Assembly: GCA_021733925.1 (NCBI GenBank)
Contig: JAIPJY010000021.1
Span: 1 to 64,000, forward strand
Source: Prosthecobacter sp.
GTDB taxonomy: Bacteria > Verrucomicrobiota > Verrucomicrobiia > Verrucomicrobiales > Verrucomicrobiaceae
Reading direction: 5' to 3'
Length of the DNA: 64,000 bases
Part shown: positions 1-64,000 of the stretch, piece after piece
Position numbering within the stretch: position 1 is the stretch's first letter
Layout: every line of letters begins with the position of its first letter
Program-made: the position numbers and the translations under genes
The notes under the pieces: model-generated
Told to the model about the DNA's origin: nothing
Databases searched by the model: none
What the model saw: only the letters and a program-made list of their open reading frames with translations

Positions 1-365
1 CCGCGACCCAGCAGTGGGCCAGCTCCTCCTCCGCCATCGGCAGCGGCAGCCATTTCCCCTCCGCCAGGGGCAGCCGCTTCCAGTACGGCGCGCCTTCCAG
101 CCTGGAGATGACCTCCCGCCCCTCCCACAGCGCCGCGCCGTCTTTTCCAGCGCCAGCGTCGCCACATTGTAGCGCCGGGTCTCCGCCGCGCCCGGAGTCA
201 GTACAAAGATCGCATCCTTGTTTCCCGCGACCCAGCAGTGGGCCAGCTCCTCCTCCGCCATCGGCAGCGGCAGCCATTTCCCCTCCGCCAGGGACAGCCG
301 CTTCCAGTACGGCGCGCCTTCCAGCCTGAAGATGACCTCCCGCCCCTCGCACAGCGGCGCGCCGT
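1..365. repeat. Imperfect tandem direct repeat (offset 224 bp) inside the lipoprotein gene
   Basis: The stretch beginning at 1 (ccgcgacccagcagtgggcc) recurs at 225 and stays nearly identical for about 140 bases, with a handful of substitutions; similarity stops near 141 and 365. The offset of 224 is not a multiple of three, so the second copy is out of frame with the gene that runs through both. In its own frame the left copy still encodes a recognisable GREVISRLEGAPYWKRLPL, so it was recently coding. Confidence 0.85.
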
Positions 366-1728
366 GGAGGATGCGGCTCTCCGTCGTCAGTTCCACCAGC
401 CCGGGCTTTGCCGGTGCCTCTGCTGTCACCGGGGCCTCCGCCCCGGGCGCGCCTACCACACTCTGGTAGACTCCCGCACCCCGCCGTTTCGACACCACCA
501 TGAACGGCGCCGTGCGGAAGGCCACCTCTCCGCTCGCGCGCAGCATCTCCACCTGCACCACCTGGCTGGCGCTTTGCACCTCCGGCGGCAGTCGCAGATT
601 GAGCGAAAAGCTCCCGTCCGCCTCCATGTGGCACCGGTCGAACTCCCCCTCATGCTCCATCGCCGGCTGGTTCGCCTGCGGATTGGCCACCGGCATGAAA
701 TCCTCCGCCGTCGCCAGATTCCTCACCGCCAGCCTCGCTGTGCGGTACTCATTCAGCGGATCACTCACCGCCCCCTTCACCCGCACTCGGTAATATCCCA
801 GACTCTTCGAGTGGTCTCCCACGCTCTCGATCTCCACGCCCGTCATCACATAGCGCAGGTCCAGCTCCGCCACCTGAGGCACCACAAACTTCTCAAACCC
901 CTGCAGTTCCGGCGCCGCGCCCGGCTTCGCAAAGCCCGCCAGGCTGCCATCGCCCGCTAGTACCGCCGCCACATTCAACCGGCTCCCGGCATTCGCCACC
1001 GGCCCCGGAGCCTGCGGCTGTCCCTCCGCCAGCTTCAGCCCGCCGTCTGCCATCCGCGCCCGCAGCAGGGACACATCCACCGCGCCCGTCAGCCCCGTGC
1101 CCTTCGGCCCGCGCGGCAGGGTCGCCGTCTGCTGCTGTTGTTCCTGATTCAGCGCCGCCTGCAGCAGGTACATCGCCTCTGCTTCTGCCCCCTCGCCACT
1201 CACCCTTACCGGGCCCTCCTCCAACTGATACGGAAAATCCTCCGTAAACTGCAGCACCGCCACGTGCGAAGCCGCATCAAAATGCAGCAGCAGCGCTGGG
1301 CGCATTAAAACAAACGGTCTGTTCTTCTCGTCCAGCCTACGCCGCAGCACCAGGATATTGCAGCTCTTGTCCCTCAGCACCGACTCCTCATGCCCTGGCA
1401 GCAGCACCGCCACATACCGCCGCGGCGTCTCCAGCGGAATCGGCGGTGAAAACACCTCCGGCCGCAGGATTACCCCCGTCTGCTCCCGCATCAGCGTTCC
1501 CGCCACCGCCACACGCACCACCACCACCGCATTTTCCAGCTCCGGCGTCAGCACCAGCGCCGGTTTTGACGGAGCAGGGGCCGGTGCGGCAGGCACTGCT
1601 GGGGAGGGCGCGGGAGCAGCCGGCATAGCCTCCACCACAGGCGCAGGGGACGCCGCCTCATGCTCCGACTTCCCACACCCCACCAGCCAAACCACCGCAC
1701 CCAGACAGAACAAACGACTCACATTCAT
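1..1728 (-). CDS. Large lipoprotein, paralogue of the next gene; partial and frame-disrupted
   Basis: The minus-strand frame is open from an ATG at 1728 to the window edge. It begins MNVSRLFCLGAVVWLVGCGKS, a lipoprotein signal with lipobox LVGC, followed by a Pro/Ala-rich linker and then KPALVLTPELE. The whole visible protein aligns by eye with the neighbouring 1466-aa gene, so the two are tandem duplicates. A region starting at PALVLTPELE resembles a degenerate trypsin-like fold, and the part near position 350 (LCEGREVIFRLEGAPYWKRL) starts the propeller-like section. At about 165 the frame leaves the homologous one, because a second copy of the segment 225-365 is pasted in, out of frame by one base, at 1-141. 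The gene may therefore be a pseudogene, a rearranged gene, or an assembly error. Function is unknown; an outer-membrane or periplasmic lipid-anchored protein is inferred from the signal only. Confidence 0.7.
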   Translation of the reverse strand, partial: MNVSRLFCLGAVVWLVGCGKSEHEAASPAPVVEAMPAAPAPSPAVPAAPAPAPSKPALVLTPELENAVVVVRVAVAGTLMREQTGVILRPEVFSPPIPLETPRRYVAVLLPGHEESVLRDKSCNILVLRRRLDEKNRPFVLMRPALLLHFDAASHVAVLQFTEDFPYQLEEGPVRVSGEGAEAEAMYLLQAALNQEQQQQTATLPRGPKGTGLTGAVDVSLLRARMADGGLKLAEGQPQAPGPVANAGSRLNVAAVLAGDGSLAGFAKPGAAPELQGFEKFVVPQVAELDLRYVMTGVEIESVGDHSKSLGYYRVRVKGAVSDPLNEYRTARLAVRNLATAEDFMPVANPQANQPAMEHEGEFDRCHMEADGSFSLNLRLPPEVQSASQVVQVEMLRASGEVAFRTAPFMVVSKRRGAGVYQSVVGAPGAEAPVTAEAPAKPGLVELTTESRILHGAPLCEGREVIFRLEGAPYWKRLSLAEGKWLPLPMAEEELAHCWVAGNKDAIFVLTPGAAETRRYNVATLALEKTARRCGRGGRSSPGWKARRTGSGCPWRRGNGCRCRWRRRSWPTAGSR

Positions 1729-1790
1729 AAAAAAGAGAATATAAAATAGAGACCGGCCCGAAAGCCCGGCCACACAATTGACGTGTCCTT

Positions 1791-1827
1791 TTCTACGGCA
1801 TTCATTGACTGCCACGCCAGTGCAAAA
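1791..1827 (-). promoter_or_regulatory. Conserved upstream element of the left lipoprotein gene
   Basis: Two blocks, ttctacggcatt (1791-1802) and ccagtgcaaaa (1817-1827), also occur upstream of the paralogous gene (6456 and 6482) with the same 26-base spacing while the bases between have diverged. Read on the minus strand this is TTTTGCACTGG, 15 variable bases, then AATGCCGTAGAA. Conservation at fixed spacing suggests a promoter or regulator site, but it does not match a standard -35/-10 pair. Confidence 0.45.
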
Positions 1828-1881
1828 AGGGTAAAAAATGAGAAAAACGCCAATACTCCCTTCCTGGACCTCCTAGCCAGG

Positions 1882-1904
1882 AGAGCCGATGTTTTATCGG
1901 CTCT
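1882..1904. other. Perfect 9-bp hairpin between the two lipoprotein genes
   Basis: agagccgat (1882-1890), loop gtttt, atcggctct (1896-1904). It lies 90 bases past the stop of the right lipoprotein gene. There is no T-run after it on either strand, so it is at most a weak terminator or an mRNA-stabilising stem. Confidence 0.5.
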
Positions 1905-1994
1905 GGGCGAACATCCCGGCCGCCTCGGATCCTTTTCACTCCGCCTGTCTTTCGTTTCCCACCCATCCGCCGCAACTCGCAGAGCGAAGGAGGA

Positions 1995-4900
1995 TCACTT
2001 CTTCTTCCCACCCAGCGCCAGCACATAGATCGGAAACTTGTGCTGCGCCACCTCGCCGTTGCGCAGGCGGATCTGGACGGACACGTTGACCTGCTGGGAT
2101 TTCAGCAGGCCGTTGGGCGCGCGGTAGGTGAAGTGCCCCTGGCTGCTCATTGTGGCACCGGGGATCTTTTCCACCAGATCACAGCTGGACAGTGCGGTGG
2201 GGTTGCTGAGCGTCAGCTGGTAGTCCAGCGTGCGGCCCTCCATGACCACAGGGAAGGGGTGTGATGTCACATACGCGGCGAGGGGGGCCACGGCGCGGCA
2301 GGCCACCGACACGTCCAGGTGCGCCACCTGCAGCACGTTTCCGCCACGGCTCAGAATCGTGAGCAGGTTCTTCTCTCCCAGTGCCTGCACTTGACGCTGT
2401 CGGCTCACCCCGACCACGTCCGCACGGTCATTGAAATCAAACAGCTCCACGCAGGCCAGGTCCAGCAGCGGGCGGCCGTCATCCGCCGAGTAGAGCCGGA
2501 TTCCCGTCATCCCGGCCTCGCTTCGGGGGCAGGAGAAAAAATTCCCGCAACTGCTCGGGAAGCGGCCGTGTTCATCGCCATATTTGCGGGAGGATCGATT
2601 TGCCCACAAGAGGGATGACCCGGCGGTGAGCACGCCGTCAAACTCCGGCTGCGCCGAATCTGAGATGATCGCCTGCCTGTCAAACCCCGTCGTCAGCCCG
2701 GGCGAGATCACCAGCTTCTTTTGCTCTTGATGCATTTGCACGAGCCGCCCGTCATTCGAGGTGCGCAGCTGCACCGGCAGCGCCAAGTTTTGCAGGGTGG
2801 AGGTGATCCCGACCAGCCAGTAGGGATCGGCAACGGGAGTGTAGGGGGCCCATTTCGTGGGCGTCAGCGTCTGCTTGTCCAGGATCAAAACGCCGTCCCC
2901 CGGCGAGATCGGCTGGCCCACGGCATTCACCTGAGGCGTGCCACCTTTCTCCAGCAGCAGCGTGACGGGCCCCGTCGGTTGATTTCCCACGCCGAGTGCC
3001 GCCAGCCGTGCCTGCCCGGGCGTTTGAAAGCGGTGCGTCACCTTGAAATCCGGCAGGGCATGCCGTGTCAGCAGGCGCGTGATGGTGCTGTAGAGAAGAA
3101 CCGCATCTCCTGCCAAAAAGACCTGGTCTGTGTCTGCAATGGCATGGCTGCCCATCACCTTCCAATCGCGCACGGAAAACAGCGCCAGCGACTTGTCCTG
3201 CATGCGCAGCGCCAGGTAATCCGTCAGCCCCGGCACGACGCGGTCGATGGCGCTCTCGCTGATGTAGTAGCGCGAATTCAGCGGCAGCGCGGTGTGGCTG
3301 CGCACCGCAGACGCCAGTGCCTCCTCCATACTTTTCTTTTGCTCTGCAGCAGACGGTTCCCGCACGCGCCTGCCAGACGGCGCTTCCGCCTTTGGCGGCA
3401 CAGCCACCGCCAGCACCGGCTGCATCCCGCCCAAGTGTAAAATTACATCGAAGGTACACTTCGTGGGCGGCAGCGCCCCTGCATTGGCACCCGTGTCTGC
3501 CCCAGCAGCAGTGCCCGCACCTGCCAGTCTCATCTCAAATCCCACCATCGGCGTCTGCCCCACCAGCGGTACCTGCCAGTTCAGCGTCCCATCCGCCGCA
3601 GTGGTGCAGCCCTCCGGCGCCTGCGCCGTGGCCACCTGCACCCCCGCACCCAGCATCTGCGGCGTAAAGCGGAAGCTCCCGCCCCTCTGCACATGGCAGT
3701 CAGGGTAGTTCAGCAGCACCGGCGTCACCGGCGCAGGCAGATTGGCACGGTCCACCGTATGCAGGGTGATCTTCTGCCCCTCATGCCATACCGCCAGCGT
3801 CAGCGCCTCCGCATCCAGCCACACGCGCTCGGCAAAGCTCCGCCACTCCGCCACCGGCACCCCTCCCGCCTCCGGCACCGCCACCGTCGCCCAGGGCACC
3901 AGCGAGTAGTAGGAGTAAAAGCTGCACATCAGCAGCCCTGTGCCGCCCACCATGCCCGCGCCGCGCATCGGTCTTCCCATCCCCTGGGTGACCACAAAAT
4001 AATTCGGGCTGTTCGCCAGCGGGCCGCGTCCGGAGTTCGGCGGCATTTGAAAGCCAGCCTTTGCCGTCATGCCCGGATGGTGCACGCCCTTGCTGCCATC
4101 CCAGGTGCACAGGCCCCCCACCGTCGGCAGCACCTGCTGGCTCTCATACACATTCTCAGTCACATACCCGCTCAGCACGCCCCGATACTCAAAGCACGGG
4201 AGGTTGGTGTCCGTCCACCTGCCGTAGGGGCGCGCATACACCACGCTGCCATCTCCTGTCGCCAGGTAGTAAAACTGGTCTTTAAGCTGCAGAGTCTCCT
4301 TCACCTTCAGCGCCGCATACTTGCCGGCCGTCAGTTCCTCTGGATCGCAGGCCAGCACCCCATCGTCGCTGATCACCGCCAGCGGCGCATCATCGGAGAG
4401 GCAGCCCGCCGCCAGCCCGCGGTACACCCGGCCCTCCGGCAGCCGCCCTGTTTTCTCCAGCGCCAGCGTCCCCGCGTTGTAGCGCCGGATTTCACCCTGT
4501 GCCGGATCCAGCACAAAGAGCGCCTCCTTGTTTCCCGCCAGATGGCAGCCGCTCAGATCCTCCGCCGGCAGCGGCAGCCACTTGCCTGAGGCTAGAGACA
4601 GCCGCTTCCAGTGCGGCGCCCCTTCCAGCTTAAACAGCACCTCCCGCCCCTCGCACAGCGCCGCCCCGTACAGGATACGGCTCTCCGTGGTCAGTTCCAC
4701 GCGGCCAGACTCCGCCACAGCAGCCGCAGCCTCCGGCTCGCGCAGCTCATTCGCCTGCTCCTCCCTTCGCCTGGCCATCATCTCGCGCACAGCCGGAGAC
4801 AGCTTGATCTCCCCACCCGGCGCAGCTCCTGCAGCCACTGGAGCCCTTGGATCGATGGCCCCCGGCCCCTGCATCCCACCCGGGCCTCGCATACCTCCCG

Positions 4901-6395
4901 GCCCCTGCATCCCGCCCGGGCCTCGCATACCTCCTTGGCCCGGCATCGGCCGACCGGCGCCCGCGATTGCGCCCGGCTGCGGCTGCGGTGGTGGGACGAA
5001 AACAGACGGCCTCTTTTGCTTGAAAATTCGAGCCGCCATCTCCGGCTGCATCCCCGCCGCCACCGCCTTGGCAGCGGCCAGTTCCTCAGGGCTAGGCAGC
5101 CGTGGCACGTCCTCCTGCCCGGCCACCCCCTTCGCTCTCAGCTCCAGACGTCCCTCGCGCGTCGTCATCTCCACCAGAAACGGCGCCGCATGAAACACCA
5201 CCTGCCCCCCCTGCTGCGCCAGCTGCACCTGCACCAGCCGGTAAGTGCTGCCCTGCTCCCGCGGCAGGTTCATCGTAAAAAGCAGCATCCCACCCGCCCC
5301 AGGCTTGCAGTGGATCACCTCCTCACTCTGCGGGATCGCCGGCTGGTTGTTCTGCGGGTTCTTCACCATCGCCACCTCTGCCGACGGCACCGTCTGCACC
5401 GCCACCACATACTCCTTCACTTCCTGCTTCGGGTCCTCCAGCACCGCCTCTACCCCCACATTAAACGCCACTTCGTTGTACGCCCCCAGCGTCGTCGTGG
5501 AAAAGTGCACACTCTGCGGGATGCAGTACAGCCCAGCCACCTCCGCCACCGGCGGGACCGCAAACCCCTCAAACCGCCACTCCCCGCCCGCCGTGCTCAT
5601 CCCCGCGAAGCCCGCCAGCCGCCCATCACTCAGAAGCACCGGCCCCGCCGCCCCCGAGCGCGGCACCTCCGCTTTCGCCTCCGACAGCAACAGCCGTCCC
5701 TCCTTCAACTGCCCCGCACGCACAGTCACCGCGATCTTTCCCGGCAGAGCCGTCCCCATCCGTCCCCGGACAAGCGGCGTCGCTCCTCCCGACTGCGGCT
5801 GTTGCGGATCATAACTCGCCACCAGCAGCCCCACCCCATCAGTGCCCGCCGCCACATCCGCCACCGTACCCGCTGCCACCCCCGGCTCAAGCCGGTACGG
5901 AAAATCCTCTGTAAACTGCACCACCGCCGCATGCGTTTGCGCATTGAAATGCACCAGCGTCCCTTGTTGCAGCAGCACATAGGGCGACCCGTTTGCGTCA
6001 AACTTCTGGCGCAGCACCTTGATCACACACGCCTTGTCCTGCAGTTCCACTGCATCAAACCCCGGCAGCAGCACCGCCGCAAAGCGCCGCGTGCTTTCTG
6101 CCGTCACCGCCGTGCTCACCGCCGCCGCCCGTAGCACCACCCCCACATGCTCACGCTGTGGCACCGTCAGCGTGGACACCCGTACCACTACCGCCGCACT
6201 CTCCAGCTCCGGCGTCAGCACCAGCGCCGGTTTTGGCGGTGCCGATATCGCTGCGGCAGAAACCTCGGGTGCCGGTGTGGTCGGTGCCGGTGCCGCCAAA
6301 ACCTGCGGCGCAGGTGCTGACGCCTCATGGTCCGACTTACCACAACCCGCCAACCAAACCACGGCACCTAGATAAAATAAACGACGCACATTCAT
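1995..6395 (-). CDS. Giant lipoprotein (1466 aa), degenerate protease-like and propeller-like regions
   Basis: Starts MNVRRLFYLGAVVWLAGCGKS: lipobox LAGC with Cys18, so probably lipid-anchored. Residues about 25-57 are a Pro/Ala linker. Residues about 57-265 read like a trypsin-like fold that lost its catalytic serine: RSGAAGPVLLSDGRLAGFAG sits where active members have GxSGGP. Residues about 480-511 are a GPGGM repeat. Residues about 560-760 hold YNAGTLALEKTGRL-type strands suggestive of a beta-propeller. The C-terminus (about 1385-1460) has an Ig/cadherin-like pattern (EGRTLDYQLTLSNPTAL). No known family was recognised with certainty; the fold assignments are inference. It is a tandem duplicate of the gene at the left edge. 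Upstream boxes are shared between the two, so they may be co-regulated. Confidence 0.85.
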   Translation of the reverse strand: MNVRRLFYLGAVVWLAGCGKSDHEASAPAPQVLAAPAPTTPAPEVSAAAISAPPKPALVLTPELESAAVVVRVSTLTVPQREHVGVVLRAAAVSTAVTAESTRRFAAVLLPGFDAVELQDKACVIKVLRQKFDANGSPYVLLQQGTLVHFNAQTHAAVVQFTEDFPYRLEPGVAAGTVADVAAGTDGVGLLVASYDPQQPQSGGATPLVRGRMGTALPGKIAVTVRAGQLKEGRLLLSEAKAEVPRSGAAGPVLLSDGRLAGFAGMSTAGGEWRFEGFAVPPVAEVAGLYCIPQSVHFSTTTLGAYNEVAFNVGVEAVLEDPKQEVKEYVVAVQTVPSAEVAMVKNPQNNQPAIPQSEEVIHCKPGAGGMLLFTMNLPREQGSTYRLVQVQLAQQGGQVVFHAAPFLVEMTTREGRLELRAKGVAGQEDVPRLPSPEELAAAKAVAAGMQPEMAARIFKQKRPSVFVPPPQPQPGAIAGAGRPMPGQGGMRGPGGMQGPGGMRGPGGMQGPGAIDPRAPVAAGAAPGGEIKLSPAVREMMARRREEQANELREPEAAAAVAESGRVELTTESRILYGAALCEGREVLFKLEGAPHWKRLSLASGKWLPLPAEDLSGCHLAGNKEALFVLDPAQGEIRRYNAGTLALEKTGRLPEGRVYRGLAAGCLSDDAPLAVISDDGVLACDPEELTAGKYAALKVKETLQLKDQFYYLATGDGSVVYARPYGRWTDTNLPCFEYRGVLSGYVTENVYESQQVLPTVGGLCTWDGSKGVHHPGMTAKAGFQMPPNSGRGPLANSPNYFVVTQGMGRPMRGAGMVGGTGLLMCSFYSYYSLVPWATVAVPEAGGVPVAEWRSFAERVWLDAEALTLAVWHEGQKITLHTVDRANLPAPVTPVLLNYPDCHVQRGGSFRFTPQMLGAGVQVATAQAPEGCTTAADGTLNWQVPLVGQTPMVGFEMRLAGAGTAAGADTGANAGALPPTKCTFDVILHLGGMQPVLAVAVPPKAEAPSGRRVREPSAAEQKKSMEEALASAVRSHTALPLNSRYYISESAIDRVVPGLTDYLALRMQDKSLALFSVRDWKVMGSHAIADTDQVFLAGDAVLLYSTITRLLTRHALPDFKVTHRFQTPGQARLAALGVGNQPTGPVTLLLEKGGTPQVNAVGQPISPGDGVLILDKQTLTPTKWAPYTPVADPYWLVGITSTLQNLALPVQLRTSNDGRLVQMHQEQKKLVISPGLTTGFDRQAIISDSAQPEFDGVLTAGSSLLWANRSSRKYGDEHGRFPSSCGNFFSCPRSEAGMTGIRLYSADDGRPLLDLACVELFDFNDRADVVGVSRQRQVQALGEKNLLTILSRGGNVLQVAHLDVSVACRAVAPLAAYVTSHPFPVVMEGRTLDYQLTLSNPTALSSCDLVEKIPGATMSSQGHFTYRAPNGLLKSQQVNVSVQIRLRNGEVAQHKFPIYVLALGGKKK
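4861..4932 (-). repeat. 36-bp tandem repeat coding for GPGGM units
   Basis: Two nearly identical 36-base units (4861-4896 and 4897-4932, one mismatch) plus a degenerate partial unit to about 4950. Each unit is two 18-base halves coding for GPGGMQ and GPGGMR. It forms a flexible Gly/Pro hinge in the lipoprotein and is likely to vary in copy number by slippage. Confidence 0.85.
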
Positions 6396-6454
6396 AAAAA
6401 GAGAAAAAATAAGAGAGGCCCGACTGACAGCCCGGTCGCACCATTGAATCGTAA

Positions 6455-6492
6455 TTTCTACGGCATTTCTCCTCCGGAGGACCAGTGCAAAA
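6455..6492 (-). promoter_or_regulatory. Conserved upstream element of the 1466-aa lipoprotein gene
   Basis: Blocks tttctacggcatt (6455-6467) and ccagtgcaaaa (6482-6492) match the element upstream of the paralogous gene at identical spacing. They lie 60-97 bases upstream of the start codon at 6395. Confidence 0.45.
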
Positions 6493-6596
6493 GAATGCCG
6501 AGGATGAATAAAGTGTTACACTACAAAACCAGCGCCACAATGCCCGCATGGTCTGCTTGATACGCATGCAGGACTTTTCGCATGAAAAAATGCAGG

Positions 6597-6634
6597 CTCG
6601 ATGATGGCAGCAGGCCACCATCGAGTTCTTTTTT
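6597..6634 (+). terminator. Orphan intrinsic terminator
   Basis: ctcgatgatgg (6597-6607), loop cagcagg, ccaccatcgag (6615-6625; one A-C mismatch in 11 bp), then ttctttttt. It reads on the plus strand, but no plus-strand gene precedes it in the intergenic region, so it may end a small RNA or stop antisense transcription. Confidence 0.65.
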
Positions 6635-7019
6635 AGCCATCCCTGAATCTTCTCGAAGATGCCAGCATTTGCTGAACTGAAAGTTCAAGCGCCGCCTTTG
6701 CCCAAATTTTTTTAATGTCTGAAAAATTCCATGACATAACGATGATCGCGGAGGGGAATGTTTGAGGATCCCATCCGATTAATGTGTTTGTAAGGTCAGC
6801 GCAGGGCGGATGTAATGGCGCAGATGCTTATAAGGGTCCCACCCGGTGTCTGCCATGCTCCATTGGCAGGCAGCCCGTATGCCGCCGTTCCTTGAATTAT
6901 AACCTCGACTTTTAAGGGCCGTTTTGATTTCATTAACCAAGGTTCTCAGCCCGCTGTCCATCCTGCCTCGATATCATGCGTCGGGATATGCACACAACCC
7001 AGAACCGATTTTTGGCACC

Positions 7020-10000
7020 ATGTCCTCATTCACGCATCCTTTGATTCGCCGCAGCCCTGTCTGGGCGCTGCTCCTGTCGGCCTGCCTGTTCTGGGGAGGG
7101 AGCATGAGGGTGAAGGGAGATCCCGACATGAACGTCACCAAGGCGGTGTGGAAGTCGGTGTATGGCGTGACGGACGCGCAGATCAATGACCTGGCATGGC
7201 TGGGGCGCGATGATGACGGCGACGGCATGAGCAACGGGTCGGAGATCATTACGGGCACTCATCCCTTCCGCTCCGGCTCTGTGCTGAAGGTCTCTTCAAC
7301 AAATTTGAACGGTGGCATGATGAACGTGGCCATCCCCACGCAGCTCGGTAAGCTCTATGTGCTGCAGTCCTCCGCCACCCTCATGGGCGCGAGCTGGGCT
7401 GCCTTGTCGCCCAATGTGCAGGTGGTCGGGGATGGCACAACGAAGATGCTGTCCGTCCCGAAGTCTGGCGCGAGCACTTTTTACCGCGTGCTGGTGCAGG
7501 ATGTGGACTCCGCCGGCGACCAGGTGGGAGACTGGGCCAAGAATCTGCTCGGCTACACCTCTGGCGTCCCCATTGGTTCACAGTCCAGCTATGACCACAC
7601 GCAGCTCGCGACGAGCCTGCAGTCACAAAATGTGGTCAGCCTGATGGCGGTGGATGCCACGACCACGCAACCAGCAGATGCGGCCACGCCTGCGGGAGAT
7701 GTGGGAGTGATCACAGTGACGCGCTCGGGCTACAATCTCCTGATGCCGATCACGGTGCCTCTCAGCAAGTCCGGCTCGGCGGTCGAGGGGACTGATTACG
7801 CGGCGATTCCTTCAACGGTGAATTTTCCTGAAGGGGTGAACTCCGTGGACATCAAGATCATACCACTCTACAACGCCAGCCGGCTGACGAGCTGTGCGGT
7901 GGCTTTGACGGCAGGGGCTCCGGGCACGGCGGGGGCCTCGGGGAATTACTCACTCAGCCCGCTGTCGATCAGCGCCGGGGTGACGATCAACCCTTCCGGC
8001 AATCCCACGGGCACAGGGCTCATGGGCAATTACTGGGTAGGAGCCAGTACGAACTATGCCAGCAGTGCCAACTTCGGCGGCAATGGCGCGACCTACACCT
8101 ACACCAAGGTGACGGGCACCACCGGCACTGCAGTGATCACCTACACTGGCACGACGGGTTTTTCGACGTCCTCTCCCAACAACCGGGTGAACATGACCTT
8201 CTCTGGCGGCAGTCTCGCAGGCGGCACGTATGATGGCATCAAGACCATCACCTCTGTTTCCGGGCAGACGATCACGCTGTCCATCACGGGGGCCGCAGTG
8301 CCCACTTCACAGACTGGCAGCGCCGCCTGCCTGCTGAATCCACCCGTCGTGACGCGGCTGGACCCGACGGTCGCGTTCACCTGGCTGCATGGCTCACCCA
8401 ATGGCACCAACTTCGTCGGGGCGGACAATTATTCCGTGGCCTGGGATGGCTATCTCTCGCCCTCAACTGCCGGCACTTATGTGTTCCAGCTTGATGCGGA
8501 TGACAAGGCGCGCGTGTTTCTCGACACCGGTGGCGGGCTGACCCAAATCCTGGAGAATGGCTGGGACACCACGGCGACGGGAGCCTTTAAACAGAGCGGA
8601 CAGTTCACCCTGGCCGTGCCTGCTGCTCCAGCCAACCGCTACCACATGCGGGTCGAGTTTGTGGAGACCACGGGAAATGCGAAGTGCAAATTCCAGTGGA
8701 AGATCAATGGCGGCACCTTCGCGAACATTCCGAATGCGAATGTTTACACCAACAACACCGGCAGTACGACAGGCTGGCCTGCCAGCTACTACGCCAATAC
8801 GACACTGACAGCGCCAGCGGCAGGGACGCAGACGGACAGCGCCATCACCAATGGCAACAATGGCGACTGGGGTGCGGGATCGCCCGATCCGCTGATCTAC
8901 CACAACTACTTCTGCTGCCGCTGGACCGGGCAGATGCTGCCGCAGTACAGCGAGACCTACACGATCACCGTGAACGCCGATGACACGGCCAAACTGTGGA
9001 TCAACGGCCAGCCGATGGCACTGAGGCGTCTGACGAGTGACAATCCCAGCGTCACCTATACCTATACGAAGAACACATCGACCAACGGCACCATTGTGCT
9101 GCCTTACACCAGCGCCGCCGTCAATGTGGGGGATGTGATTCCGTTGAAGTTCACCACCGGCAATCTCAGCACGAGCTACAACATCTCGCTGCCCTACACG
9201 GTCACTGCGGTGACAACAGGTACGAGCTTCACTACCGCACTCTCAGGCATGAGTCTGCCTGCCTCGGGCACGGGAAGCGGCACCCTCGACACCACCAACC
9301 TGCCCGTTGACTGGCCGGTCTATTCCGGCGCCGACCGCTACGCCACCATCGCCCTGCAGGCAGGGGTGCTTTATGACATCAAGCTGGAGACTTGCGAACT
9401 CAGCTACGCAGCAGGCGCAACGCTCTCATGGTACAGTCCAAGTCAGTCAAAGCAGGCCATACCCACCGGGCGGCTGTTCCCGACCATGACGGGCCAGACA
9501 CCGCTTGCGGGCAATCCACCAGCCGGGCCGCCCGCGATCACCAGCCCGACGAATGTGATCACGATGTTGAATTCAGGCTCGCCTTTCAGTCTGACGCTGA
9601 CCGCGAGCAATGGCGCAGGTGGATTCACCACCAGCGGCCTTCCTGCATGGCTCACGCTCACCAATGGTGTGCTTAGCGGAACCCCGCCGCAGGCAGGCAT
9701 CTATCAGTTCACGGTTTACGCCTCAAACGGAGCGGGAAGCACCAGCGCCGTGGTCACTGTGCAGGTGAAGGACAGTGGCGGCCAGTTCACGCGTGAACTC
9801 TGGACATCTGGAGTCACGGGAGCAACGCTCGGCGATGTGCCCTGGGGTTCCGCACCGACGACCACCAACACCATCACCAGCGCCGAGGACAACACGACGA
9901 CGTATGGTGCCAACACAGGAGAAAGGCTGCGTGGCTATTTCACCCCGCCCGTGACGGGGAACTACTATTTCTGGCTGTCAGCCGCGAATGCCGCTGAGCT

Positions 10001-13000
10001 GTGGATTTCCAATAACGGAGAGCCCGTCAACAAAGTGCGCCGCGCCTACGTGTCCGGCCCTGCAGGAACCTCCACGCGCACGTGGAACACGACCGCCAGT
10101 CAAAAATCTGGCTGGCTCGCACTGACGGCAGGCCAGCCCTATTACATTGAGGTGCTGCATAATACCGGAGCCAGCGGTGGTGGCAACAATCTCTCTGTCG
10201 GGTGGTTTCTGGATCCCACCGGGAACTCTGCAGCGATCGCCAACGGCAGCGGACCTGCAGTGGCTACGACGGGAGGGGTGATTCCCGGTTTCGTTCTCTC
10301 GCCATGGGACAATCCACCCACCACCGCCATACCAGGAACCTTGTATGTCACCAATCTTCAGGGAGCGGCCGGGCTTTCAAACATCACCGGCAACGGCGGC
10401 GCATTCATGCGCGTCAGCGGTTCCACTGCGGTGGTGCATCTCAATTACTCGGGTCTCACCTCCGGCAGCATTTCCCGCCGCATCTATGCCGCGCAAAGCG
10501 GCGGCAATCCGGTGATGCTGTTTGATTTCGACGCGCAGGATCGCAACTACCCCACGCAACGAACCTCAGACAGTGGTTACACCTGGAACATGCAGGCCTC
10601 CGACCTCACCGCACTGGGTGACGGCACCGTTTTTGTTAGCATTGCCACCGTTGACAATCCTGGCGGTGAACTCACCGGTACGTTCGGGGCCGTTCCAGGT
10701 TCGCAGACCGCGCCTGCGCTGCCCAGCTACCCCACCTGGACGGACGACCATGGGACAGATGCCGGAGCTGTGCGCTTCCTCACGCAGGCCACGTTTGGCC
10801 CGGGACCGGATGACATCACTTATGTCAAGGCGAGCGGCTACCGGAGCTGGATTGAAAATCAGTTCGGCTTGACCGCCACGCACAACGTTCCCTACATCCT
10901 CTCCAACCTCAGCAGCGATCCGCAGAACCCGTACAACAGTTCGCTCTTCTTTAACTCCTGGTGGAAGAACTCCGTGACCGCGTCGGATCAGCTGCGTCAA
11001 CGTGTCGCCTTCGCGCTGAGTGAAATCCTCGTCGTGTCAGACACCGGCCCGCTCAACAACAACGGCCGCATTCTTGCCGACTACTATGACAACCTCGTGG
11101 ACTCCTGCTTTGGCAACTACAGGGACATCCTCAAGCAGGTGACGCTCACTCCCGCCATGGGCCTTTATCTGGACATGCGCGCCAATGACAGGGGAAGTGA
11201 TGCAACGGGCATTCACCCCAATGAAAACTACGCGCGTGAAATCATGCAGCTCTTCTCCATCGGACTGTACCGCCTGTGGCCGGACGGCTCGCTCGTGCTC
11301 GACTCGAATGGCAACGCGGTGCCGACCTATGATCAATCCACCATCACCGGCATGGCGCGCGTCTTCACCGGCTGGACCTGGGGGCAGGCCATGAGCAACG
11401 GCAGGCTGCCGACCAATTTCTATCCCAGCGCCAATTACCTGGACCCGATGGTTCTCGTGCCCTCGCATCATGAGCCGGGCCGCAAGGTGCTGCTCGACAA
11501 TGTGGTCATCCCTCCCGCTGCCGTCACCTTTGTGAACGACTCCTCGCAGGATCCCAATCCAAACCCGATCACGATTCAATCCACGGACCCAGTGCTCGGA
11601 GCGGGAAATCTCGTCAGCACATCGATCACCAATTCCTATGATCTCAGTGGACTGCGTGACCTGGAAACGGCCCACGACAACATCATCAACAACTCCGCTG
11701 TGGGGCCCTACATCTGCCGCCAGCTCATCCAGCGTCTCGTCACCAGCAATCCCAAGCCCGCCTACGTCCAGCGGGTCGTCCTTGCGTTCAACGGAGAGCG
11801 CAACGTCGATGGCGTCGCCACCGGGGTGCGTGGCGACATGAAGGAAGTTGTTCGCGCCATCCTGCTCGACTACGAAGCGCGCAGCACCACTGCCGCAGCC
11901 GATGTCGGCTTTGGCAAGCAGCGCGAGCCATTGCTGCGCCTCACCGGTCCTGCGCGAACCTTCGCGGCCTCGGGCTTCACAGGCTCCCGGTATCGCCAGA
12001 TCGGCAACCAGCAGATTCTCATCACCACACCCACCGCGCACAAGCTGATCAATAATGACGTCATCCTGCTCAACAGCTTTGTCGATGACGGCGCTTTGAC
12101 GACCAACCTGCCCAGCGTTGCTGGATATGCCGTCGCGAATATCACGCCAAGCTACAGCACCATCAGTTCCACCGGTGTCGTGACGGTGAACTCATCAGGT
12201 TTCCAAACAGGTGACAGCGTGACGCTGCAGTTCACCTCGGGAACACTCGGCTCCACCGCGCCGTATAACACCGTGCAAACGTACTCCGTGACCGGCGCGA
12301 CCCTGACCAGTTTCACAGTCAACATCGGTGCCAACAGCGTGAGCGGCAATCCAACGGGCAACGCCCTTCTGCCCAACAACTTCACCGTCAACACCACCGG
12401 CCTCGTCACCCCGAGCTACAACAGCGTGACCAATACCGTCACCATCACAGCCTCTGGCTATACCGCCGGACACCAGCTTTATGTGAAGTTTTACAACGGT
12501 ACTCTGGCAGGTGGCACCTACGACGGTGTCTATACGATCACCTCGGCTGCAGCCAGCACCTTCACAATCACACTGACGGGCAGCCCGCCGGCCACCAGCA
12601 GCGGCACGGCTTACATTCCGCGCTTCACCGGCGGCTACAACATCACCACCACCGGCGGTGTTTCGACCATCAGTCTGCAAACCAGTGGCAATCACAATCT
12701 CAAGGCCGGTGATCAGGTCTGGATCTCCATTTTGGTGGCCAACGCCGGCACCCCCGCGCCGAGCCAGGTTTACACCGTGGTCAGCGCACCGCTGCCCAAT
12801 CTGTTCACCGTCACCACTCCTTCGACGGTGTCGAACGGTTCTCAGAGTACCTCCGGCCAGGCGGTCTATCCGCTGTCCATCGGCCAGTGGTCACGCTCCG
12901 GCGGCTGCGCGGTGCAGAAGGGGACCTGGAACATGGGCTACAGTCAGGGTGACCTGACGCAGACACCGCTCAACTCCACCACGGTCTTCAACTTTTTCTA

Positions 13001-13424
13001 TCCCGACTATCATTATCCAGGCGAGATGGCGAAGGCGGGGATGACGACGCCGGAGTTCCAGCTCACCAATGATTCCAACACCATGAACCTCACCAACGTG
13101 GTGACAGGCGGATTTCTCAGTGGTGGCAACACCAATGGCTTCCAGAGCTTTCGCAACGGCAGCGGCGCGATCCCCATGGACATCAGTCCTTTCATGACCG
13201 CAGGGCAGACCAGCAACGCAGGCATTCCCACGCTCGTGGACACGCTCGCCACACGACTCATCGGCGGCAGCCTCAACTCAACAGCGCGCACGACCATCAT
13301 CAACTACGTGATTAACAACTGGTCGTACACCACCGGCAACCCGACCACGACCCAGATGCGTGACCGGGTGCGCGCCATCATCCATCTCATCGTCACCTCC
13401 GCCGAATACGCGATTCAGAAGTAA
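7020..13424 (+). CDS. Secreted multi-domain DUF1800 protein with PA14, Calx-beta and He_PIG domains
   Basis: An upstream in-frame ATG exists at 6924, but the ATG at 7020 gives a proper signal peptide (MSSFTHPLIRRSPVWALLLS) and is preferred, giving 2134 aa. In order: a TSP3/dockerin-like Ca loop (DDDGDGMSNGSE, about 62-75), a Calx-beta region (about 210-320), PA14 (about 333-580), PA14 (about 585-820), a He_PIG Ig-like domain (about 834-917), a third PA14 (about 922-1070), a CHRD-like region (about 1104-1223) and DUF1800 (about 1246-2134; FLTQATFGPGP, LRQRVAFALSEI, NENYAREIMQLFSIGLY). Beta-rich modules of 70-85 aa are inserted inside two PA14 domains and inside DUF1800 (about 1657-1953). DUF1800 genes usually travel with DUF1501, as here. 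Biochemical role unknown; surface or secreted carbohydrate binding is inferred from PA14. Confidence 0.9.
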   Translation: MSSFTHPLIRRSPVWALLLSACLFWGGSMRVKGDPDMNVTKAVWKSVYGVTDAQINDLAWLGRDDDGDGMSNGSEIITGTHPFRSGSVLKVSSTNLNGGMMNVAIPTQLGKLYVLQSSATLMGASWAALSPNVQVVGDGTTKMLSVPKSGASTFYRVLVQDVDSAGDQVGDWAKNLLGYTSGVPIGSQSSYDHTQLATSLQSQNVVSLMAVDATTTQPADAATPAGDVGVITVTRSGYNLLMPITVPLSKSGSAVEGTDYAAIPSTVNFPEGVNSVDIKIIPLYNASRLTSCAVALTAGAPGTAGASGNYSLSPLSISAGVTINPSGNPTGTGLMGNYWVGASTNYASSANFGGNGATYTYTKVTGTTGTAVITYTGTTGFSTSSPNNRVNMTFSGGSLAGGTYDGIKTITSVSGQTITLSITGAAVPTSQTGSAACLLNPPVVTRLDPTVAFTWLHGSPNGTNFVGADNYSVAWDGYLSPSTAGTYVFQLDADDKARVFLDTGGGLTQILENGWDTTATGAFKQSGQFTLAVPAAPANRYHMRVEFVETTGNAKCKFQWKINGGTFANIPNANVYTNNTGSTTGWPASYYANTTLTAPAAGTQTDSAITNGNNGDWGAGSPDPLIYHNYFCCRWTGQMLPQYSETYTITVNADDTAKLWINGQPMALRRLTSDNPSVTYTYTKNTSTNGTIVLPYTSAAVNVGDVIPLKFTTGNLSTSYNISLPYTVTAVTTGTSFTTALSGMSLPASGTGSGTLDTTNLPVDWPVYSGADRYATIALQAGVLYDIKLETCELSYAAGATLSWYSPSQSKQAIPTGRLFPTMTGQTPLAGNPPAGPPAITSPTNVITMLNSGSPFSLTLTASNGAGGFTTSGLPAWLTLTNGVLSGTPPQAGIYQFTVYASNGAGSTSAVVTVQVKDSGGQFTRELWTSGVTGATLGDVPWGSAPTTTNTITSAEDNTTTYGANTGERLRGYFTPPVTGNYYFWLSAANAAELWISNNGEPVNKVRRAYVSGPAGTSTRTWNTTASQKSGWLALTAGQPYYIEVLHNTGASGGGNNLSVGWFLDPTGNSAAIANGSGPAVATTGGVIPGFVLSPWDNPPTTAIPGTLYVTNLQGAAGLSNITGNGGAFMRVSGSTAVVHLNYSGLTSGSISRRIYAAQSGGNPVMLFDFDAQDRNYPTQRTSDSGYTWNMQASDLTALGDGTVFVSIATVDNPGGELTGTFGAVPGSQTAPALPSYPTWTDDHGTDAGAVRFLTQATFGPGPDDITYVKASGYRSWIENQFGLTATHNVPYILSNLSSDPQNPYNSSLFFNSWWKNSVTASDQLRQRVAFALSEILVVSDTGPLNNNGRILADYYDNLVDSCFGNYRDILKQVTLTPAMGLYLDMRANDRGSDATGIHPNENYAREIMQLFSIGLYRLWPDGSLVLDSNGNAVPTYDQSTITGMARVFTGWTWGQAMSNGRLPTNFYPSANYLDPMVLVPSHHEPGRKVLLDNVVIPPAAVTFVNDSSQDPNPNPITIQSTDPVLGAGNLVSTSITNSYDLSGLRDLETAHDNIINNSAVGPYICRQLIQRLVTSNPKPAYVQRVVLAFNGERNVDGVATGVRGDMKEVVRAILLDYEARSTTAAADVGFGKQREPLLRLTGPARTFAASGFTGSRYRQIGNQQILITTPTAHKLINNDVILLNSFVDDGALTTNLPSVAGYAVANITPSYSTISSTGVVTVNSSGFQTGDSVTLQFTSGTLGSTAPYNTVQTYSVTGATLTSFTVNIGANSVSGNPTGNALLPNNFTVNTTGLVTPSYNSVTNTVTITASGYTAGHQLYVKFYNGTLAGGTYDGVYTITSAAASTFTITLTGSPPATSSGTAYIPRFTGGYNITTTGGVSTISLQTSGNHNLKAGDQVWISILVANAGTPAPSQVYTVVSAPLPNLFTVTTPSTVSNGSQSTSGQAVYPLSIGQWSRSGGCAVQKGTWNMGYSQGDLTQTPLNSTTVFNFFYPDYHYPGEMAKAGMTTPEFQLTNDSNTMNLTNVVTGGFLSGGNTNGFQSFRNGSGAIPMDISPFMTAGQTSNAGIPTLVDTLATRLIGGSLNSTARTTIINYVINNWSYTTGNPTTTQMRDRVRAIIHLIVTSAEYAIQK

Positions 13425-13430
13425 CTCCGC

Positions 13431-14984
13431 ATGAACAAGCCACTTCACGCCCCCTTCATTCCACGTCGCCGGTTTTTGCAGCGCTATATACCGGCCGCCA
13501 TCGGTCTCGGCGCGCTTGGAAACTCGCTCCGCGATCTCAAGCTGATGAGTTCAGCGATGGCCGCCGGTTCATTTTCCGACTACAAGGCGCTCATCTGTGT
13601 CTTCCTCAATGGCGGGAATGATTCGAACAACATGATCATCCCCACCCAGCCAGCGGACTGGGCCAATTACAGCGCAGTGCGTGGCACGCCGCTCGCCATT
13701 CCCAACACTGACGGGGGACCGGCGACGGCGCTGGCGCTGAACTCACGCAATGGAACGACCGGCTATCCCGCCAGTGACGGACGCACCTACGGCTTCCATC
13801 CGGCGATGGCAGAACTCACCACCCATTTCAACAACGGCATCGTCGCGCCCGTGTTCAACATGGGCACGCTCAGCTTTCCGCTGACCAAGGCTCAGTACAG
13901 CGGCAAGTCCGTGCCAAAACCACCGCAGCTTTTCTCTCACAGCGACCAGCAGACGCAGTGGCAGACCTCGCTGCCGGACCAGCCCTATATCAGCGGCTGG
14001 GCCGGGCGCATAGCAGACCTTTTTTCGTCTCCGCCTGATGTGAACTCGGGCGGCCAGGTGTCGATGGCGGTGACGCTAGCGGGCTCGAACATTTTTGAGG
14101 TAGGCTCGCAGAACTTCGCACCGCAGTATGCCATCACCACAGGGGGGGCTGTGCAGCTCAGCAGCGTCAGCGGTGCCAGGCAAACCGCTCTGCAGTCCAT
14201 CCTGAATGCCGACAAGCTCTCCGCCGACCTGCAGACCAAAGCCTATGCAGGCGTGCTGGACCACGCCATCACGGAGGCGAACATCCTCACCACAGCGCTT
14301 TCTGCGCAGGGCAGCCCGGCGTGGTTCAGCCGTTTCCCCACCACGGTTACCACTCCGAATGGAGGTTCCACCTTCACCTCCTCGCTCATGTCGCAGATGA
14401 AGATGGTGGTGCGGCTCATTGAACTCGGCAGCAAGGCCGTCGCCAGCGGTGGTCTTGGCATGACGCGGCAGGTTTTCTTCATCCAGGTGGGCGGTTATGA
14501 CACGCACACGAACCAGACCAGCAATGCAGGCTCCAGCACTCCCGACGACACCAAGGTCATCATCGGCGGGCAGGCCAATCTCCTGACCGAACTGAGCAAG
14601 ACACTCAACGCCCTCATCCTGTCCTTGGGGGACATCGACACCCTGCGCGGCGGCGGCTCCAATCTCCAGAGCGCTGTCACCGCTTTCACCGCGAGCGATT
14701 TCGCCCGCACATTCCCCACCAACGGCTCTGGCAGTGATCACGGCTGGGGCGGGCATCATCTCGTCGTTGGCGGCGCGGTGAAAGGCGGCGCTACTTATGG
14801 CAAATTTCCCACACTCGCTGTGAACGGGCCGGATGACACCGGCATCGGCCGCTGGATTCCCACCACCGCCGTGGATCAATACTCCGCCACGCTGGCCTCA
14901 TGGTTCGGCGTGGACGACACCAATCTCAGCACCATTTTCCCCAACCTTGGCCGCTTCTCCTCCTCCAATCTCGGGTTCATCTGA
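13431..14984 (+). CDS. DUF1501 family protein (517 aa)
   Basis: DUF1501 belongs to the alkaline-phosphatase/sulfatase-like fold; its substrate is not established. The start is followed by a twin-arginine-like leader (RRRFLQRYIP), then ALICVFLNGGNDSNNMIIP, the metal-site-like N-terminal strand, FHPAMAELTTHFNNG, and a C-terminal SGSDHGWGGHHLVVGG, which is the conserved DHGWGGH-type motif. Its ATG is 6 bases after the DUF1800 stop, so the two are translated from one mRNA. This DUF1800-DUF1501 pair is common in Verrucomicrobia and Planctomycetes and is thought to make exported proteins that act together. Confidence 0.93.
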   Translation: MNKPLHAPFIPRRRFLQRYIPAAIGLGALGNSLRDLKLMSSAMAAGSFSDYKALICVFLNGGNDSNNMIIPTQPADWANYSAVRGTPLAIPNTDGGPATALALNSRNGTTGYPASDGRTYGFHPAMAELTTHFNNGIVAPVFNMGTLSFPLTKAQYSGKSVPKPPQLFSHSDQQTQWQTSLPDQPYISGWAGRIADLFSSPPDVNSGGQVSMAVTLAGSNIFEVGSQNFAPQYAITTGGAVQLSSVSGARQTALQSILNADKLSADLQTKAYAGVLDHAITEANILTTALSAQGSPAWFSRFPTTVTTPNGGSTFTSSLMSQMKMVVRLIELGSKAVASGGLGMTRQVFFIQVGGYDTHTNQTSNAGSSTPDDTKVIIGGQANLLTELSKTLNALILSLGDIDTLRGGGSNLQSAVTAFTASDFARTFPTNGSGSDHGWGGHHLVVGGAVKGGATYGKFPTLAVNGPDDTGIGRWIPTTAVDQYSATLASWFGVDDTNLSTIFPNLGRFSSSNLGFI

Positions 14985-15013
14985 GGCCGCGTGTTGAGTT
15001 CCAGTTACAGCCC

Positions 15014-15502
15014 ATGAAGCGGACGCAGGTTTTTTTGACCACTGGCTTGCTCGTGATGTCAGCGGCGGCCGTCTGGCTGATGACGCGTTCAGAGCAGGAA
15101 CCTTCAAGCAAGGTTCCCGCACCGTCGCTCCCCAGACCCGCAGTGTCTGTTGTTGCACCGCCACAAGCTCAAGCCCCACTGCCAATGCAGCCGGATGTCG
15201 GCGTCGAAAACGAGGCCGCCTCCGATCTTCAGCGCATCACCATCATGCTGCGGGATTACCGCACCATCGCTGGAGACAACCCCATCGGCTCCAACGCCGA
15301 GATCATGCAGGCCCTCTCTGGCGACAACCCCAGACAGGCAAAAATCCTGCCGGAGGATCTGCCTCTCAACAGCAGCGGCGAACTGGTGGACCGCTGGGGC
15401 ACACCTTATTTTTTCCATCAACTCTCCCGCAACAGCATGGAGATTCGCTCCGCCGGTGCCGACCGCCGCATGTGGACCCGTGATGACATCTTCACTCGCT
15501 GA
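15014..15502 (+). CDS. Type II secretion pseudopilin-like C-terminal domain protein
   Basis: A frame is open from 14900, but ATG 15014 follows the DUF1501 stop by 29 bases and starts with a membrane segment (FLTTGLLVMSAAAVWLM), so it is chosen (162 aa). After a Pro-rich linker the C-terminal half has IAGDNPIGSNAEIMQALSGD, LVDRWGTPYFFHQ and IRSAGADRRMWTRDDI. These are the calcium-loop and tail motifs of the type II secretion GspG-like family, here without the N-terminal pilin methylation site. It is the third gene of the DUF1800-DUF1501 operon. It ends convergently with the next gene, overlapping by about 11 bases. Confidence 0.75.
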   Translation: MKRTQVFLTTGLLVMSAAAVWLMTRSEQEPSSKVPAPSLPRPAVSVVAPPQAQAPLPMQPDVGVENEAASDLQRITIMLRDYRTIAGDNPIGSNAEIMQALSGDNPRQAKILPEDLPLNSSGELVDRWGTPYFFHQLSRNSMEIRSAGADRRMWTRDDIFTR

Positions 15503-16289
15503 GACGTCTTGAGGTGCGGCGGCGGAAGGTTGCGGCACCAACACCGATGAACAGCAGCAGCATCCTGTCGGGTTCGGGGGCCATTTGATATGTCACGCTC
15601 AGCGTCGGTGCCGGGATGCCTCCGCCCGGCTGCTCACCCGAGGCAAAGCGCCGCGCCGTGCCTGCTACATTCTCGCTCTCACTGATGAGTGCGAAACCAG
15701 CATTGGTGGACGGGGAATCCAGCCATGACTGTACATCGGCAACCAGTTCGGGCGATGAGCCCCAGAGATAGAGGCCCACGTCGCCCACGGAGGTCGTGGC
15801 GCTGGGAACGCTGGCAAAGTCCGTGCCGATTTGACCACCCGGCGTCGCCCAGTTGTCTCCAGTCACATTGTAGTGGAGATCGTTCCAGGTGGTGTCACCT
15901 GTGGAGGCCGGGGAGCCGGTCACCGCACTGCCCGAGCCTTCGGTCCAGTTTTGCAGCGCACGATAGAGGCTGAAGTCGGAGTTCACCGGCCCGCCATGCT
16001 GGTCTGGATCAGGACGACGGGTGACGTAGAGCGACACCTGCACGGACGTCACGATGGCACCTGCCGGAAGAGCGCTGAGATCAAAACTAAACAAGGCACG
16101 CGAGTTGGAATACTGCTGATTGGTGCCGGAGACGAGTGTCGTGCCACCCAGATTGTAGTCAGGGTGATTTTGGTAGATGGACGTATCCGCCACCGCAGTG
16201 GTGACGAATGTGGCGCTGAACGCCGGCAGTGCATGCATCACGAGCACAAGCACGCCGGTCCGTGCAAGGCGTGTCAGGATGAAATTCAT
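15492..16289 (-). CDS. DNRLRE domain protein with PEP-CTERM-type sorting tail
   Basis: An in-frame ATG lies at 16328, but 16289 gives a clean signal peptide (MNFILTRLARTGVLVLVMHA, then LPAFSA) and is preferred; 265 aa. The mature protein is a DNRLRE-type beta domain: ADTSIYQNHPDYNLGG, RALFSFDLSALPAGA, TWNDLHYN, VADVQSWLDSP and NAGFALISE. It ends PEPDRMLLLFIGVGAATF followed by Arg-rich residues, the pattern of PEP-CTERM sorting signals recognised by exosortase. Its domain closely resembles the C-terminal domain of the neighbouring sugar dehydrogenase, so the pair arose by domain duplication. Likely extracellular; ligand unknown. Confidence 0.85.
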   Translation of the reverse strand: MNFILTRLARTGVLVLVMHALPAFSATFVTTAVADTSIYQNHPDYNLGGTTLVSGTNQQYSNSRALFSFDLSALPAGAIVTSVQVSLYVTRRPDPDQHGGPVNSDFSLYRALQNWTEGSGSAVTGSPASTGDTTWNDLHYNVTGDNWATPGGQIGTDFASVPSATTSVGDVGLYLWGSSPELVADVQSWLDSPSTNAGFALISESENVAGTARRFASGEQPGGGIPAPTLSVTYQMAPEPDRMLLLFIGVGAATFRRRTSRRLSE

Positions 16290-16357
16290 GCGGAGCACAG
16301 GATGCGACACAGGTGGAGAATAATGCATGGGAAGCCTCTAGCAATGCGGAATCCCCA

Positions 16358-18859
16358 TCATTGCGCGACGCGGATGAGCCGGAGCCGAGCGAAGCGCCGG
16401 GTGTTTCCGCTCAAGGTTTCTGAGACGATCACGTTCTTCACCGGGGCCTCACCAGATGCGTCTGATTCAGACACAAACCCGGCCCCTGAAGGGGAGGCAC
16501 CCGCTGAACTCTGCGTGATCGTGTTCCAGCCCACCAGATCATCGCTGGTCTGCATCTGGTAGGTAAGGTCGGTCGCACGCGGATCACGGCGGAAGGTGAG
16601 CGTAAACGTCGTGTTGCCGCCAGCCGTGGTTGCGCCCGCCTGCATGCCAGCACCGGAGCCGTTGGCACTCAGCGGTGAAAACGCAAAGGCGTACTCAAAC
16701 AGGTTCGTGATGCCGTCGCCGTCCGCGTCAGCGCTGTCGTTCACATAAGTTCCGGGAGTTGGGAAATACTGCCGCAGCCACGTCTCACGCCGGTTCAGGG
16801 CAGGAGCCGCCGGATTGTAGCTGATGATCAGGTGCGGCTGCACGGACGCACTGCCTTCGCGACTATTAAAGACCCGGGCCGTCGAACTGGTACTTTCATC
16901 CCCCACGAGAATCCAGCCGAAGTTGTTCGCGGGTGTACCGAACCAGCCCCGCACGTCCGCCGCCATCTGCTGCGAACTCCAGGAATAAGAACCCAAGGTG
17001 GTGCCCACCGTCGTGGTGGCAGATGCCGCTGCATTGAAAACGCCACCGGCGGTGGTCCAGTTCGTGGGATTCGAAGCATCATAAAAACGTGCATTCCAGG
17101 TCGCATCACCCGTGGTCGCCGCCGTGCCAGACCCGCCACCGCCCCCAGCGAGGGATGTGGCCTCGCCCCAGCTCGTGTTCAATGGGTAGAGCGACATGGT
17201 CGCGTTTGGGTGGCCCGGATTGCTTGCGGCATTTTTTAAATTCAGCATCAGTGACGCCGATGTCACCTGGGCTCCGCCTGGCAGTCCGCTGGTGACATCA
17301 AAGGACAGCAACGCACGGCGTGGCGCTCCATTGGCATTGTTCCCGGAGTAGAGATCACCCAGCGCGTTGCTGTTGTTCGGAAAGTCTGAGTAGATCGAGT
17401 TGTCGAGCGCCGGACTCAGTGTGGCTGTGGAAACCTGCGCCTGGACGATCTTGTAAATGCCACCGGTCGGCTTGCTGTTCGCATCGAGTTCAAAGGGACC
17501 TCGCGTGATTTTGGTCGCCACATAAAGCTCGCCTGATTCATCACGTCCGAAAGCATAAACGCGGGTTGTGAGCGGGTTGCCACCAGCGATCACGAGACTG
17601 CTGAAGTTCCAGGTGCCAGAGCCTGGGGAGGTCTCCTCCACGCCGAGCAGCGTACCATTGGCCGTGGCGATCGACTGGCTGTAGTCGCCAAACACATACT
17701 TGCCCTGCAACGCAGGAATCGCCGTGCCGCGATACACGAAACCGCCGATGATCGAGGCACCGATCTGCGGCAGTGCCGGTGAGCCGGCAATGACACCGAT
17801 GTGCGCATACTGGGCGATCGGCGAGATCAGCGGCAGACCGCTGTTTGGTGCGGTGCCATCATGGGTGAGCGTGCCCTCCATGACGCGCCAGCCGTAGTTT
17901 CCTCCAGCAGTGATGAGGTTCACCTCCTCCACTTTGTCCTGGCCCACGTCAGCCTCGAAGATTTGCCCGCTTCCTCCCGGCCCGTCATCAAAGGAAAAGC
18001 GCCAGGGATTGCGCACACCAAAAGCATAGATCTCCTCGCGCACGCCGCCGCCAGCTCCCACGAAGGGGTTTGCCGGAGGAATGCCATACTGGCCGCCGGG
18101 TCCGTTGTTTCCCAGCGGATCAATGCGCAAAATTTTTCCCAGCAACACCGTCTTGTCCTGCGCATTGCCCAGCACTCCGGCGGGACCCGGTGAACTCGTA
18201 CCGCTGCCGCCGGTGTGGCCGTATTGATTGTCATGCTGGCCGCCGCCGTCGCCGACGCTGATGTAAAGCAGTCCATCCGGCCCAAAGCGCAACTGGCCGC
18301 CATTGTGATTCGACTGCGGCTTGTCATACGCCAGCACCACGCGCTCGGAGCTGATGTCCGCCGCGTTTGGATCCGTCGTGGAAACCGTAAACTCGGAGAT
18401 CGTGCTGCGGCAGTTCACCGGGCTGCTTCCGCTCGCCGCATTCGGAGAAGGGGCGCTGTAAAAGAGGTAGAACTTGCCAAAGCCTTGCAGTGGCTGTCCC
18501 AGCCCATCACGTTGGCTGAAATTTGGATGAAACGCGATGCCCAGCAGTCCGCGCTCTTCGTAACTCGTGCTCAGCGGGAAAGGGTAGGTGGTAGGGGCCT
18601 TGGGCACCAGTTTGGCCCGCACATCCAGAAAGGGCTGCGGCAGTAGCATGCCATCGCGAATGATGTAAACGATCCCTGCTTGATCTGAGACAAACAATCG
18701 ACCAGAGCCATCCCCCGCATTCGCGATGTCCGTGGGTGACACGATCTGCTGCAGGCTCACTGCTTTGAGCGCCAGCGGTGGAAAATCCGCCCGTCCAGCC
18801 GTGGTCAGCATACAACTCAGCCATAGGATCAAGGATCCGGCGGTATTTCGTGAATTCAT
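16358..18859 (-). CDS. PQQ-dependent sugar dehydrogenase-like protein fused to a DNRLRE domain
   Basis: 833 aa with a signal peptide. Residues about 30-480 form a six-bladed propeller of the soluble aldose sugar dehydrogenase (glucose/sorbosone dehydrogenase) family: ERGLLGIAFHPNF, HNGGQLRFGPDGLLYISVGD, GKILRIDP, EIYAFGVRNPWRFSFD and VEEVNLITAGGNYGWRVMEG. This family oxidises sugars in the periplasm with PQQ. Residues about 485-700 are a DNRLRE domain (SIYSDFPNNSNALGDLYSG, RALLSFDV, MAADVRGW). A dockerin-like DSADADGDGITNLFEYAF follows at about 710-730 and a C-terminal strand-rich module ends the protein. It lies 68 bases upstream of the PEP-CTERM gene on the same strand and is probably co-transcribed. 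Confidence 0.9.
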   Translation of the reverse strand: MNSRNTAGSLILWLSCMLTTAGRADFPPLALKAVSLQQIVSPTDIANAGDGSGRLFVSDQAGIVYIIRDGMLLPQPFLDVRAKLVPKAPTTYPFPLSTSYEERGLLGIAFHPNFSQRDGLGQPLQGFGKFYLFYSAPSPNAASGSSPVNCRSTISEFTVSTTDPNAADISSERVVLAYDKPQSNHNGGQLRFGPDGLLYISVGDGGGQHDNQYGHTGGSGTSSPGPAGVLGNAQDKTVLLGKILRIDPLGNNGPGGQYGIPPANPFVGAGGGVREEIYAFGVRNPWRFSFDDGPGGSGQIFEADVGQDKVEEVNLITAGGNYGWRVMEGTLTHDGTAPNSGLPLISPIAQYAHIGVIAGSPALPQIGASIIGGFVYRGTAIPALQGKYVFGDYSQSIATANGTLLGVEETSPGSGTWNFSSLVIAGGNPLTTRVYAFGRDESGELYVATKITRGPFELDANSKPTGGIYKIVQAQVSTATLSPALDNSIYSDFPNNSNALGDLYSGNNANGAPRRALLSFDVTSGLPGGAQVTSASLMLNLKNAASNPGHPNATMSLYPLNTSWGEATSLAGGGGGSGTAATTGDATWNARFYDASNPTNWTTAGGVFNAAASATTTVGTTLGSYSWSSQQMAADVRGWFGTPANNFGWILVGDESTSSTARVFNSREGSASVQPHLIISYNPAAPALNRRETWLRQYFPTPGTYVNDSADADGDGITNLFEYAFAFSPLSANGSGAGMQAGATTAGGNTTFTLTFRRDPRATDLTYQMQTSDDLVGWNTITQSSAGASPSGAGFVSESDASGEAPVKNVIVSETLSGNTRRFARLRLIRVAQ

Positions 18860-18999
18860 TCCAAGTGCATTCTCCCAATATCCGGGTGACGCTGCAAGCC
18901 ATTATCGCCAGAGCGGCCCCTGACAGTCTTGCCCGGCAGGCGCTCATCAGCAGGCAGATCGGGGAGCTGGAGCAATGCCAGCGCAGGACCTTAAGCATC

Positions 19000-19036
19000 G
19001 GGGCCGGATGCGCATGCTGCGTGTCCGGCCCCTTTT
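19000..19036 (+). promoter_or_regulatory. Hairpin leader, copy of the one at 43207
   Basis: ggggccggatgcgca, a 3-base loop and the complementary arm, ending at 19032 and followed by tttt, then cattccagaaaggaacac and the ATG at 19061. The same hairpin and leader precede the intact DUF932 gene at 43268 with the same 61-base spacing. It could be a terminator or a leader regulating translation. Confidence 0.7.
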
Positions 19037-19060
19037 CATTCCAGAAAGGAACACATCATC

Positions 19061-19318
19061 ATGATTGCCAATCTCGCTCCCCAACCGCAACTCATCCAGC
19101 GCCGCAGCCCGAAGCTCACTCTTCATTGCGGCGCCTCGCATGTCGAACTCGACGAAGTCCGCGCCGTCGCCACGCCGCGCCACACGCAGAGCTGGTGTCC
19201 CATCCCGCATGCGGAACTCATCAGCACCGTCCAGCGCACCCTGCGCCAGATCCAATACAAGCTACATGCCGGTGAAGCAGGCTGGCTACTGAAAGTGGAC
19301 AAGGCCGTCGAGTTCTGA
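19061..19318 (+). pseudogene. Truncated 5' copy of the DUF932 gene
   Basis: The first 61 codons (MIANLAPQPQLIQRRSPKLT..., through STVQRTL) match the intact DUF932 protein encoded at 43268 almost exactly. At about 19243 similarity stops and an unrelated 24-codon tail follows to a stop at 19318. The leader hairpin upstream is also copied. The remaining three quarters of the family (the intact copy has 258 aa) are missing, so it is a fragment left by a recombination or deletion of island DNA 24 kb away. Confidence 0.8.
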
Positions 19319-19513
19319 CTCGCCCCCCCACTTGGCCTCGAGTTCAAACGTGACTCGGTGGGCGGGAAGGAAGTCTTTATCGTCGCCCATTCGCCAGGCG
19401 ATGGCAGCGGGACCAGTCGCGGAGGTCTTGAGAACGAGCTTCGCAGTGACGGGGGCAGCGATGGAGCATCGCCGCCACTCAGATGAGGCTTCTTTCCATT
19501 CGCAGCCAAGATC
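19286..19513 (-). pseudogene. Remnant of a protein C-terminus, possibly sulfatase-like
   Basis: Directly after the stop of the acetyltransferase gene an open minus-strand frame reads LGCEWKEASSEW, TAKLVLKTSATGPAAIAWRM and FLPAHRVTFELEAKWGG, ending with TAG at 19286-19288. The pattern resembles the beta-rich tails found on many Verrucomicrobia sulfatases, but it has no start codon and no upstream body. It abuts the truncated DUF932 copy. Weak, by eye only. Confidence 0.3.
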
Positions 19514-20449
19514 TCACGCTGTCTCTGGCATGAAGGTCGGGAAGACGATGCCTTTTGCACCAGCGACGGGAGCGGTGGATTGCGCGACATGTAGCTCCAC
19601 GTTGCGAGCTCCCCACGAATAAGCGGTGCGCACGAGCGTGGACGCGGCGCAGGAGGCGAGGAAGACGAGCGTTTGACCCCGCAAGCAGCCGAGAGCTCGC
19701 CAGAGCAAGGCGACTGCCGTTGTCTCATCAATGGCGACACCAGGACCGATCATCGTGAACGACGGGTGCGTGCTCATGGCGAGGAAGCCGTTTACGGAGC
19801 CATCCGAGGCCTCGGAAACGAGCACCCGCCAGGCGCCGACTTCGTTGCGAATGAAAAACGCGAAGTCCTTTTCGCGACGGATGCCCTGCTGCGCGTGCTC
19901 GAAGTCGGAGATTCGCGGCGCATCGGCCAAAACGGCATCACGCACACGTTCGATGCCCGCAGGTGCGGTGGCGGCCAGTCCGGTTTCGGGAATGGTGATG
20001 AGCAAATCTTGAAACATGGCCCCGGGGACGAATCCGAGCCGCGTGTAGAGCGAGAATGAGTCGAGGTTCAGCAGGCTTGAAACAAGCCGTACGGGCTTGC
20101 CAAGGCGTTTCGCCTTGTCCAAGACGAGCGACATCATCCTCTTCGCGATCCCTCGCCCACCCGCGTCCGGTGAGGTGGCGACGATGCCTACTGAGACATG
20201 GGTTTCACGCTCGTGCGAGAAGCACACGCCGACGATCTCGCCGCTGGCCGTGCGGGCAGTGACGCATTCGCCGGGATCGAGTGCCTCATAGACGTCAGGA
20301 AAGAGGGTGAAGGGCTCGTGGCTGTCGCCAAAGCGCGATCCCTGGCCGAGGCGGCTCTCATACCAGTGCACCAGCGCCCGGTGCAGCAGACGGGCGATTG
20401 GCTCGCGGTCGGATGCGATGAGGGCTGTGAAGGCAATGTGCTCGCTCAT
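19514..20449 (-). CDS. GNAT family N-acetyltransferase (311 aa)
   Basis: Cytoplasmic protein with an N-terminal GNAT domain at about residues 5-150. It includes the acetyl-CoA pyrophosphate-binding loop (SPDAGGRGIAKRMM, RxxGxG/A-type) and LYTRLGFVPG at the domain end. The C-terminal half (about 165-300: GAWRVLVSEASDGSVNGFLA, AYSWGARNVELH) looks like a second, degenerate GNAT domain. The substrate is not deducible. Its ATG follows the stop of the upstream oxidoreductase gene by a few bases, so the two are likely co-translated. Confidence 0.85.
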   Translation of the reverse strand: MSEHIAFTALIASDREPIARLLHRALVHWYESRLGQGSRFGDSHEPFTLFPDVYEALDPGECVTARTASGEIVGVCFSHERETHVSVGIVATSPDAGGRGIAKRMMSLVLDKAKRLGKPVRLVSSLLNLDSFSLYTRLGFVPGAMFQDLLITIPETGLAATAPAGIERVRDAVLADAPRISDFEHAQQGIRREKDFAFFIRNEVGAWRVLVSEASDGSVNGFLAMSTHPSFTMIGPGVAIDETTAVALLWRALGCLRGQTLVFLASCAASTLVRTAYSWGARNVELHVAQSTAPVAGAKGIVFPTFMPETA

Positions 20450-20452
20450 GGC

Positions 20453-21868
20453 TCAGAGGATCTCCCAGCCTTTGCGGTATTGTTCTTTGATGAAGGCGTC
20501 TGCGGCAGGCAGGCCTTTGGCCTTCATCGCCGTGGCGTCCCACTCAATGGACTTTTGCGAGCGCAGTGAGAGCACGCCAAGCAGCGCGATCTCCGTGAGG
20601 TGGGCAGCGTAGGCGAAGGGGCTTGTCGCGGGTTCGCCGCCTTTGCACGCATCGATCCAGTCTCGATGATGACCGTTGGAGCGTTTCAGCCGCGGCGCCG
20701 GCTTCTGGTATTCCACGCGGCGTTTTTCAGGGAAGAGCCGGGGCGGCCCGCCCCCGCCATCGCACTGGATCACTCCTTTTTCGCCGATGAAAAGGCAGCC
20801 GCGTTTTGGCAATGGGAAATTTCCCAGCGCCTCGGGCGTGGGCGGCATCATGCCACCGTCATACCATGTCATGCGGATCTCCGGCCGCGAGCCCGCTGCG
20901 GGGAAGGTGTAATAAATGAGCGAGCCATGCGGAGCGATGTCGCCCGTCATCAAGCCGGCCGCGTGCGCCTCGATGCGCGAGGGCACCGGCAGATCAAAGG
21001 CGCGCACGGCGGTGTTCATGTCGTGGCAGGCGAAGTCGCCGATGCCCGTGCAGCCAAAGTCCCAGAAATCTCGCCACGCGACGGGGAAGTATGCCGGATG
21101 AAACGGCCGCTCCTGACGCGGGCCAAGCCACAGGTCCCAGTTCAGGCCTGCGGGTACCGGCGGCGTGTCGGTGGGCTTTCCGGTGAGGGTGGGATTCCAG
21201 CGCTTCGCGCCCACCCACACATGGATCTCCTTCACCGCGCCGATCGCGCCGTCCTGGATGTACTCGATCGTCTCGCGTGTGCCGAGAGACGAATGCCCCT
21301 GGCTGCCTAGCTGGGTGGCCACGCCGGTCTCCGCGGCAACCTTGGCCACGTGACGCGCCTCCCAGATGTTGTGCGTGAGCGGCTTTTCACAATAGACGTG
21401 CTTCCCGGACCGCATGGCGACCACCGAGCAGTAGGCGTGCAGATGGTCGGGCGTGGCAATGAGCACCGCGTCGATGCTCTTCTCCTTCTCCAGCATCTCG
21501 CGGAAGTCGATGTAGTCCGCGCAGCGGAAGTTCGGTGTCTTGGTGGCGTAGTGCTTCTCGATCTCCGCCTTCACTGGCAGGCGGCCGCCCATGCCTTTGA
21601 AGTAAAAATTCTCAAGGCTGAATGACTCCGCCGGATCTGCCACGGCGATGATCTGGCAATCCTCAAGCGGCAGGAGATTGCGCACATTGGTGCGCCCCTG
21701 CCCGCCGGTGCCGATGATGGCCACGTTCACCTTCTCGCTCGGCGGCACAAATCCCGGCCCGCCCAGAACATGCCGGGGGACGATGTTGAAAGCGGTCACC
21801 GCAGCGGCGGTGGTTTTGAGGAAATGTCGGCGGGTGGAGCTCGGAGCGGGATTCATGCGGTGATGCAA
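20453..21868 (-). CDS. Gfo/Idh/MocA family oxidoreductase with Tat-type leader
   Basis: NAD(P)-dependent dehydrogenase or oxidoreductase of sugar and inositol derivatives. A twin-arginine leader (TRRHFLKTTAAAVTAFNIVP) precedes a Rossmann motif (VNVAIIGTGGQGRTNV, about 47-62) and the catalytic-region motif YCEKPLTHN (about residue 158). The second domain contains WDLWLGPRQERPFHPAYFP and FGCTGIGDFACHDMN, typical of the exported subgroup in Planctomycetes and Verrucomicrobia. An alternative start at MNPAPSSTRRHFL (21856) is equally possible. The substrate is unknown; a role in sugar-derivative metabolism in the periplasm is inferred. Forms an operon with the acetyltransferase. Confidence 0.92.
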   Translation of the reverse strand: MHHRMNPAPSSTRRHFLKTTAAAVTAFNIVPRHVLGGPGFVPPSEKVNVAIIGTGGQGRTNVRNLLPLEDCQIIAVADPAESFSLENFYFKGMGGRLPVKAEIEKHYATKTPNFRCADYIDFREMLEKEKSIDAVLIATPDHLHAYCSVVAMRSGKHVYCEKPLTHNIWEARHVAKVAAETGVATQLGSQGHSSLGTRETIEYIQDGAIGAVKEIHVWVGAKRWNPTLTGKPTDTPPVPAGLNWDLWLGPRQERPFHPAYFPVAWRDFWDFGCTGIGDFACHDMNTAVRAFDLPVPSRIEAHAAGLMTGDIAPHGSLIYYTFPAAGSRPEIRMTWYDGGMMPPTPEALGNFPLPKRGCLFIGEKGVIQCDGGGGPPRLFPEKRRVEYQKPAPRLKRSNGHHRDWIDACKGGEPATSPFAYAAHLTEIALLGVLSLRSQKSIEWDATAMKAKGLPAADAFIKEQYRKGWEIL

Positions 21869-21952
21869 TACGCCGCCCTGCGAGGCATTCTTCAGACGTG
21901 TTGGCCCACATGCCAGCTGAAAGGATTGCAGCGTCTCAACCGACTAGCCTGG

Positions 21953-23524
21953 ATGAACCGCCGCAAGCTCCTCGCCACTTTCGCCGTCCTGCCTGCCACA
22001 TCGTGGAGCGCGGGAGCCGGTCGTGAATTGGAAAATCCGTATGCGGCGGTGGATTGGGACACCTGGGAGTGCGTGAACTCAATGTCACACCAGCATCAGG
22101 GGCAGAGTGATGCCTCGCGCAATGGCTTCCTCGGCATGGGTTACGGCCATTTTGCCTTCAGCAACTACTACCCCTCCGCTCCGACCTATCCGCTGCCAGC
22201 GGAGTATGCCGCAAAGCATCCGCAGCTCATCGCCGCGCCAAATGCGGAGCATCATTCATTCACGGACACGGGCCTGCATGCCAATGCGCTCGGGAGCCTG
22301 CTCGCCACGGGTTACGGCAGTTCGGTGAGCGCTGAAAAATGTGCTGCATCGCCTGTTTCGCACCGCTTTGAAAACCTGAATGTGTTCGATGCACGAAAGC
22401 CCTGGCTGGGCGTTTACCGGCTGGACGTGCGGCTCGCTGCCAAAGATGGCAAAGCCATGGCCACGCTCAGCCTCGAAGGCGCGCATGACTGCGATTTTCG
22501 CAACGGGTTCGCGGACAAAGGACCGGTGCATGAGCGCAAACTCCCGCCCGGAAGCCACACGATCTATCTGCGTGCCACGAGGGACAGCATCGACACAAAG
22601 CTCGATTTGGATGCCGCCGCCATGTCCTTGACGCAGTACCGCCTCATGCAGGGCACGAACCGCCCGTGGCGGGATGTCTTCCTTGAAGCCTTCAACAAGC
22701 TGCAATACTCCGATGGCGGAGGCATGACATTGAATCATCCCACAGGAAAGCTCGCGGACTATCTGCCGATGCTGGACTTTGATCCTCGGGTGCTCGGCAT
22801 TGAGGTGTGGAACCAGCTAACCTCCGGCTTTGGCTCCAGCCGTGGCTTCTATGATAACAGCGGCGGGCCCACCCTGCACTTCTACCAGCTCTGGGATGAG
22901 ATCCTGCGCACAGGACGCCGCTGCTGGGGCTTCTTTGTCAAAGATCACAACACTTACGGCCGTGGCCGAAATGTGCTGCTCGTACCGAAGCTCGACACCT
23001 TGCCTGCTGCCAAACGCGAGTCAGCCACGCTGCGTGCGTATCGCCAGGGAACGTTCTTCGGCTCCGTGGCCTCGCTCGCGGCCAGCGAAGAGGGGGAAGT
23101 CGTCGCGCCGTATGATCGCAGCAGTTTTAGCTTCAGCCGCATCGTCGTGCAAAACGACACCCTTCACGTCGCCGTGGCTGGCAACGACGCCAAACGCCCG
23201 AAGCTGCAGATCCGCTTCATCACGGATCAAGGCATCGCCAGCATCGTGGATGCCGCGCAAGCTGAGTTTCCGCTCAAACGAGATGCCAGCGGCCGGCTCG
23301 AAGCTGCTTTTGTGCGTGTGGAGGCCCTCGCTTACCCGAACACCCATCAACACGGCCAGCCGCTCACTGCGAACATGCTGCGCGGTATGAGCGTGCATGA
23401 CATCTCGCTTCTCCATGACCAGAAAGCACTGCGCGGACCCGCCTTCGCCAGCACCGATCCCGCCATGCGCACACCGATCCCGATTGTGGACATGATCTTT
23501 TCCCAGCCGCTGCGCCGGGTCTAG
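21953..23524 (+). CDS. Exported PHP-superfamily-like protein
   Basis: The frame is open from 21770, but that part overlaps the divergent oxidoreductase gene. ATG 21953 starts a short Tat/Sec-like leader (MNRRKLLATFAVLPATSWSA) and is preferred (523 aa). The mature protein has SMSHQHQGQSD near the N-terminus, where PHP enzymes have a HxHxxxSD-type metal motif. Further on are APNAEHHSFTD, LNHPTGKLADYLPMLDFDP, VLGIEVWNQL and WGFFVKDHN, all consistent with a PHP-type (beta/alpha)7 hydrolase. The exact reaction is unknown. It is convergent with the hydrolase gene ending at 23549. Confidence 0.65.
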   Translation: MNRRKLLATFAVLPATSWSAGAGRELENPYAAVDWDTWECVNSMSHQHQGQSDASRNGFLGMGYGHFAFSNYYPSAPTYPLPAEYAAKHPQLIAAPNAEHHSFTDTGLHANALGSLLATGYGSSVSAEKCAASPVSHRFENLNVFDARKPWLGVYRLDVRLAAKDGKAMATLSLEGAHDCDFRNGFADKGPVHERKLPPGSHTIYLRATRDSIDTKLDLDAAAMSLTQYRLMQGTNRPWRDVFLEAFNKLQYSDGGGMTLNHPTGKLADYLPMLDFDPRVLGIEVWNQLTSGFGSSRGFYDNSGGPTLHFYQLWDEILRTGRRCWGFFVKDHNTYGRGRNVLLVPKLDTLPAAKRESATLRAYRQGTFFGSVASLAASEEGEVVAPYDRSSFSFSRIVVQNDTLHVAVAGNDAKRPKLQIRFITDQGIASIVDAAQAEFPLKRDASGRLEAAFVRVEALAYPNTHQHGQPLTANMLRGMSVHDISLLHDQKALRGPAFASTDPAMRTPIPIVDMIFSQPLRRV

Positions 23525-23548
23525 GCTATTTCTGGAAGCAAAAGACGG

Positions 23549-25564
23549 CTACTGCGCTGAGGCACGCTCGATGATCCTTGCCACGTCTTCTTCCAGCAAA
23601 AAACCCTCTTCGTGGAGCTTCCTTGCAGCTTTAGCGAGACGGGAAAGGTAGTCTTCACGTGTCGGGTGGCGTTCTTCGAGCGAGAGACGCGGGTCACCGG
23701 TCTTTTCGCGTTCGGCTTTGGTTTTGGCAAAGGGGATGAACATGCCGTCGAGCGGCGAGAGCATCGTTTCAGCGCCCGCTTGCGGCGAGCGGAGGTTCCA
23801 GCCGGTGTAGGTGCCGCGTGGCACGGCGACCTCCGGAAGCACGATGCCGCTCGTTTCATTGCCATCGGCATTCACGGCGGGCAGCAGCGTGCGAAACGGT
23901 TTTCCGGCTTTGGGCGGGATGATGTCGGCGATGCCTTGGCTGTGAAAACGCGGCCCGAAATCAAGGCGCGGAGGCTGGTAGGCCTGGGTGGGAAGGCGGC
24001 ATCCAGGAATCTTCGGAAACTGCGACTTCCATTCGTCGAAGCTCACTAGCGTGTGATCTTCCATTCGCGGATGACGGCTTGGCGGCGGTGTTTTGCCATG
24101 CTTCACCCAATCGACGAGGTGCAGCAGCAGCGCCCGCAGGACGGGGCCGCGGTCATCGAGCGTGTTGCGCGGCTGCTGGCAGATGCCAGGGCTGCCGTCG
24201 CTCCTGCCGAGATGCTGCGCCCCGGCCACGAGATACACGCGCACATCGTCGGGCAGTGTGAGATCGCCTTTCCCCTCCACATCGGTGTGCAGCAGCGAGG
24301 CGGCGCGGCTCCAGTATTCGGTGGAGGTTTGCGTGAAAAGCAGGCGCGGCGTGTGGCCGGACTTTCGGGAACGGGCCAGCGAGTCGCCTGATGCGCCCGT
24401 GATGGGATCCGTCTGCGGCAGCGGGGCCAGCGGGAAGAACTCGCTGCCGGAAAGATGCCCTTCGTGCTGCGTGCCGAACTCCGTGCTCATGCGGAAGCGA
24501 TGGTTGAACATGCCCTTTCCGGAGCCTGCGACATGGATCAATGCGCCGTCGAAGACCGCGCGTCCCTGCTCGTCGGTGTTCAGCCCCTCGTGCAGGAAGT
24601 GATGAATGACCCGGCCCGACTGGGAGATGCCGAACACGCAGGCCTTTTGCACCGCGCCCGCCAGCGGATTTTCCTTCGCCGCCCCGTGACGGAAAAACGC
24701 CACGCAGTCTCGCAAGGCCGTGAGGCCCAGCCCGGTCACGCGAGGTTCCTTCGCCGTGTACACGAGATCGTAGAGCCAGCCGGGGCGCAGACCGGCTTTC
24801 ACATAAACATGCGTGGCATCCGGGATGAATTTCCCCTCCTCCATGCGTCCAAACGCCCACTCACCATGAGGAATCTCGATGCCTTCAGCATCGCGCTGCG
24901 GGCGCATTGTGAGCGTCGCGTCCGTGTTGTCGAGGCTTATGGATGGAAACGCCGCGCCGATGCCCCACGGGCTCCACGAAAAGGCCCGGCTAAAGACTTT
25001 TTCCGTGGTGCTGATCTCCAGATGCGCCCGCCCGGTGATCGTCCGGCCGTCCTCGGTGGCCACCGGCAGTCCGCAGAGCAAACGCCGTGTGTCATCGGCC
25101 TGCACCTCGCCGTTCCAGCCGCACCACAGCACGGAAAAGCCGTGCTTCATGAGGAAGCCATGGCCCGCATGCGACTCTGACTTCGGATCGTTCGTGCGCT
25201 CTCCATCGTTGAAGGTCCAAAGAGCGAGCATGTTGCCGCGATTGTTCACGTCATAGAGCAGCACGCCGTTGCCCTTCGTGGCGTCGGTCGGTTTCAGGAG
25301 GAAGAAGTCCGCCCAGCTTTCCACGCGCCCTCCGGCGTTGCGCGGCGCCCGCTGAAGGTCGCTGATGCGTTCGTTGGCCGCGTTGCGCGGGTCCGTTTCA
25401 AAATACATCCGCCCTTCAAGACGCTCATAGGCACCTGCGGCTCCAAAGACCTTGCCCTCTGCAAACGGCGAGCGTCCGGTGATCTCGATACGGGTGACTT
25501 CCGCATGAGCCAGGCCGATGAAGAAAGCGGCGATGATGATGATTCGGGAGAAAAAGATTTTCAT
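23549..25564 (-). CDS. Exported alpha/beta hydrolase domain protein (Abhydrolase_10-like)
   Basis: An open frame continues upstream to 25963, but ATG 25564 has a signal peptide ([21 protein letters not shown]) and overlaps the stop of the preceding gene by one base (TGATG), so it is the real start (671 aa). The sequence RIEITGRSPFAEG, AYERLEGRMYFETDP, LYDVNNRGNM, CVFGISQSGRVIHHFLHEG and TDPITGASGD matches the pattern of the alpha/beta hydrolase-domain family PF20091. The nucleophile is probably the Ser of GISQSGR. A C-terminal 60-residue helical tail (HPTREDYLSRLAKAARKLHE) is also typical. Substrate unknown; secreted or periplasmic. Operon with the next gene. Confidence 0.85.
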   Translation of the reverse strand: MKIFFSRIIIIAAFFIGLAHAEVTRIEITGRSPFAEGKVFGAAGAYERLEGRMYFETDPRNAANERISDLQRAPRNAGGRVESWADFFLLKPTDATKGNGVLLYDVNNRGNMLALWTFNDGERTNDPKSESHAGHGFLMKHGFSVLWCGWNGEVQADDTRRLLCGLPVATEDGRTITGRAHLEISTTEKVFSRAFSWSPWGIGAAFPSISLDNTDATLTMRPQRDAEGIEIPHGEWAFGRMEEGKFIPDATHVYVKAGLRPGWLYDLVYTAKEPRVTGLGLTALRDCVAFFRHGAAKENPLAGAVQKACVFGISQSGRVIHHFLHEGLNTDEQGRAVFDGALIHVAGSGKGMFNHRFRMSTEFGTQHEGHLSGSEFFPLAPLPQTDPITGASGDSLARSRKSGHTPRLLFTQTSTEYWSRAASLLHTDVEGKGDLTLPDDVRVYLVAGAQHLGRSDGSPGICQQPRNTLDDRGPVLRALLLHLVDWVKHGKTPPPSRHPRMEDHTLVSFDEWKSQFPKIPGCRLPTQAYQPPRLDFGPRFHSQGIADIIPPKAGKPFRTLLPAVNADGNETSGIVLPEVAVPRGTYTGWNLRSPQAGAETMLSPLDGMFIPFAKTKAEREKTGDPRLSLEERHPTREDYLSRLAKAARKLHEEGFLLEEDVARIIERASAQ

Positions 25565-26778
25565 CAGAAGGGCAGGGGGGTGTTGGGGGCCACGGAGTCT
25601 TTCGGCCAGGGGTTGCCGGTATTGAAGACAAGCATTTCTTCTTCGGTCTCCACCTTGGCAAAGGTCTCGTTGATCTGTTCCTCCTTGGCCCAGGCGCGCA
25701 GGCTGTTGAGTCCGAGGTGACGGATGAAAAACGGATAGGCGGCCAGCCGCTTGCTCGGCCCATAGTCGTGCCCCTCCAGCGGGAAATGAGCGTTTACGAC
25801 CTTGTCCGTGGCTCCGTAAAGGCTGTAGATGTGCTGGATGTAGCGGAACTCCACCTCCGGCGTGTGCTGGGTGTAGTCTGCTCCATTGGAAATGACGAGC
25901 TGAGGCCGTGGCGCGGTCATCGCAGCGATCTCGGCGTTGTTCGTCTTGTGGTTCGGCCCCCAATGAATCGGCATGCCGCTTTCACACGGGCAGCCGCCAA
26001 AGAAATGCGCGGACACCTGGCAGCTCGGCACCGCCACCGCGATGCGTTCATCCAGGGCGGAAGTGAGGAACGTCTGCGTGGCACCGCCGGAGTTGCCGGT
26101 CATGCCGATGCGCTGGGGATCGACCCCTTCGATGGACGAGACGAAATCCAGGGCACGAATGCAGTTCCACATGATCAATCGCTGAATCTCCGGCACTTTG
26201 CCATGATCCCAGCCCGCCTTTTTCGTGTCTCCATAGCCCACCATGTCATAGTGAAACACCACCGCCCCCATGCGGGCCAGCACCGCACAGCGGGTCTGGC
26301 GTGATGGAAGGAAACGGCCACCGTGCCCGTGTGCGGACACGATACCGGCATAGGGCGGCTTCATCCCGAGAGGCCGATACAGCGTGCCGGTGATGTAGAA
26401 GCCGGGCCAGCTGCGGACATGCACGCTCTCCGCCGTGTACCCCTCATAGGTCCGCTTGTTGGAATACACAGGGTCCAGCGGGGGCTTCTCCGGTGGATTC
26501 GCCAGCCGTGCTCCTTCGAGGATGCCGCGACGAATGGTCGCCTTGCGCTTTTCCCAGTTCGCCAGATCGGGGGTGGCTTTTTTGAAGGCCTCCAGCTCAG
26601 CGATGGCTTCCTCCGGCGTTTGGGCCTGGCCCATCCGCAGATGCCACCCCTCGGGTTGTGGCTTCAGCACCTCCGCTCCGAAGAGGGACTGCCCACACCA
26701 GCCGGAAAGCAGCGCCGTTCCTGACTTTGTGAGCCAAGAACGACGTGTGAATGAAATCGGTGCAGGGGCTTGGTTCAT
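25564..26778 (-). CDS. Acetyl xylan esterase-like alpha/beta hydrolase (404 aa)
   Basis: Twin-arginine-like leader ([18 protein letters not shown]) followed by an alpha/beta hydrolase core. It contains [12 protein letters not shown] (oxyanion strand), [20 protein letters not shown] with nucleophile GNSGG (about 247), and a late [10 protein letters not shown] with the catalytic His. An acidic residue is expected in [13 protein letters not shown]. This family includes acetyl xylan and carbohydrate esterases and related secreted hydrolases. Its stop overlaps the next gene start (TGATG), so the two hydrolases are translationally coupled and may act on the same substrate. Confidence 0.88.
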
Positions 26779-26960
26779 GATGAGCGATGATTTTCTTGAG
26801 CGGCGAGCAGCCGAGATCGTGACGGCTGGTCTGACGACTCATGATTCTACGCACCTGGTGGGTGACGCTTATCGTGTCTATTGGAACCGCTGCACATTGT
26901 GGTATCGGCCGCGGAGCAAAAACCGTGACAAGAATCTTGTGGAAGCTGGGTATTACCCCA

Positions 26961-28412
26961 ATGCGCCTTTTCCTGCTCTCCTTGTTCATCGTAACCTCTG
27001 CTGCTGTTGCTTCGGCCTCAGATCTTCATGTGGGCGCGGCCACCGTTGACATCACGCCAGACCGCCCCGTGGCGCTGGACGGACAAATGCATGTGCGGAT
27101 CTCTGAGAAACCCGAGACGCACATCTTTGCCACCGCGCTGGGACTGGAATCGCGCGAGGGAGACCGGGTGCTGGATCAGGCCATCATGATCTCCTGCGAC
27201 ATCGTGGCCATCCGCGAGGGGCTCATCAAGCTGGTCCGCGAGAAGGCCAAGGACAAGCTGCCCGGATTTGATCTCAACAAGCTCTTTCTCAATGCCACGC
27301 ACACTCACACCGCGCCGGTGACGATGAAGGGGGATCGCTACAGCCTGCTCGGCAGGAATGTGATGCTGCCCATGGAATACACCGACTTCCTGGTGGATCG
27401 CATCGTGGCGGCTGCTGCGCAAAGCTGGGAGCAGCGCAAGCCCGCCAAAGCAGGCTGGGGCCAGGGACAGGCGGTGATCGCCCAGAACCGCCGTGCAACC
27501 TACGCGGACGGAACTGCGAAAATGTATGGCCCGACCAATGTGCCGGAGTTTCGCGGTATCGAGGGCTATGAGGATCACAATCTTGAAGTTCTGTTCTTCT
27601 GGGATCTCAACAACACGCTCATCGCCACGGCGGTGAACGTTCCATGCCCTTCCCAGGAAGTCGAGGGGCTCAAAGTGATCCACGCCGACTTCTGGGATCC
27701 GGTGCGCCGCCAGCTGCGCGAGCGTCATGGCAAGGATCTCCACATCCTCGCCTGGACTGGAGCCGGAGGAGATCAGGTGCCGCGCCCGATGTATGGCAAG
27801 GCGGCGGATGAGCGCATGCGCCGTCTCCGCGGCCTCACACGGCTGGAAGAAGTCGCCCGGCGTGTCGTGCGTGGCTGGGAGGAGGCCTATGAAGGTGCCA
27901 AGCTGGAGCCGGTGACAGGCGCGGTGTTGCAGCACCATACAAAAAAGATCGATCTGCCCTGGAGGAAAGTGACGGCGAAGGAATTGGCCGATGCGCAGAA
28001 GGCCGTCGGGCAGTACAAGGACGACCCCAAGGAGCAGTGGAAGTATCTTTGGAACCAAGGCGTGGTGGATCGCTACGAAGCTGAGAAATCCGGGGCAGCG
28101 GGTGTCTTCCAGATGGAACTCCACGCCCTGCGCCTCGGAGATGTGGCCATCGCCACCAATGAGTTTGAACTTTTCACCGACTACGGTGTGCAGATGAAAG
28201 CCCGCAGTCCTGCGGTGCAGACCTTTCTCATTCAGCTGACCGGCTCAGGCGGCTATCTGCCGACACCCCGAGCCGTGGCCGGAGGCAGCTACAGCGCCAT
28301 CATTCAAAGCAGCCGGGTCGGTCCCGAAGGCGGCCAGGCGCTGGTGGATGAAACCGTGAAAGCCTTCAACGATCTGTGGCCTGCGCCAGAAACCAGCAAA
28401 GCCAGCAAATGA
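26961..28412 (+). CDS. Neutral/alkaline ceramidase-like secreted protein (first copy)
   Basis: An open frame starts at 26841, but ATG 26961 begins a signal peptide (MRLFLLSLFIVTSAAVASAS) and is preferred (483 aa). VGAATVDITPDRPVALDGQM and FLNATHTHTAPV are the N-terminal signature of the neutral/alkaline non-lysosomal ceramidase family, with the HTH zinc ligands. LSLASNEFEL-type and YLPTPRAVAGGSYSA motifs follow near the C-terminus. Ceramidases cleave N-acyl sphingosine, but many bacterial members have other amide substrates. It opens the long plus-strand operon and overlaps the next gene by four bases (ATGA). A second family member is encoded at 30320. Confidence 0.88.
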   Translation: MRLFLLSLFIVTSAAVASASDLHVGAATVDITPDRPVALDGQMHVRISEKPETHIFATALGLESREGDRVLDQAIMISCDIVAIREGLIKLVREKAKDKLPGFDLNKLFLNATHTHTAPVTMKGDRYSLLGRNVMLPMEYTDFLVDRIVAAAAQSWEQRKPAKAGWGQGQAVIAQNRRATYADGTAKMYGPTNVPEFRGIEGYEDHNLEVLFFWDLNNTLIATAVNVPCPSQEVEGLKVIHADFWDPVRRQLRERHGKDLHILAWTGAGGDQVPRPMYGKAADERMRRLRGLTRLEEVARRVVRGWEEAYEGAKLEPVTGAVLQHHTKKIDLPWRKVTAKELADAQKAVGQYKDDPKEQWKYLWNQGVVDRYEAEKSGAAGVFQMELHALRLGDVAIATNEFELFTDYGVQMKARSPAVQTFLIQLTGSGGYLPTPRAVAGGSYSAIIQSSRVGPEGGQALVDETVKAFNDLWPAPETSKASK

Positions 28413-29503
28413 AGCCGCGAGCCCATCACTTTTCCCGGCGGCAACTCCTCGGCACCGCCCTCTCCGGTGCTGCGGTGCTTTGGCATGAACAGCGCCTGCA
28501 CGCTGCTGATGCCGACCCGCGAGTGCGCGGACCGTTTCCGATTCTCTCGACACCCTTCACGGAAAGCGGTGCGGTGGACTATGAGGTGCTGGCGAATCAG
28601 GCGCGGTTTGTGGACTGGGGCGGCTGTCCAGGCATGATCTGGCCGCAGTCGGGCGACAGCGTGGACCTGCTGACGATGGAGGAGAAACTGCGCGGCATGG
28701 AGGTGCTGGCGGAGACCTCGCGCAGCTTCAAGATATCAGCGCTCTGCCTCGGCGTGCAGGGAAAAGACACGGCGAAGATGCTCGTGTATGCGCGCCACGC
28801 TGAAAAACTTGGGCCTGCAGCCATCATCTCACGTCCGCCAGACTCGGGACGCACGGAGGAGGACATGCGGCAGTACTGGCGTGCACTGGCAAAGGTGGCG
28901 CAGCGGCCCGTCATCTTTCAAACGACAGGCGGCGTGGCTTACAAAGGGCCGGTGCCTTCCGTGAAGCTCATGATCGACCTGGCGAAGGAGTTTCCAAACT
29001 TCGGCTACATCAAGGAGGAGGCCGCGCCGATCATCGCCCGCACGCGCGAACTGTGTGCGGCGAAACCGGTGATCCGCCGCGTCTTCAGCGCCCGGGGAGC
29101 GCATGGATGGCTCTTCGAGTCCCACCTCGGCACCGAGGGCCTCATCACAGAGCGTGCGGTGTATGCGGATGTGCTGACGCGGCTCTGGCAGCTCATGGAG
29201 AGCGGCAAAGACGCCGACACCGTGCGCGACATCCATGCGAAACTGCTGCTGCTCTTCAATCTCGGCCAGCATCTCCCCGGCGGCGATCTGCGTGGTTTCC
29301 AGCTCCATCTGTGGAAGAAGCGCGGTGTTTTCAAAAACATGATCTCCCGCCAGTACGGCCCCGGTTGCAGCATCCCGGACAAACCCATCTTTACCGAGCT
29401 GGCGCTCACTGCCGACGAGATCGCGGAGATTGATTTCCGATTCGAAGCCTTGAGTCCGTATTTGAAGCCCAATCCACCGCGCTTCGACGCCGCCACCCAA
29501 TAA
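28409..29503 (+). CDS. DapA/NanA-type aldolase family protein, Tat-type leader
   Basis: A (beta/alpha)8 Schiff-base aldolase or lyase of the dihydrodipicolinate synthase/N-acetylneuraminate lyase family. ATG 28409 overlaps the preceding stop (ATGA) and starts a twin-arginine leader (FSRRQLLGTALSGAA); 364 aa. RGPFPILSTPFTESGAVDYE matches the N-terminal strand, GMIWPQSGDSVDLLTMEEK the second strand (GTTGE/S-type), and FGYIKEEAAP carries the probable Schiff-base Lys (about residue 201). Presence of an export leader is unusual for this family but frequent in PVC-phylum homologues. Substrate unknown. Confidence 0.85.
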   Translation: MKPRAHHFSRRQLLGTALSGAAVLWHEQRLHAADADPRVRGPFPILSTPFTESGAVDYEVLANQARFVDWGGCPGMIWPQSGDSVDLLTMEEKLRGMEVLAETSRSFKISALCLGVQGKDTAKMLVYARHAEKLGPAAIISRPPDSGRTEEDMRQYWRALAKVAQRPVIFQTTGGVAYKGPVPSVKLMIDLAKEFPNFGYIKEEAAPIIARTRELCAAKPVIRRVFSARGAHGWLFESHLGTEGLITERAVYADVLTRLWQLMESGKDADTVRDIHAKLLLLFNLGQHLPGGDLRGFQLHLWKKRGVFKNMISRQYGPGCSIPDKPIFTELALTADEIAEIDFRFEALSPYLKPNPPRFDAATQ

Positions 29504-29511
29504 CCACGCAC

Positions 29512-30303
29512 ATGAGGCTTCTCCTTTTCGTATCCGTTCTTATCGGCCTGCACGGCGTTCGTGCCGCTGATGACTTTCATGCCACGGCCTGCGAGGGCGC
29601 CTACCCGCGCCATCTCCAGGGCATCTGCACGGATGGCAAGGGCAGCATCTACTGGTGCTGGACCGATGCGCTGGTGAAGACCGACCCCAACGGCCAGGTG
29701 CTCAAGAAAGTGCCTGTGGCCAGTCATCACGGAGATCTCTGCTACCATGACAGCCGCGTCTATGTGGCGACAAATCTCGGAAAGTTCAACCAGCCTGCCG
29801 GTGCGGCGGACTCGTGGGTCTATGTCTATGATGCCGACACCCTCGCGGAGCTTGCGAAACATCGCCTGCCCGAGCTGGTGCACGGCGCGGGCGGCATGGA
29901 GCATCACGACGGGAAGTTCATCGTCATCGGCGGGCTGCCGCCCGGAGTGAACGAAAACTACCTCTACGAATACGACGAGAATTTCCGCTTCCAGAAACGC
30001 CACGTGCTCGCCAGCGGCTACACGCTCATGGGCATCCAGACGGTGGCCTATGCCAATGGCGCGTGGTGGTTTGGCTGCTATGGCAAGCCCGCGGTGCTGC
30101 TGCGGGCGGATGAAAATTTTCAGTTCACCGGCAAATGGGAATTCAACGCCTCCGTCGGCATCGCACCGATCAGCGGCGGCCGCTTCCTCATGGCCCAAAA
30201 CACGGTCATCAAAGGCGACGATGGCAAAACCAAGGCCAACCAAGCTCGCGTCGTCATCGCCCGCCCCGACGAAAAGGCCGGGCTGGTCATCGACAAGCCA
30301 TGA
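29512..30303 (+). CDS. Secreted beta-propeller-like protein (263 aa)
   Basis: Signal peptide MRLLLFVSVLIGLHGVRAAD, then repeated strand patterns such as HLQGICTDGKGSIYWCWTDA, GDLCYHDSRVYVATNLGKFN and GAGGMEHHDGKFIVIGG. This is the look of a small propeller or phytase/NHL-like lectin. No catalytic motif is seen. It sits 8 bases after the DapA-like gene and 16 bases before the second ceramidase-like gene, so it is part of the same transcript. Confidence 0.75.
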   Translation: MRLLLFVSVLIGLHGVRAADDFHATACEGAYPRHLQGICTDGKGSIYWCWTDALVKTDPNGQVLKKVPVASHHGDLCYHDSRVYVATNLGKFNQPAGAADSWVYVYDADTLAELAKHRLPELVHGAGGMEHHDGKFIVIGGLPPGVNENYLYEYDENFRFQKRHVLASGYTLMGIQTVAYANGAWWFGCYGKPAVLLRADENFQFTGKWEFNASVGIAPISGGRFLMAQNTVIKGDDGKTKANQARVVIARPDEKAGLVIDKP

Positions 30304-30319
30304 ACGCATTGACTCAACC

Positions 30320-31729
30320 ATGAAAACCACACTCATCTTCTGCCTCGCACTTCTTCCCATCGTCGCTCCGGCTCAAGACAAAGTCTTCAAAGCCGGTGCT
30401 GCCACCAGCAACATCACGCCACCGCTCGGCATGACGATCGTGGGCAACTTCGCACCGCAGCCCATCTCCAAGCAGGTTCACGACGAGCTGCATGTACGTT
30501 GTCTGGCGCTTGATGATGGCAAAACGAAGCTCGTCTTTGCCGTGGCGGACAATCTTCATCTCGCACGTGATGTCTGGGACGAAGCCAAGAAGAAGCTGGA
30601 GGCTGATACGGGAATCCCGGCCTCTCACATGATGTTCTCCGCCACCCACACGCACTCCAGCGTGTCGGCCATCACCAACAAAGATGCGGGGGTCGACTAC
30701 CGCAGCCTCGTCATCTCCCGCGTGGTGGATGGCGTGAAGCGCGCGCTGAACAATCTGGAGCCTGCTCGCATCGCCTGGGGCACGGGCAAACTGCCGCAGT
30801 GGGTCGGCAACCGTCGCTGGATTCTGAAGGAAGGCGTCACCAATCCCAATCCGTTTGGCGGAGAAGATCGCGCAGTGATGAATCCGAGCGGCATGCTCAT
30901 TCCGCGTCTTGAAGGCCCCGCCGGCCCGACGAACCCCGAGGTCTATTGCCTCTCCTTGCAGGCCACTGATGGCCGCCAGATCGCGCTGCTGGCAAACTAC
31001 TGGCTGCACTATGTCGGCGGTGTGCCACGCGAGGATTTGTCGGCAGATTATTTTGGCGAGTTTTGCCGCCGCATCGAGCAGTCCCTCGGTGCGCCGTGCG
31101 TCGGCATCCTCGCCAACGGTCCCTGCGGTGACGTGAACAGCAACGACTACAGCGGCAAGACACCCGCCGTGAATTACAAGCCTTATGAGAAGATCAAAGC
31201 CGTCGCCGGCGACCTTGCGCAGGAGGTGCTGCGTGTTCGCCAGACACTCAAGCATCAAGACTGGGTGCCGCTGCAAGCAGCCGCCAGCGATCTGGAGCTC
31301 GCCGTGCGCCGCCCGACTCCGGAGATGGTCAAGTGGGCCGAAGGTGTGCTCGCCAAGCCGAAAGACGCCGCGCCTGTGCACCGCCTCGAACAGCCCTACG
31401 CCGAACGCGTGATGGCAGTGAAGACAGCCAAGCCCGACACGATCCAGGCCTACATTCAGGCCTTTCGCATCGGCGATCTCGGCATCACGTCCATTCCCTT
31501 TGAGGTCTTCACCGAGACAGGGCTGGTGATCAAAGCCCGCAGCCCCTTCAAGGACACCTTCACCATCGAGCTCGCATCAGGCAGCAACGGCTATCTTCCC
31601 ACGCCGCGTCAGCACGACCTCGGCGGCTACGAAACCTGGCTCGGCACCAATCGCGTCGAGCGCGAGGCGTCCGTCAAGATCACCGCAAAAGCCCTGGAAC
31701 TGCTGCAGAGCGTGCATGCCGCACCATGA
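30320..31729 (+). CDS. Neutral/alkaline ceramidase-like secreted protein (second copy)
   Basis: An open frame reaches back to 30050 across the previous gene; ATG 30320 with signal peptide MKTTLIFCLALLPIVAPAQD is the start (469 aa). GAATSNITPPLGMTIVGNF and FSATHTHSSVSAITNK give the ceramidase-family zinc motif. CVGILANGPCGDVNSND and SIPFEVFTETGLVIK match the body. It is clearly related to, but diverged from, the gene at 26961. The operon arrangement suggests the two process related substrates, for example sphingolipids or other N-acyl compounds; that is inference. Confidence 0.87.
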   Translation: MKTTLIFCLALLPIVAPAQDKVFKAGAATSNITPPLGMTIVGNFAPQPISKQVHDELHVRCLALDDGKTKLVFAVADNLHLARDVWDEAKKKLEADTGIPASHMMFSATHTHSSVSAITNKDAGVDYRSLVISRVVDGVKRALNNLEPARIAWGTGKLPQWVGNRRWILKEGVTNPNPFGGEDRAVMNPSGMLIPRLEGPAGPTNPEVYCLSLQATDGRQIALLANYWLHYVGGVPREDLSADYFGEFCRRIEQSLGAPCVGILANGPCGDVNSNDYSGKTPAVNYKPYEKIKAVAGDLAQEVLRVRQTLKHQDWVPLQAAASDLELAVRRPTPEMVKWAEGVLAKPKDAAPVHRLEQPYAERVMAVKTAKPDTIQAYIQAFRIGDLGITSIPFEVFTETGLVIKARSPFKDTFTIELASGSNGYLPTPRQHDLGGYETWLGTNRVEREASVKITAKALELLQSVHAAP

Positions 31730-31835
31730 AACCCATCTTACGAACGCCGCGCTGGTGTGCGTTGAAAGGGCCGCATAATCTGGCAGGCACGGTTTCACAA
31801 ATCAGCATTCTTCTTCAACATCTCCCCGATTCCTC

Positions 31836-32567
31836 ATGCAAACCGCAGCACGCAGCTCTGATCTCCAACTAGGCACCTGGTTGCAGACCGGCTCTCCCAT
31901 TGTCGCCGAGCTCGCAGATTTGAGCGGCTTCGAGTGGTTGCTCATCGATCTTGAGCACGGCTGCGGCACGGAGGCGGCGGTGCTTTCACAAATCCAGGTG
32001 ATTCGCCATGCCGCCGCCATCGTCAGGGTAGGCGCGCCGCATCCTGAGCTCATCGCGCGTTCGCTGGACTGGGGAGCGGCCGGCATCATGGTGCCGATGG
32101 TTTCCACCGCTGAGAAGGCGGCCGCCTGTGTGCGTGCCATGCGCTATCCACCACGTGGCGACCGCGGCCTGGCTGGCATGGTGAGAGCCTATGACTACGG
32201 CCTTCATCGCGAAATGCCGCAGCCTGTTTTCTATGCGCAGATCGAGACCATCGAAGGCGTGAAAAACGCGCGGGCCATTGCCGCCGTGGACGGTGTGGAT
32301 GTGCTCTTCATCGGGCCGATGGATTTGAAACTCCAGCTTCAGTCCTATCCTGAGCGCACCCACCTCGACTTTGCCGCCTGCCTGCGGGAGGTCGCGTCTG
32401 CGGCCCGGGAGTCTGGCAAGGCCTGTGGTCTGCTCTGCCGCCAGACGAATGATTTTTCCGAGCTGCAGGCACTCGGCTTCACCCACCTCGCCATCGAGAC
32501 GGACATCACGCTCCTGCGTGAGAGCTACCGCAACGTCATTCAACCTCTTCGCGGAAAGAAAGCATGA
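31836..32567 (+). CDS. HpcH/HpaI aldolase family protein (243 aa)
   Basis: Class II, metal-dependent aldolase of 2-keto-3-deoxy acids (4-hydroxy-2-oxovalerate/HHED-type family). Motifs: LGTWLQTGSPIVAELADLSG, WLLIDLEHG, IVRVGAPHPELIARSLDWGA (metal-Glu-Gly-Ala type), GIMVPMVSTAEKAA, QIETIEGVKNARAIAAVDGV and DVLFIGPMDL. It is cytoplasmic, with no signal peptide. It overlaps the start of the next gene by four bases, so it belongs to the same operon. It probably cleaves a keto-acid intermediate released from the imported substrate. Confidence 0.93.
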   Translation: MQTAARSSDLQLGTWLQTGSPIVAELADLSGFEWLLIDLEHGCGTEAAVLSQIQVIRHAAAIVRVGAPHPELIARSLDWGAAGIMVPMVSTAEKAAACVRAMRYPPRGDRGLAGMVRAYDYGLHREMPQPVFYAQIETIEGVKNARAIAAVDGVDVLFIGPMDLKLQLQSYPERTHLDFAACLREVASAARESGKACGLLCRQTNDFSELQALGFTHLAIETDITLLRESYRNVIQPLRGKKA

Positions 32568-35500
32568 ATCCGAGAACCCTGATTGTGTTATCCGCCCTGT
32601 TCCACACCTCAGGCATGGGGCTGCACGCGAGTGATGGCAAGCCGGTGCTGCAATTGGACTTTGGCCAGGAGGAGTCGGCTCCGTTGATTGCGGTTGGCGG
32701 GGTGGTGCGAGATCAGGCGGGGCCGCGTCCGCCAGAGTTTCCGGACTTTGAGGCGGACAACACCGCCATCCAACTGCAGGGGAAAGGCTCGCGCTACGAG
32801 ATCAAGGATACGGGAGCGCAGAGTCCGTTCGATTTCACGAATGGCGATGCCATCACGCTGGAGACGTGGGTGAAGCTGGACAAGATCAGCCCTGGACAGC
32901 CGGTGTATCTGATCGGCAAGGGACGCACCAACTCGCCACATTTCGCGCGCAACAATCAGAACTGGTCGCTGCGGGTCATCGGCGGTAGCGAGGGGCTGGC
33001 GCACCTGAGTTTTCTTTTTGCCAGTGCTCCTGCGCCCGGTGGTGGAAACACCTGGCACCTCTGGAACTCGGCGGCGTCCTTTCAGATCAAAACGGGCTGG
33101 CATCATGTGGCGGTGGCCTACGAATTTGGCAGGCCGGAAACGATGCGCGGATGGATCGACGGTGTGGTGACTGATGGAGTTTGGAGCGTGGACGGAGCCA
33201 CCACAAAAGCGCCCGTGGTGGATGATGACGATGTCTGGATCGGCTCATCGCTGGGCGGCAGCGCGGGGAACAGTCTTCAGGGCTTTCTGGATGATCTGGC
33301 CATCCATCGCCGCGCTCTGAGCGATGCGGAGATCGCGAAACATTGCCGGCGAACGGGCGGACCGCTGGTGGTGCTGCCTGAGAAACCGGAGATGCCGAAG
33401 CTGGGGCCAATCACCGATGGAAAGGTGCTCGTGCAGTTCAGCGAGGGGCTCTCCGCCTTCAACCGCTGGCCCGCCAAGGCGGAGCTGCCGGCGGAGACGG
33501 ACCGCTGGATGAGCGATGCGTTTCTGCTGCCGCGTGTGCCGCTGCGCTACGATGACTGGGGCATCCGCTCGGAGTGGAAATCGCCACTGCTGCTGCGGAT
33601 GGCGGCAGATGTGGCGTTGCCAGAGGGATCGCGGCGGTTTCTGCTGCGGGCTCGTGCGCTGGCCCAGCTGTGGGTGGATGGCGTGATGATCGCCGAGACG
33701 AAACCGGCCGATGGGAGCACGCCAAACGGACACGATGACGTCACGCCGCTGGCGAAGCCACCGCTGCCTGGTCTGCGCGTGAAGGACTATCATCATCAGG
33801 AGGTGTTTGGCACGGCGCAGCTTCGTGGAGGCAAAGGCCGCATTGTCTTGGAAGTGGTCGTCGGTGGTAAAAATCAGCGCACTGAAACCGGCGAGCTGTG
33901 TGTGGCCATCGAAACGGAGGATGGGAAATCGTTTACCATTCTCCGCGCTGGCAGCGAACCCGGCCTGGCATTGACCGACGCAGCGGTGGAGCCTGTGCTG
34001 GCGCAAATGGAGAAAGCCTTGTCTGATCTGGATGACACTCATCGGCGGACTGCCGCACGCTCGCGCGATGCATTCTGGCAAAAACGCCACAATCTCGCCC
34101 GCGAGTGGGTGGCGCAAAATCCCGCGCCTGCTCCACCCAAGGGCGGGCACCCCATTGATGCCTTCATCGACGCGAAGATCGCAGCCGCCGTTGCATCAAA
34201 CGCCGCTGCGTCCGGCGACTCGGGCGCTTTTCAAAAACACATCCTGCCCATCCTCCAGGAGAAGTGCTTCCGCTGCCACGGCGACAAGGACAAAGGCGGG
34301 CTGAAGCTGACCTCGCGAGCAGATGCATTGCACGGAGGCGATTCGGAGATTCCCTCGATCGTGCCGGGCAAACCGGAGGCCAGCGAGATGATCGTGCGCC
34401 TGCGCTCTGAGGACGATTCGCTCGTCATGCCACCGTCGGGCGATCCGCTGGGCAAGGCGCAGATCGCGAAGCTGGAGACGTGGATTCGTGATGGAGCCGT
34501 CTGGCCCGCCACGCCGGTCGCGCCCGAGAAGCTCGCCAAGTCAGCGCTCACCAGCGACGAGGCCTTTCTCCGCCGCATCAGCCTCGATCTGATCGGCCTG
34601 CCGCCCACGGCGGCAGAAGCGCGTGCATTTCTCGCTGACTCCGCACCCGACAAACGCACGCGCCTGATTGAGCGCCTGCTCTCAGATGCACGTGGCGCGG
34701 AGCATCAGGTGGCCGACTGGCTCGATGTGCTGGCGGAGAATCCGACGCTCATCAACTCCTCACTCAACAGCACCGGGCCGTTTCGTTGGTTCCTGCTCGA
34801 TGTGTTGCGCGATGGCAAGAGCCTCGACCGCATGGTCACCGAGCTGATGATGATGCGCGGCGATGTCGGACGCGGCGGCAGCGTGGGTTTTGGCCTCGCG
34901 GGGGAAAATGACGCGCCCTTTGCCGCGAAGGGTTACATCATCGCGGCCGCGTTTCTGGGCATCGATCTGCAGTGCGCGCGCTGCCATGATTCGCCCTACC
35001 ACCGCACCACGCAGCGCGATCTTTATTCGCTCGCGGCGATGCTCTCGCGCAAGACGGTGACGGTGCCCGCCACGAGCCGGGTGCCCGCCGGTTTCTTCGA
35101 GAAGAAGGGCCGCGAGTCTCTCATCAAAGTCACACTCAAGCCCGACGAACCTGTCACGCCCGAGTGGCCCTTTGCCGCCGCCACGGGTGCGGCTGATGGG
35201 AGTCGCATCGACCGTCTGATGGACGATACGAAGGATACGAGAGAGCGTTTTGCCGCGCTCGTCACCGCGCCGGAGAACCGGCGCTTTGCGCGTGTCTTTG
35301 TGAACCGCACCTGGAAGCGGCTCATGGGCGCAGGCTTTGTCGAGCCTGCCCACGACTGGGAAGGTCGTGATGCCAGCCACTCAGAGCTGCTCGACTGGCT
35401 GGCCGCTGATTTTGTCGCACACGATTACGATCTCCGGCATCTGCTGCGGCTCATTGTGACCTCCGTTGCTTATCAGCGCGAACCCACGACTGACAACCTC

Positions 35501-36268
35501 GCCGCGCTGCCTGCGAACGAGCGCTTTTTCAGCGCGCCGGGACGGCGGCGGCTCACAGCGGAAGAGATCGTGGATTCGCTGCACTCCGCCGCAGAAAAGG
35601 CCATCGACTCCGAGGAGATCACCTTCGTCCACGATGGCCGTCACGCGCTGGACCGCAGGCAAACTCTCGGCGTACCGCATCGTGCGTGGATGTTCGCCAG
35701 TCTGAACAACGAACGCGACCGCCCGAGCCTGGCCATGCCTCACGCGCAAGCAACGGTGGACGTGCTGGAGGCCTTTGGCTGGAACGGCTCGCGGCAGATG
35801 CCCATCTTTGATCGTCCCACGGACCCGAATCTTCTCCAACCTGGAATCCTCGCGAATGGCACGCTGGTGCAATCGCTCTCCCGCGCCTCATGGCGCAGCG
35901 AGCTGGCCGATCTCGCAGTGCAAGCGAAGTCGCCCGATGCGCTCATCGAGGAAATCTTCCTGCGCTTCCTCAGCCGCAAGCCGCGCAGTGCGGAACGCGA
36001 TGCCTTCCTGCCCGCGCTTCGCGAAGGCTTCGACACGCGGCTCGTCCCTGCCGCCGAGCAATCCACGCCCAAAGCCGCCGAACCGCTGCCGCAGGTGACA
36101 TGGCTGAATCACGTGAGTCCCGAAGCCAATTCCATCCAGATCGAAGTCGAAAAGCGCGTCCGCCAAGGCCCGCCGCCTGATCCACGCCTGCGCAGCGTCT
36201 GGCGGGAGATTTACGAAGACCTCGTCTGGAGTCTGATCAATGACCGCGAGTTTGTGTGGAAACCTTGA
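32564..36268 (+). CDS. PSCyt/DUF1549/DUF1553 secreted protein with LamG-like head (1234 aa)
   Basis: Residues about 30-265 are a LamG/concanavalin-like lectin (VSLYQF-type strands such as [11 protein letters not shown]). Residues about 275-500 are a beta-rich linker region. A single-heme-like cytochrome motif CFRCH (about 568-572; PSCyt1) follows, then DUF1549 with [20 protein letters not shown] and [12 protein letters not shown] (about 802-815), then DUF1553 ([40 protein letters not shown]) to the end. This set is a hallmark of Planctomycetes/Verrucomicrobia, and its partner DUF1501 follows at once. The biochemical activity is not established. The first residues ([20 protein letters not shown]) look like a weak signal peptide. 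Confidence 0.92.
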
Positions 36269-36281
36269 ACTTACTTTTTTG

Positions 36282-37559
36282 ATGAACCGCCGACACTTTC
36301 TCAGCTCCACCGCCTCGCTCGCAGGCGCAGCCGCTTTTTCCCGCCCGCTCATCGCCGCACCGGCGCCTTCTCTCATCCAGGGCAAAGCCGAGCACGTCAT
36401 CTCCATCTGGCTCGGGGGTGGCATGGCGCAGACGGACACCTTTGATCCGAAACGACGTGGCGATCCCAAGGCGAAGAAGGCGGGCTCCTACTACGACTCG
36501 ATCGACACAGCGGTTCGCGGCGTTCGTGTGTGCGAGCATCTGCGCAAAGTCGCGCCACTCATGGAGCGCGTGACGGCGGTGCGCACCGTGCATCACGATG
36601 TCATTGATGAACACGCTGCGGCCACCAATCGCATGCACACCGGCCGTCCGATCAGCGGCACAATCAGCTATCCTTCCATCGGCTCACTCATTACCCACCA
36701 GCGCGGCCCCGCCTCAGACGAAGCGCCGCCCTATGTGCTCATTGGCTATCCGAATGTCACGCGCGGCCCCGGCTTCCTCGGGGCGCAGTCCGGGTATCTT
36801 TATCTCACGGATACCAGCCGCGGCCCTGCAGGGCTCTCCCGCCCGCCCGATGTCAACACCGGGCGTCAGCAGCGGCGCGGACAGTTCCTCGCTGCGCTGC
36901 AAGCTGCCACTCCGCCGACCAGCGATCCAAGACTGAAGAGCTACGATGCCGCCATCCAGCAAAGCCTGAGGTTCAGCGGCCCGGCTTTCAACCGCGTCTT
37001 TCAGCTCGACGAGGAGCCCGGTGCGCTGCGCCAGCGCTACGGCGGTGAGTTTGGCCAGCGCTGCCTGCTCAGCCGCAGACTGGTCGAGCAGGGGGTGCGT
37101 TTCGTCGAAGTCTCGCACAACCTGAACTTCCTCAACGGCACCGGCTGGGACGCACACAACCAGGGCATCTTGAAACAACACGAACTGATCAAGGAACTCG
37201 ACAGCGCCGTCGCCGCGCTCATTACCGATCTCGAAGCCCGGCGGCTGCTCGACAAGACGCTCATCGTCATCACCACCGAGTTCGGTCGTCCGCCCGAGTT
37301 CGACGGCGGGGGCGGCCGTGGTCATCAGGGCAGCGCCTTCACCTGTGTGCTGGCCGGAGGCGGCCTGCGCCACTGCGGCGCCTGGGGCGAGACCGACGAT
37401 CTCGCCAAAAAGATCGTCAAGAATCCCGTCAGCGTGCCCGACTTCTTCGCCACCATCTGCGCCGCTGTCGGCGTGGATTACACCGCCAACCTCCACGACG
37501 GCGACCGCCCCGTGCCGATCACCGATCAGGGCAGTCCGATTGCATCGCTATTCGCTTAG
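36282..37559 (+). CDS. DUF1501 family protein (425 aa), Tat-type leader
   Basis: The open frame starts at 36240 inside the preceding gene; ATG 36282 with the twin-arginine leader [20 protein letters not shown] is preferred. Motifs: [80 protein letters not shown] (late metal-site region) and [15 protein letters not shown]. It is the last gene of the operon that begins at 26961 and the usual partner of the DUF1549/DUF1553 protein just upstream. Confidence 0.93.
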
Positions 37560-37774
37560 CAGGCAGAATTAACACGCACAATTGTACCCGTCGGGTGCGG
37601 TAGGTAGCTCTAGTCATGTGTTCGGAGCTTCCAACCTCAACACGCATTCGCTGCGCAGGTCCGCTGACCTCCCGGCATGTTTGCCTCAATGACGCTGAAT
37701 GCTCTGAAGCATAGGGGGTGTAAACGATTCATGAGCGCACGCCAGCGAACATGTCGAAACCCACAAGGAAGGAA

Positions 37775-37819
37775 CTAAGGATCAGAAGGTTTCAGGTTCG
37801 AATCCTGACGGGTGCGCCA
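37775..37819 (+). tRNA. 3' fragment of a tRNA gene (T-arm, acceptor strand and CCA); probable attachment-site remnant
   Basis: tcagg-ttcgaat-cctga (T-stem and loop) is followed by cgggtgc (3' acceptor strand), discriminator g, and cca at 37817-37819. Upstream, ctaaggatcag resembles the 3' side of an anticodon loop and stem. The matching 5' half (acceptor gcacccg) is absent in the 200 bases upstream, so the gene is not intact. The acceptor strand cgggtgc is typical of Arg tRNAs, but the region between the T-arm and the break does not fit a normal variable loop, so the isotype is uncertain. Such 3' ends are left when integrases insert DNA into tRNA genes. Confidence 0.65.
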
Positions 37820-38241
37820 CTCATTATCAATGAGTTATGATGAGGTGCTTCTTTCAAGCTTTTGAGTGCGTGTGCACTTTGTGTGCACTTTTCAAGGTGG
37901 AGTGAATTCGTGCGTGACCTCATGCAATTTTACACGCATCCGCGTTATAAGGATTTGAGAGGCCGGGTTTACCCCTGCCATTTTCATCTACCCACATGCC
38001 CCGGCGAACCCATTATTCGCCCTGCATCAACCGGGTCATCGTCTGCGCGTTGTATCATGAAGGCCGGCGGCTACGCCGCCCCATGACGCGTCTGGTTAAC
38101 GATCTGCTCACATCATCCCTGCAACACACGCAGGGATGGAGCATCGCAGCCACGCAGATGAGCGTCCCGGCTCAGGGCCGCATTCAGGAGGCTGGCACCA
38201 CACGCTAGCCGCACCACGTCGTCACAGCATCCACTTCATCC

Positions 38242-38277
38242 ACCCGGTTCTCTCGCAAGAGGGACCGGGTGTTTTGT
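38242..38277 (+). other. Hairpin ahead of the first island gene
   Basis: acccggttctctc (38242-38254), loop gcaa, gagggaccgggt (38259-38270): 12 bp with one bulged T, then gttttgttg. It lies 76 bases upstream of the first island start codon. It could terminate transcription coming from upstream or act as a leader. Confidence 0.6.
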
Positions 38278-38346
38278 TGTCGGGCCATGTGACGGCTTTC
38301 TTCATCCACCCAAGCACACCCACCCCACATCAGGAGACACACCACC

Positions 38347-38877
38347 ATGGCCATCAAACTCAGCGCCAACTACAGCAAAAAACTCGGCCTGCCCCAATAC
38401 AGCAGCCACAGCTTCAGCGCCTCCGTTGAAGTCGAGCTCAGTGACATCACCCAGGTCGAAGCCGAAGTGCAGAAGCTTTACCAGCTGCTGCAGCACTCCG
38501 TCGATCAGGAAATCCAGCACCCCGGTTACGTCCCGACGTCCAATGCCAACGGCAACGGCAACGGGCATGCAGCGCCACAAACAAATGGGCGCACCTACCC
38601 GGTTAACGGCAACAATCGTTCGGCTCCACCGCTCGTCACGGATCGCTGGAACTGCACCGACGGCCAGCGCGGGTTCATCCTGCGCATCGTCAACGAAAAC
38701 CCCAGCATCACCAAACAGGTGGCTGAGGATCTGTCCCAGCAGCTCTTCGGCATCGGCGTCAAGCAGCTCAACAAGATGCAGGCCTCTCAGTTGATTGAGG
38801 ACCTGCTCGTCAAAGCCGGTAAACCCGCGCCACGCCAGACCCGCTGGCAGCAACAACCAGCCGCCCAAGCCGCATGA
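38347..38877 (+). CDS. Island protein 1: 176-aa protein of unknown function with helical C-terminal tail
   Basis: Three parts are visible: an N-terminal domain of about 65 residues (SANYSKKLGLPQYSSHSFSA, then VEAEVQKLYQLLQHSVDQEI), a low-complexity Asn/Gly linker (about 65-100, with NANGNGNGHAAP), and a helical C-terminus (about 105-160: TDGQRGFILRIVNENPSITK, FGIGVKQLNKMQASQLIEDL). The tail resembles the small helical module found at the end of some phage recombination and annealing proteins; that is a by-eye guess. A Shine-Dalgarno aggag lies 12 bases before the ATG. It overlaps the nuclease gene by four bases (ATGA), so the two proteins are probably partners. Confidence 0.85.
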   Translation: MAIKLSANYSKKLGLPQYSSHSFSASVEVELSDITQVEAEVQKLYQLLQHSVDQEIQHPGYVPTSNANGNGNGHAAPQTNGRTYPVNGNNRSAPPLVTDRWNCTDGQRGFILRIVNENPSITKQVAEDLSQQLFGIGVKQLNKMQASQLIEDLLVKAGKPAPRQTRWQQQPAAQAA

Positions 38878-39686
38878 ACACACCCGCTGCCTCACCAGGA
38901 GAGCGCAGCGAGCAGGACATTATCACCGCATTGCAGGCAACAGTGTCAGCTTCACGGCTGTCGCTGTTCCTGCAATGCCGGTTGAAGTTCTACTTCCGCT
39001 ACGTGCTCAAGCTCAAGAAGCCCAAAACAGCCTCGCTCCATCTCGGCAATGCGGTTCACGCCGTGTTGAAAGCCTGGAACAAGGCACGCTGGGTCCAGCA
39101 ACCGCTCTCGCTCAAGGTGGTCCATGAGACCTACCAAACAACCTGGGCGGACAACACCGAAGGATCGGTGGAATGGGAACCCGGGGAGGAAGAGGCCGAC
39201 AAAACGACAGGCTGGCGTCTGCTCGACACCTACCTGCGCGAAAGCCATCTTCCCGCTGAGGTCAAACCCGACGCCGTGGAAGTCCCGGTGGATGCCGATC
39301 TGCAACAGAATGGGCTGCCCCGGCTGATCGGCATTCTCGATCTGGTGCAGCAACGCCAGATCATCGACTACAAGACCAGCGCCACGACCCCCAACGCGGA
39401 CAAGGTCGCACACTCCACTGAGATCCAGACCAGCAGCTACGCCATCCTGTACCGGCACAACACCGGCTCGCAGGAAACAGGCATGCAGCTACACCACCTA
39501 GTCAAACTCAAGAACCCCAAGGTGGTCATCACCTCGCTGCCTCCCATGAGCCCACCGCAGCAAACGCGGCTGTTCCGGCAAATGGAAGCCTACCTCGAAG
39601 GATTGCAGCGTCGCGACTTCATCCCTTCGCCTGGGATGCACTGTTCAAGCTGCGAGTACTTCAACGAATGCAAACGCTGGCATTAA
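38874..39686 (+). CDS. Island protein 2: PD-(D/E)XK nuclease, Cas4/RecB-like with Fe-S cluster cysteines
   Basis: 270 aa. The N-terminus has SASRLSLFLQC (Cys35) and SLHLGNAVHAVLKAW with His62. The active site follows as IGILDL (Asp156) and IIDYKTS (Asp165, Lys167), with E/Q in EIQTSSYAILY. The C-terminal motif HCSSCEYFNEC supplies Cys257, Cys260 and Cys266. One Cys before and three after the nuclease core is the arrangement that binds a 4Fe-4S cluster in Cas4 and AddB-type exonucleases. The family processes DNA ends. No CRISPR or Cas genes are near. The gene overlaps island protein 1, suggesting a nuclease-plus-accessory pair. Confidence 0.9.
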   Translation: MNTPAASPGERSEQDIITALQATVSASRLSLFLQCRLKFYFRYVLKLKKPKTASLHLGNAVHAVLKAWNKARWVQQPLSLKVVHETYQTTWADNTEGSVEWEPGEEEADKTTGWRLLDTYLRESHLPAEVKPDAVEVPVDADLQQNGLPRLIGILDLVQQRQIIDYKTSATTPNADKVAHSTEIQTSSYAILYRHNTGSQETGMQLHHLVKLKNPKVVITSLPPMSPPQQTRLFRQMEAYLEGLQRRDFIPSPGMHCSSCEYFNECKRWH

Positions 39687-39692
39687 ACCCTG

Positions 39693-39729
39693 CTGCAGGT
39701 CGGCGCTCACCACGAGCGCCGGCCTGCAG
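39693..39729 (+). other. Intercistronic hairpin
   Basis: ctgcaggtcggcgctc (39693-39708), loop accac, gagcgccggcctgcag (39714-39729): a 16-bp stem with one G-T pair. No T-run follows. It separates the nuclease gene from the small membrane protein gene. Confidence 0.65.
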
Positions 39730-39747
39730 CCCATCCCCATACCCACA

Positions 39748-40131
39748 ATGAAACATCTAATCCTCATCGCGGGCCTGTTGATGCTGTTCACGCCGAACAC
39801 GCACGCAGGCTGGTTCTTCGATGATCCACCGCCCCCACCGCCGGACCTCGGTCCGGAATACCGCTCGAAGATCTCCAAACTCGAAGAGCAAATGTCGGAA
39901 CAGCACGTCATCGCCGACCGCTGGAAGATTGCCACCGGCAGTCTCGCGTGCGGTGCCCTTCTGTTGTTTGTCATCGGAACCGCCCTCGGGGCCAAAACAC
40001 GCCAACATTATGATGGAACAACCCGAATGGGACGAACAGTCCCCACCACCACCCCGCCAGCTCCCAACGGTGCCCGCCACCACATGGGCGAAGCAGGTCC
40101 ACCAGATCGTCATCCGACGATGGCAGCCTGA
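39748..40131 (+). CDS. Island protein 3: small exported/membrane protein
   Basis: 127 aa. Signal peptide (MKHLILIAGLLMLFTPNTHA), a run of Pro residues, a short coiled coil (about 40-60: RSKISKLEEQMSEQHVIADR), a transmembrane helix (about 63-82: TGSLACGALLLFVIGTALGA) and a Pro/Ala-rich tail. Its last 40 codons overlap the start of the next gene in another frame. No known family. The membrane topology suggests a small inner-membrane protein working with the next gene. Confidence 0.75.
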   Translation: MKHLILIAGLLMLFTPNTHAGWFFDDPPPPPPDLGPEYRSKISKLEEQMSEQHVIADRWKIATGSLACGALLLFVIGTALGAKTRQHYDGTTRMGRTVPTTTPPAPNGARHHMGEAGPPDRHPTMAA

Positions 40132-40522
40132 ACCGCTCAGCGAACCTGTCGTTGACCACGACCTGCCAAACCTGAGCGCCATTGAGCGTTCGGCCGAGGT
40201 CGTCAGCTTCACCTGCCGCCGGTTTGAATACTGGATCTCACCGCAGGGCATCCTGCGGGAGTGGTTCAAGTTCAACCTGCGCCTCGCTCTCGGACTTGCG
40301 GTGCCCGCCGTACTGGTGGCACCGCTAGTCACGCTGGCCCTGCAGCAGTTCAACGTCTGGATCGACCTCATCACGCGGACCACCTCCAACATGGTGCTCG
40401 TCCCGCTCTCGGCCATGCTGGTCATCGGCCTCATCTGCGGGCTGATTTCCATCGGGAAATCAATCCTAACGATGCGCATGCGCCAGCAGCACCAACGCCG
40501 CGATCAGTACAACAACTACTGA
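40010..40522 (+). CDS. Island protein 4: two-helix membrane protein
   Basis: A frame is open from 39821 but the first part overlaps the preceding gene; ATG ATG at 40010-40015 gives a 170-aa protein. It has a Pro-rich cytoplasmic N-terminus (EQSPPPPRQLPTVPATTWAK), a soluble stretch with YWISPQGILREWFKFN, and two transmembrane helices near the C-terminus (ALGLAVPAVLVAPLVTLALQ and MVLVPLSAMLVIGLICGLIS), followed by a short basic tail. No family recognised. The overlap with island protein 3 suggests tight coupling. Confidence 0.75.
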   Translation: MMEQPEWDEQSPPPPRQLPTVPATTWAKQVHQIVIRRWQPEPLSEPVVDHDLPNLSAIERSAEVVSFTCRRFEYWISPQGILREWFKFNLRLALGLAVPAVLVAPLVTLALQQFNVWIDLITRTTSNMVLVPLSAMLVIGLICGLISIGKSILTMRMRQQHQRRDQYNNY

Positions 40523-40550
40523 CGCGGTTCGCACCCACCTAACCAAACCC

Positions 40551-40586
40551 AAGAGCCGGATGATCGCAGGATCGTCCGGCTCTTTT
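40551..40586 (+). terminator. Strong intercistronic hairpin with T-run
   Basis: aagagccggatgatc (40551-40565), loop gcag, gatcgtccggctctt (40570-40584): 15 bp including one G-T, running straight into tttt. It is a good intrinsic terminator for the small membrane genes and also starts the leader (ctcttttcatttcaagaaaggacac) that precedes the ligase gene. The same leader form recurs at 43207 and 19000. Confidence 0.75.
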
Positions 40587-40611
40587 CATTTCAAGAAAGG
40601 ACACTCACCTC

Positions 40612-41682
40612 ATGGAAAGCATCACCCTGTACTTTCGCTCAGGTCCCTCTGACAAAGTGTATCAGGCCAGCATCCGTCCCAAGGATGCCGGGTATCTTGT
40701 ACACTTCGCCTATGGCCGGCGCGGCTCCACGCTCAGCACCGGCAGCAAAACACCGGTGCCAGTCGAATACCCTGTTGCCAAAGACATCTACGACAGGCTC
40801 GTTCGTGAAAAGATGGCGAAGGGCTACACGCCCGGAACCGACACGGGCACCACCCCGCCACCGGATTCCCCCGGCCAGCACAGCGGCATCCAGTGCCAGC
40901 TCCTCAATCCCATCAACGAACAACAGCTCGATCAGTTCCTGTTCAATCCCGACTACTGGATGCAGGAGAAGCTCGACGGCCGCCGCCTGCTCATCCGAAA
41001 GGACGGTGACCAGATCACCGGCATCAACCGCCTGGGATTCCCCACAGCCGTCCCTGACGGGATCGCAAGCAACGCGGCAAAATATCCGCGCAGCTTCCTG
41101 CTCGACGGTGAAGCTGTTGGAGACACCCTCCACGCATTCGACCTGCTCACCATCGGACCGGAGGACATGCGTCATCTGGCATTCTCGGTGCGCTACCTGA
41201 GGATGCGCGACATGCTCAACGCCTTCGATCATCCCCATATCCAGGAGGTGCGGGTATTCTTCCCTCCTCAAACGGCTGGATGGTTCCAGCAGTTCAAAAG
41301 AGAGGGAAGGGAAGGCATTGTGTTCAAACACAAGGACGCGCCGTACACTCCCGGCCGTCCCAACAGCGGTGGCAGCCAGCTCAAGTACAAGTTCCATGAA
41401 ACCGCTTCTTTCATCGTCACGAAGGTGAACGATAAGCGGAGCGTTTCATTGATCCTGTTCGAGGGCGACAAAGTACGCCCTGCTGGCAACGTCACCATCC
41501 CACCCAATCACGATGTTCCTGTACCGGGAACCGTGGTGGAGTGCCGTTATCTGTACGCGTTCAAGGAATCCGGCAGCATCTACCAGCCGGTTTACCTGGG
41601 TGCTCGTGCGGACATTCGGGCGGCTGAATGCACCACAGCTCAGCTCAAGTACAAAGCCGAGGAGACACTGGCCGCCGCCTAG
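40612..41682 (+). CDS. Island protein 5: WGR domain fused to ATP-dependent DNA ligase-like domain
   Basis: 356 aa. Residues about 1-75 (SITLYFRSGPSDKVYQAS, HFAYGRRGSTLSTGSKT) are a WGR domain, a nucleic-acid-binding module. Residues about 105-350 are an ATP-dependent DNA ligase/nucleotidyltransferase core. Motif I is EKLDGRRLLI (nucleophile Lys near residue 120), the motif III region is FLLDGEAVG, then FDLLTIGPEDM, motif IV is EGIVFKHKDAPYTPGR, and motif V is LKYKF. The OB-fold is short (about 60 residues). Such minimal ligases seal nicks in phage and plasmid DNA metabolism. The gene has its own hairpin leader. Confidence 0.92.
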   Translation: MESITLYFRSGPSDKVYQASIRPKDAGYLVHFAYGRRGSTLSTGSKTPVPVEYPVAKDIYDRLVREKMAKGYTPGTDTGTTPPPDSPGQHSGIQCQLLNPINEQQLDQFLFNPDYWMQEKLDGRRLLIRKDGDQITGINRLGFPTAVPDGIASNAAKYPRSFLLDGEAVGDTLHAFDLLTIGPEDMRHLAFSVRYLRMRDMLNAFDHPHIQEVRVFFPPQTAGWFQQFKREGREGIVFKHKDAPYTPGRPNSGGSQLKYKFHETASFIVTKVNDKRSVSLILFEGDKVRPAGNVTIPPNHDVPVPGTVVECRYLYAFKESGSIYQPVYLGARADIRAAECTTAQLKYKAEETLAAA

Positions 41683-41701
41683 CCAGTTCAATCACGCTCG
41701 G

Positions 41702-41736
41702 AGCCGATGCGCTGTACACCGGTGCATGGGCTTTTT
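41702..41736 (+). terminator. Hairpin with T-run before the clamp gene
   Basis: agccgatgc (41702-41710) pairs with gcatgggct (41724-41732) with one G-G mismatch, over a 13-base loop, then ttttt. It sits between the ligase stop (41682) and the clamp start (41761). It may end the ligase transcript or form part of the leader of the clamp gene. Confidence 0.5.
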
Positions 41737-41760
41737 GGCGTACAACCCACCACCAACACA

Positions 41761-43188
41761 ATGAATCCCATCACACTCCCCATTGCGGAATTAAAACCCG
41801 CTCTGGCAGGACTTGGCAAAGTGATCAATCCACGAGCCACCCTGCCTGTCCTGCATCATGTCAAAGTCGAACGTACTGCAGACGGTTGGATAGCCCTCAC
41901 CGGCACCGACCTGGACCGCTTCGTTACCATGCGTCTCGAACATCCCGCTGAAGGCCCTCCCATGGCTGCCCTCATCCCGTATGATCAGCTTGTACAAGTC
42001 ACCAAAAACTGTGGCAAAGACGAGCGCATTCATATTGAACCTGGCTGCATCAAGTTTGCCCTGGCTGACAGCTTAGGTGAACAAAAGGTGAAGAACATCC
42101 CCGTTGAGGAGTTTCCCGTCACTCCCCGCATTAAAACGGAGGCCATCGCGCTGCCGCCAGAACTTCGCCGGTCCATCCACGAAGCCATGGAATGCGCCAG
42201 TGTGGACGCCACTCGTTACGTCCTCAACGGCACCTTCATCGACACCAGCAATCCCAAGGCCAACTACGTTGTCGGTACGGATGGCAGGCATCTGTACAGC
42301 GCAAATTCGTTCACACTGCCCCTCAAGAACTCCGTCATCATCCCGAATCACAAGTTTCTGGGGTGGAAGGAGTTCAATGCGGATGGCGAATGGCAGATGA
42401 AGGTCGATGACAAAGCGGTGCAGCTCTCCAGCAGGCGTTGGAGATTCGTCAGCAAGCAGATCGACGGGAACTATCCCAACTGGCGGCAAACCATCCCCAA
42501 CCCCGACGACGCCAGGACCCACATCATGCTCGACCCGGCAAAATTGGAGACGCTCATCAAGCTGATCCAGCGCATGCCTTGTCACGATGCGGAGAAGTTC
42601 CAGACCATCGGCCTGGAATGCAAAGAGGGGCAATTGCTGCTCCTCGGCAAAGACAATGGCAACGAGCCTTGGACGCGAGTCCCTGTGCTCGATGCCAAAG
42701 CGGAAGGCCCGGAAGCTTTGATCTTCCTGAGCCGACGCTTCCTCATCAAGGCCCTTGATTACGGTCTCACTACCATCAGCATCATCGATCAAATCGCCCC
42801 CCTGCGTTTTCACAACAAGGGCAGGCAGATGATCGTGATGCCACTGCGGCCTGATGGAGCCAGCACCCCGCCCTCAGCAAATCCACAACCCGCTCCGGTG
42901 AACATGCCTCCATCCCGGCCTGTTTCACCACCAGCACCACCACCCAAACCCATGATCACAAATCCCACCTCTGAAGGACCAACACCAGCATCCAACGACC
43001 AGAAAACACCAGCGGAAGAAGCCATCGACATGACCTTGCTCATTCGTGACAAGCTTAACGATGGATTCAACCTGCTGCGTGATCTGTCCGTGAAACTCAA
43101 AACTATCAATCGCGACCAGAAGGCCAGCGCCCGCGAAATGCAGTCTGTGCGATCCACGCTCAGGTCCATCCAAGGCCTGAAGATCTGA
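41761..43188 (+). CDS. Island protein 6: DNA polymerase III beta subunit (sliding clamp) homologue with C-terminal extension
   Basis: 475 aa. MNPITLPIAELKPALAGLGK and LPVLHHVKV begin the first clamp domain; FIDTSNPKANYVVGTDGRHL and NSVIIPNHKFLGWKEF the second; ALDYGLTTISIIDQIAPLRF and IVMPLRP the third, ending near residue 365 as a normal clamp does. A Pro-rich linker (about 370-420, PPAPPPKP) and a coiled-coil tail (about 425-475: DKLNDGFNLLRDLSVKLK) follow. No other DnaN is in the window, so this is probably an accessory clamp of the island. It may recruit the ligase or a polymerase to element DNA. Confidence 0.92.
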   Translation: MNPITLPIAELKPALAGLGKVINPRATLPVLHHVKVERTADGWIALTGTDLDRFVTMRLEHPAEGPPMAALIPYDQLVQVTKNCGKDERIHIEPGCIKFALADSLGEQKVKNIPVEEFPVTPRIKTEAIALPPELRRSIHEAMECASVDATRYVLNGTFIDTSNPKANYVVGTDGRHLYSANSFTLPLKNSVIIPNHKFLGWKEFNADGEWQMKVDDKAVQLSSRRWRFVSKQIDGNYPNWRQTIPNPDDARTHIMLDPAKLETLIKLIQRMPCHDAEKFQTIGLECKEGQLLLLGKDNGNEPWTRVPVLDAKAEGPEALIFLSRRFLIKALDYGLTTISIIDQIAPLRFHNKGRQMIVMPLRPDGASTPPSANPQPAPVNMPPSRPVSPPAPPPKPMITNPTSEGPTPASNDQKTPAEEAIDMTLLIRDKLNDGFNLLRDLSVKLKTINRDQKASAREMQSVRSTLRSIQGLKI

Positions 43189-43206
43189 GCCCACCCATAT
43201 CAACCC

Positions 43207-43243
43207 GGGGCCGGATGCGCAGGCTGCGTATCCGGCCCCTTTT
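43207..43243 (+). terminator. Strong hairpin with T-run ahead of the DUF932 gene
   Basis: ggggccggat (43207-43216) pairs with atccggcccc (43230-43239); the stem extends inward through gcgca/tgcgt (one G-T) to a 3-base loop. tttt follows. It is copied, with the leader and the first 61 codons, at 19000. Confidence 0.75.
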
Positions 43244-43267
43244 CATTCCAGAAAGGAACACATCATT

Positions 43268-44044
43268 ATGATTGCCAATCTCGATCCCCAACCGCAACTC
43301 ATCCAGCGCCGCAGCCCGAACCTCGTGCTGCACTGCGGAGCCTCCCATGTCGAACTCGACGAAGTCCGCGCCGTCGCCACGCCGCGCCACACGCAGAGTT
43401 GGTGTCCTATCCCTCACGCGGAACTCATCAGCACCGTCCAGCGCACGCTGGCCAGCACCAACCTGCGCATCGGCGCGCAAGCTCATTCGTTGTCCCACGA
43501 GGGACAGCGCTACTTCGGTCTGATGGAAGTTCATGTCCAGAAATCCAGCGACGACTACTGCTGGGTTCTCGGGCTGCGTAATAGTCACGACAAGACATTC
43601 CCTGCCGGCATCGTCGCCGGGGCCAGCGTCTTCGTTTGTGACAACTTGTCGTTCTCCGGCGAGATCAAATTCGCGCGCAAACACACGCGGTTCATTGTGC
43701 GCGATCTGCCACAATTGGTCAGTCGCTCCATCGGTCTCCTGCTCGCCAAATGGCATGATCAGGACAAACGCATCGCTGCCTACAAAGAAGCCGAGATCAC
43801 CGACATCGAAGCTCACGATCTCGTTATCCGCGCCACGGATGTCGGGGTCTGTTCCAATCGTTTGATCCCACCTGTGCTGCATGAGTGGCGCGAGCCACGG
43901 CATGATGCTTTCGAGGGGCGGAACGTGTGGAGCTTGTTCAACGCGTTCACTGAGTCCCTGAAGGAAGGCAACCTCGCTGAACTTCCGAAGCGCACCGAGG
44001 CACTGCATGGCCTGCTCGACACGCATGTCGGTTTGGCGGCGTGA
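43268..44044 (+). CDS. Island protein 7: DUF932-family protein
   Basis: 258 aa, cytoplasmic. VELDEVRAVATPRHTQSWCP, AHSLSHEGQRYFGLMEVH, WVLGLRNSHDKTFPAGIV, VFVCDNLSFSGEIKFARKHT and AYKEAEITDIEAHDLVIR match the DUF932 family, which is common on plasmids, phages and integrated elements and whose activity is not defined. It closes the island gene set. A 5' fragment of a close copy lies at 19061. The downstream hairpin at 44055 ends the transcript. Confidence 0.88.
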   Translation: MIANLDPQPQLIQRRSPNLVLHCGASHVELDEVRAVATPRHTQSWCPIPHAELISTVQRTLASTNLRIGAQAHSLSHEGQRYFGLMEVHVQKSSDDYCWVLGLRNSHDKTFPAGIVAGASVFVCDNLSFSGEIKFARKHTRFIVRDLPQLVSRSIGLLLAKWHDQDKRIAAYKEAEITDIEAHDLVIRATDVGVCSNRLIPPVLHEWREPRHDAFEGRNVWSLFNAFTESLKEGNLAELPKRTEALHGLLDTHVGLAA

Positions 44045-44054
44045 AAGATGAGCC

Positions 44055-44091
44055 CCCGCGTCGGCCCGCAGCCGGCGCGGGTTTGGCTTTT
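44055..44091 (+). terminator. Intrinsic terminator at the end of the island genes
   Basis: cccgcgtcggc (44055-44065), loop ccgca, gccggcgcggg (44071-44081; one G-T pair), then tttggctttt. It is located 11 bases after the DUF932 stop. Confidence 0.8.
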
Positions 44092-44100
44092 CGTTAGCTA

Positions 44101-44391
44101 TCAGTTAGAGTGATACCCAGAAGACACAATTCTGTCAGGCGCAAAGGCCCTACAGGTCTCCAATGCCTTTCGGCTGGGTGGGCTTTGGTGCCTTGAGGCG
44201 ATGGCGTTGAAGGCGAATCGGACGAGGGTGAACTCGCGGACATCGTTCAGGTAGGCCCGCCGCGTGTTCGCGTTTTCAATGTTCGCGAACCACTCGACCT
44301 CCGGCGGCACATTCGCCAAATTCTGAAACTCTGATGCCGTCAGCAAACGCTCGTTCGTTTCGACCACCAACCCTGAAGAACCATTAACCAT
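44101..44391 (-). pseudogene. Truncated tyrosine integrase (N-terminal core-binding region)
   Basis: The 96-aa frame starts MVNGSSGLVVETNERLLTAS and contains NVPPEVEWFANIENANTRRA and YLNDVREFTLVRF. This is the SAM-like core-binding start of PVC-phylum tyrosine recombinases (NTRRAYxNDxREF). After about residue 55 the family pattern stops, and the catalytic domain (Arg, HxxR, Tyr) is missing. It reads toward the island, whose last gene ends 56 bases away, so the integrase was cut off by the event that built or reduced the island. Confidence 0.7.
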
Positions 44392-44418
44392 TCCAACTCC
44401 CTCACCCTGAGATGATTA

Positions 44419-44448
44419 TAGTAGTGATAAAATACATTATCAATACTA
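44419..44448. promoter_or_regulatory. Dyad element upstream of the integrase fragment
   Basis: tagt-ag-tgataa-aataca-ttatca-at-acta is a symmetric 30-base inverted repeat in an AT-rich pocket (44392-44540) that contrasts with the GC-rich surroundings. It lies 28 bases upstream of the integrase fragment. Its decamer cattatcaat also occurs just after the tRNA fragment (37821-37830). It may be an operator or integrase-binding site. Confidence 0.55.
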
Positions 44449-44587
44449 GCAGACGCTTTGATAGCCCAATTTCACGCACTTTACGCAAAATCATGTTTCG
44501 ACTTTGATCCTACTTCAGCCTGAGGCGTCATTCATATCAGTGAAACCATTCGCGCTTGGCGATGTTTTGTCTTTACCGACAAAAACG

Positions 44588-45178
44588 ATGCCGCCCACAA
44601 TCTCCGATGACATAGCCGCCTGGGTGGCGAGGCGCGATGAAGTTGCGGCGCGGAGGGTGATGGAGGAGTTGCATCCGCGTGTTGCGGGGATCATTCGGAG
44701 GCATTGGGCGCGGTTAGAGGAGTGGGAGGATTTGGAGCAGGAGGTGTTTATGCGGGTGTTTGAGGCTCTGCCAAGATGGAAGGCTGAAGGAGCGCCGCTG
44801 GAGCATTGGGTGTCGCGGATTGCGATGAATGTATGCCGGAAGCGCTGGCGCACGATGTCGCGCAGGCCGGAGTGGCGGTGGTCGGACTTGAGCGAGGGCG
44901 AGCAGCAGGCGTTTCTGAATGCACAACGCGATGACGAGCCGCTGGAGGGTATCGAGACACGGGACGCGCGGTCTTTGATGCACAAGCTGCTCGATACCCT
45001 GAGCGCGGATGACCGACTCATTTTGTCGCTGCTGCATCTGGAGGAGAAGTCGCTGGAGGAGATCGCGCAGGTGATGGGCATCAGTCGCATCGTGGTGAAG
45101 GTGCGGGCATTTCGGGCGCGGAAGAAGTTGCACGCGGCGCTGCAAAGGCTGGAGGGTGAAGAAAAATCTGCACCCTGA
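44588..45178 (+). CDS. ECF-type RNA polymerase sigma factor
   Basis: An upstream ATG at 44504 is possible, but ATG 44588 fits family length (196 aa). Region 2: HPRVAGIIRRHWARLEEWED and LEQEVFMRVFEALPRW. Region 4: TLSADDRLILSLLHLEEKSL and EEIAQVMGISRIVVKVRAFR, a helix-turn-helix that reads -35 elements. The gene precedes a small membrane protein (45237) and a periplasmic-sensor-like protein (45527), a common arrangement for sigma/anti-sigma control. It probably drives the downstream EF-hand/thioredoxin gene, but that is inferred. Confidence 0.9.
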   Translation: MPPTISDDIAAWVARRDEVAARRVMEELHPRVAGIIRRHWARLEEWEDLEQEVFMRVFEALPRWKAEGAPLEHWVSRIAMNVCRKRWRTMSRRPEWRWSDLSEGEQQAFLNAQRDDEPLEGIETRDARSLMHKLLDTLSADDRLILSLLHLEEKSLEEIAQVMGISRIVVKVRAFRARKKLHAALQRLEGEEKSAP

Positions 45179-45236
45179 TGTAACCGCTGCCCGTGAGCGG
45201 GATGTGAATCTGTGAAATACCGAACTCACACTTGCC

Positions 45237-45524
45237 ATGAACGACCCTGAAAAGCTCCTGAATCGCCTCGCTGCCGCCACGCGGCGTGAGGATGATCCAC
45301 TTGCGGATGAACTGCCGCTTGGCCTCGCCACGCGCGTAATGGCAAAGCTGCGCGAAGGACGTGCACCTACGCTTTGGGAGACGTTTGCACTCGGAGCGCT
45401 CCCGGTGGCGGCCTTGGTCACGGTTGCGTGCTTCATACTCATTTCTCCAGAAGCGCAGCCGCCAGATGACGCGGATGTGATCGCTCAAGTCATGCTCGAA
45501 ACCCAACTCATCACCTCCCGCTGA
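45237..45524 (+). CDS. Small membrane protein, putative anti-sigma factor
   Basis: 95 aa. A charged N-terminus (EKLLNRLAAATRREDDPLAD, then LPLGLATRVMAKL) is followed by one transmembrane helix (FALGALPVAALVTVACFILI) and a 20-residue tail. No zinc motif is visible. Its place directly after an ECF sigma gene and the single-helix topology are those of a small anti-sigma factor. That function is inference. Confidence 0.6.
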   Translation: MNDPEKLLNRLAAATRREDDPLADELPLGLATRVMAKLREGRAPTLWETFALGALPVAALVTVACFILISPEAQPPDDADVIAQVMLETQLITSR

Positions 45525-45526
45525 TC

Positions 45527-45934
45527 ATGAATGCTAAACCTGTTTTCAAAGTTGTCTCCTGCCTTGTCGCCTTGTTCGTGATGGGCAGCATGTGTGGTTA
45601 CGCCGTGTCCAGTCGCGTGACTCATGGTCGTCCCGCGTGGACGCAGAGCCAGGAATGGGCCGAGCGCTGGCTAGAGCAGCGCATGGCGCAGGATTTCGCC
45701 CGCATCGAAGCCACGCCCGAGCAGCAGGCAAAACTCAAGCCGAGCTACGACCGCCTGCTCTCCGACTTCAACGCCATCCAGCGGGAGTCCGCGCAAAAGG
45801 TGACGGATGCCTTCAAGCGCCACGGCCTCGACATTTGGAAGCAACTCACGCCCAAGCAGCGCGAAATCATCCGCCAGACCAATCAAGAACGCATCAGCCG
45901 CCGCGCTGCGAACTCCAACACTCCAGCCAATTAA
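45527..45934 (+). CDS. Spy/CpxP- or zinc-resistance-like periplasmic helical protein
   Basis: 135 aa. One N-terminal membrane segment (VVSCLVALFVMGSMCGYAVS), then a helical periplasmic part with EQRMAQDFARIEATPEQQAK, LKPSYDRLLSDFNAIQRE and LKQLTPKQREIIRQ-type sequence (WKQLTPKQREIIRQT). This is the long helical-hairpin look of heavy-metal sensor and Spy-like proteins (LTPEQ/QRxxL pattern). It follows the putative anti-sigma by two bases. Its stop overlaps the next ATG (TAATG). Confidence 0.75.
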   Translation: MNAKPVFKVVSCLVALFVMGSMCGYAVSSRVTHGRPAWTQSQEWAERWLEQRMAQDFARIEATPEQQAKLKPSYDRLLSDFNAIQRESAQKVTDAFKRHGLDIWKQLTPKQREIIRQTNQERISRRAANSNTPAN

Positions 45935-48411
45935 TGAAAACACCCCTCACTCTCCTCATCGCCCTCGCGGGCCTATCCATCGCCTCTGCTCAATCGCCCG
46001 GTGGCGGCGTCTTCCAGAAGTTCGACAAAAACAGCGATGGCAAAGTCACCTCCGACGAACTGCCGAACCAGCAGGCGTTTGATCGCTTTGACGTAGACAA
46101 GGACGGCAGCATCACGCTGGAGGAATACATGCAAATTGCGGGAGGCACGAAGCCGAAAACGACGACTCCGACCACGCCCGCCGCTCCGGTGAAGCCAGAT
46201 CAGCCACCGCCCGGAGTGACACCCGCACCTACCGTTCCCGCCGACGCAGTTTTCTCCGGTTACGACAAAAACAGTGATGGCAAAGTGACCACCGATGAAC
46301 TGGCGAACGCGCAGGCCTTTGGTCGTTTCGATCTCGACAAGGACGGCGCGATCTCCCTAGCGGAATACAACCAAGTGTCCGGCAAAACACCGTCCACCAC
46401 GCCTCAGCCTCCCACGCCGGGCACTCCAACGCCTCCGGCGGCCGCTGTCAGCCAGATCGACGCGATGGTGAAGCAGTTCGATGTGAATGCGGATGGCAGG
46501 ATCACGCGAGAGGAAGCCGCTGGAGCGCCGTGGTTCAATCGGGTGGACTCGAATGCCGATGGTGTGATCGACGCAGAGGAACTGGCGATGGTGAAGAAGG
46601 TCGTGGCACGCGGCGGTACGGGTGGTGGACGCGGAATGCCTTCGGCAGCGCCAGCGATCTCGCCGGAGGACGTGAAGAAAGTCACCAGCGGCCCGGAGAT
46701 TCTCAAGCCGGGCGATGTCGGCATCGGGCGCATGATTGCGGATGCGCCGTTCACCGACCTCGCGGGCAAGGCGCATCGCTTGAGCGAATTGAGGGCCAGC
46801 AAAGGCAGCGTCATCATCATGACTAGCGCCACCTGTCCGGTGAGCAAGCGCTACATCCCCAGCATCGTGAAGCTGGAAAAGGAACTCGCGGGCAAAGGCA
46901 TCGCAATGCTGCTGGTGAACCCCTTTGCCAGTGAGACAACGGAGGAAATCAAAGCCCAGCTCGCGGAGCACGGCCTCACTTCGCCCTACATCCACGACAA
47001 AGAAAAGACCCTCACCGCCGCTCTCCAGGCCCGCACAACGACGGAAGTCTTCCTGCTCGATGCCACGCGCACGCTCGTCTATCGCGGAGCCTTCGATGAC
47101 CAGTATGGCATCAACTACAACCTCGACGCCCCAAAGCATCGCTACCTGCACGATGCCATCGCTGCGTTCTTGAAGAACGAATCACCGCACACCGCCGCCA
47201 CCGCCGCACCGGGCTGCGAACTCGATCTCGGCAGTGCACCGAAGCTTGCCGCCTCGCCCGTGACCTACCATCGTGATGTCGCCCGCATTCTTCAGCAGAA
47301 CTGTGTGGAATGTCATCGCAAAGACGGCATCGCGCCCTTTGCGCTGGATGACATCGAGGAGGTCAAAGACCGCGCCAAGGTCATCAAACGCGTTATTTCC
47401 GAAGGCACCATGCCGCCGTGGTTCGCTGCGTTGGACAAAGACGCCACGACGAATCCCTGGGTCAATGATTGCTCCCTCTCCGCCAAGGACAAAGCCGATC
47501 TGCTCGCGTGGATCGAGTCCAGCGACCGACCGCTCGGCATCGTGGCCGAGGCACCCGCGAAACGCACTTACCCCGCCGAATGGAGCATCGGCACGCCCGA
47601 CCTCATCATCCCGCTGAGCCGCGCATACGACATCAAGGCCGACGGCTTCATGCCTTACGCCTTCGATGTCGTCGAAACCGACATCGCCGAGGACAAATGG
47701 GTCGCCGCGTATGAAATCCTGCCGAGTGAGCGCGACGTGGTGCATCACGTCATCGTGCAGGTGCATGAAAAAGGCAGCGATGCCCGCGATCGCGAGGAAG
47801 GCGCGGGCGGTTACTGGGCCGTCTATGTCCCTGGCAACGGCTCCTGCGTTTATCCCGACGGCTTCGCCCGCAAAATCCCCGCCGGAGCGCGTGTCAGCTT
47901 CCAGATTCATTACACGCCGAGCGGCAGGGCCAAAAAGGAACGCCTGCGCATGGGCCTCGTCTTTGCCAAGACCGCACCGCAGTATGAAGTGAAGACCCTC
48001 GCCGTATCGAATCCGAAAATCTCCATTCCGCCCGGAGCCTCGCATCACGTCGAGACATCGACCCGCCGCGTGCCCTTCGACATCCCTATCACCGGCTACA
48101 TGGCGCACATGCACATTCGTGGGAAGGCCTTCAAATATGAAGTCACCTATGCCGACGGCAAAACGGAAACCCTGCTCGACATCCCCCGCTACGACTTCAA
48201 CTGGCAGCTCCGCTACGACTACAAACAGCCCAAGCTCATCCCACGCGGCAGCACACTCACTATCACCGCCGTGTATGACAACAGCGCCGAAAACAAAGCC
48301 AACCCCGACCCTACCAAACTCGTCAAATGGGGCTCACAAACTGTGGACGAGATGATGCTCGGCTACTTCGAATACTTCGTCCCGCTGAGCGGGAGCGTGG
48401 CGATGCAGTGA
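45934..48411 (+). CDS. Six-EF-hand / thioredoxin-like / heme / copper monooxygenase-like fusion (825 aa)
   Basis: The frame is open from 45592, but that part is out of frame with the real upstream gene; ATG 45934 overlaps the previous stop and starts a signal peptide. Six EF-hand loops are visible: DKNSDGKVTSDE (31-42), DVDKDGSITLEE (53-64), DKNSDGKVTTDE (111-122), DLDKDGAISLAE (133-144), DVNADGRITREE (183-194), DSNADGVIDAEE (206-217). Residues about 263-412 are a redoxin (AhpC/TSA-like; SATCPVSKRYIPSIVKL, one Cys). CVECH (about 460-464) is a c-type heme site. Residues about 530-825 resemble ascorbate-dependent type II copper monooxygenases (DVVHHVIVQVHEKG, GYMAHMHIRGKAFKYEVTYA). Periplasmic. 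The likely role is oxidation of an organic substrate, coupled to a redox relay. Confidence 0.9.
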   Translation: MKTPLTLLIALAGLSIASAQSPGGGVFQKFDKNSDGKVTSDELPNQQAFDRFDVDKDGSITLEEYMQIAGGTKPKTTTPTTPAAPVKPDQPPPGVTPAPTVPADAVFSGYDKNSDGKVTTDELANAQAFGRFDLDKDGAISLAEYNQVSGKTPSTTPQPPTPGTPTPPAAAVSQIDAMVKQFDVNADGRITREEAAGAPWFNRVDSNADGVIDAEELAMVKKVVARGGTGGGRGMPSAAPAISPEDVKKVTSGPEILKPGDVGIGRMIADAPFTDLAGKAHRLSELRASKGSVIIMTSATCPVSKRYIPSIVKLEKELAGKGIAMLLVNPFASETTEEIKAQLAEHGLTSPYIHDKEKTLTAALQARTTTEVFLLDATRTLVYRGAFDDQYGINYNLDAPKHRYLHDAIAAFLKNESPHTAATAAPGCELDLGSAPKLAASPVTYHRDVARILQQNCVECHRKDGIAPFALDDIEEVKDRAKVIKRVISEGTMPPWFAALDKDATTNPWVNDCSLSAKDKADLLAWIESSDRPLGIVAEAPAKRTYPAEWSIGTPDLIIPLSRAYDIKADGFMPYAFDVVETDIAEDKWVAAYEILPSERDVVHHVIVQVHEKGSDARDREEGAGGYWAVYVPGNGSCVYPDGFARKIPAGARVSFQIHYTPSGRAKKERLRMGLVFAKTAPQYEVKTLAVSNPKISIPPGASHHVETSTRRVPFDIPITGYMAHMHIRGKAFKYEVTYADGKTETLLDIPRYDFNWQLRYDYKQPKLIPRGSTLTITAVYDNSAENKANPDPTKLVKWGSQTVDEMMLGYFEYFVPLSGSVAMQ

Positions 48412-48613
48412 GCGAATGAGTCCGGTTTAGGGCTTCGGTGATCTCGGAGAAGTTCTGCTCAAAGGCCCGCATCGCCTCGGCGCGATCCGTTCCCTCGGCC
48501 CTCCGCTTCTCCATCAACTCCCGCACCCGTTGCACCACCGCCAGCGCCTCGGGGCTGTAGCGCTGCTGCTGCTCATTCACCGCCAGCTCCATCCGAATAA
48601 AGCGTGCGACCAT
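48323..48613 (-). CDS. Small helical protein of uncertain reality (96 aa)
   Basis: The ATG at 48613 overlaps the stop of the PIN-like remnant upstream (TGATGG). It reads AVNEQQQRYSPEALAVVQRV and ELMEKRRAEGTDRAEAMRAF, a charged helical protein, then an Arg/Ser-rich tail that overlaps the end of the monooxygenase gene by about 90 bases. It may be the partner (antitoxin-like) of the dead PIN gene. No known family; could be the remains of a gene. Confidence 0.35.
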   Translation of the reverse strand: MVARFIRMELAVNEQQQRYSPEALAVVQRVRELMEKRRAEGTDRAEAMRAFEQNFSEITEALNRTHSLTASPRSRSAGRSIRSSRASSRPQFVSPI

Positions 48614-48702
48614 CACGGCTCGACGATTCGCATCGTGGGAAGGATGTTGCGGAAGTCGGTGGCGTTGCGCGTGATGATGCCTTGGAATCGCTCGGTTGGA
48701 TG
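48613..48702 (-). pseudogene. C-terminal remnant of a PIN-domain toxin
   Basis: A minus-strand frame reads PTERFQGIITRNATDFRNIL, then PTMRIVEP and a stop at 48613-48615. TRNxxDF followed by an I-x-x-P end is the last conserved part of PIN nuclease toxins. The first three quarters of the toxin are missing, replaced by a flavoprotein N-terminus in another frame. Confidence 0.55.
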
Positions 48703-48829
48703 GAATCCAGTTCCACTCGGCGTCAGGAGAGATGACGACGATCTCATGACCGTGCCCGAGTTTCTTCCGCAGCAATGTCGCCGCAGTGTGACCGGCGATG
48801 CCAGCTCCTAGAATGACAGATTTCGCCAT
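48695..48829 (-). pseudogene. N-terminal remnant of an NAD(P)/FAD oxidoreductase (sulfide:quinone reductase-like)
   Basis: Begins MAKSVILGAGIAGHTAATLL with the GxGxxG FAD-binding motif, then VVISPDAEWNWIPSN, as in sulfide:quinone oxidoreductase-like flavoproteins. Similarity ends after about 45 residues, where the PIN remnant begins. The rest of the roughly 380-residue enzyme is absent. Confidence 0.6.
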
Positions 48830-48890
48830 GACGGTGGATGGGTGAGCGGTTGGGTCCGGAGACTTGGTGAAAATGAGCCGACGCGGCGGA

Positions 48891-49241
48891 TCAGGAGTTC
48901 AGCGCGGCGTCGAGAGCACGCAGCGCATGCATGATTCGCTCGTGATGGTCCTTTGTGGCCTCGTGCTCCTGTTTTTGTTTCGCGTGGTCTGCTTCGGCGT
49001 GCTGGTGTGTGGCGTTGGGCGCATTTCCAGCTTTCTCGTGGTCGACGATCTCCTGTTCGTGAGTGACGATCTCTGCCTCATGGGCGCGGATGCTTGCCTC
49101 GTGACTCGCGAGTTCCTCTTGCGCCCGTTTCAGGATGGCGGCGGCTTCCTGGTGGTCGGCAGACCAGGCGGCGTGGTCGTTTTTCCAGGCGGCATGATCC
49201 AGTTTGTCACTGGCGTGTTCGGTGGTGGTATCGGTGTTCAT
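48891..49241 (-). CDS. His-rich coiled-coil protein (116 aa)
   Basis: An in-frame ATG lies at 49316; ATG 49241 removes a non-typical leader and is preferred. The protein is helical with heptad-like repeats and many His residues: LDHAAWKNDHAAWSADHQEA, ASIRAHEAEIVTHEQEIVDH. It has no signal peptide and no recognised domain. It is the last gene of the minus-strand stress block. The repeated HxAAWxxDHAAW motif may bind metal or DNA, but this is a guess. Confidence 0.7.
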   Translation of the reverse strand: MNTDTTTEHASDKLDHAAWKNDHAAWSADHQEAAAILKRAQEELASHEASIRAHEAEIVTHEQEIVDHEKAGNAPNATHQHAEADHAKQKQEHEATKDHHERIMHALRALDAALNS

Positions 49242-49326
49242 GGTGGTGTGGTGTTTTCGATGTGGGACTGCTGACCAGTGTGCGAAGGCGTGGCATGAAC
49301 CGCGTAACGCTTTCATGCTTCAGCGC

Positions 49327-49818
49327 TCAATACGAGAAGCTCAGTGCCGCAGCCGGGAGCGCTTTGAAGAGATCTTCGTGGTGGACCACGACGGCACCTT
49401 TGATGAGGTTGGACTCGGCGACCTTGGAGACGGCGGCGCAATGCCCGCAGACGTAGAGTTCGCCGCCATCGGCCACAAAGCTCGCTATCATTTGCTTCAC
49501 AGGCGGAAAGTCGGCAAACTTCAGATCCGCCGAAAGGTCCGCCGTTGCGAGCACCGCCGCGTGGACATTCAGGAAGATGACGGCCCTGCGCCCGGCCTTG
49601 ATGGCATTGCTGGCAAGACTAATGCCCATGCATGCAGCATGGAGGTCATCCGTGCTGCGGGTGATGTTCACGACCACGGTAGGCTTGCCTTTGGGAGACA
49701 CGGCGGCCTTTTCTCCCGCTGTTGTCTGGGCGGACAAGGTGGGCTGAAACAGCGGGGAAATCCAGGCAAGCGCAAGAGCGATGACGGGGATGATGGAACG
49801 GAGTTGGATGGTTTTCAT
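49327..49818 (-). CDS. DsrE/DsrF-like protein, exported (163 aa)
   Basis: Signal peptide (IIPVIALALAWISPLF, then PTLSAQ), followed by a DsrE-like fold: PTVVVNITRSTDDLHAACMG, ISLASNAIKAGRRAVIFLNV, FVADGGELYVCGHCAAVSKV (Cys in the loop) and GAVVVHHEDLF. DsrE-like proteins take part in sulfur transfer or small-molecule redox chemistry. The exported form with a CGHC motif is common in PVC bacteria. Sits between the Dps and coiled-coil genes. Confidence 0.82.
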   Translation of the reverse strand: MKTIQLRSIIPVIALALAWISPLFQPTLSAQTTAGEKAAVSPKGKPTVVVNITRSTDDLHAACMGISLASNAIKAGRRAVIFLNVHAAVLATADLSADLKFADFPPVKQMIASFVADGGELYVCGHCAAVSKVAESNLIKGAVVVHHEDLFKALPAAALSFSY

Positions 49819-49878
49819 GGTTCTATGGTGTGCGGTTTGGTTTTGTTGGTTTTGGGATGGAAGGAAATGAACTATGGA

Positions 49879-50361
49879 TCAGTCCTCGAGCAGACTGCGC
49901 AGCATCCACGCGGTCTTTTCGTGAAGCTGGATGCGCTGGGTCAAAAGATCGGCGCTGGCTTCGTCGGAGGCTTTTTCCACGACGGGGAAGATGGAGCGCG
50001 CGGTGCGCACGACAGCTTCATGACCGTTGACCAGCAGGCGGACCATTTCTGTGGCCTTCGGGACGCCGGGGACTTCCTGGATGGAACTGAGGCTCACAAA
50101 CTCCGCGTAAGTGCCTGGCGCGTGCATGCCCAGCGCACGGATGCGCTCGGCGATGATGTCCACGGCGAGTGCCAGCTCGGTGTAGTGCAGCTCGAACATG
50201 ACGTGCAGCGTCTGGAACATCGGGCCGGTGACGTTCCAGTGGAAGTTGTGCGTCTGGAGATAGAGCGTGTAGCTGTCCGCGAGCAGACGCGAGAGCCCAG
50301 CGGCGATGTCGGTGCGGTCGGTTTCGCTGATGCCGGTGTTGATGGGTGTATTCGTTTTCAT
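49879..50361 (-). CDS. dps: Dps-like DNA-binding ferritin
   Basis: 160 aa, standard Dps length. HNFHWNVTGPMFQTLHVMFE contains the ferroxidase His and Asp/Glu ligands at the dimer interface, and HYTELALAVDIIAERIRALG the second helix. Dps oxidises ferrous iron with peroxide, stores it, and protects DNA. No N-terminal Lys-rich tail beyond MKTNTPINTGISETDRTD is seen, so direct DNA binding is unclear. It lies 22 bases from the DUF2202 gene and forms a stress operon with it. Confidence 0.92.
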   Translation of the reverse strand: MKTNTPINTGISETDRTDIAAGLSRLLADSYTLYLQTHNFHWNVTGPMFQTLHVMFELHYTELALAVDIIAERIRALGMHAPGTYAEFVSLSSIQEVPGVPKATEMVRLLVNGHEAVVRTARSIFPVVEKASDEASADLLTQRIQLHEKTAWMLRSLLED

Positions 50362-50383
50362 GAGGGTTGTTCAGGGGCTGGGA

Positions 50384-50965
50384 TCAGTTCGCGGGTCGTC
50401 CTTTGCCGCGTCCTCCCTTTGGCCAGGGGAGCTTCTGCATCTCGGCCTCGTCGAGCTGGCCTTGGGATGCCGCCGCTGCCTGGAAGGCGGGCAGGTGAGC
50501 TTCAAGCGAGGCACTCCGCAGGTTGGTGAACACCTGCGTGAGGTCCGGGTAGTTTTTCACGGCGGCCATATACCCGTCATAGAGGGCGACGTTCTTCTTT
50601 TCGGCTTCAATGCCATCCTTCGCGGCTTGCAGTAGCGTCTCTGGCGGAGTCACTTTCCCCGCAAACTTGTCTTCGGGAATGGCGACGCCGTATTTCTCAA
50701 ACTGTCGCCTCAGCGCCTGGATGTGCCGTGTTTCAGCCTCGCGAATGTTCGCGTAAGGTTGGACGTCACCGAACTTCTTCAAAATGGTGGTGTAGAGCGC
50801 GTGGGCGGCGAACTCGCCCTCCGGTCCAGCGAGTGTCTCGACGAGCGCTTGCCTGGCTTCGGTGGTTAAGCCGCCTGAGGCACGGCCACGTCCAGCTTGC
50901 TGCGCCGTGGCGGAAAGGGTGAGTAGCAGGACGAACGCTGTCGCCAAGGTGGTGAGTGATTTCAT
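50384..50965 (-). CDS. DUF2202 ferritin-like protein, exported
   Basis: A frame starts at 51037, but ATG 50965 has the signal peptide (MKSLTTLATAFVLLLTLSAT) and is preferred (193 aa). GEFAAHALYTTILKKFGDVQ and REAETRHIQALRRQFEKYGV are the paired helices of the DUF2202/ferritin-like family with Glu/His metal ligands. EAEKKNVALYDGYMAAVKNY is the third helix. A Gly/Lys tail ends it. Role: probable iron- or oxygen-binding protein in the oxidative-stress block. Confidence 0.85.
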   Translation of the reverse strand: MKSLTTLATAFVLLLTLSATAQQAGRGRASGGLTTEARQALVETLAGPEGEFAAHALYTTILKKFGDVQPYANIREAETRHIQALRRQFEKYGVAIPEDKFAGKVTPPETLLQAAKDGIEAEKKNVALYDGYMAAVKNYPDLTQVFTNLRSASLEAHLPAFQAAAASQGQLDEAEMQKLPWPKGGRGKGRPAN

Positions 50966-51412
50966 GGTGGGATTCACCGGTGTGCGGGGTTGGTTGCGAT
51001 GGTGGATGACCAGCTCCACGACACCGTAAAGATGCAAGCCGACGCCTGATCGTCGCGGTGAAATGTGAGGCGGATCTTGCGCTGAAAATCCCTGTGCAGG
51101 TGCCGCAGGTGATTGGGCGAACTGGGTTGGTCACAGCGTGAAGGCATGAGGCGATGGGGATGGCGATTTCATGGCTGATTCGTGTTTGAAGTGATAGACG
51201 GAGTTGAAGCCGCTAAACACGTCAGCCTATGAAACTTTAGAGCGCTCAGAAATGGGGTGAACACCCCAATCCATCAGCCACATCGCGACGGCTCTTATAA
51301 TGCCATTACGAAGCATCCAGCTCCATCACTTCGTCAAACTCAAGAGCCGCAAGATCACCAGCATCCGCACCGGCTTTGCATATCTCAGACGAATTGATCA
51401 CCGAGTCATGAC
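50966..51412. other. Intergenic region with a degraded island fragment
   Basis: About 450 bases between the DUF2202 gene and the katG terminator. It contains a small repeat (tggggtg-aa-cacccca, 51253-51268) and, at 51300-51370, a plus-strand fragment SIQLHHFVKLKSRKI that resembles MQLHHLVKLKNPKV of the island nuclease (near 39484). The rest shows no feature. Confidence 0.5.
51300..51370 (+). pseudogene. Fragment similar to the island nuclease
   Basis: Codons for SIQLHHFVKLK align with GMQLHHLVKLK of the Cas4-like nuclease (near 39484), with 9 of 11 similar residues. The open frame is short and has no catalytic part. It may be a chance match, but a third piece of island DNA (with 19000-19243) makes a relic plausible. 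Confidence 0.3.
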
Positions 51413-51444
51413 AAAAAAATGGCGGCCCGGAAACGGGCCGCCAT
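51413..51444 (-). terminator. Intrinsic terminator of katG
   Basis: atggcggcccg (51419-51429), loop gaaa, cgggccgccat (51434-51444): perfect 11-bp stem. On the minus strand it is followed by TTTTTTT (51419-51413). It lies 16 bases after the katG stop. Confidence 0.92.
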
Positions 51445-51460
51445 TCAAGCGCCAACTTGG

Positions 51461-54317
<2,857 letters not shown>

Positions 54318-54330
54318 CGGCGTGATTGTT

Positions 54331-54348
54331 GAATCCAGATATGGATTC
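54331..54348 (-). promoter_or_regulatory. Inverted repeat upstream of the Fur/PerR gene (operator candidate)
   Basis: gaatcca (54331-54337), gata, tggattc (54342-54348): perfect 7-4-7 palindrome. It lies 14 bases before the regulator ATG and overlaps the TTGACA-like -35 (tgtcaa, 54349-54354). The position fits autorepression. Confidence 0.7.
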
Positions 54349-54414
54349 TGTCAATAACTGGTTTAGATCCAATTCGTTTATCGCCGGGCACTGAAGATGA
54401 GATTGTCCTCTGAC

Positions 54415-54770
54415 CTACCCCATAGAAATGAAAAAGCCTGGAAACAACCCGGAGCTGTGCGCAAGCAGAGTCAGGGTGGAATGGCGCCGGATTGATCGCG
54501 ACGCGCTGAGTTTGCCCAAGACTTCCACGATGATCTTCGGCTTCTCTGAGCGCGCTGCCAGCGCCATCACGGTGGCGCTGGAGAGCTGCATGAGCACGGC
54601 AGCGGCGACAGGATGCAGCAGACCGGCGGCGATGATCATGCCGAGGGTGTTATAAGTGGGGGCGGCGCGCAGGATGAGGCGGACGCGTGTGGCGAGTGCG
54701 CGGGCTTCCTGGCAGAGCGAGGGCAGAGCGGCGAAGTCGGGTCGCAGCCAGCGGGCCTGGACGCTGGCGG
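54415..54770 (-). pseudogene. C-terminal remnant of a metal P-type ATPase
   Basis: The minus-strand frame includes WLRPDFAALPSLCQEARALA, LILRAAPTYNTLGMIIAAGL and LHPVAAAVLMQLSSATVMAL, the last two membrane helices of heavy-metal P1B-type ATPases. There is no phosphorylation motif (DKTGT) and no upstream body; the frame's first half is unrelated. The fragment meets a serine-hydrolase fragment on the other strand at about 54780. Confidence 0.55.
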
Positions 54771-54786
54771 TGCGGTGGACGGCGAA

Positions 54787-54960
54787 GGCGGCCACTCCTG
54801 GGGCGGAGCGAACGGCACGCAGTTGTGGCTCGACCGGACGAACCACCTCTTTGCCATCTTCATGGTGCAGACGCAGCTCTACAAAGACCCGACCTACGGC
54901 ACCTTCCGCGCCCTCGCCAACGGGTCCGCCGGCATCGCCAGCCGTCGCGCCGGACTGTGA
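54787..54960 (+). pseudogene. C-terminal remnant of a beta-lactamase/serine hydrolase
   Basis: Plus-strand frame GHSWGGANGTQLWLDRTNHL, FAIFMVQTQLY ending with TGA at 54958-54960. This is the final motif (HxGxxG...DP...) of class C beta-lactamase-like serine hydrolases. The SxxK and YxN sites are absent, so the gene is a tail only. Confidence 0.55.
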
Positions 54961-55133
54961 AGACAATCCATTTCGATAGCTCTTTCTGTCCATGTTCCGC
55001 CCCGCAATGGAAGAACCTTTTGTCACCATTTCACGCCGCGATGTAACCGACCGCCTTCACCGGGATGTGAGAAAATTGTCCACCTTTCGCCTTCCCACGG
55101 AACATCCCTTCAACAGCCACGCTTCTTCACGCC

Positions 55134-58100
55134 ATGAAACTCATCCTCACCAGCTTACTGTTAGTCACCTGCATCGCCATCGCCCAGGACGCTGCCCCGC
55201 CCGATTGGCTCAAGAAGATCGACCGCAATGGCGATGGCAAAGTCTCCCGTGAGGAGATGCCGAAGATCTTTGATCTGATCGACGCGGACAAAGACGGCAT
55301 CGGCACCGTGGCGGAGCTGACGGCGTATTTCACCAAGGCCAAGGCGAAAGGCCAGACAAAGGGGGCGACGCCAAGTCCATCCCCATCAACGGCACCGGCC
55401 CCAGGCTCGGCGAATCCGAACGAGCCTGCGGCACGCGGGGCCTTGCCGGAGACGGTCGAGAAACGCGCCATCACCATCTGGAGCGATGGCACGCGCATGG
55501 CGGGCGATCTTTACCTGCCGAAGAACCGCAAGGAAGGCGAGAAGCTGCCTGCCATCGTCTTTTGCGCGGGAACGGGCGGCACGAAAGGCGGCACGGGTGG
55601 GCGCTTGGGGCCGATCTTTGCGGAGAAGGGCTATGTGGCGCTGGCTTTCGATTATCGGGGCTGGGGAGAGAGCGAGAGCCAGTTCATGGCCGCCGAGCCA
55701 CAGCCGAAACCGGACGAGAAGGGCGAGATGACGATCAAGGTGAAGGCGCTGCGCTGGCAGATGAACTACACCGATCAGACCGAGGACATTCGCGCGGCGA
55801 TCAGTTTCCTCGTGGGCGAGCCTTCGGTGGACCCGCAGCGCATCGGCATCATGGGCAGCAGCTACGGCGGCGGGCTCGTGACCTACATGGCGGGCACGGA
55901 CCCGCGCGTGAAGTGCGTCGTCGCGCAGGTGCCGGGGCTCGGCGGTGCGAATCGTGATCGCGCCCTCGCCGCCGCCTTCCGCCTGCACACGCAGCAGGCT
56001 CGTGGCGAGGTGGAGCCTGTGCCGCTGGAGACGGGCAAGATGACCGGCAAGATGGAGAAATACTCGAACATGCGGACGAACGCGGCCAAGAGCATCGGCT
56101 TCAGTGGCCTCGAAGCCGCCGCGAAGATCAACGTGCCTGCGCTCTTCGTCGTCGCGGAGAACGAGGAACTGAGCAACAACGACATCGTCGCCGAGGCGCA
56201 AAAGCAGATCGCCGCTCGCGGCGTGCCGTCGAAGTTTCACGTCGTCAAAGGCATCACGCACTACGGCATTTACCGCGAAGGTTTCCAGGAAGCGACCGCA
56301 CTGGAGATCGCGTGGTTTGAAGAGCATTTGAAGGGTGCGGCAGCGAAACCTGCGGCTTCAACACCTGAGACGCCTCCGGCTCCAAAAACGGCTCCTGCCG
56401 CCAATACGACTCCAAAACTCGAAGAAGGCTTCAAGGCTCTGGATGCGGACAAAAACGGAAAACTCAGCGCGGAGGAGTTTGCGGCACTGAAGTTGGGCAC
56501 GACCTACTTTCGCGAGCATCCTGAGCAGTTGGAGCCTGCATTCAAAAAGCTCGATGCGGATGCAGACGACGCTTTGACGCTCGAAGAGTATCGAAACATC
56601 GCCAGACCGCGCCAAAGCAAAGGCGGCCAGGGCAAAGGCAAGGCGAAGCGCCCTCCAGCCGAGACGGAAGCTCCCAAAGCATCGGCGGAGGCCACGTCCG
56701 AGAAGAGCATGAAATTTGCCGATGCTGATCTGGCCTTCTTTGAGAAGAACATCCGCCCTGTGCTCATCAAGAGCTGCTACGAGTGCCACAGCGCGGAGGC
56801 GGACAAGCTGAAAGCCGGACTGGCGCTGGATGCGCGGGTGGCGTTGCTGAAGGGAGGCGATAGCGGGGCAGCCGTGGTGCTGGGAAAGCCGGAGGAGAGT
56901 TTGCTCATCAAGTCGCTGCGGCATGATGATCCTGATTTGAAGATGCCGCCGGAGAAGCATGGCGGAAAGCTGAGCGAGGCAGTGATCGCGAACTTCGTGG
57001 AGTGGGTGAAGCGCGGTGCGCCGATGCCGGAAGGTCAGGCGGTGGCCGTGGCGCAAAAAATGGAGGCGCGGATGGATCATTGGGCGTTCAAGCCGATGAA
57101 GGACTCGCCTGCGCCAACGGTGAAGAGCACGTCCTGGCCGCGCACGGAGGTGGATCGCTTTGTGTTGGCGGAGTTGGAGAAGAAAGGTCTCGCGCCCGTG
57201 GCGGATGCGGAGCCTGCGGCGTTGCTCCGTCGCGTGCATCTCGATTTGACCGGACTGCCGCCGACGGCGGAGCAGGTGACGGCTTTTCTCGCGGCACCGA
57301 GCGAGTCACGCATCGACGGCGTGATTGATGAACTCATGAAATCGCCGCAGTTTGGCGAGCGCTGGGGCCGTCACTGGCTGGATGTGGCACGGTATGCGGA
57401 GAGCAGCGGCAAGGAGACGGATTTCGCGTATCCGCACGCGTGGCGGTATCGCGATTATGTGATCAAGGCCTTCAATGCGGACATGCCGTTTGATCAGTTC
57501 ATCCGCGAGCAGATCGCCGGGGATTTGTTTGAGGCTCGCGAGGACAAGGAGCGGGCGGAGTTGCTCATCGCGACCGGCTTTCTCGCCATCGGGCCGAAAT
57601 CGCACATCGAGAAGAATCCGCTCCAGTTTGAAATGGATGTGGTGGACGAACAGATCGACACCGTGAGCCAGGCTTTCCTCGGTCTCACAGCGGCCTGCGC
57701 CCGCTGCCACGATCACAAATACGATCCCGTCTCGCAGCGCGACTACTACGCGCTGGCGGGCATCTTCCGCAGCACGGACACGAAGTTTGGCACGATCAAG
57801 CTGGTGCAAAACAACAATGTCAGCACGCTCGTGCCACTGCCTGCCACTGCGGGCCAGCCGGATGCGCTCAAGCCGCTGATGCCACGCGAGCGAGAACGCC
57901 TGGAGAGGTTGGTGGCACAGGGCACGGCTCGGCTTGCGGAACTCACCAAGGAGAAGATGTTCGCGTCGTCGGAGTTTGTTCAGACGCGACTTCGCACCCA
58001 GACATCCGCCGCGCATCTCGCCGCCTACGAGGCCGACGGCACGCCGAAGCAGTTCGCCACCTGCGTGCTGGAGCGCGACAAGCCGCGCGACTCCGCGCTG

Positions 58101-59045
58101 CTGCTGCGCGGCGAGGTGCAGAAGCCCGGCGACAGGGTGCCGCGTGGTTTGCCCATGCTCGCGAAATCGAGCGCCGAGATCGCGCAAGGCAGCGGCCGCA
58201 AAGAACTCGCCTCGTGGATTTCATCGCCGGACAATCCGCTCACGGCGCGTGTCATCGTGAACCGCGTGTGGTTGCATCTCTTCGGCCAGGGCATCGTCGC
58301 CACGCCGGACAACTTCGGTTTGTCAGGACAAGCGCCCACCCATCCCGCGCTGCTCGATCACCTTGCCACGCGATTCATGAAAGAAGGCTGGTCAGTGAAA
58401 AAACTCATCCGCGAGCTGATGACGAGCCGCGTCTATGCCCTGAGCACCGCGCACGACGCGAAGAACTTCGAGGCCGATCCCGACAACACGCTGCTCTGGC
58501 GCATGTCGCCGCGCCGACTCGATGCCGAGTCCATCCGCGATGCCATGCTACTCACCGCTGGCAAGCTCGACCTCACGCCGCCCACTGGCAGCGCGGTCGC
58601 CATGTATGGCGAAGGTTATGTTACCGGCGTGCAGACGCAGATTCGCGGCGCACTCGATCAAGTCTTCCTCTACCGCTCCGTTTATCTTCCCGTGATGCGC
58701 AACGCGCCGCTGGAGTCGCTCGCGCTCTTCGACATGACGCCCGGCAGCATCGTCACCGGCCAGCGACCTCAGACCACGGTGCCCTCGCAGTCGCTCTTCC
58801 TGCTGAACAGCTCCTATGTGCTAAAAGCCGCCGAGTTCGCCGCCCAACGCCTCCTCGCCGACCGCCCGAAGAGCGAACCGCAGCGCGTGAAGCTCGCCTA
58901 CGAGCGCATCTTCAACCGCACACCGACCGACGCCGAAATCGAGGCCGCACTCACCTTTGTGAAAACGAAACCCACGCCACAAGCAGGCTGGTCCGCCCTC
59001 TGCCAGAGCCTTTGGGCGAGCCATGAGTTTTTGGCCCGCAGCTAA
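55134..59045 (+). CDS. Secreted EF-hand / alpha-beta hydrolase / cytochrome / DUF1549 / DUF1553 fusion (1303 aa)
   Basis: Signal peptide MKLILTSLLLVTCIAIAQD. Two EF-hand loops (DRNGDGKVSREE, about 29-40; DADKDGIGTVAE, about 51-62). Residues about 110-405 are an alpha/beta hydrolase with GIMGSSYGGGLVTYMA (nucleophile near 242) and a late THYGIYREG (His near 375). Two more EF-hands (DADKNGKLSAEE, DADADDALTLEE, about 428-500). CYECH (about 548-552) is a heme site, then DUF1549 (LDLTGLPPTAEQVTAFLAAP; ACARCHDHKYDP at about 853-865) and DUF1553 (IVNRVWLHLFGQGI...) to the end. DUF1549/DUF1553 proteins normally lack the hydrolase. The DUF1501 partner follows after 18 bases. Confidence 0.93.
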   Translation: MKLILTSLLLVTCIAIAQDAAPPDWLKKIDRNGDGKVSREEMPKIFDLIDADKDGIGTVAELTAYFTKAKAKGQTKGATPSPSPSTAPAPGSANPNEPAARGALPETVEKRAITIWSDGTRMAGDLYLPKNRKEGEKLPAIVFCAGTGGTKGGTGGRLGPIFAEKGYVALAFDYRGWGESESQFMAAEPQPKPDEKGEMTIKVKALRWQMNYTDQTEDIRAAISFLVGEPSVDPQRIGIMGSSYGGGLVTYMAGTDPRVKCVVAQVPGLGGANRDRALAAAFRLHTQQARGEVEPVPLETGKMTGKMEKYSNMRTNAAKSIGFSGLEAAAKINVPALFVVAENEELSNNDIVAEAQKQIAARGVPSKFHVVKGITHYGIYREGFQEATALEIAWFEEHLKGAAAKPAASTPETPPAPKTAPAANTTPKLEEGFKALDADKNGKLSAEEFAALKLGTTYFREHPEQLEPAFKKLDADADDALTLEEYRNIARPRQSKGGQGKGKAKRPPAETEAPKASAEATSEKSMKFADADLAFFEKNIRPVLIKSCYECHSAEADKLKAGLALDARVALLKGGDSGAAVVLGKPEESLLIKSLRHDDPDLKMPPEKHGGKLSEAVIANFVEWVKRGAPMPEGQAVAVAQKMEARMDHWAFKPMKDSPAPTVKSTSWPRTEVDRFVLAELEKKGLAPVADAEPAALLRRVHLDLTGLPPTAEQVTAFLAAPSESRIDGVIDELMKSPQFGERWGRHWLDVARYAESSGKETDFAYPHAWRYRDYVIKAFNADMPFDQFIREQIAGDLFEAREDKERAELLIATGFLAIGPKSHIEKNPLQFEMDVVDEQIDTVSQAFLGLTAACARCHDHKYDPVSQRDYYALAGIFRSTDTKFGTIKLVQNNNVSTLVPLPATAGQPDALKPLMPRERERLERLVAQGTARLAELTKEKMFASSEFVQTRLRTQTSAAHLAAYEADGTPKQFATCVLERDKPRDSALLLRGEVQKPGDRVPRGLPMLAKSSAEIAQGSGRKELASWISSPDNPLTARVIVNRVWLHLFGQGIVATPDNFGLSGQAPTHPALLDHLATRFMKEGWSVKKLIRELMTSRVYALSTAHDAKNFEADPDNTLLWRMSPRRLDAESIRDAMLLTAGKLDLTPPTGSAVAMYGEGYVTGVQTQIRGALDQVFLYRSVYLPVMRNAPLESLALFDMTPGSIVTGQRPQTTVPSQSLFLLNSSYVLKAAEFAAQRLLADRPKSEPQRVKLAYERIFNRTPTDAEIEAALTFVKTKPTPQAGWSALCQSLWASHEFLARS

Positions 59046-59063
59046 ACCAACCCTTTCACCACC

Positions 59064-60470
59064 ATGAACCCCTTTCTCCATCACTCCACCTCTCCACTCC
59101 ACGGCTTCTCACGTCGCGAATGGCTGCAAAGCACCAGCGCAGGTTTTGGTTATCTCGCCTTGAATGCGCTCGCCACGCAGCGTGCCCTCGCTGACGTCGC
59201 GCCGCCGCTCGCACCGAAGCAGCCGCATTTCCCCGCCAAGGCCAAGCGCGTGCTTTTCCTCTGCATGGATGGCGGTCCGTCGCATGTGGACAGCTTTGAC
59301 TACAAACCCGAGCTGGCGAAATACGCGGGCAAAGCCATCGGCAAAGGCAAGGTGCCCACCGGCAAGCTCATGGCCCCGGTGTGGGAGTTCAAGCAGCGCG
59401 GCCAGAGCGGCCTGTGGATCAGCGAGCTTTTCCCGCAGATCGCCTCGCACGCGGACAAGCTCTGCCTCATTCGCAGCATGAAGACCGATGTGCCGAACCA
59501 TCCGCCCGCCTTCCTGCAAATGCACTGTGGCATCCCGACTGCGCCACGTCCCAGCATGGGTGCCTGGATCACCTACGGCCTCGGCAGCATGAATGAAAAC
59601 CTGCCCGGCTTTGTCACGCTGAGCCCGAATCCCGGCAACGGCGGCTCCGCGAACTACGGCAGCTCGTTTCTTCCCGCCATCTATCAAGGCACCCGCATCG
59701 GCAACGGACGCCAACCCGTCGCCCAGGCCAAAATCAGCAACCTCGCGCATCCTCAGCTCGCACGGCCTGAGCAGCGTGCCCAGCTCGACTTCGTGCAGCA
59801 GCTCAACCGCGCCGCGCAGCAGCGCCAGCCGGAGAACGCCGCCATCGAGGGCCTCATCGAGTCGCACGAACTCGCCTTCCGCATGCAGGATGCGTTGCCC
59901 AGCGTGCTCGACATCGAAAGCGAGTCCGACACCGTGAAAAAGCTCTACGGCATCGGCAACACCACCACCGACGACTTTGGCCGCCAGTGCCTCATGGCGC
60001 GACGCATGTTGGAGGCCGGAGTGCGCTTCGTGGAGATCAATCACGGCGGCTGGGACCAGCATCGCAACCTCACCGAAGACCACGGCAAACACGCCGCCGC
60101 CGTCGATGGCCCCATCGCCGGCCTCCTCACCGATCTCGAAGGCCGTGGCCTGCTCAAAGACACGCTCGTGATCTTCGCCGGTGAGTTTGGCCGCACGCCG
60201 TATGCACAGATCGACGAGGGCCGCGATCACAACCACACCGGCTACACCACCTGGTTCGCCGGTGGCGGCGTGAAACCCGGCCACAGCCACGGCGAAACAG
60301 ACGAGTTCGGCTACGAGAGCGTCATCGACCCCGTCCACATCCACGACTGGCACGCCACCATCCTCCACCTCCTCGGCCTGGAGCACACCAAGCTCACCTT
60401 CCGCCACGCCGGACGCGACATGCGCTTGACGGAAGTGAAGGGCAATGTGGTGAAAGGGATCTTGGGGTGA
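59064..60470 (+). CDS. DUF1501 family protein (468 aa)
   Basis: Tat-type leader (FSRREWLQSTSAGFGYLA) and the family motifs RVLFLCMDGGPSHVDSFDYK, LISELFPQIASHADKLCLIR-type sequence, FLQMHCGIPTAPRPSMGAWI, RFVEINHGGWDQHRNLTEDH and DTLVIFAGEFGRTPYAQIDE. The fusion protein just upstream is its operon partner, as in most DUF1549/DUF1553 loci. Likely periplasmic; activity unknown. Confidence 0.94.
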   Translation: MNPFLHHSTSPLHGFSRREWLQSTSAGFGYLALNALATQRALADVAPPLAPKQPHFPAKAKRVLFLCMDGGPSHVDSFDYKPELAKYAGKAIGKGKVPTGKLMAPVWEFKQRGQSGLWISELFPQIASHADKLCLIRSMKTDVPNHPPAFLQMHCGIPTAPRPSMGAWITYGLGSMNENLPGFVTLSPNPGNGGSANYGSSFLPAIYQGTRIGNGRQPVAQAKISNLAHPQLARPEQRAQLDFVQQLNRAAQQRQPENAAIEGLIESHELAFRMQDALPSVLDIESESDTVKKLYGIGNTTTDDFGRQCLMARRMLEAGVRFVEINHGGWDQHRNLTEDHGKHAAAVDGPIAGLLTDLEGRGLLKDTLVIFAGEFGRTPYAQIDEGRDHNHTGYTTWFAGGGVKPGHSHGETDEFGYESVIDPVHIHDWHATILHLLGLEHTKLTFRHAGRDMRLTEVKGNVVKGILG

Positions 60471-60545
60471 ACTACGCCGTAGATTCCAGGCGCAGACTGG
60501 AAGTTTTCTGGTCAGTTTCCGGCAAGCCATTCGTCTTTGCTCTGA

Positions 60546-61061
60546 ATGACCGAAGAACTGCTCGTCAACAGCCTGCTGGATGCCCGCCCGCGATTGGTGG
60601 CCGGGGCGTTTGCGGTCGTGCGGGATGCGCACGCGGCGGAGGATGTGTTTCAGGAGGTGCTGCTGAGGGCGTTGCGGATGCGGGAGAGTTTTTCGGATGA
60701 GGGCGGATTGCTGGCCTGGGCTCGTGTGTCGGCGCGGAATCTTGGGATTGATCAGGTGCGACGCGCGGGGCGGCTGGGTGAGATTTTGAGCGAGCTGGCT
60801 CTGGATGCGCTGGATGCGCGGCTGGAGGATGCGGGCGATGCACAACGGCGGCGCATGGAGGCGATGCGGGGGTGCATGGAAAAGCTGCCGGAGGAATCGA
60901 GGACGCTATTGCGGATGCGCTATGACGAAGGGCGCAAGGGCGAGGAACTGGCGCGGCTGCTGCGGCGCAGTGAGGCGGCGATTTACAAGGCGCTCTCGCG
61001 GCTGCATCAGGCGTTGCGGAAGTGCATCAATGAACGGCTGGCGGAGGAGGGCGCGGCATGA
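60546..61061 (+). CDS. ECF-type sigma factor (171 aa)
   Basis: Region 2: RLVAGAFAVVRDAHAAEDVF, QEVLLRALRMRESF, WARVSARNLGIDQVRRA. Region 4: EKLPEESRTLLRMRYDEGRK and GEELARLLRRSEAAIYKALS, a helix-turn-helix. Its end overlaps the FecR gene by four bases (ATGA), so sigma and anti-sigma are co-translated. It probably controls the secreted-protein genes downstream. Confidence 0.92.
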   Translation: MTEELLVNSLLDARPRLVAGAFAVVRDAHAAEDVFQEVLLRALRMRESFSDEGGLLAWARVSARNLGIDQVRRAGRLGEILSELALDALDARLEDAGDAQRRRMEAMRGCMEKLPEESRTLLRMRYDEGRKGEELARLLRRSEAAIYKALSRLHQALRKCINERLAEEGAA

Positions 61062-62347
61062 GCATGACCGACGACGCGCAGCTCTGCGAAATGCTCACGC
61101 GCTATGTCGCGGGTGATTGCTCGACGGAGGAAGTGCAGGAGCTTTCCTCGCGACTGGAGCGCGATGCGGCGGCGTGTGAGCTGCTGGCGGAAATTCTGAT
61201 GCAGGGCGCGGCGGTGCGGGAGTTCGCGCAGGCGAATCCGGTGCCGGTGCGCGAGGTCCATCGTGCGCCTCAGCGCTGGCAGGCCTTGCTTTGGCCGATG
61301 GCGGCTGCGGCTGCGGTCGTGTTCGCGGCGGTGATTTGGATGCAAAGCGGACGCGATGCGGCGTGGGTGATGCGCGCAGCGGAGGTGAGCGGCAGCGTGC
61401 GCTGGACTGGTCAGGGCGGGAGCATCGTGGACAGCCTCGCGAAGGATGCGGCGCTGAGTGGCGGCACGGTGGAGACGGTGTCGGATGATGCGGCGGTCAC
61501 GCTGGCCTTTCGCGATGGCTCGCTCATCACGCTGATGGCGCACAGCGCGGCGACGATTTCCGATGATGGACAAAAGCAGGTGCATCTGCGCGAGGGCAAT
61601 CTCTCCGCCGATGTGCGGCCCCAGCGCAGCGGGCGACCGATGCTAATTCACACGGCGACCGCTGTGCTGGAGGTGGTGGGCACGCGCTTTGATGTAGAGT
61701 CCGGCACTGCTACAACGCGTTTGAATGTGGATGAAGGCACTGTGCGGATGACGCGGCTGGTGGATGGCAGCACGGTGGACGTGCCGGCGGAGCATCAGGT
61801 CGTCGCGTCGCTGAGCCGGGCGGAGAAATTCGGGGCTGTGCAGCGACTCACGCCGACGCTGAACTGGCGCAGTGATTTGAGCCAAGGCGCGAAGGGCACC
61901 GATGGCGAGTGGCTGCCTGCGGAGGCTGGATTGCCCGCGAGGCTGAAGGCGTTGCCAAAACTCGTGACCCCGGCGAAACGCGAGCCGGTCACGCTGCATC
62001 ATGTGAGTGTCGAGGTGCCGTGGGAGTTTCTGCAAACGCTGCAACTCAAATCGGATTCGCGACTGCGACTGCGTGGCCGCATGACGACCCTCACGTCGGT
62101 GGAAATCATGCTGAACACAAAGCTGCTGCGCGGTGGATTCGCGGGCAATTACTTCGCACGCCCCACGCCTGCATCGCTCGACTGGCAGCTTGATTTGCCA
62201 ATCACGGAGTTTCGCAAATGGCAGAGCGAAGCTGGCGAGCCATTGCCAGATGGCCTGCAATTGCGCCGCGTCGTCATCTACACCATCGGCAGCGATGCCG
62301 GGCTGGAGATTGAGCAGGTCGAAGTGGTCAATGGCAGCACACGATGA
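61058..62347 (+). CDS. FecR-domain transmembrane anti-sigma protein (429 aa)
   Basis: Cytoplasmic N-terminus (CEMLTRYVAGDCSTEEVQEL), one membrane helix near residues 78-92 (LLWPMAAAAAVVFAAVIWM), then a FecR-type domain: SVRWTGQGGSIVDSLAKDAA, TLAFRDGSLITLMAHSAATI, GNLSADVRPQRSGRPMLIHT and VGTRFDVESGTATTRLNVD. The C-terminal half is a LamG/jelly-roll-like beta domain. FecR-type proteins hold or activate ECF sigma factors in response to an external signal. Overlaps the sigma gene and the next gene by four bases each. Confidence 0.9.
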   Translation: MSMTDDAQLCEMLTRYVAGDCSTEEVQELSSRLERDAAACELLAEILMQGAAVREFAQANPVPVREVHRAPQRWQALLWPMAAAAAVVFAAVIWMQSGRDAAWVMRAAEVSGSVRWTGQGGSIVDSLAKDAALSGGTVETVSDDAAVTLAFRDGSLITLMAHSAATISDDGQKQVHLREGNLSADVRPQRSGRPMLIHTATAVLEVVGTRFDVESGTATTRLNVDEGTVRMTRLVDGSTVDVPAEHQVVASLSRAEKFGAVQRLTPTLNWRSDLSQGAKGTDGEWLPAEAGLPARLKALPKLVTPAKREPVTLHHVSVEVPWEFLQTLQLKSDSRLRLRGRMTTLTSVEIMLNTKLLRGGFAGNYFARPTPASLDWQLDLPITEFRKWQSEAGEPLPDGLQLRRVVIYTIGSDAGLEIEQVEVVNGSTR

Positions 62348-64000
62348 TTTTTCCCCAGATGAAACACGAACAACTGATTGAACCGCAGAGAGTGGACAGA
62401 CGCAAAGTTTCTGAGTCCCGTTTTTGTCTTTCTCTGCGCCCGTCCATCCTCTGCGGTTTGGCGCTCGGCGTGTTCGCTGCGAGCGTGAGCGCCGCGCCGG
62501 TTGATTTCGGGCGCGATGTGCGTCCGTTTCTCGATCAGCACTGTGTCTCGTGCCACGGGCCGAAGAAGGAGAAGGGCGGCGTGCGTCTGCACACCATGGG
62601 CACGATCAGTGAGACGCCGCAGTTTGCGAATACCTGGCTGGAAGTGCGCGAGCAACTGCTCAGCGGCGATATGCCGCCGGAGGACGAGAAGCAGCCGTCG
62701 GAGGCGACTCGAAAGGCGGTCATCGCGTGGATCGACGCGGAGGTGGAGCGGGCGCAGCGTGAGTCGGCCAGCACGGGCGGCAAGGTGGTGATGCGACGGC
62801 TGAATCGCAGCGAATACCGCGAGACGATGCGCGAAATCCTGCACCTGCATCCGGCCATCGACACCGCCCTGGGTTTGCCCGATGACGACACGTTTCATGG
62901 CTTTGACAACATCGGGTCCGCGCTGAACATCTCCTCGGCGCGCAATCGCGTCATGGCGCAGGCCATGGGGCACCCGGAGTCGGCGGGGTCGAAGGCGGAC
63001 TTTCCTGGCTACGGCAGCCGCGCACAGCACGTGCTCTTCCTCTCCGCCACACCCATTGAGGAAAGCTACACGCAACTGTGGAATCAGCTCGATGTCTTCG
63101 GCCATGGCAAAAAATTCCCCGGCTTGATCGACAAGGACCTCACTGATGATCAGAGAAAAGCCGTGGCGCAGCGCTTTCTCGTGCGGCGGGTCACTTCCCT
63201 GAAGCTCGGCGAGGAGGAACTCACGAAGAATCTCTACCGTCGTGAGTGGCGGCGCGGAGGTGTGGCCGTGCACGACGACCCCATCCGCGTCACCGATCCC
63301 CGCCAGCGCCTGGTGCTGGCACTGGTGCAGAAAAAGGTCGCTGAGATCATCGGGCATGAGAAATTTGGCTCCTCCTTCCAGATGGGCATGCTGGCCTCCT
63401 TTGAGAGCTTCCAGCAGACCGCCCTCCACACGCGTGCACGCAGCGGCGACGCCGATGAGCCGTCAAACTTCGATGACAGTGAGCAGACTGAGAGCAGCGC
63501 TGCGCGCCAAGGTGTGGACGTACGCAGTGTGAACCGGCTGGCGAAGTCCCACCGCCGCCTCTTTGGCCAGGAGCTGCCGCACCCGAAGATGGACGCGCTC
63601 GTGGATGATCTCTCGGGGTCATGGATAAAAGGCGAAAAGGCGCTCGTTTTTGTACGCCGCATCGCCAGTGTGAAGGACCTCAAACGCAAGCTCGACGAAC
63701 GCTACGACAAGTGGTTGTGCGATCGGCTGAGGCTCGAGCTGCCAGCCGCCGCCCTGCCAAAGCTCCAGTGGATGATCGACCGCTACAGCGATGAAAACCG
63801 CGAGTTTCGGGATCAGGGCAATGACGCCCCCCTCGCCGATGACAAGCATGAAGACGAAGGCGGGCATGACACCTTCTTCGCGTGGTTCTTCCGTGGCAAG
63901 AGGCCTGAACGCGTGTTCAGCGGAGCCAGGCTGCTGCATCGTTTCAATCAGAAGGGCTCAGTGTATGCCGCCTTCTTTGAGGACAACCACACCGCCGCGC
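62344..64000 (+). CDS. PSCyt/DUF1587 N-terminus fused in frame to a helicase C-terminal region (partial)
   Basis: The ATG overlaps the FecR stop. One frame is open to the window edge (552 codons). Residues about 36-51 are a signal-like hydrophobic stretch; HCVSCHGPK (Cys about 67-His about 71) is a heme site of PSCyt1; RLNRSEYRETMREIL and DDTFHGFDNIGSALNISS (about 155-198) are DUF1587. From about residue 199 the sequence changes to a superfamily 2 helicase: RNRVMAQAMGHPE, HVLFLSATPIEESYTQLWNQ (motif III SAT, about 229-245), FLVRRVTSLKLGEEELTKNL, DDPIRVTDPRQRLVLALVQK, KALVFVRRIASVKDLKRKLD (motif IV, about 432-450). The missing body would hold motifs I-II on one side and DUF1592/1588/1585 on the other. 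The junction near 62935 is seamless. Confidence 0.85.
   Translation, partial: MIFPQMKHEQLIEPQRVDRRKVSESRFCLSLRPSILCGLALGVFAASVSAAPVDFGRDVRPFLDQHCVSCHGPKKEKGGVRLHTMGTISETPQFANTWLEVREQLLSGDMPPEDEKQPSEATRKAVIAWIDAEVERAQRESASTGGKVVMRRLNRSEYRETMREILHLHPAIDTALGLPDDDTFHGFDNIGSALNISSARNRVMAQAMGHPESAGSKADFPGYGSRAQHVLFLSATPIEESYTQLWNQLDVFGHGKKFPGLIDKDLTDDQRKAVAQRFLVRRVTSLKLGEEELTKNLYRREWRRGGVAVHDDPIRVTDPRQRLVLALVQKKVAEIIGHEKFGSSFQMGMLASFESFQQTALHTRARSGDADEPSNFDDSEQTESSAARQGVDVRSVNRLAKSHRRLFGQELPHPKMDALVDDLSGSWIKGEKALVFVRRIASVKDLKRKLDERYDKWLCDRLRLELPAAALPKLQWMIDRYSDENREFRDQGNDAPLADDKHEDEGGHDTFFAWFFRGKRPERVFSGARLLHRFNQKGSVYAAFFEDNHTAA
62381..62458. repeat. Palindromic repeat element inside the start of the fusion gene
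   Basis: aaccgcagagagtggacaga and the following cgcaaag (62381-62407) match the reverse complement of ctctgcgcccgtccatcctc tgcggtt (62432-62458) at 22 of 27 positions, around a 24-base centre. The ACCGCAGAG...CTCTGCGGT form is that of dispersed palindromes seen in many Verrucomicrobia genomes. It is translated as the N-terminal region of the fusion protein or lies in its leader. Confidence 0.75.

Follow-up and report, generated by a model that had tools for sequence, protein, structure and literature searches.

A conserved nuclease, ligase and clamp gene block as a candidate recombination core of integrative islands in Verrucomicrobiota

Main finding

The window, a stretch of 64,000 nucleotides from a Prosthecobacter sp. 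contig, carries a compact gene block whose order recurs at 41 loci, in its own genome and 27 others. We favour, with middling confidence, the reading that this block is a conserved core module of Verrucomicrobiota integrative islands, providing Red-like resection, annealing, fill-in and sealing for island recombination. Many such islands lie at tRNA 3' ends, and several carry anti-phage systems. What the loci display directly is the gene set, its order, a tRNA or integrase context, nearby defence genes and mosaic gene histories.

Gene content of the block

The block comprises the following genes.

37996..38208, + strand: g0, 70 aa, conserved, probably a ribbon-helix-helix regulator (fold guessed from sequence)
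38347..38877, + strand: g1, 176 aa, candidate annealing or exonuclease-partner protein
38874..39686, + strand: g2, Cas4/AddB-like PDDEXK exonuclease with four conserved Cys
39748..40131, + strand: g3, putative signal/TM protein with a coiled coil (ORF, as read from its sequence)
40010..40522, + strand: g4, putative membrane protein with two TM segments (likewise)
40612..41682, + strand: g5, WGR domain and ATP-dependent DNA ligase
41761..43188, + strand: g6, sliding-clamp homologue, not the host DnaN, with a long Pro-rich C-terminal tail
43268..44044, + strand: g7, DUF932 protein

An earlier sequence-only reading had listed seven co-directional genes. All seven ORFs are present and intact, but its total missed an eighth gene, g0, located upstream. 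Profile searches confirmed its nuclease, ligase, clamp and DUF932 assignments. The g0 ORF cluster covers 36 loci and has no Pfam match. The earlier helical-tail protein, g1, is instead predicted to consist of a beta-hairpin/helix domain, a disordered linker and a three-helix C-terminal domain, in a model of moderate quality (pLDDT 68). In Foldseek, the three-helix domain is weakly similar to the C-terminal domain of Red-beta (8tfu/8tg7; TM by target 0.63-0.68, E 2-5, probability 0.35-0.47), which is described as binding lambda Exo (PMC9512822). By sequence, g1 matches no known annealase family: it has no Pfam or NCBIfam match, and PHROG gives only 0.24.

The nuclease g2 matches PDDEXK_1 at 5.7e-31, with weaker Cas4 matches, and its residues D156, D165/K167, C35, C257, C260 and C266 are invariant in 21 sequences. 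It thus carries the profile and the predicted catalytic residues of a PDDEXK exonuclease, and is Cas4/AddB-like rather than lambda-Exo-like. The PDDEXK fold and the four conserved cysteines link it to Cas4, whereas its NCBIfam cas4 score (33 bits) falls under the equivalog cut-off of 65.

In g5, the ligase domain matches DNA_ligase_A_M (4.3e-11); the WGR domain scores 0.003 in Pfam, under the cut-off, and 7.9e-24 against the PADLOC model WGR_XIII. Of 28 ligases, 27 have the KxDGxR pattern at K120, the exception (L066) being a 163-aa fragment, and three other ligase patterns are found in 24-26 of the 28. The motif I lysine of the nucleotidyltransferase site of ATP-dependent DNA ligases is thus present. 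The clamp g6 has a beta-clamp profile (dnaN 1.6e-25; phrog_947 7.6e-27) and stays under the dnaN equivalog cut-off (89.8 vs 137.65 bits); it probably starts at 41761, giving 475 aa, because its relatives begin MNPI or MTPI. The DUF932 match of g7 is 5.4e-8, and its predicted model found no match in the PDB at E 1e-3. The titles and abstract openings of the papers found to name DUF932 assign it no function.

Conservation across Verrucomicrobiota

Across the 41 loci, the genes stand in the order g0-g1-nuclease-(g3-g4)-(ligase)-clamp-(DUF932) with few swaps, a conservation far above chance. By tblastn, g0, g1 and the clamp are each found at 40 of these loci and g2 at 38, compared with 24 for g3 and 34 for g4; the ligase is missing from 13 and DUF932 from 10, with a few of these cut by contig ends. 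In a phylum-wide search 58/387 genomes were positive for g1, and of the 30 loci read, 23 have the nuclease after g1, making the g1-g2 pair the furthest-travelling part. A scan of genome contigs found five close relatives only.

The earlier reading proposed a search for the gene order in other Verrucomicrobia, plasmids and phages, and made its system idea depend on co-occurrence elsewhere and on the block not being a known phage genome. The idea survives both points: twenty-seven other genomes carry the genes together in this order, and none of 50,697 phage records (E 1e-3) or 72,556 plasmid records matched g1. On these counts we rejected a phage or plasmid genome as the identity of the module and, given the 41 loci, a self-contained island of one MAG. 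IMG/VR holds one viral contig with g1-g2 and ten contigs with a DUF932 relative; apart from a weak g0 match in L131, these contigs show no further module genes. Search listings returned no publication on this module.

Could the block be an ordinary host cassette for double-strand-break repair that sits by tRNA genes by chance? Its nuclease and ligase would suit that role, but the distribution is patchy (48/288 genomes in a hand count of clamp matches at E <= 1e-30), individual genomes hold several copies, including decayed ones, in island context, and the genome survey contradicts vertical inheritance at one locus. We regard this explanation as very improbable.

Borders and integrative context

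The block is framed by these features.

37676..37835, + strand: left border, made up of what remains of another element's integrase-side end and of the 3' half of tRNA-Arg
37775..37840, + strand: tRNA-Arg 3' fragment with attachment-core-like CTCATTATCAATGAGTTA, recognised in the sequence
37869..37892, + strand: 24-bp repeat, candidate integrase arm site, with an identical copy at C15:95506 beside an integrase
37942..37959, + strand: promoter-like GCGTTATAAGGATTTGAG upstream of g0, with by-eye variants upstream of g0 at many loci
44054..44099, + strand: terminator-like hairpin, T-rich run and TTAGCT boundary motif
44104..44391, - strand: N-terminal fragment of a 331-aa tyrosine integrase, from identity to the frame of relatives

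Both borders proposed earlier, a tRNA 3' fragment on the left and a truncated integrase on the right, held up. The left border is 87% identical to C15:95,560-95,719, which adjoins a 476-aa integrase. The tRNA-Arg 3' fragment and the sequence downstream of it (37774-37988) recur with 96% identity at C18 in the same genome, behind an intact tRNA-Arg(acg). On the right, the first 60 aa of the fragment are 91-95% identical to the 331-aa frame of four relatives, which carries Phage_integrase in two of the four; by Pfam alone the fragment has no integrase match. The flank sequences have matches in other genomes. An Rfam match (E 0.082, under the gathering score) was taken as chance.

A direct-repeat pair of the attL/attR kind occurs only on the window's contig, at 37.8 and 95.7 kb, and one 58-kb element between these points was considered and rejected. 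Because genes at 44.5-65.8 kb look host-like (by eye) and the left border is of tandem type, the region more likely represents two elements or remnants.

Among the 41 loci, tRNA genes lie near the module at 12, always upstream and on the same strand (7 at <= 300 bp from g0, 5 at 2.5-4.9 kb); the fetched stretch holds none at the other 29. Insertion at a tRNA 3' end is seen in this subset, with the tRNA-Arg copy in the window's own genome and L085, L113, L117 and L118 as examples. In 8/12 tRNA-linked loci, the start of GAGTTA is no further than about 31 bp from the tRNA 3' end (by-eye count). No tRNA-type attR repeat of at least 13 bp turned up in the stretches fetched for 12 other loci.

Of 21 evaluable modules, from 12 genomes of our choice, 10 are followed within 40 kb by a tyrosine integrase on the opposite strand; the window's own integrase is a fragment only. 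No single locus has both ends: none of the 6 evaluable modules directly beside a tRNA is followed by an integrase in the next 40 kb (or in what is left of the contig), and integrase-bearing loci have no tRNA in the 4-7 kb fetched upstream. The earlier term self-contained island fails, because in several relatives the module belongs to a larger region that also has defence genes and, downstream, an integrase. ORF maps of relatives come from a home-made caller. A recombination or repair module, as also suggested then, fits the gene content once the self-contained part is dropped; an anti-degradation role is not supported.

Cargo near the module includes type III RM, CBASS and DISARM genes. Matches were obtained for 18/20 defence-like proteins, a rate from a sample selected for looking like defence genes and taken without control islands, and 7/8 module-bearing loci had at least one match. 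The module itself might be anti-phage and island-borne because defence genes are, its nuclease, clamp and ligase hitting phage replication or broken DNA and g3/g4 forming a membrane effector. Some defence effectors have overlapping membrane genes, the module is patchy and multi-copy, and the N-terminal part of the ligase matches PADLOC WGR_XIII and HEAT-ARM_XIII. Nevertheless, PADLOC found no complete system in g1-g7 and the integrase fragment, its other matches in g1-g7 being Cas4 profiles only; the sequence after the module end varies between copies while the module persists; and g1-g2 occur alone in a viral contig. We consider this account rather unlikely.

In 21/30 loci a TTAGCT lies no more than 160 nt from the g7 stop, compared with 158/8,200 random windows, and the mutual similarity of most copies stops at this hairpin/TTAGCT region.

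Mosaic gene histories

Gene trees inside the module conflict, and the module is thus mosaic. The nuclease-tree clade of the window, L031 and L065 (support 96/80) is rejected by DUF932 (p-AU 7e-7), and the clamp, contrary to expectation, also rejects a group of the window, L029, L031 and L065 (p 0.0043); these AU values are indicative, because the groups were chosen after identities had been seen. The alignments used 34/40 g1 (A1), 24/31 DUF932 (A2), 26/39 clamp (A3) and 21/37 nuclease (A4) sequences, and the trees had 27-28 rows, excluding proteins with internal stops. The mosaicism could instead be made by RecA.

Proposed working and significance

For the core module of integrative islands, we infer the whole biochemistry, g0's role included, as follows. 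The operon would be repressed by g0 and induced upon excision, replication-fork collapse or arrival of a homologous island. After induction, g2 would resect 5' ends, while g1 would load onto the single-stranded DNA, dock g2 via its three-helix domain and anneal the strand to a homologous one, for example where a fork leaves gaps on the lagging strand. Host polymerase, brought in by the dedicated clamp, may then fill the patch, which the WGR-ligase, drawn to 5'-phosphate ends, may seal. The outcome would be circularisation or repair of the island and exchange of segments between islands. A bolder version, which we hold to be unlikely, is a cargo-exchange engine, in which RecA-independent annealing into gaps moves defence cassettes from island to island by copying or splicing, the joint is completed with the module's own clamp and ligase, and the TTAGCT boundary that follows DUF932 serves as docking point for cargo swaps.

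Clamp and ligase are replication proteins, and plasmid WGR-ligases are known, one beside PRTRC genes and one beside ParB. The excised circle might be copied by the host polymerase with the module's own clamp, ligase and nuclease, as by plasmid or satellite replication genes. However, the core lacks an initiator, helicase and primase, and a neighbouring element with a primase-like gene (by eye) had no core module found in it; we consider a replication module quite unlikely.

In our judgement, how defence islands acquire and shuffle cargo is poorly understood beyond a few elements. If the recombination reading is correct, a multi-copy resect-anneal-fill-seal core offers a testable engine for such shuffling. 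Its g1-nuclease heart occurs across the phylum, and the core would then also mark unannotated Verrucomicrobiota islands, including those in 2.9-3.5 Mb genomes, and possibly yield a new annealase/exonuclease pair for recombineering.

Comparison with known systems

The closest parallels are the SXT/R391 ICE and IncA/C s065/s066 (bet/exo), which share with the module an exonuclease with a candidate annealing partner, an integrative element and mosaic copies. In contrast to them, the exonuclease here is Cas4/AddB-like, its partner is no recognisable Bet, and the module adds a clamp, WGR-ligase, DUF932 and membrane pair. The islands also lack a relaxase of the two families tested: PF03432 was found in 0/8 genomes and TrwC in 2/8, none inside islands. 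The bet/exo orthologues of SXT/R391 are reported to promote hybrid elements (PMC2786100). The likeness to lambda Red/RecET, which is weak, lies in an exonuclease adjoining a small protein with a Red-beta-CTD-like three-helix domain, whereas g1 matches no annealase family and the ligase and clamp are extra.

E. coli CP4-type tRNA islands with YfjQ/YafZ (DUF932) and RadC presumably share the tRNA site, DUF932 and variable cargo with the module islands; to our knowledge they have no clamp-ligase-nuclease set. A RadC-like gene, identified by eye, is present in the relative L183, as in the CP4-type islands. Plasmid WGR-ligases have the same WGR and ligase architecture at 32-47% identity (17 records with at least 80% coverage), but their neighbours in the three regions viewed are not those of this module. 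In the one DUF932 plasmid region viewed, a Dna2/Cas4-domain gene sits on the opposite strand at a distance of about 10 kb.

Gene content and borders of the module

The module forms a so far uncharacterised core in integrative islands, and a literature search turned up no paper on it. In the window, which lies on contig C15 of a genome of 7.3 Mb in 127 contigs, it comprises eight genes that run in a single direction from 37996 to 44044, all with intact reading frames:

g0, 70 aa, first gene, same direction as the rest
g1, 176 aa, second gene
g2, nuclease, third gene
g3 and g4, overlapping membrane-type ORFs, between g2 and g5
g5, WGR-ligase, after g4
g6, clamp, after g5
g7, DUF932, last gene

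The sequence-only reading had counted seven co-directional genes, which are present and intact, and had missed the small g0. The tRNA 3' fragment and the truncated integrase that it had named as borders were both recovered. The left border consists of the 3' half of a tRNA-Arg and the core-like CTCATTATCAATGAGTTA; at the right border, a hairpin, a T-rich run and TTAGCT precede sequence without relation, and beyond it a 331-aa tyrosine integrase is represented by its N-terminal part. In 21 of 30 loci a TTAGCT occurs no more than 160 nt from the g7 stop, compared with 158 hits among 8,200 random windows; in L038 and L040 it sits farther out, within the 420-nt flanks. On contig C18 this genome repeats the left junction, there preceded by a complete tRNA-Arg(acg); g0-g3 and the beginning of g4 then follow with 94% DNA identity until the contig stops. 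Moreover, 160 bp round the tRNA-Arg fragment have a counterpart at C15:95.7 kb, where the attachment end of a neighbouring element adjoins a 476-aa integrase. This second island (C15:66,600-95,700; L082, L083) carries type I RM and primase/helicase-like genes along with that integrase, and shares the tRNA-Arg half-site with the module. Upstream of g0 in loci L030 and L039 we observed the right-boundary motif in inverted form (AGCTAAAGAAAAG), which would fit the loss of another module of opposite orientation. Behind DUF932 and ahead of other sequence, L030, L039, L045 and L067 hold an additional conserved gene, peptidase-like by eye.

Conservation of the gene order

We searched 288 genomes of the order for the clamp, with island clamps told apart from host DnaN, and found matches at E <= 1e-30 in 48, of which 25 belong to the genus (hand counts). 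The order sought in other genomes recurs across 41 loci: 39 clamp-found loci from 27 other genomes, one ligase-found locus of this genome, and the window. By tblastn (E <= 1e-2), g0 was present in 40, g1 in 40, the nuclease in 38, g3 in 24, g4 in 34, the ligase in 28, the clamp in 40 (true by construction, as the loci were chosen through it) and DUF932 in 31; L053 and L064 end at contig ends, and L066 and L068 carry truncated ligases. Gene order is constant except in L051-L053 (ligase before g4) and L062 (DUF932 before g4). Family f3 (eight loci, L056-L063) is without the ligase throughout and, save in L062, without DUF932. A clamp-independent g1 profile search of the phylum was positive in 58 of 387 genomes, with the nuclease directly behind g1 in 23 of 30 loci (one per genome). 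Since 20 wider stretches round g1 (one from this genome) rarely contained the clamp (4) or the ligase (2), with DUF932 in 11, the eight-gene order is a trait of the window's family, and the g1-nuclease pair is the constant heart of the module across the phylum. A variant in L049, L056, L059 and L176 has further genes behind the clamp or nuclease, which we take to encode DUF3150-like and DUF1257-like proteins and an AAA ATPase; the full set of three is not present in every one of these loci.

Protein features

In the nuclease, D156, D165-x-K167 and four cysteines are invariant among 21 sequences, a pattern that we take to be that of Cas4/AddB iron-sulphur nucleases. The ligase keeps KxDGxR in 27 of 28 sequences. 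In PARP2, WGR domains bring 5'-phosphorylated ends together (PMC8190142). A WGR-ligase gene also adjoins PRTRC genes on plasmid p1 of Dyella sp. BiH032 (L134). The DUF932 protein model gave no PDB match at E 1e-3, and g1 had no match in Pfam or NCBIfam. The AlphaFold model of g1 (pLDDT 68) has strands at 3-13 and 21-31, a helix at 34-56, a disordered linker, and helices at 105-117, 123-134 and 143-156. Every Foldseek match was weak; the top three probabilities among the 50 of 61 matches listed belong to Red-beta C-terminal domain chains. That domain, a bundle of three helices, binds lambda Exo (PMC9512822). This likeness, with an exonuclease as the next gene, is suggestive, not proof, of g1 as a Red-beta-type partner.

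Exchange between copies

Because gene identities and trees within the module conflict, genes have been swapped between copies. Compared with the window, L031 is 95% identical in g1 and the nuclease and 68% in DUF932; L029 is 84% identical in the clamp, 66% in the nuclease and 49% in g4. The nuclease tree groups the window, L031 and L065 (96/80*), a grouping rejected by the DUF932 data (lnL difference 231, p-AU 7e-7), while the group that adds L029 is rejected by nuclease (p-AU 4e-5) and clamp data (p 0.0043). In SXT/R391 elements, bet/exo orthologues promote hybrid elements, also RecA-free (PMC2786100). The module plausibly acts likewise; its exonuclease is from another family, its annealing partner is a candidate (g1), and it adds two finishing enzymes. 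We set aside the label of Red system, as g1 matched no known annealase family in the profile searches.

Island context and decayed copies

ARAGORN found 12 tRNA genes in the 41 loci (L005, L029-L068), all upstream of the module on the same strand, seven less than 300 bp and five 2.5-4.9 kb from g0. Four further modules sit behind an intact tRNA, two of which soon reach contig ends. We surveyed integrases in 12 genomes of our choice holding 25 modules; for four of these the contig runs out within 10 kb. A PF00589 match lies within 40 kb downstream in 10 of the 21 evaluable modules, on the opposite strand every time, and in none of the other 11; upstream, 5 of 25 have one above cut-off within 40 kb. 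None of the six evaluable tRNA-linked modules has such a downstream match, and the ten integrase-bearing modules show no tRNA in the flanks read (G093:C24 flank left out). This separation may mean that tRNA-linked modules, the window's included, are stranded cores, or else that the two groups represent different islands. Of eight genomes, none had a MobP relaxase and two had TrwC, outside the islands; as neither family was found in the module, the ICE label was set aside.

Of 20 cargo proteins hand-picked as defence-like before comparison, with no control set alongside, 18 match PADLOC models at 1e-5, among them:

G072: type III RM pair and helicase
G049: CBASS cyclase, 2TM effector and Lamassu-like ATPase
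G326: DISARM DrmD-like with DrmMII/type II methylase
G400: type III methyltransferase
G021: IetA
G112: TIR
Neighbouring element on C15: type I RM

More module pieces, part decayed and part ended by contig ends, occur in this genome on C9, C67, C109 and C113 and at 18999-19249 of the window. The last is a clamp-DUF932 junction fragment, and 19455-19487 is a g0-end piece. On C67 (L086, 2325-2828), a deletion scar fuses the attachment end and g0 almost directly to the clamp tail, next to an integrase 93% identical to one at C15:94 kb. On C9 (L068, 5728-6942 and 7426 on), an integrase-like frame, 36% identical to the 476-aa integrase, lies just ahead of a tRNA-Tyr 3' fragment and g0, resembling a tandem junction.
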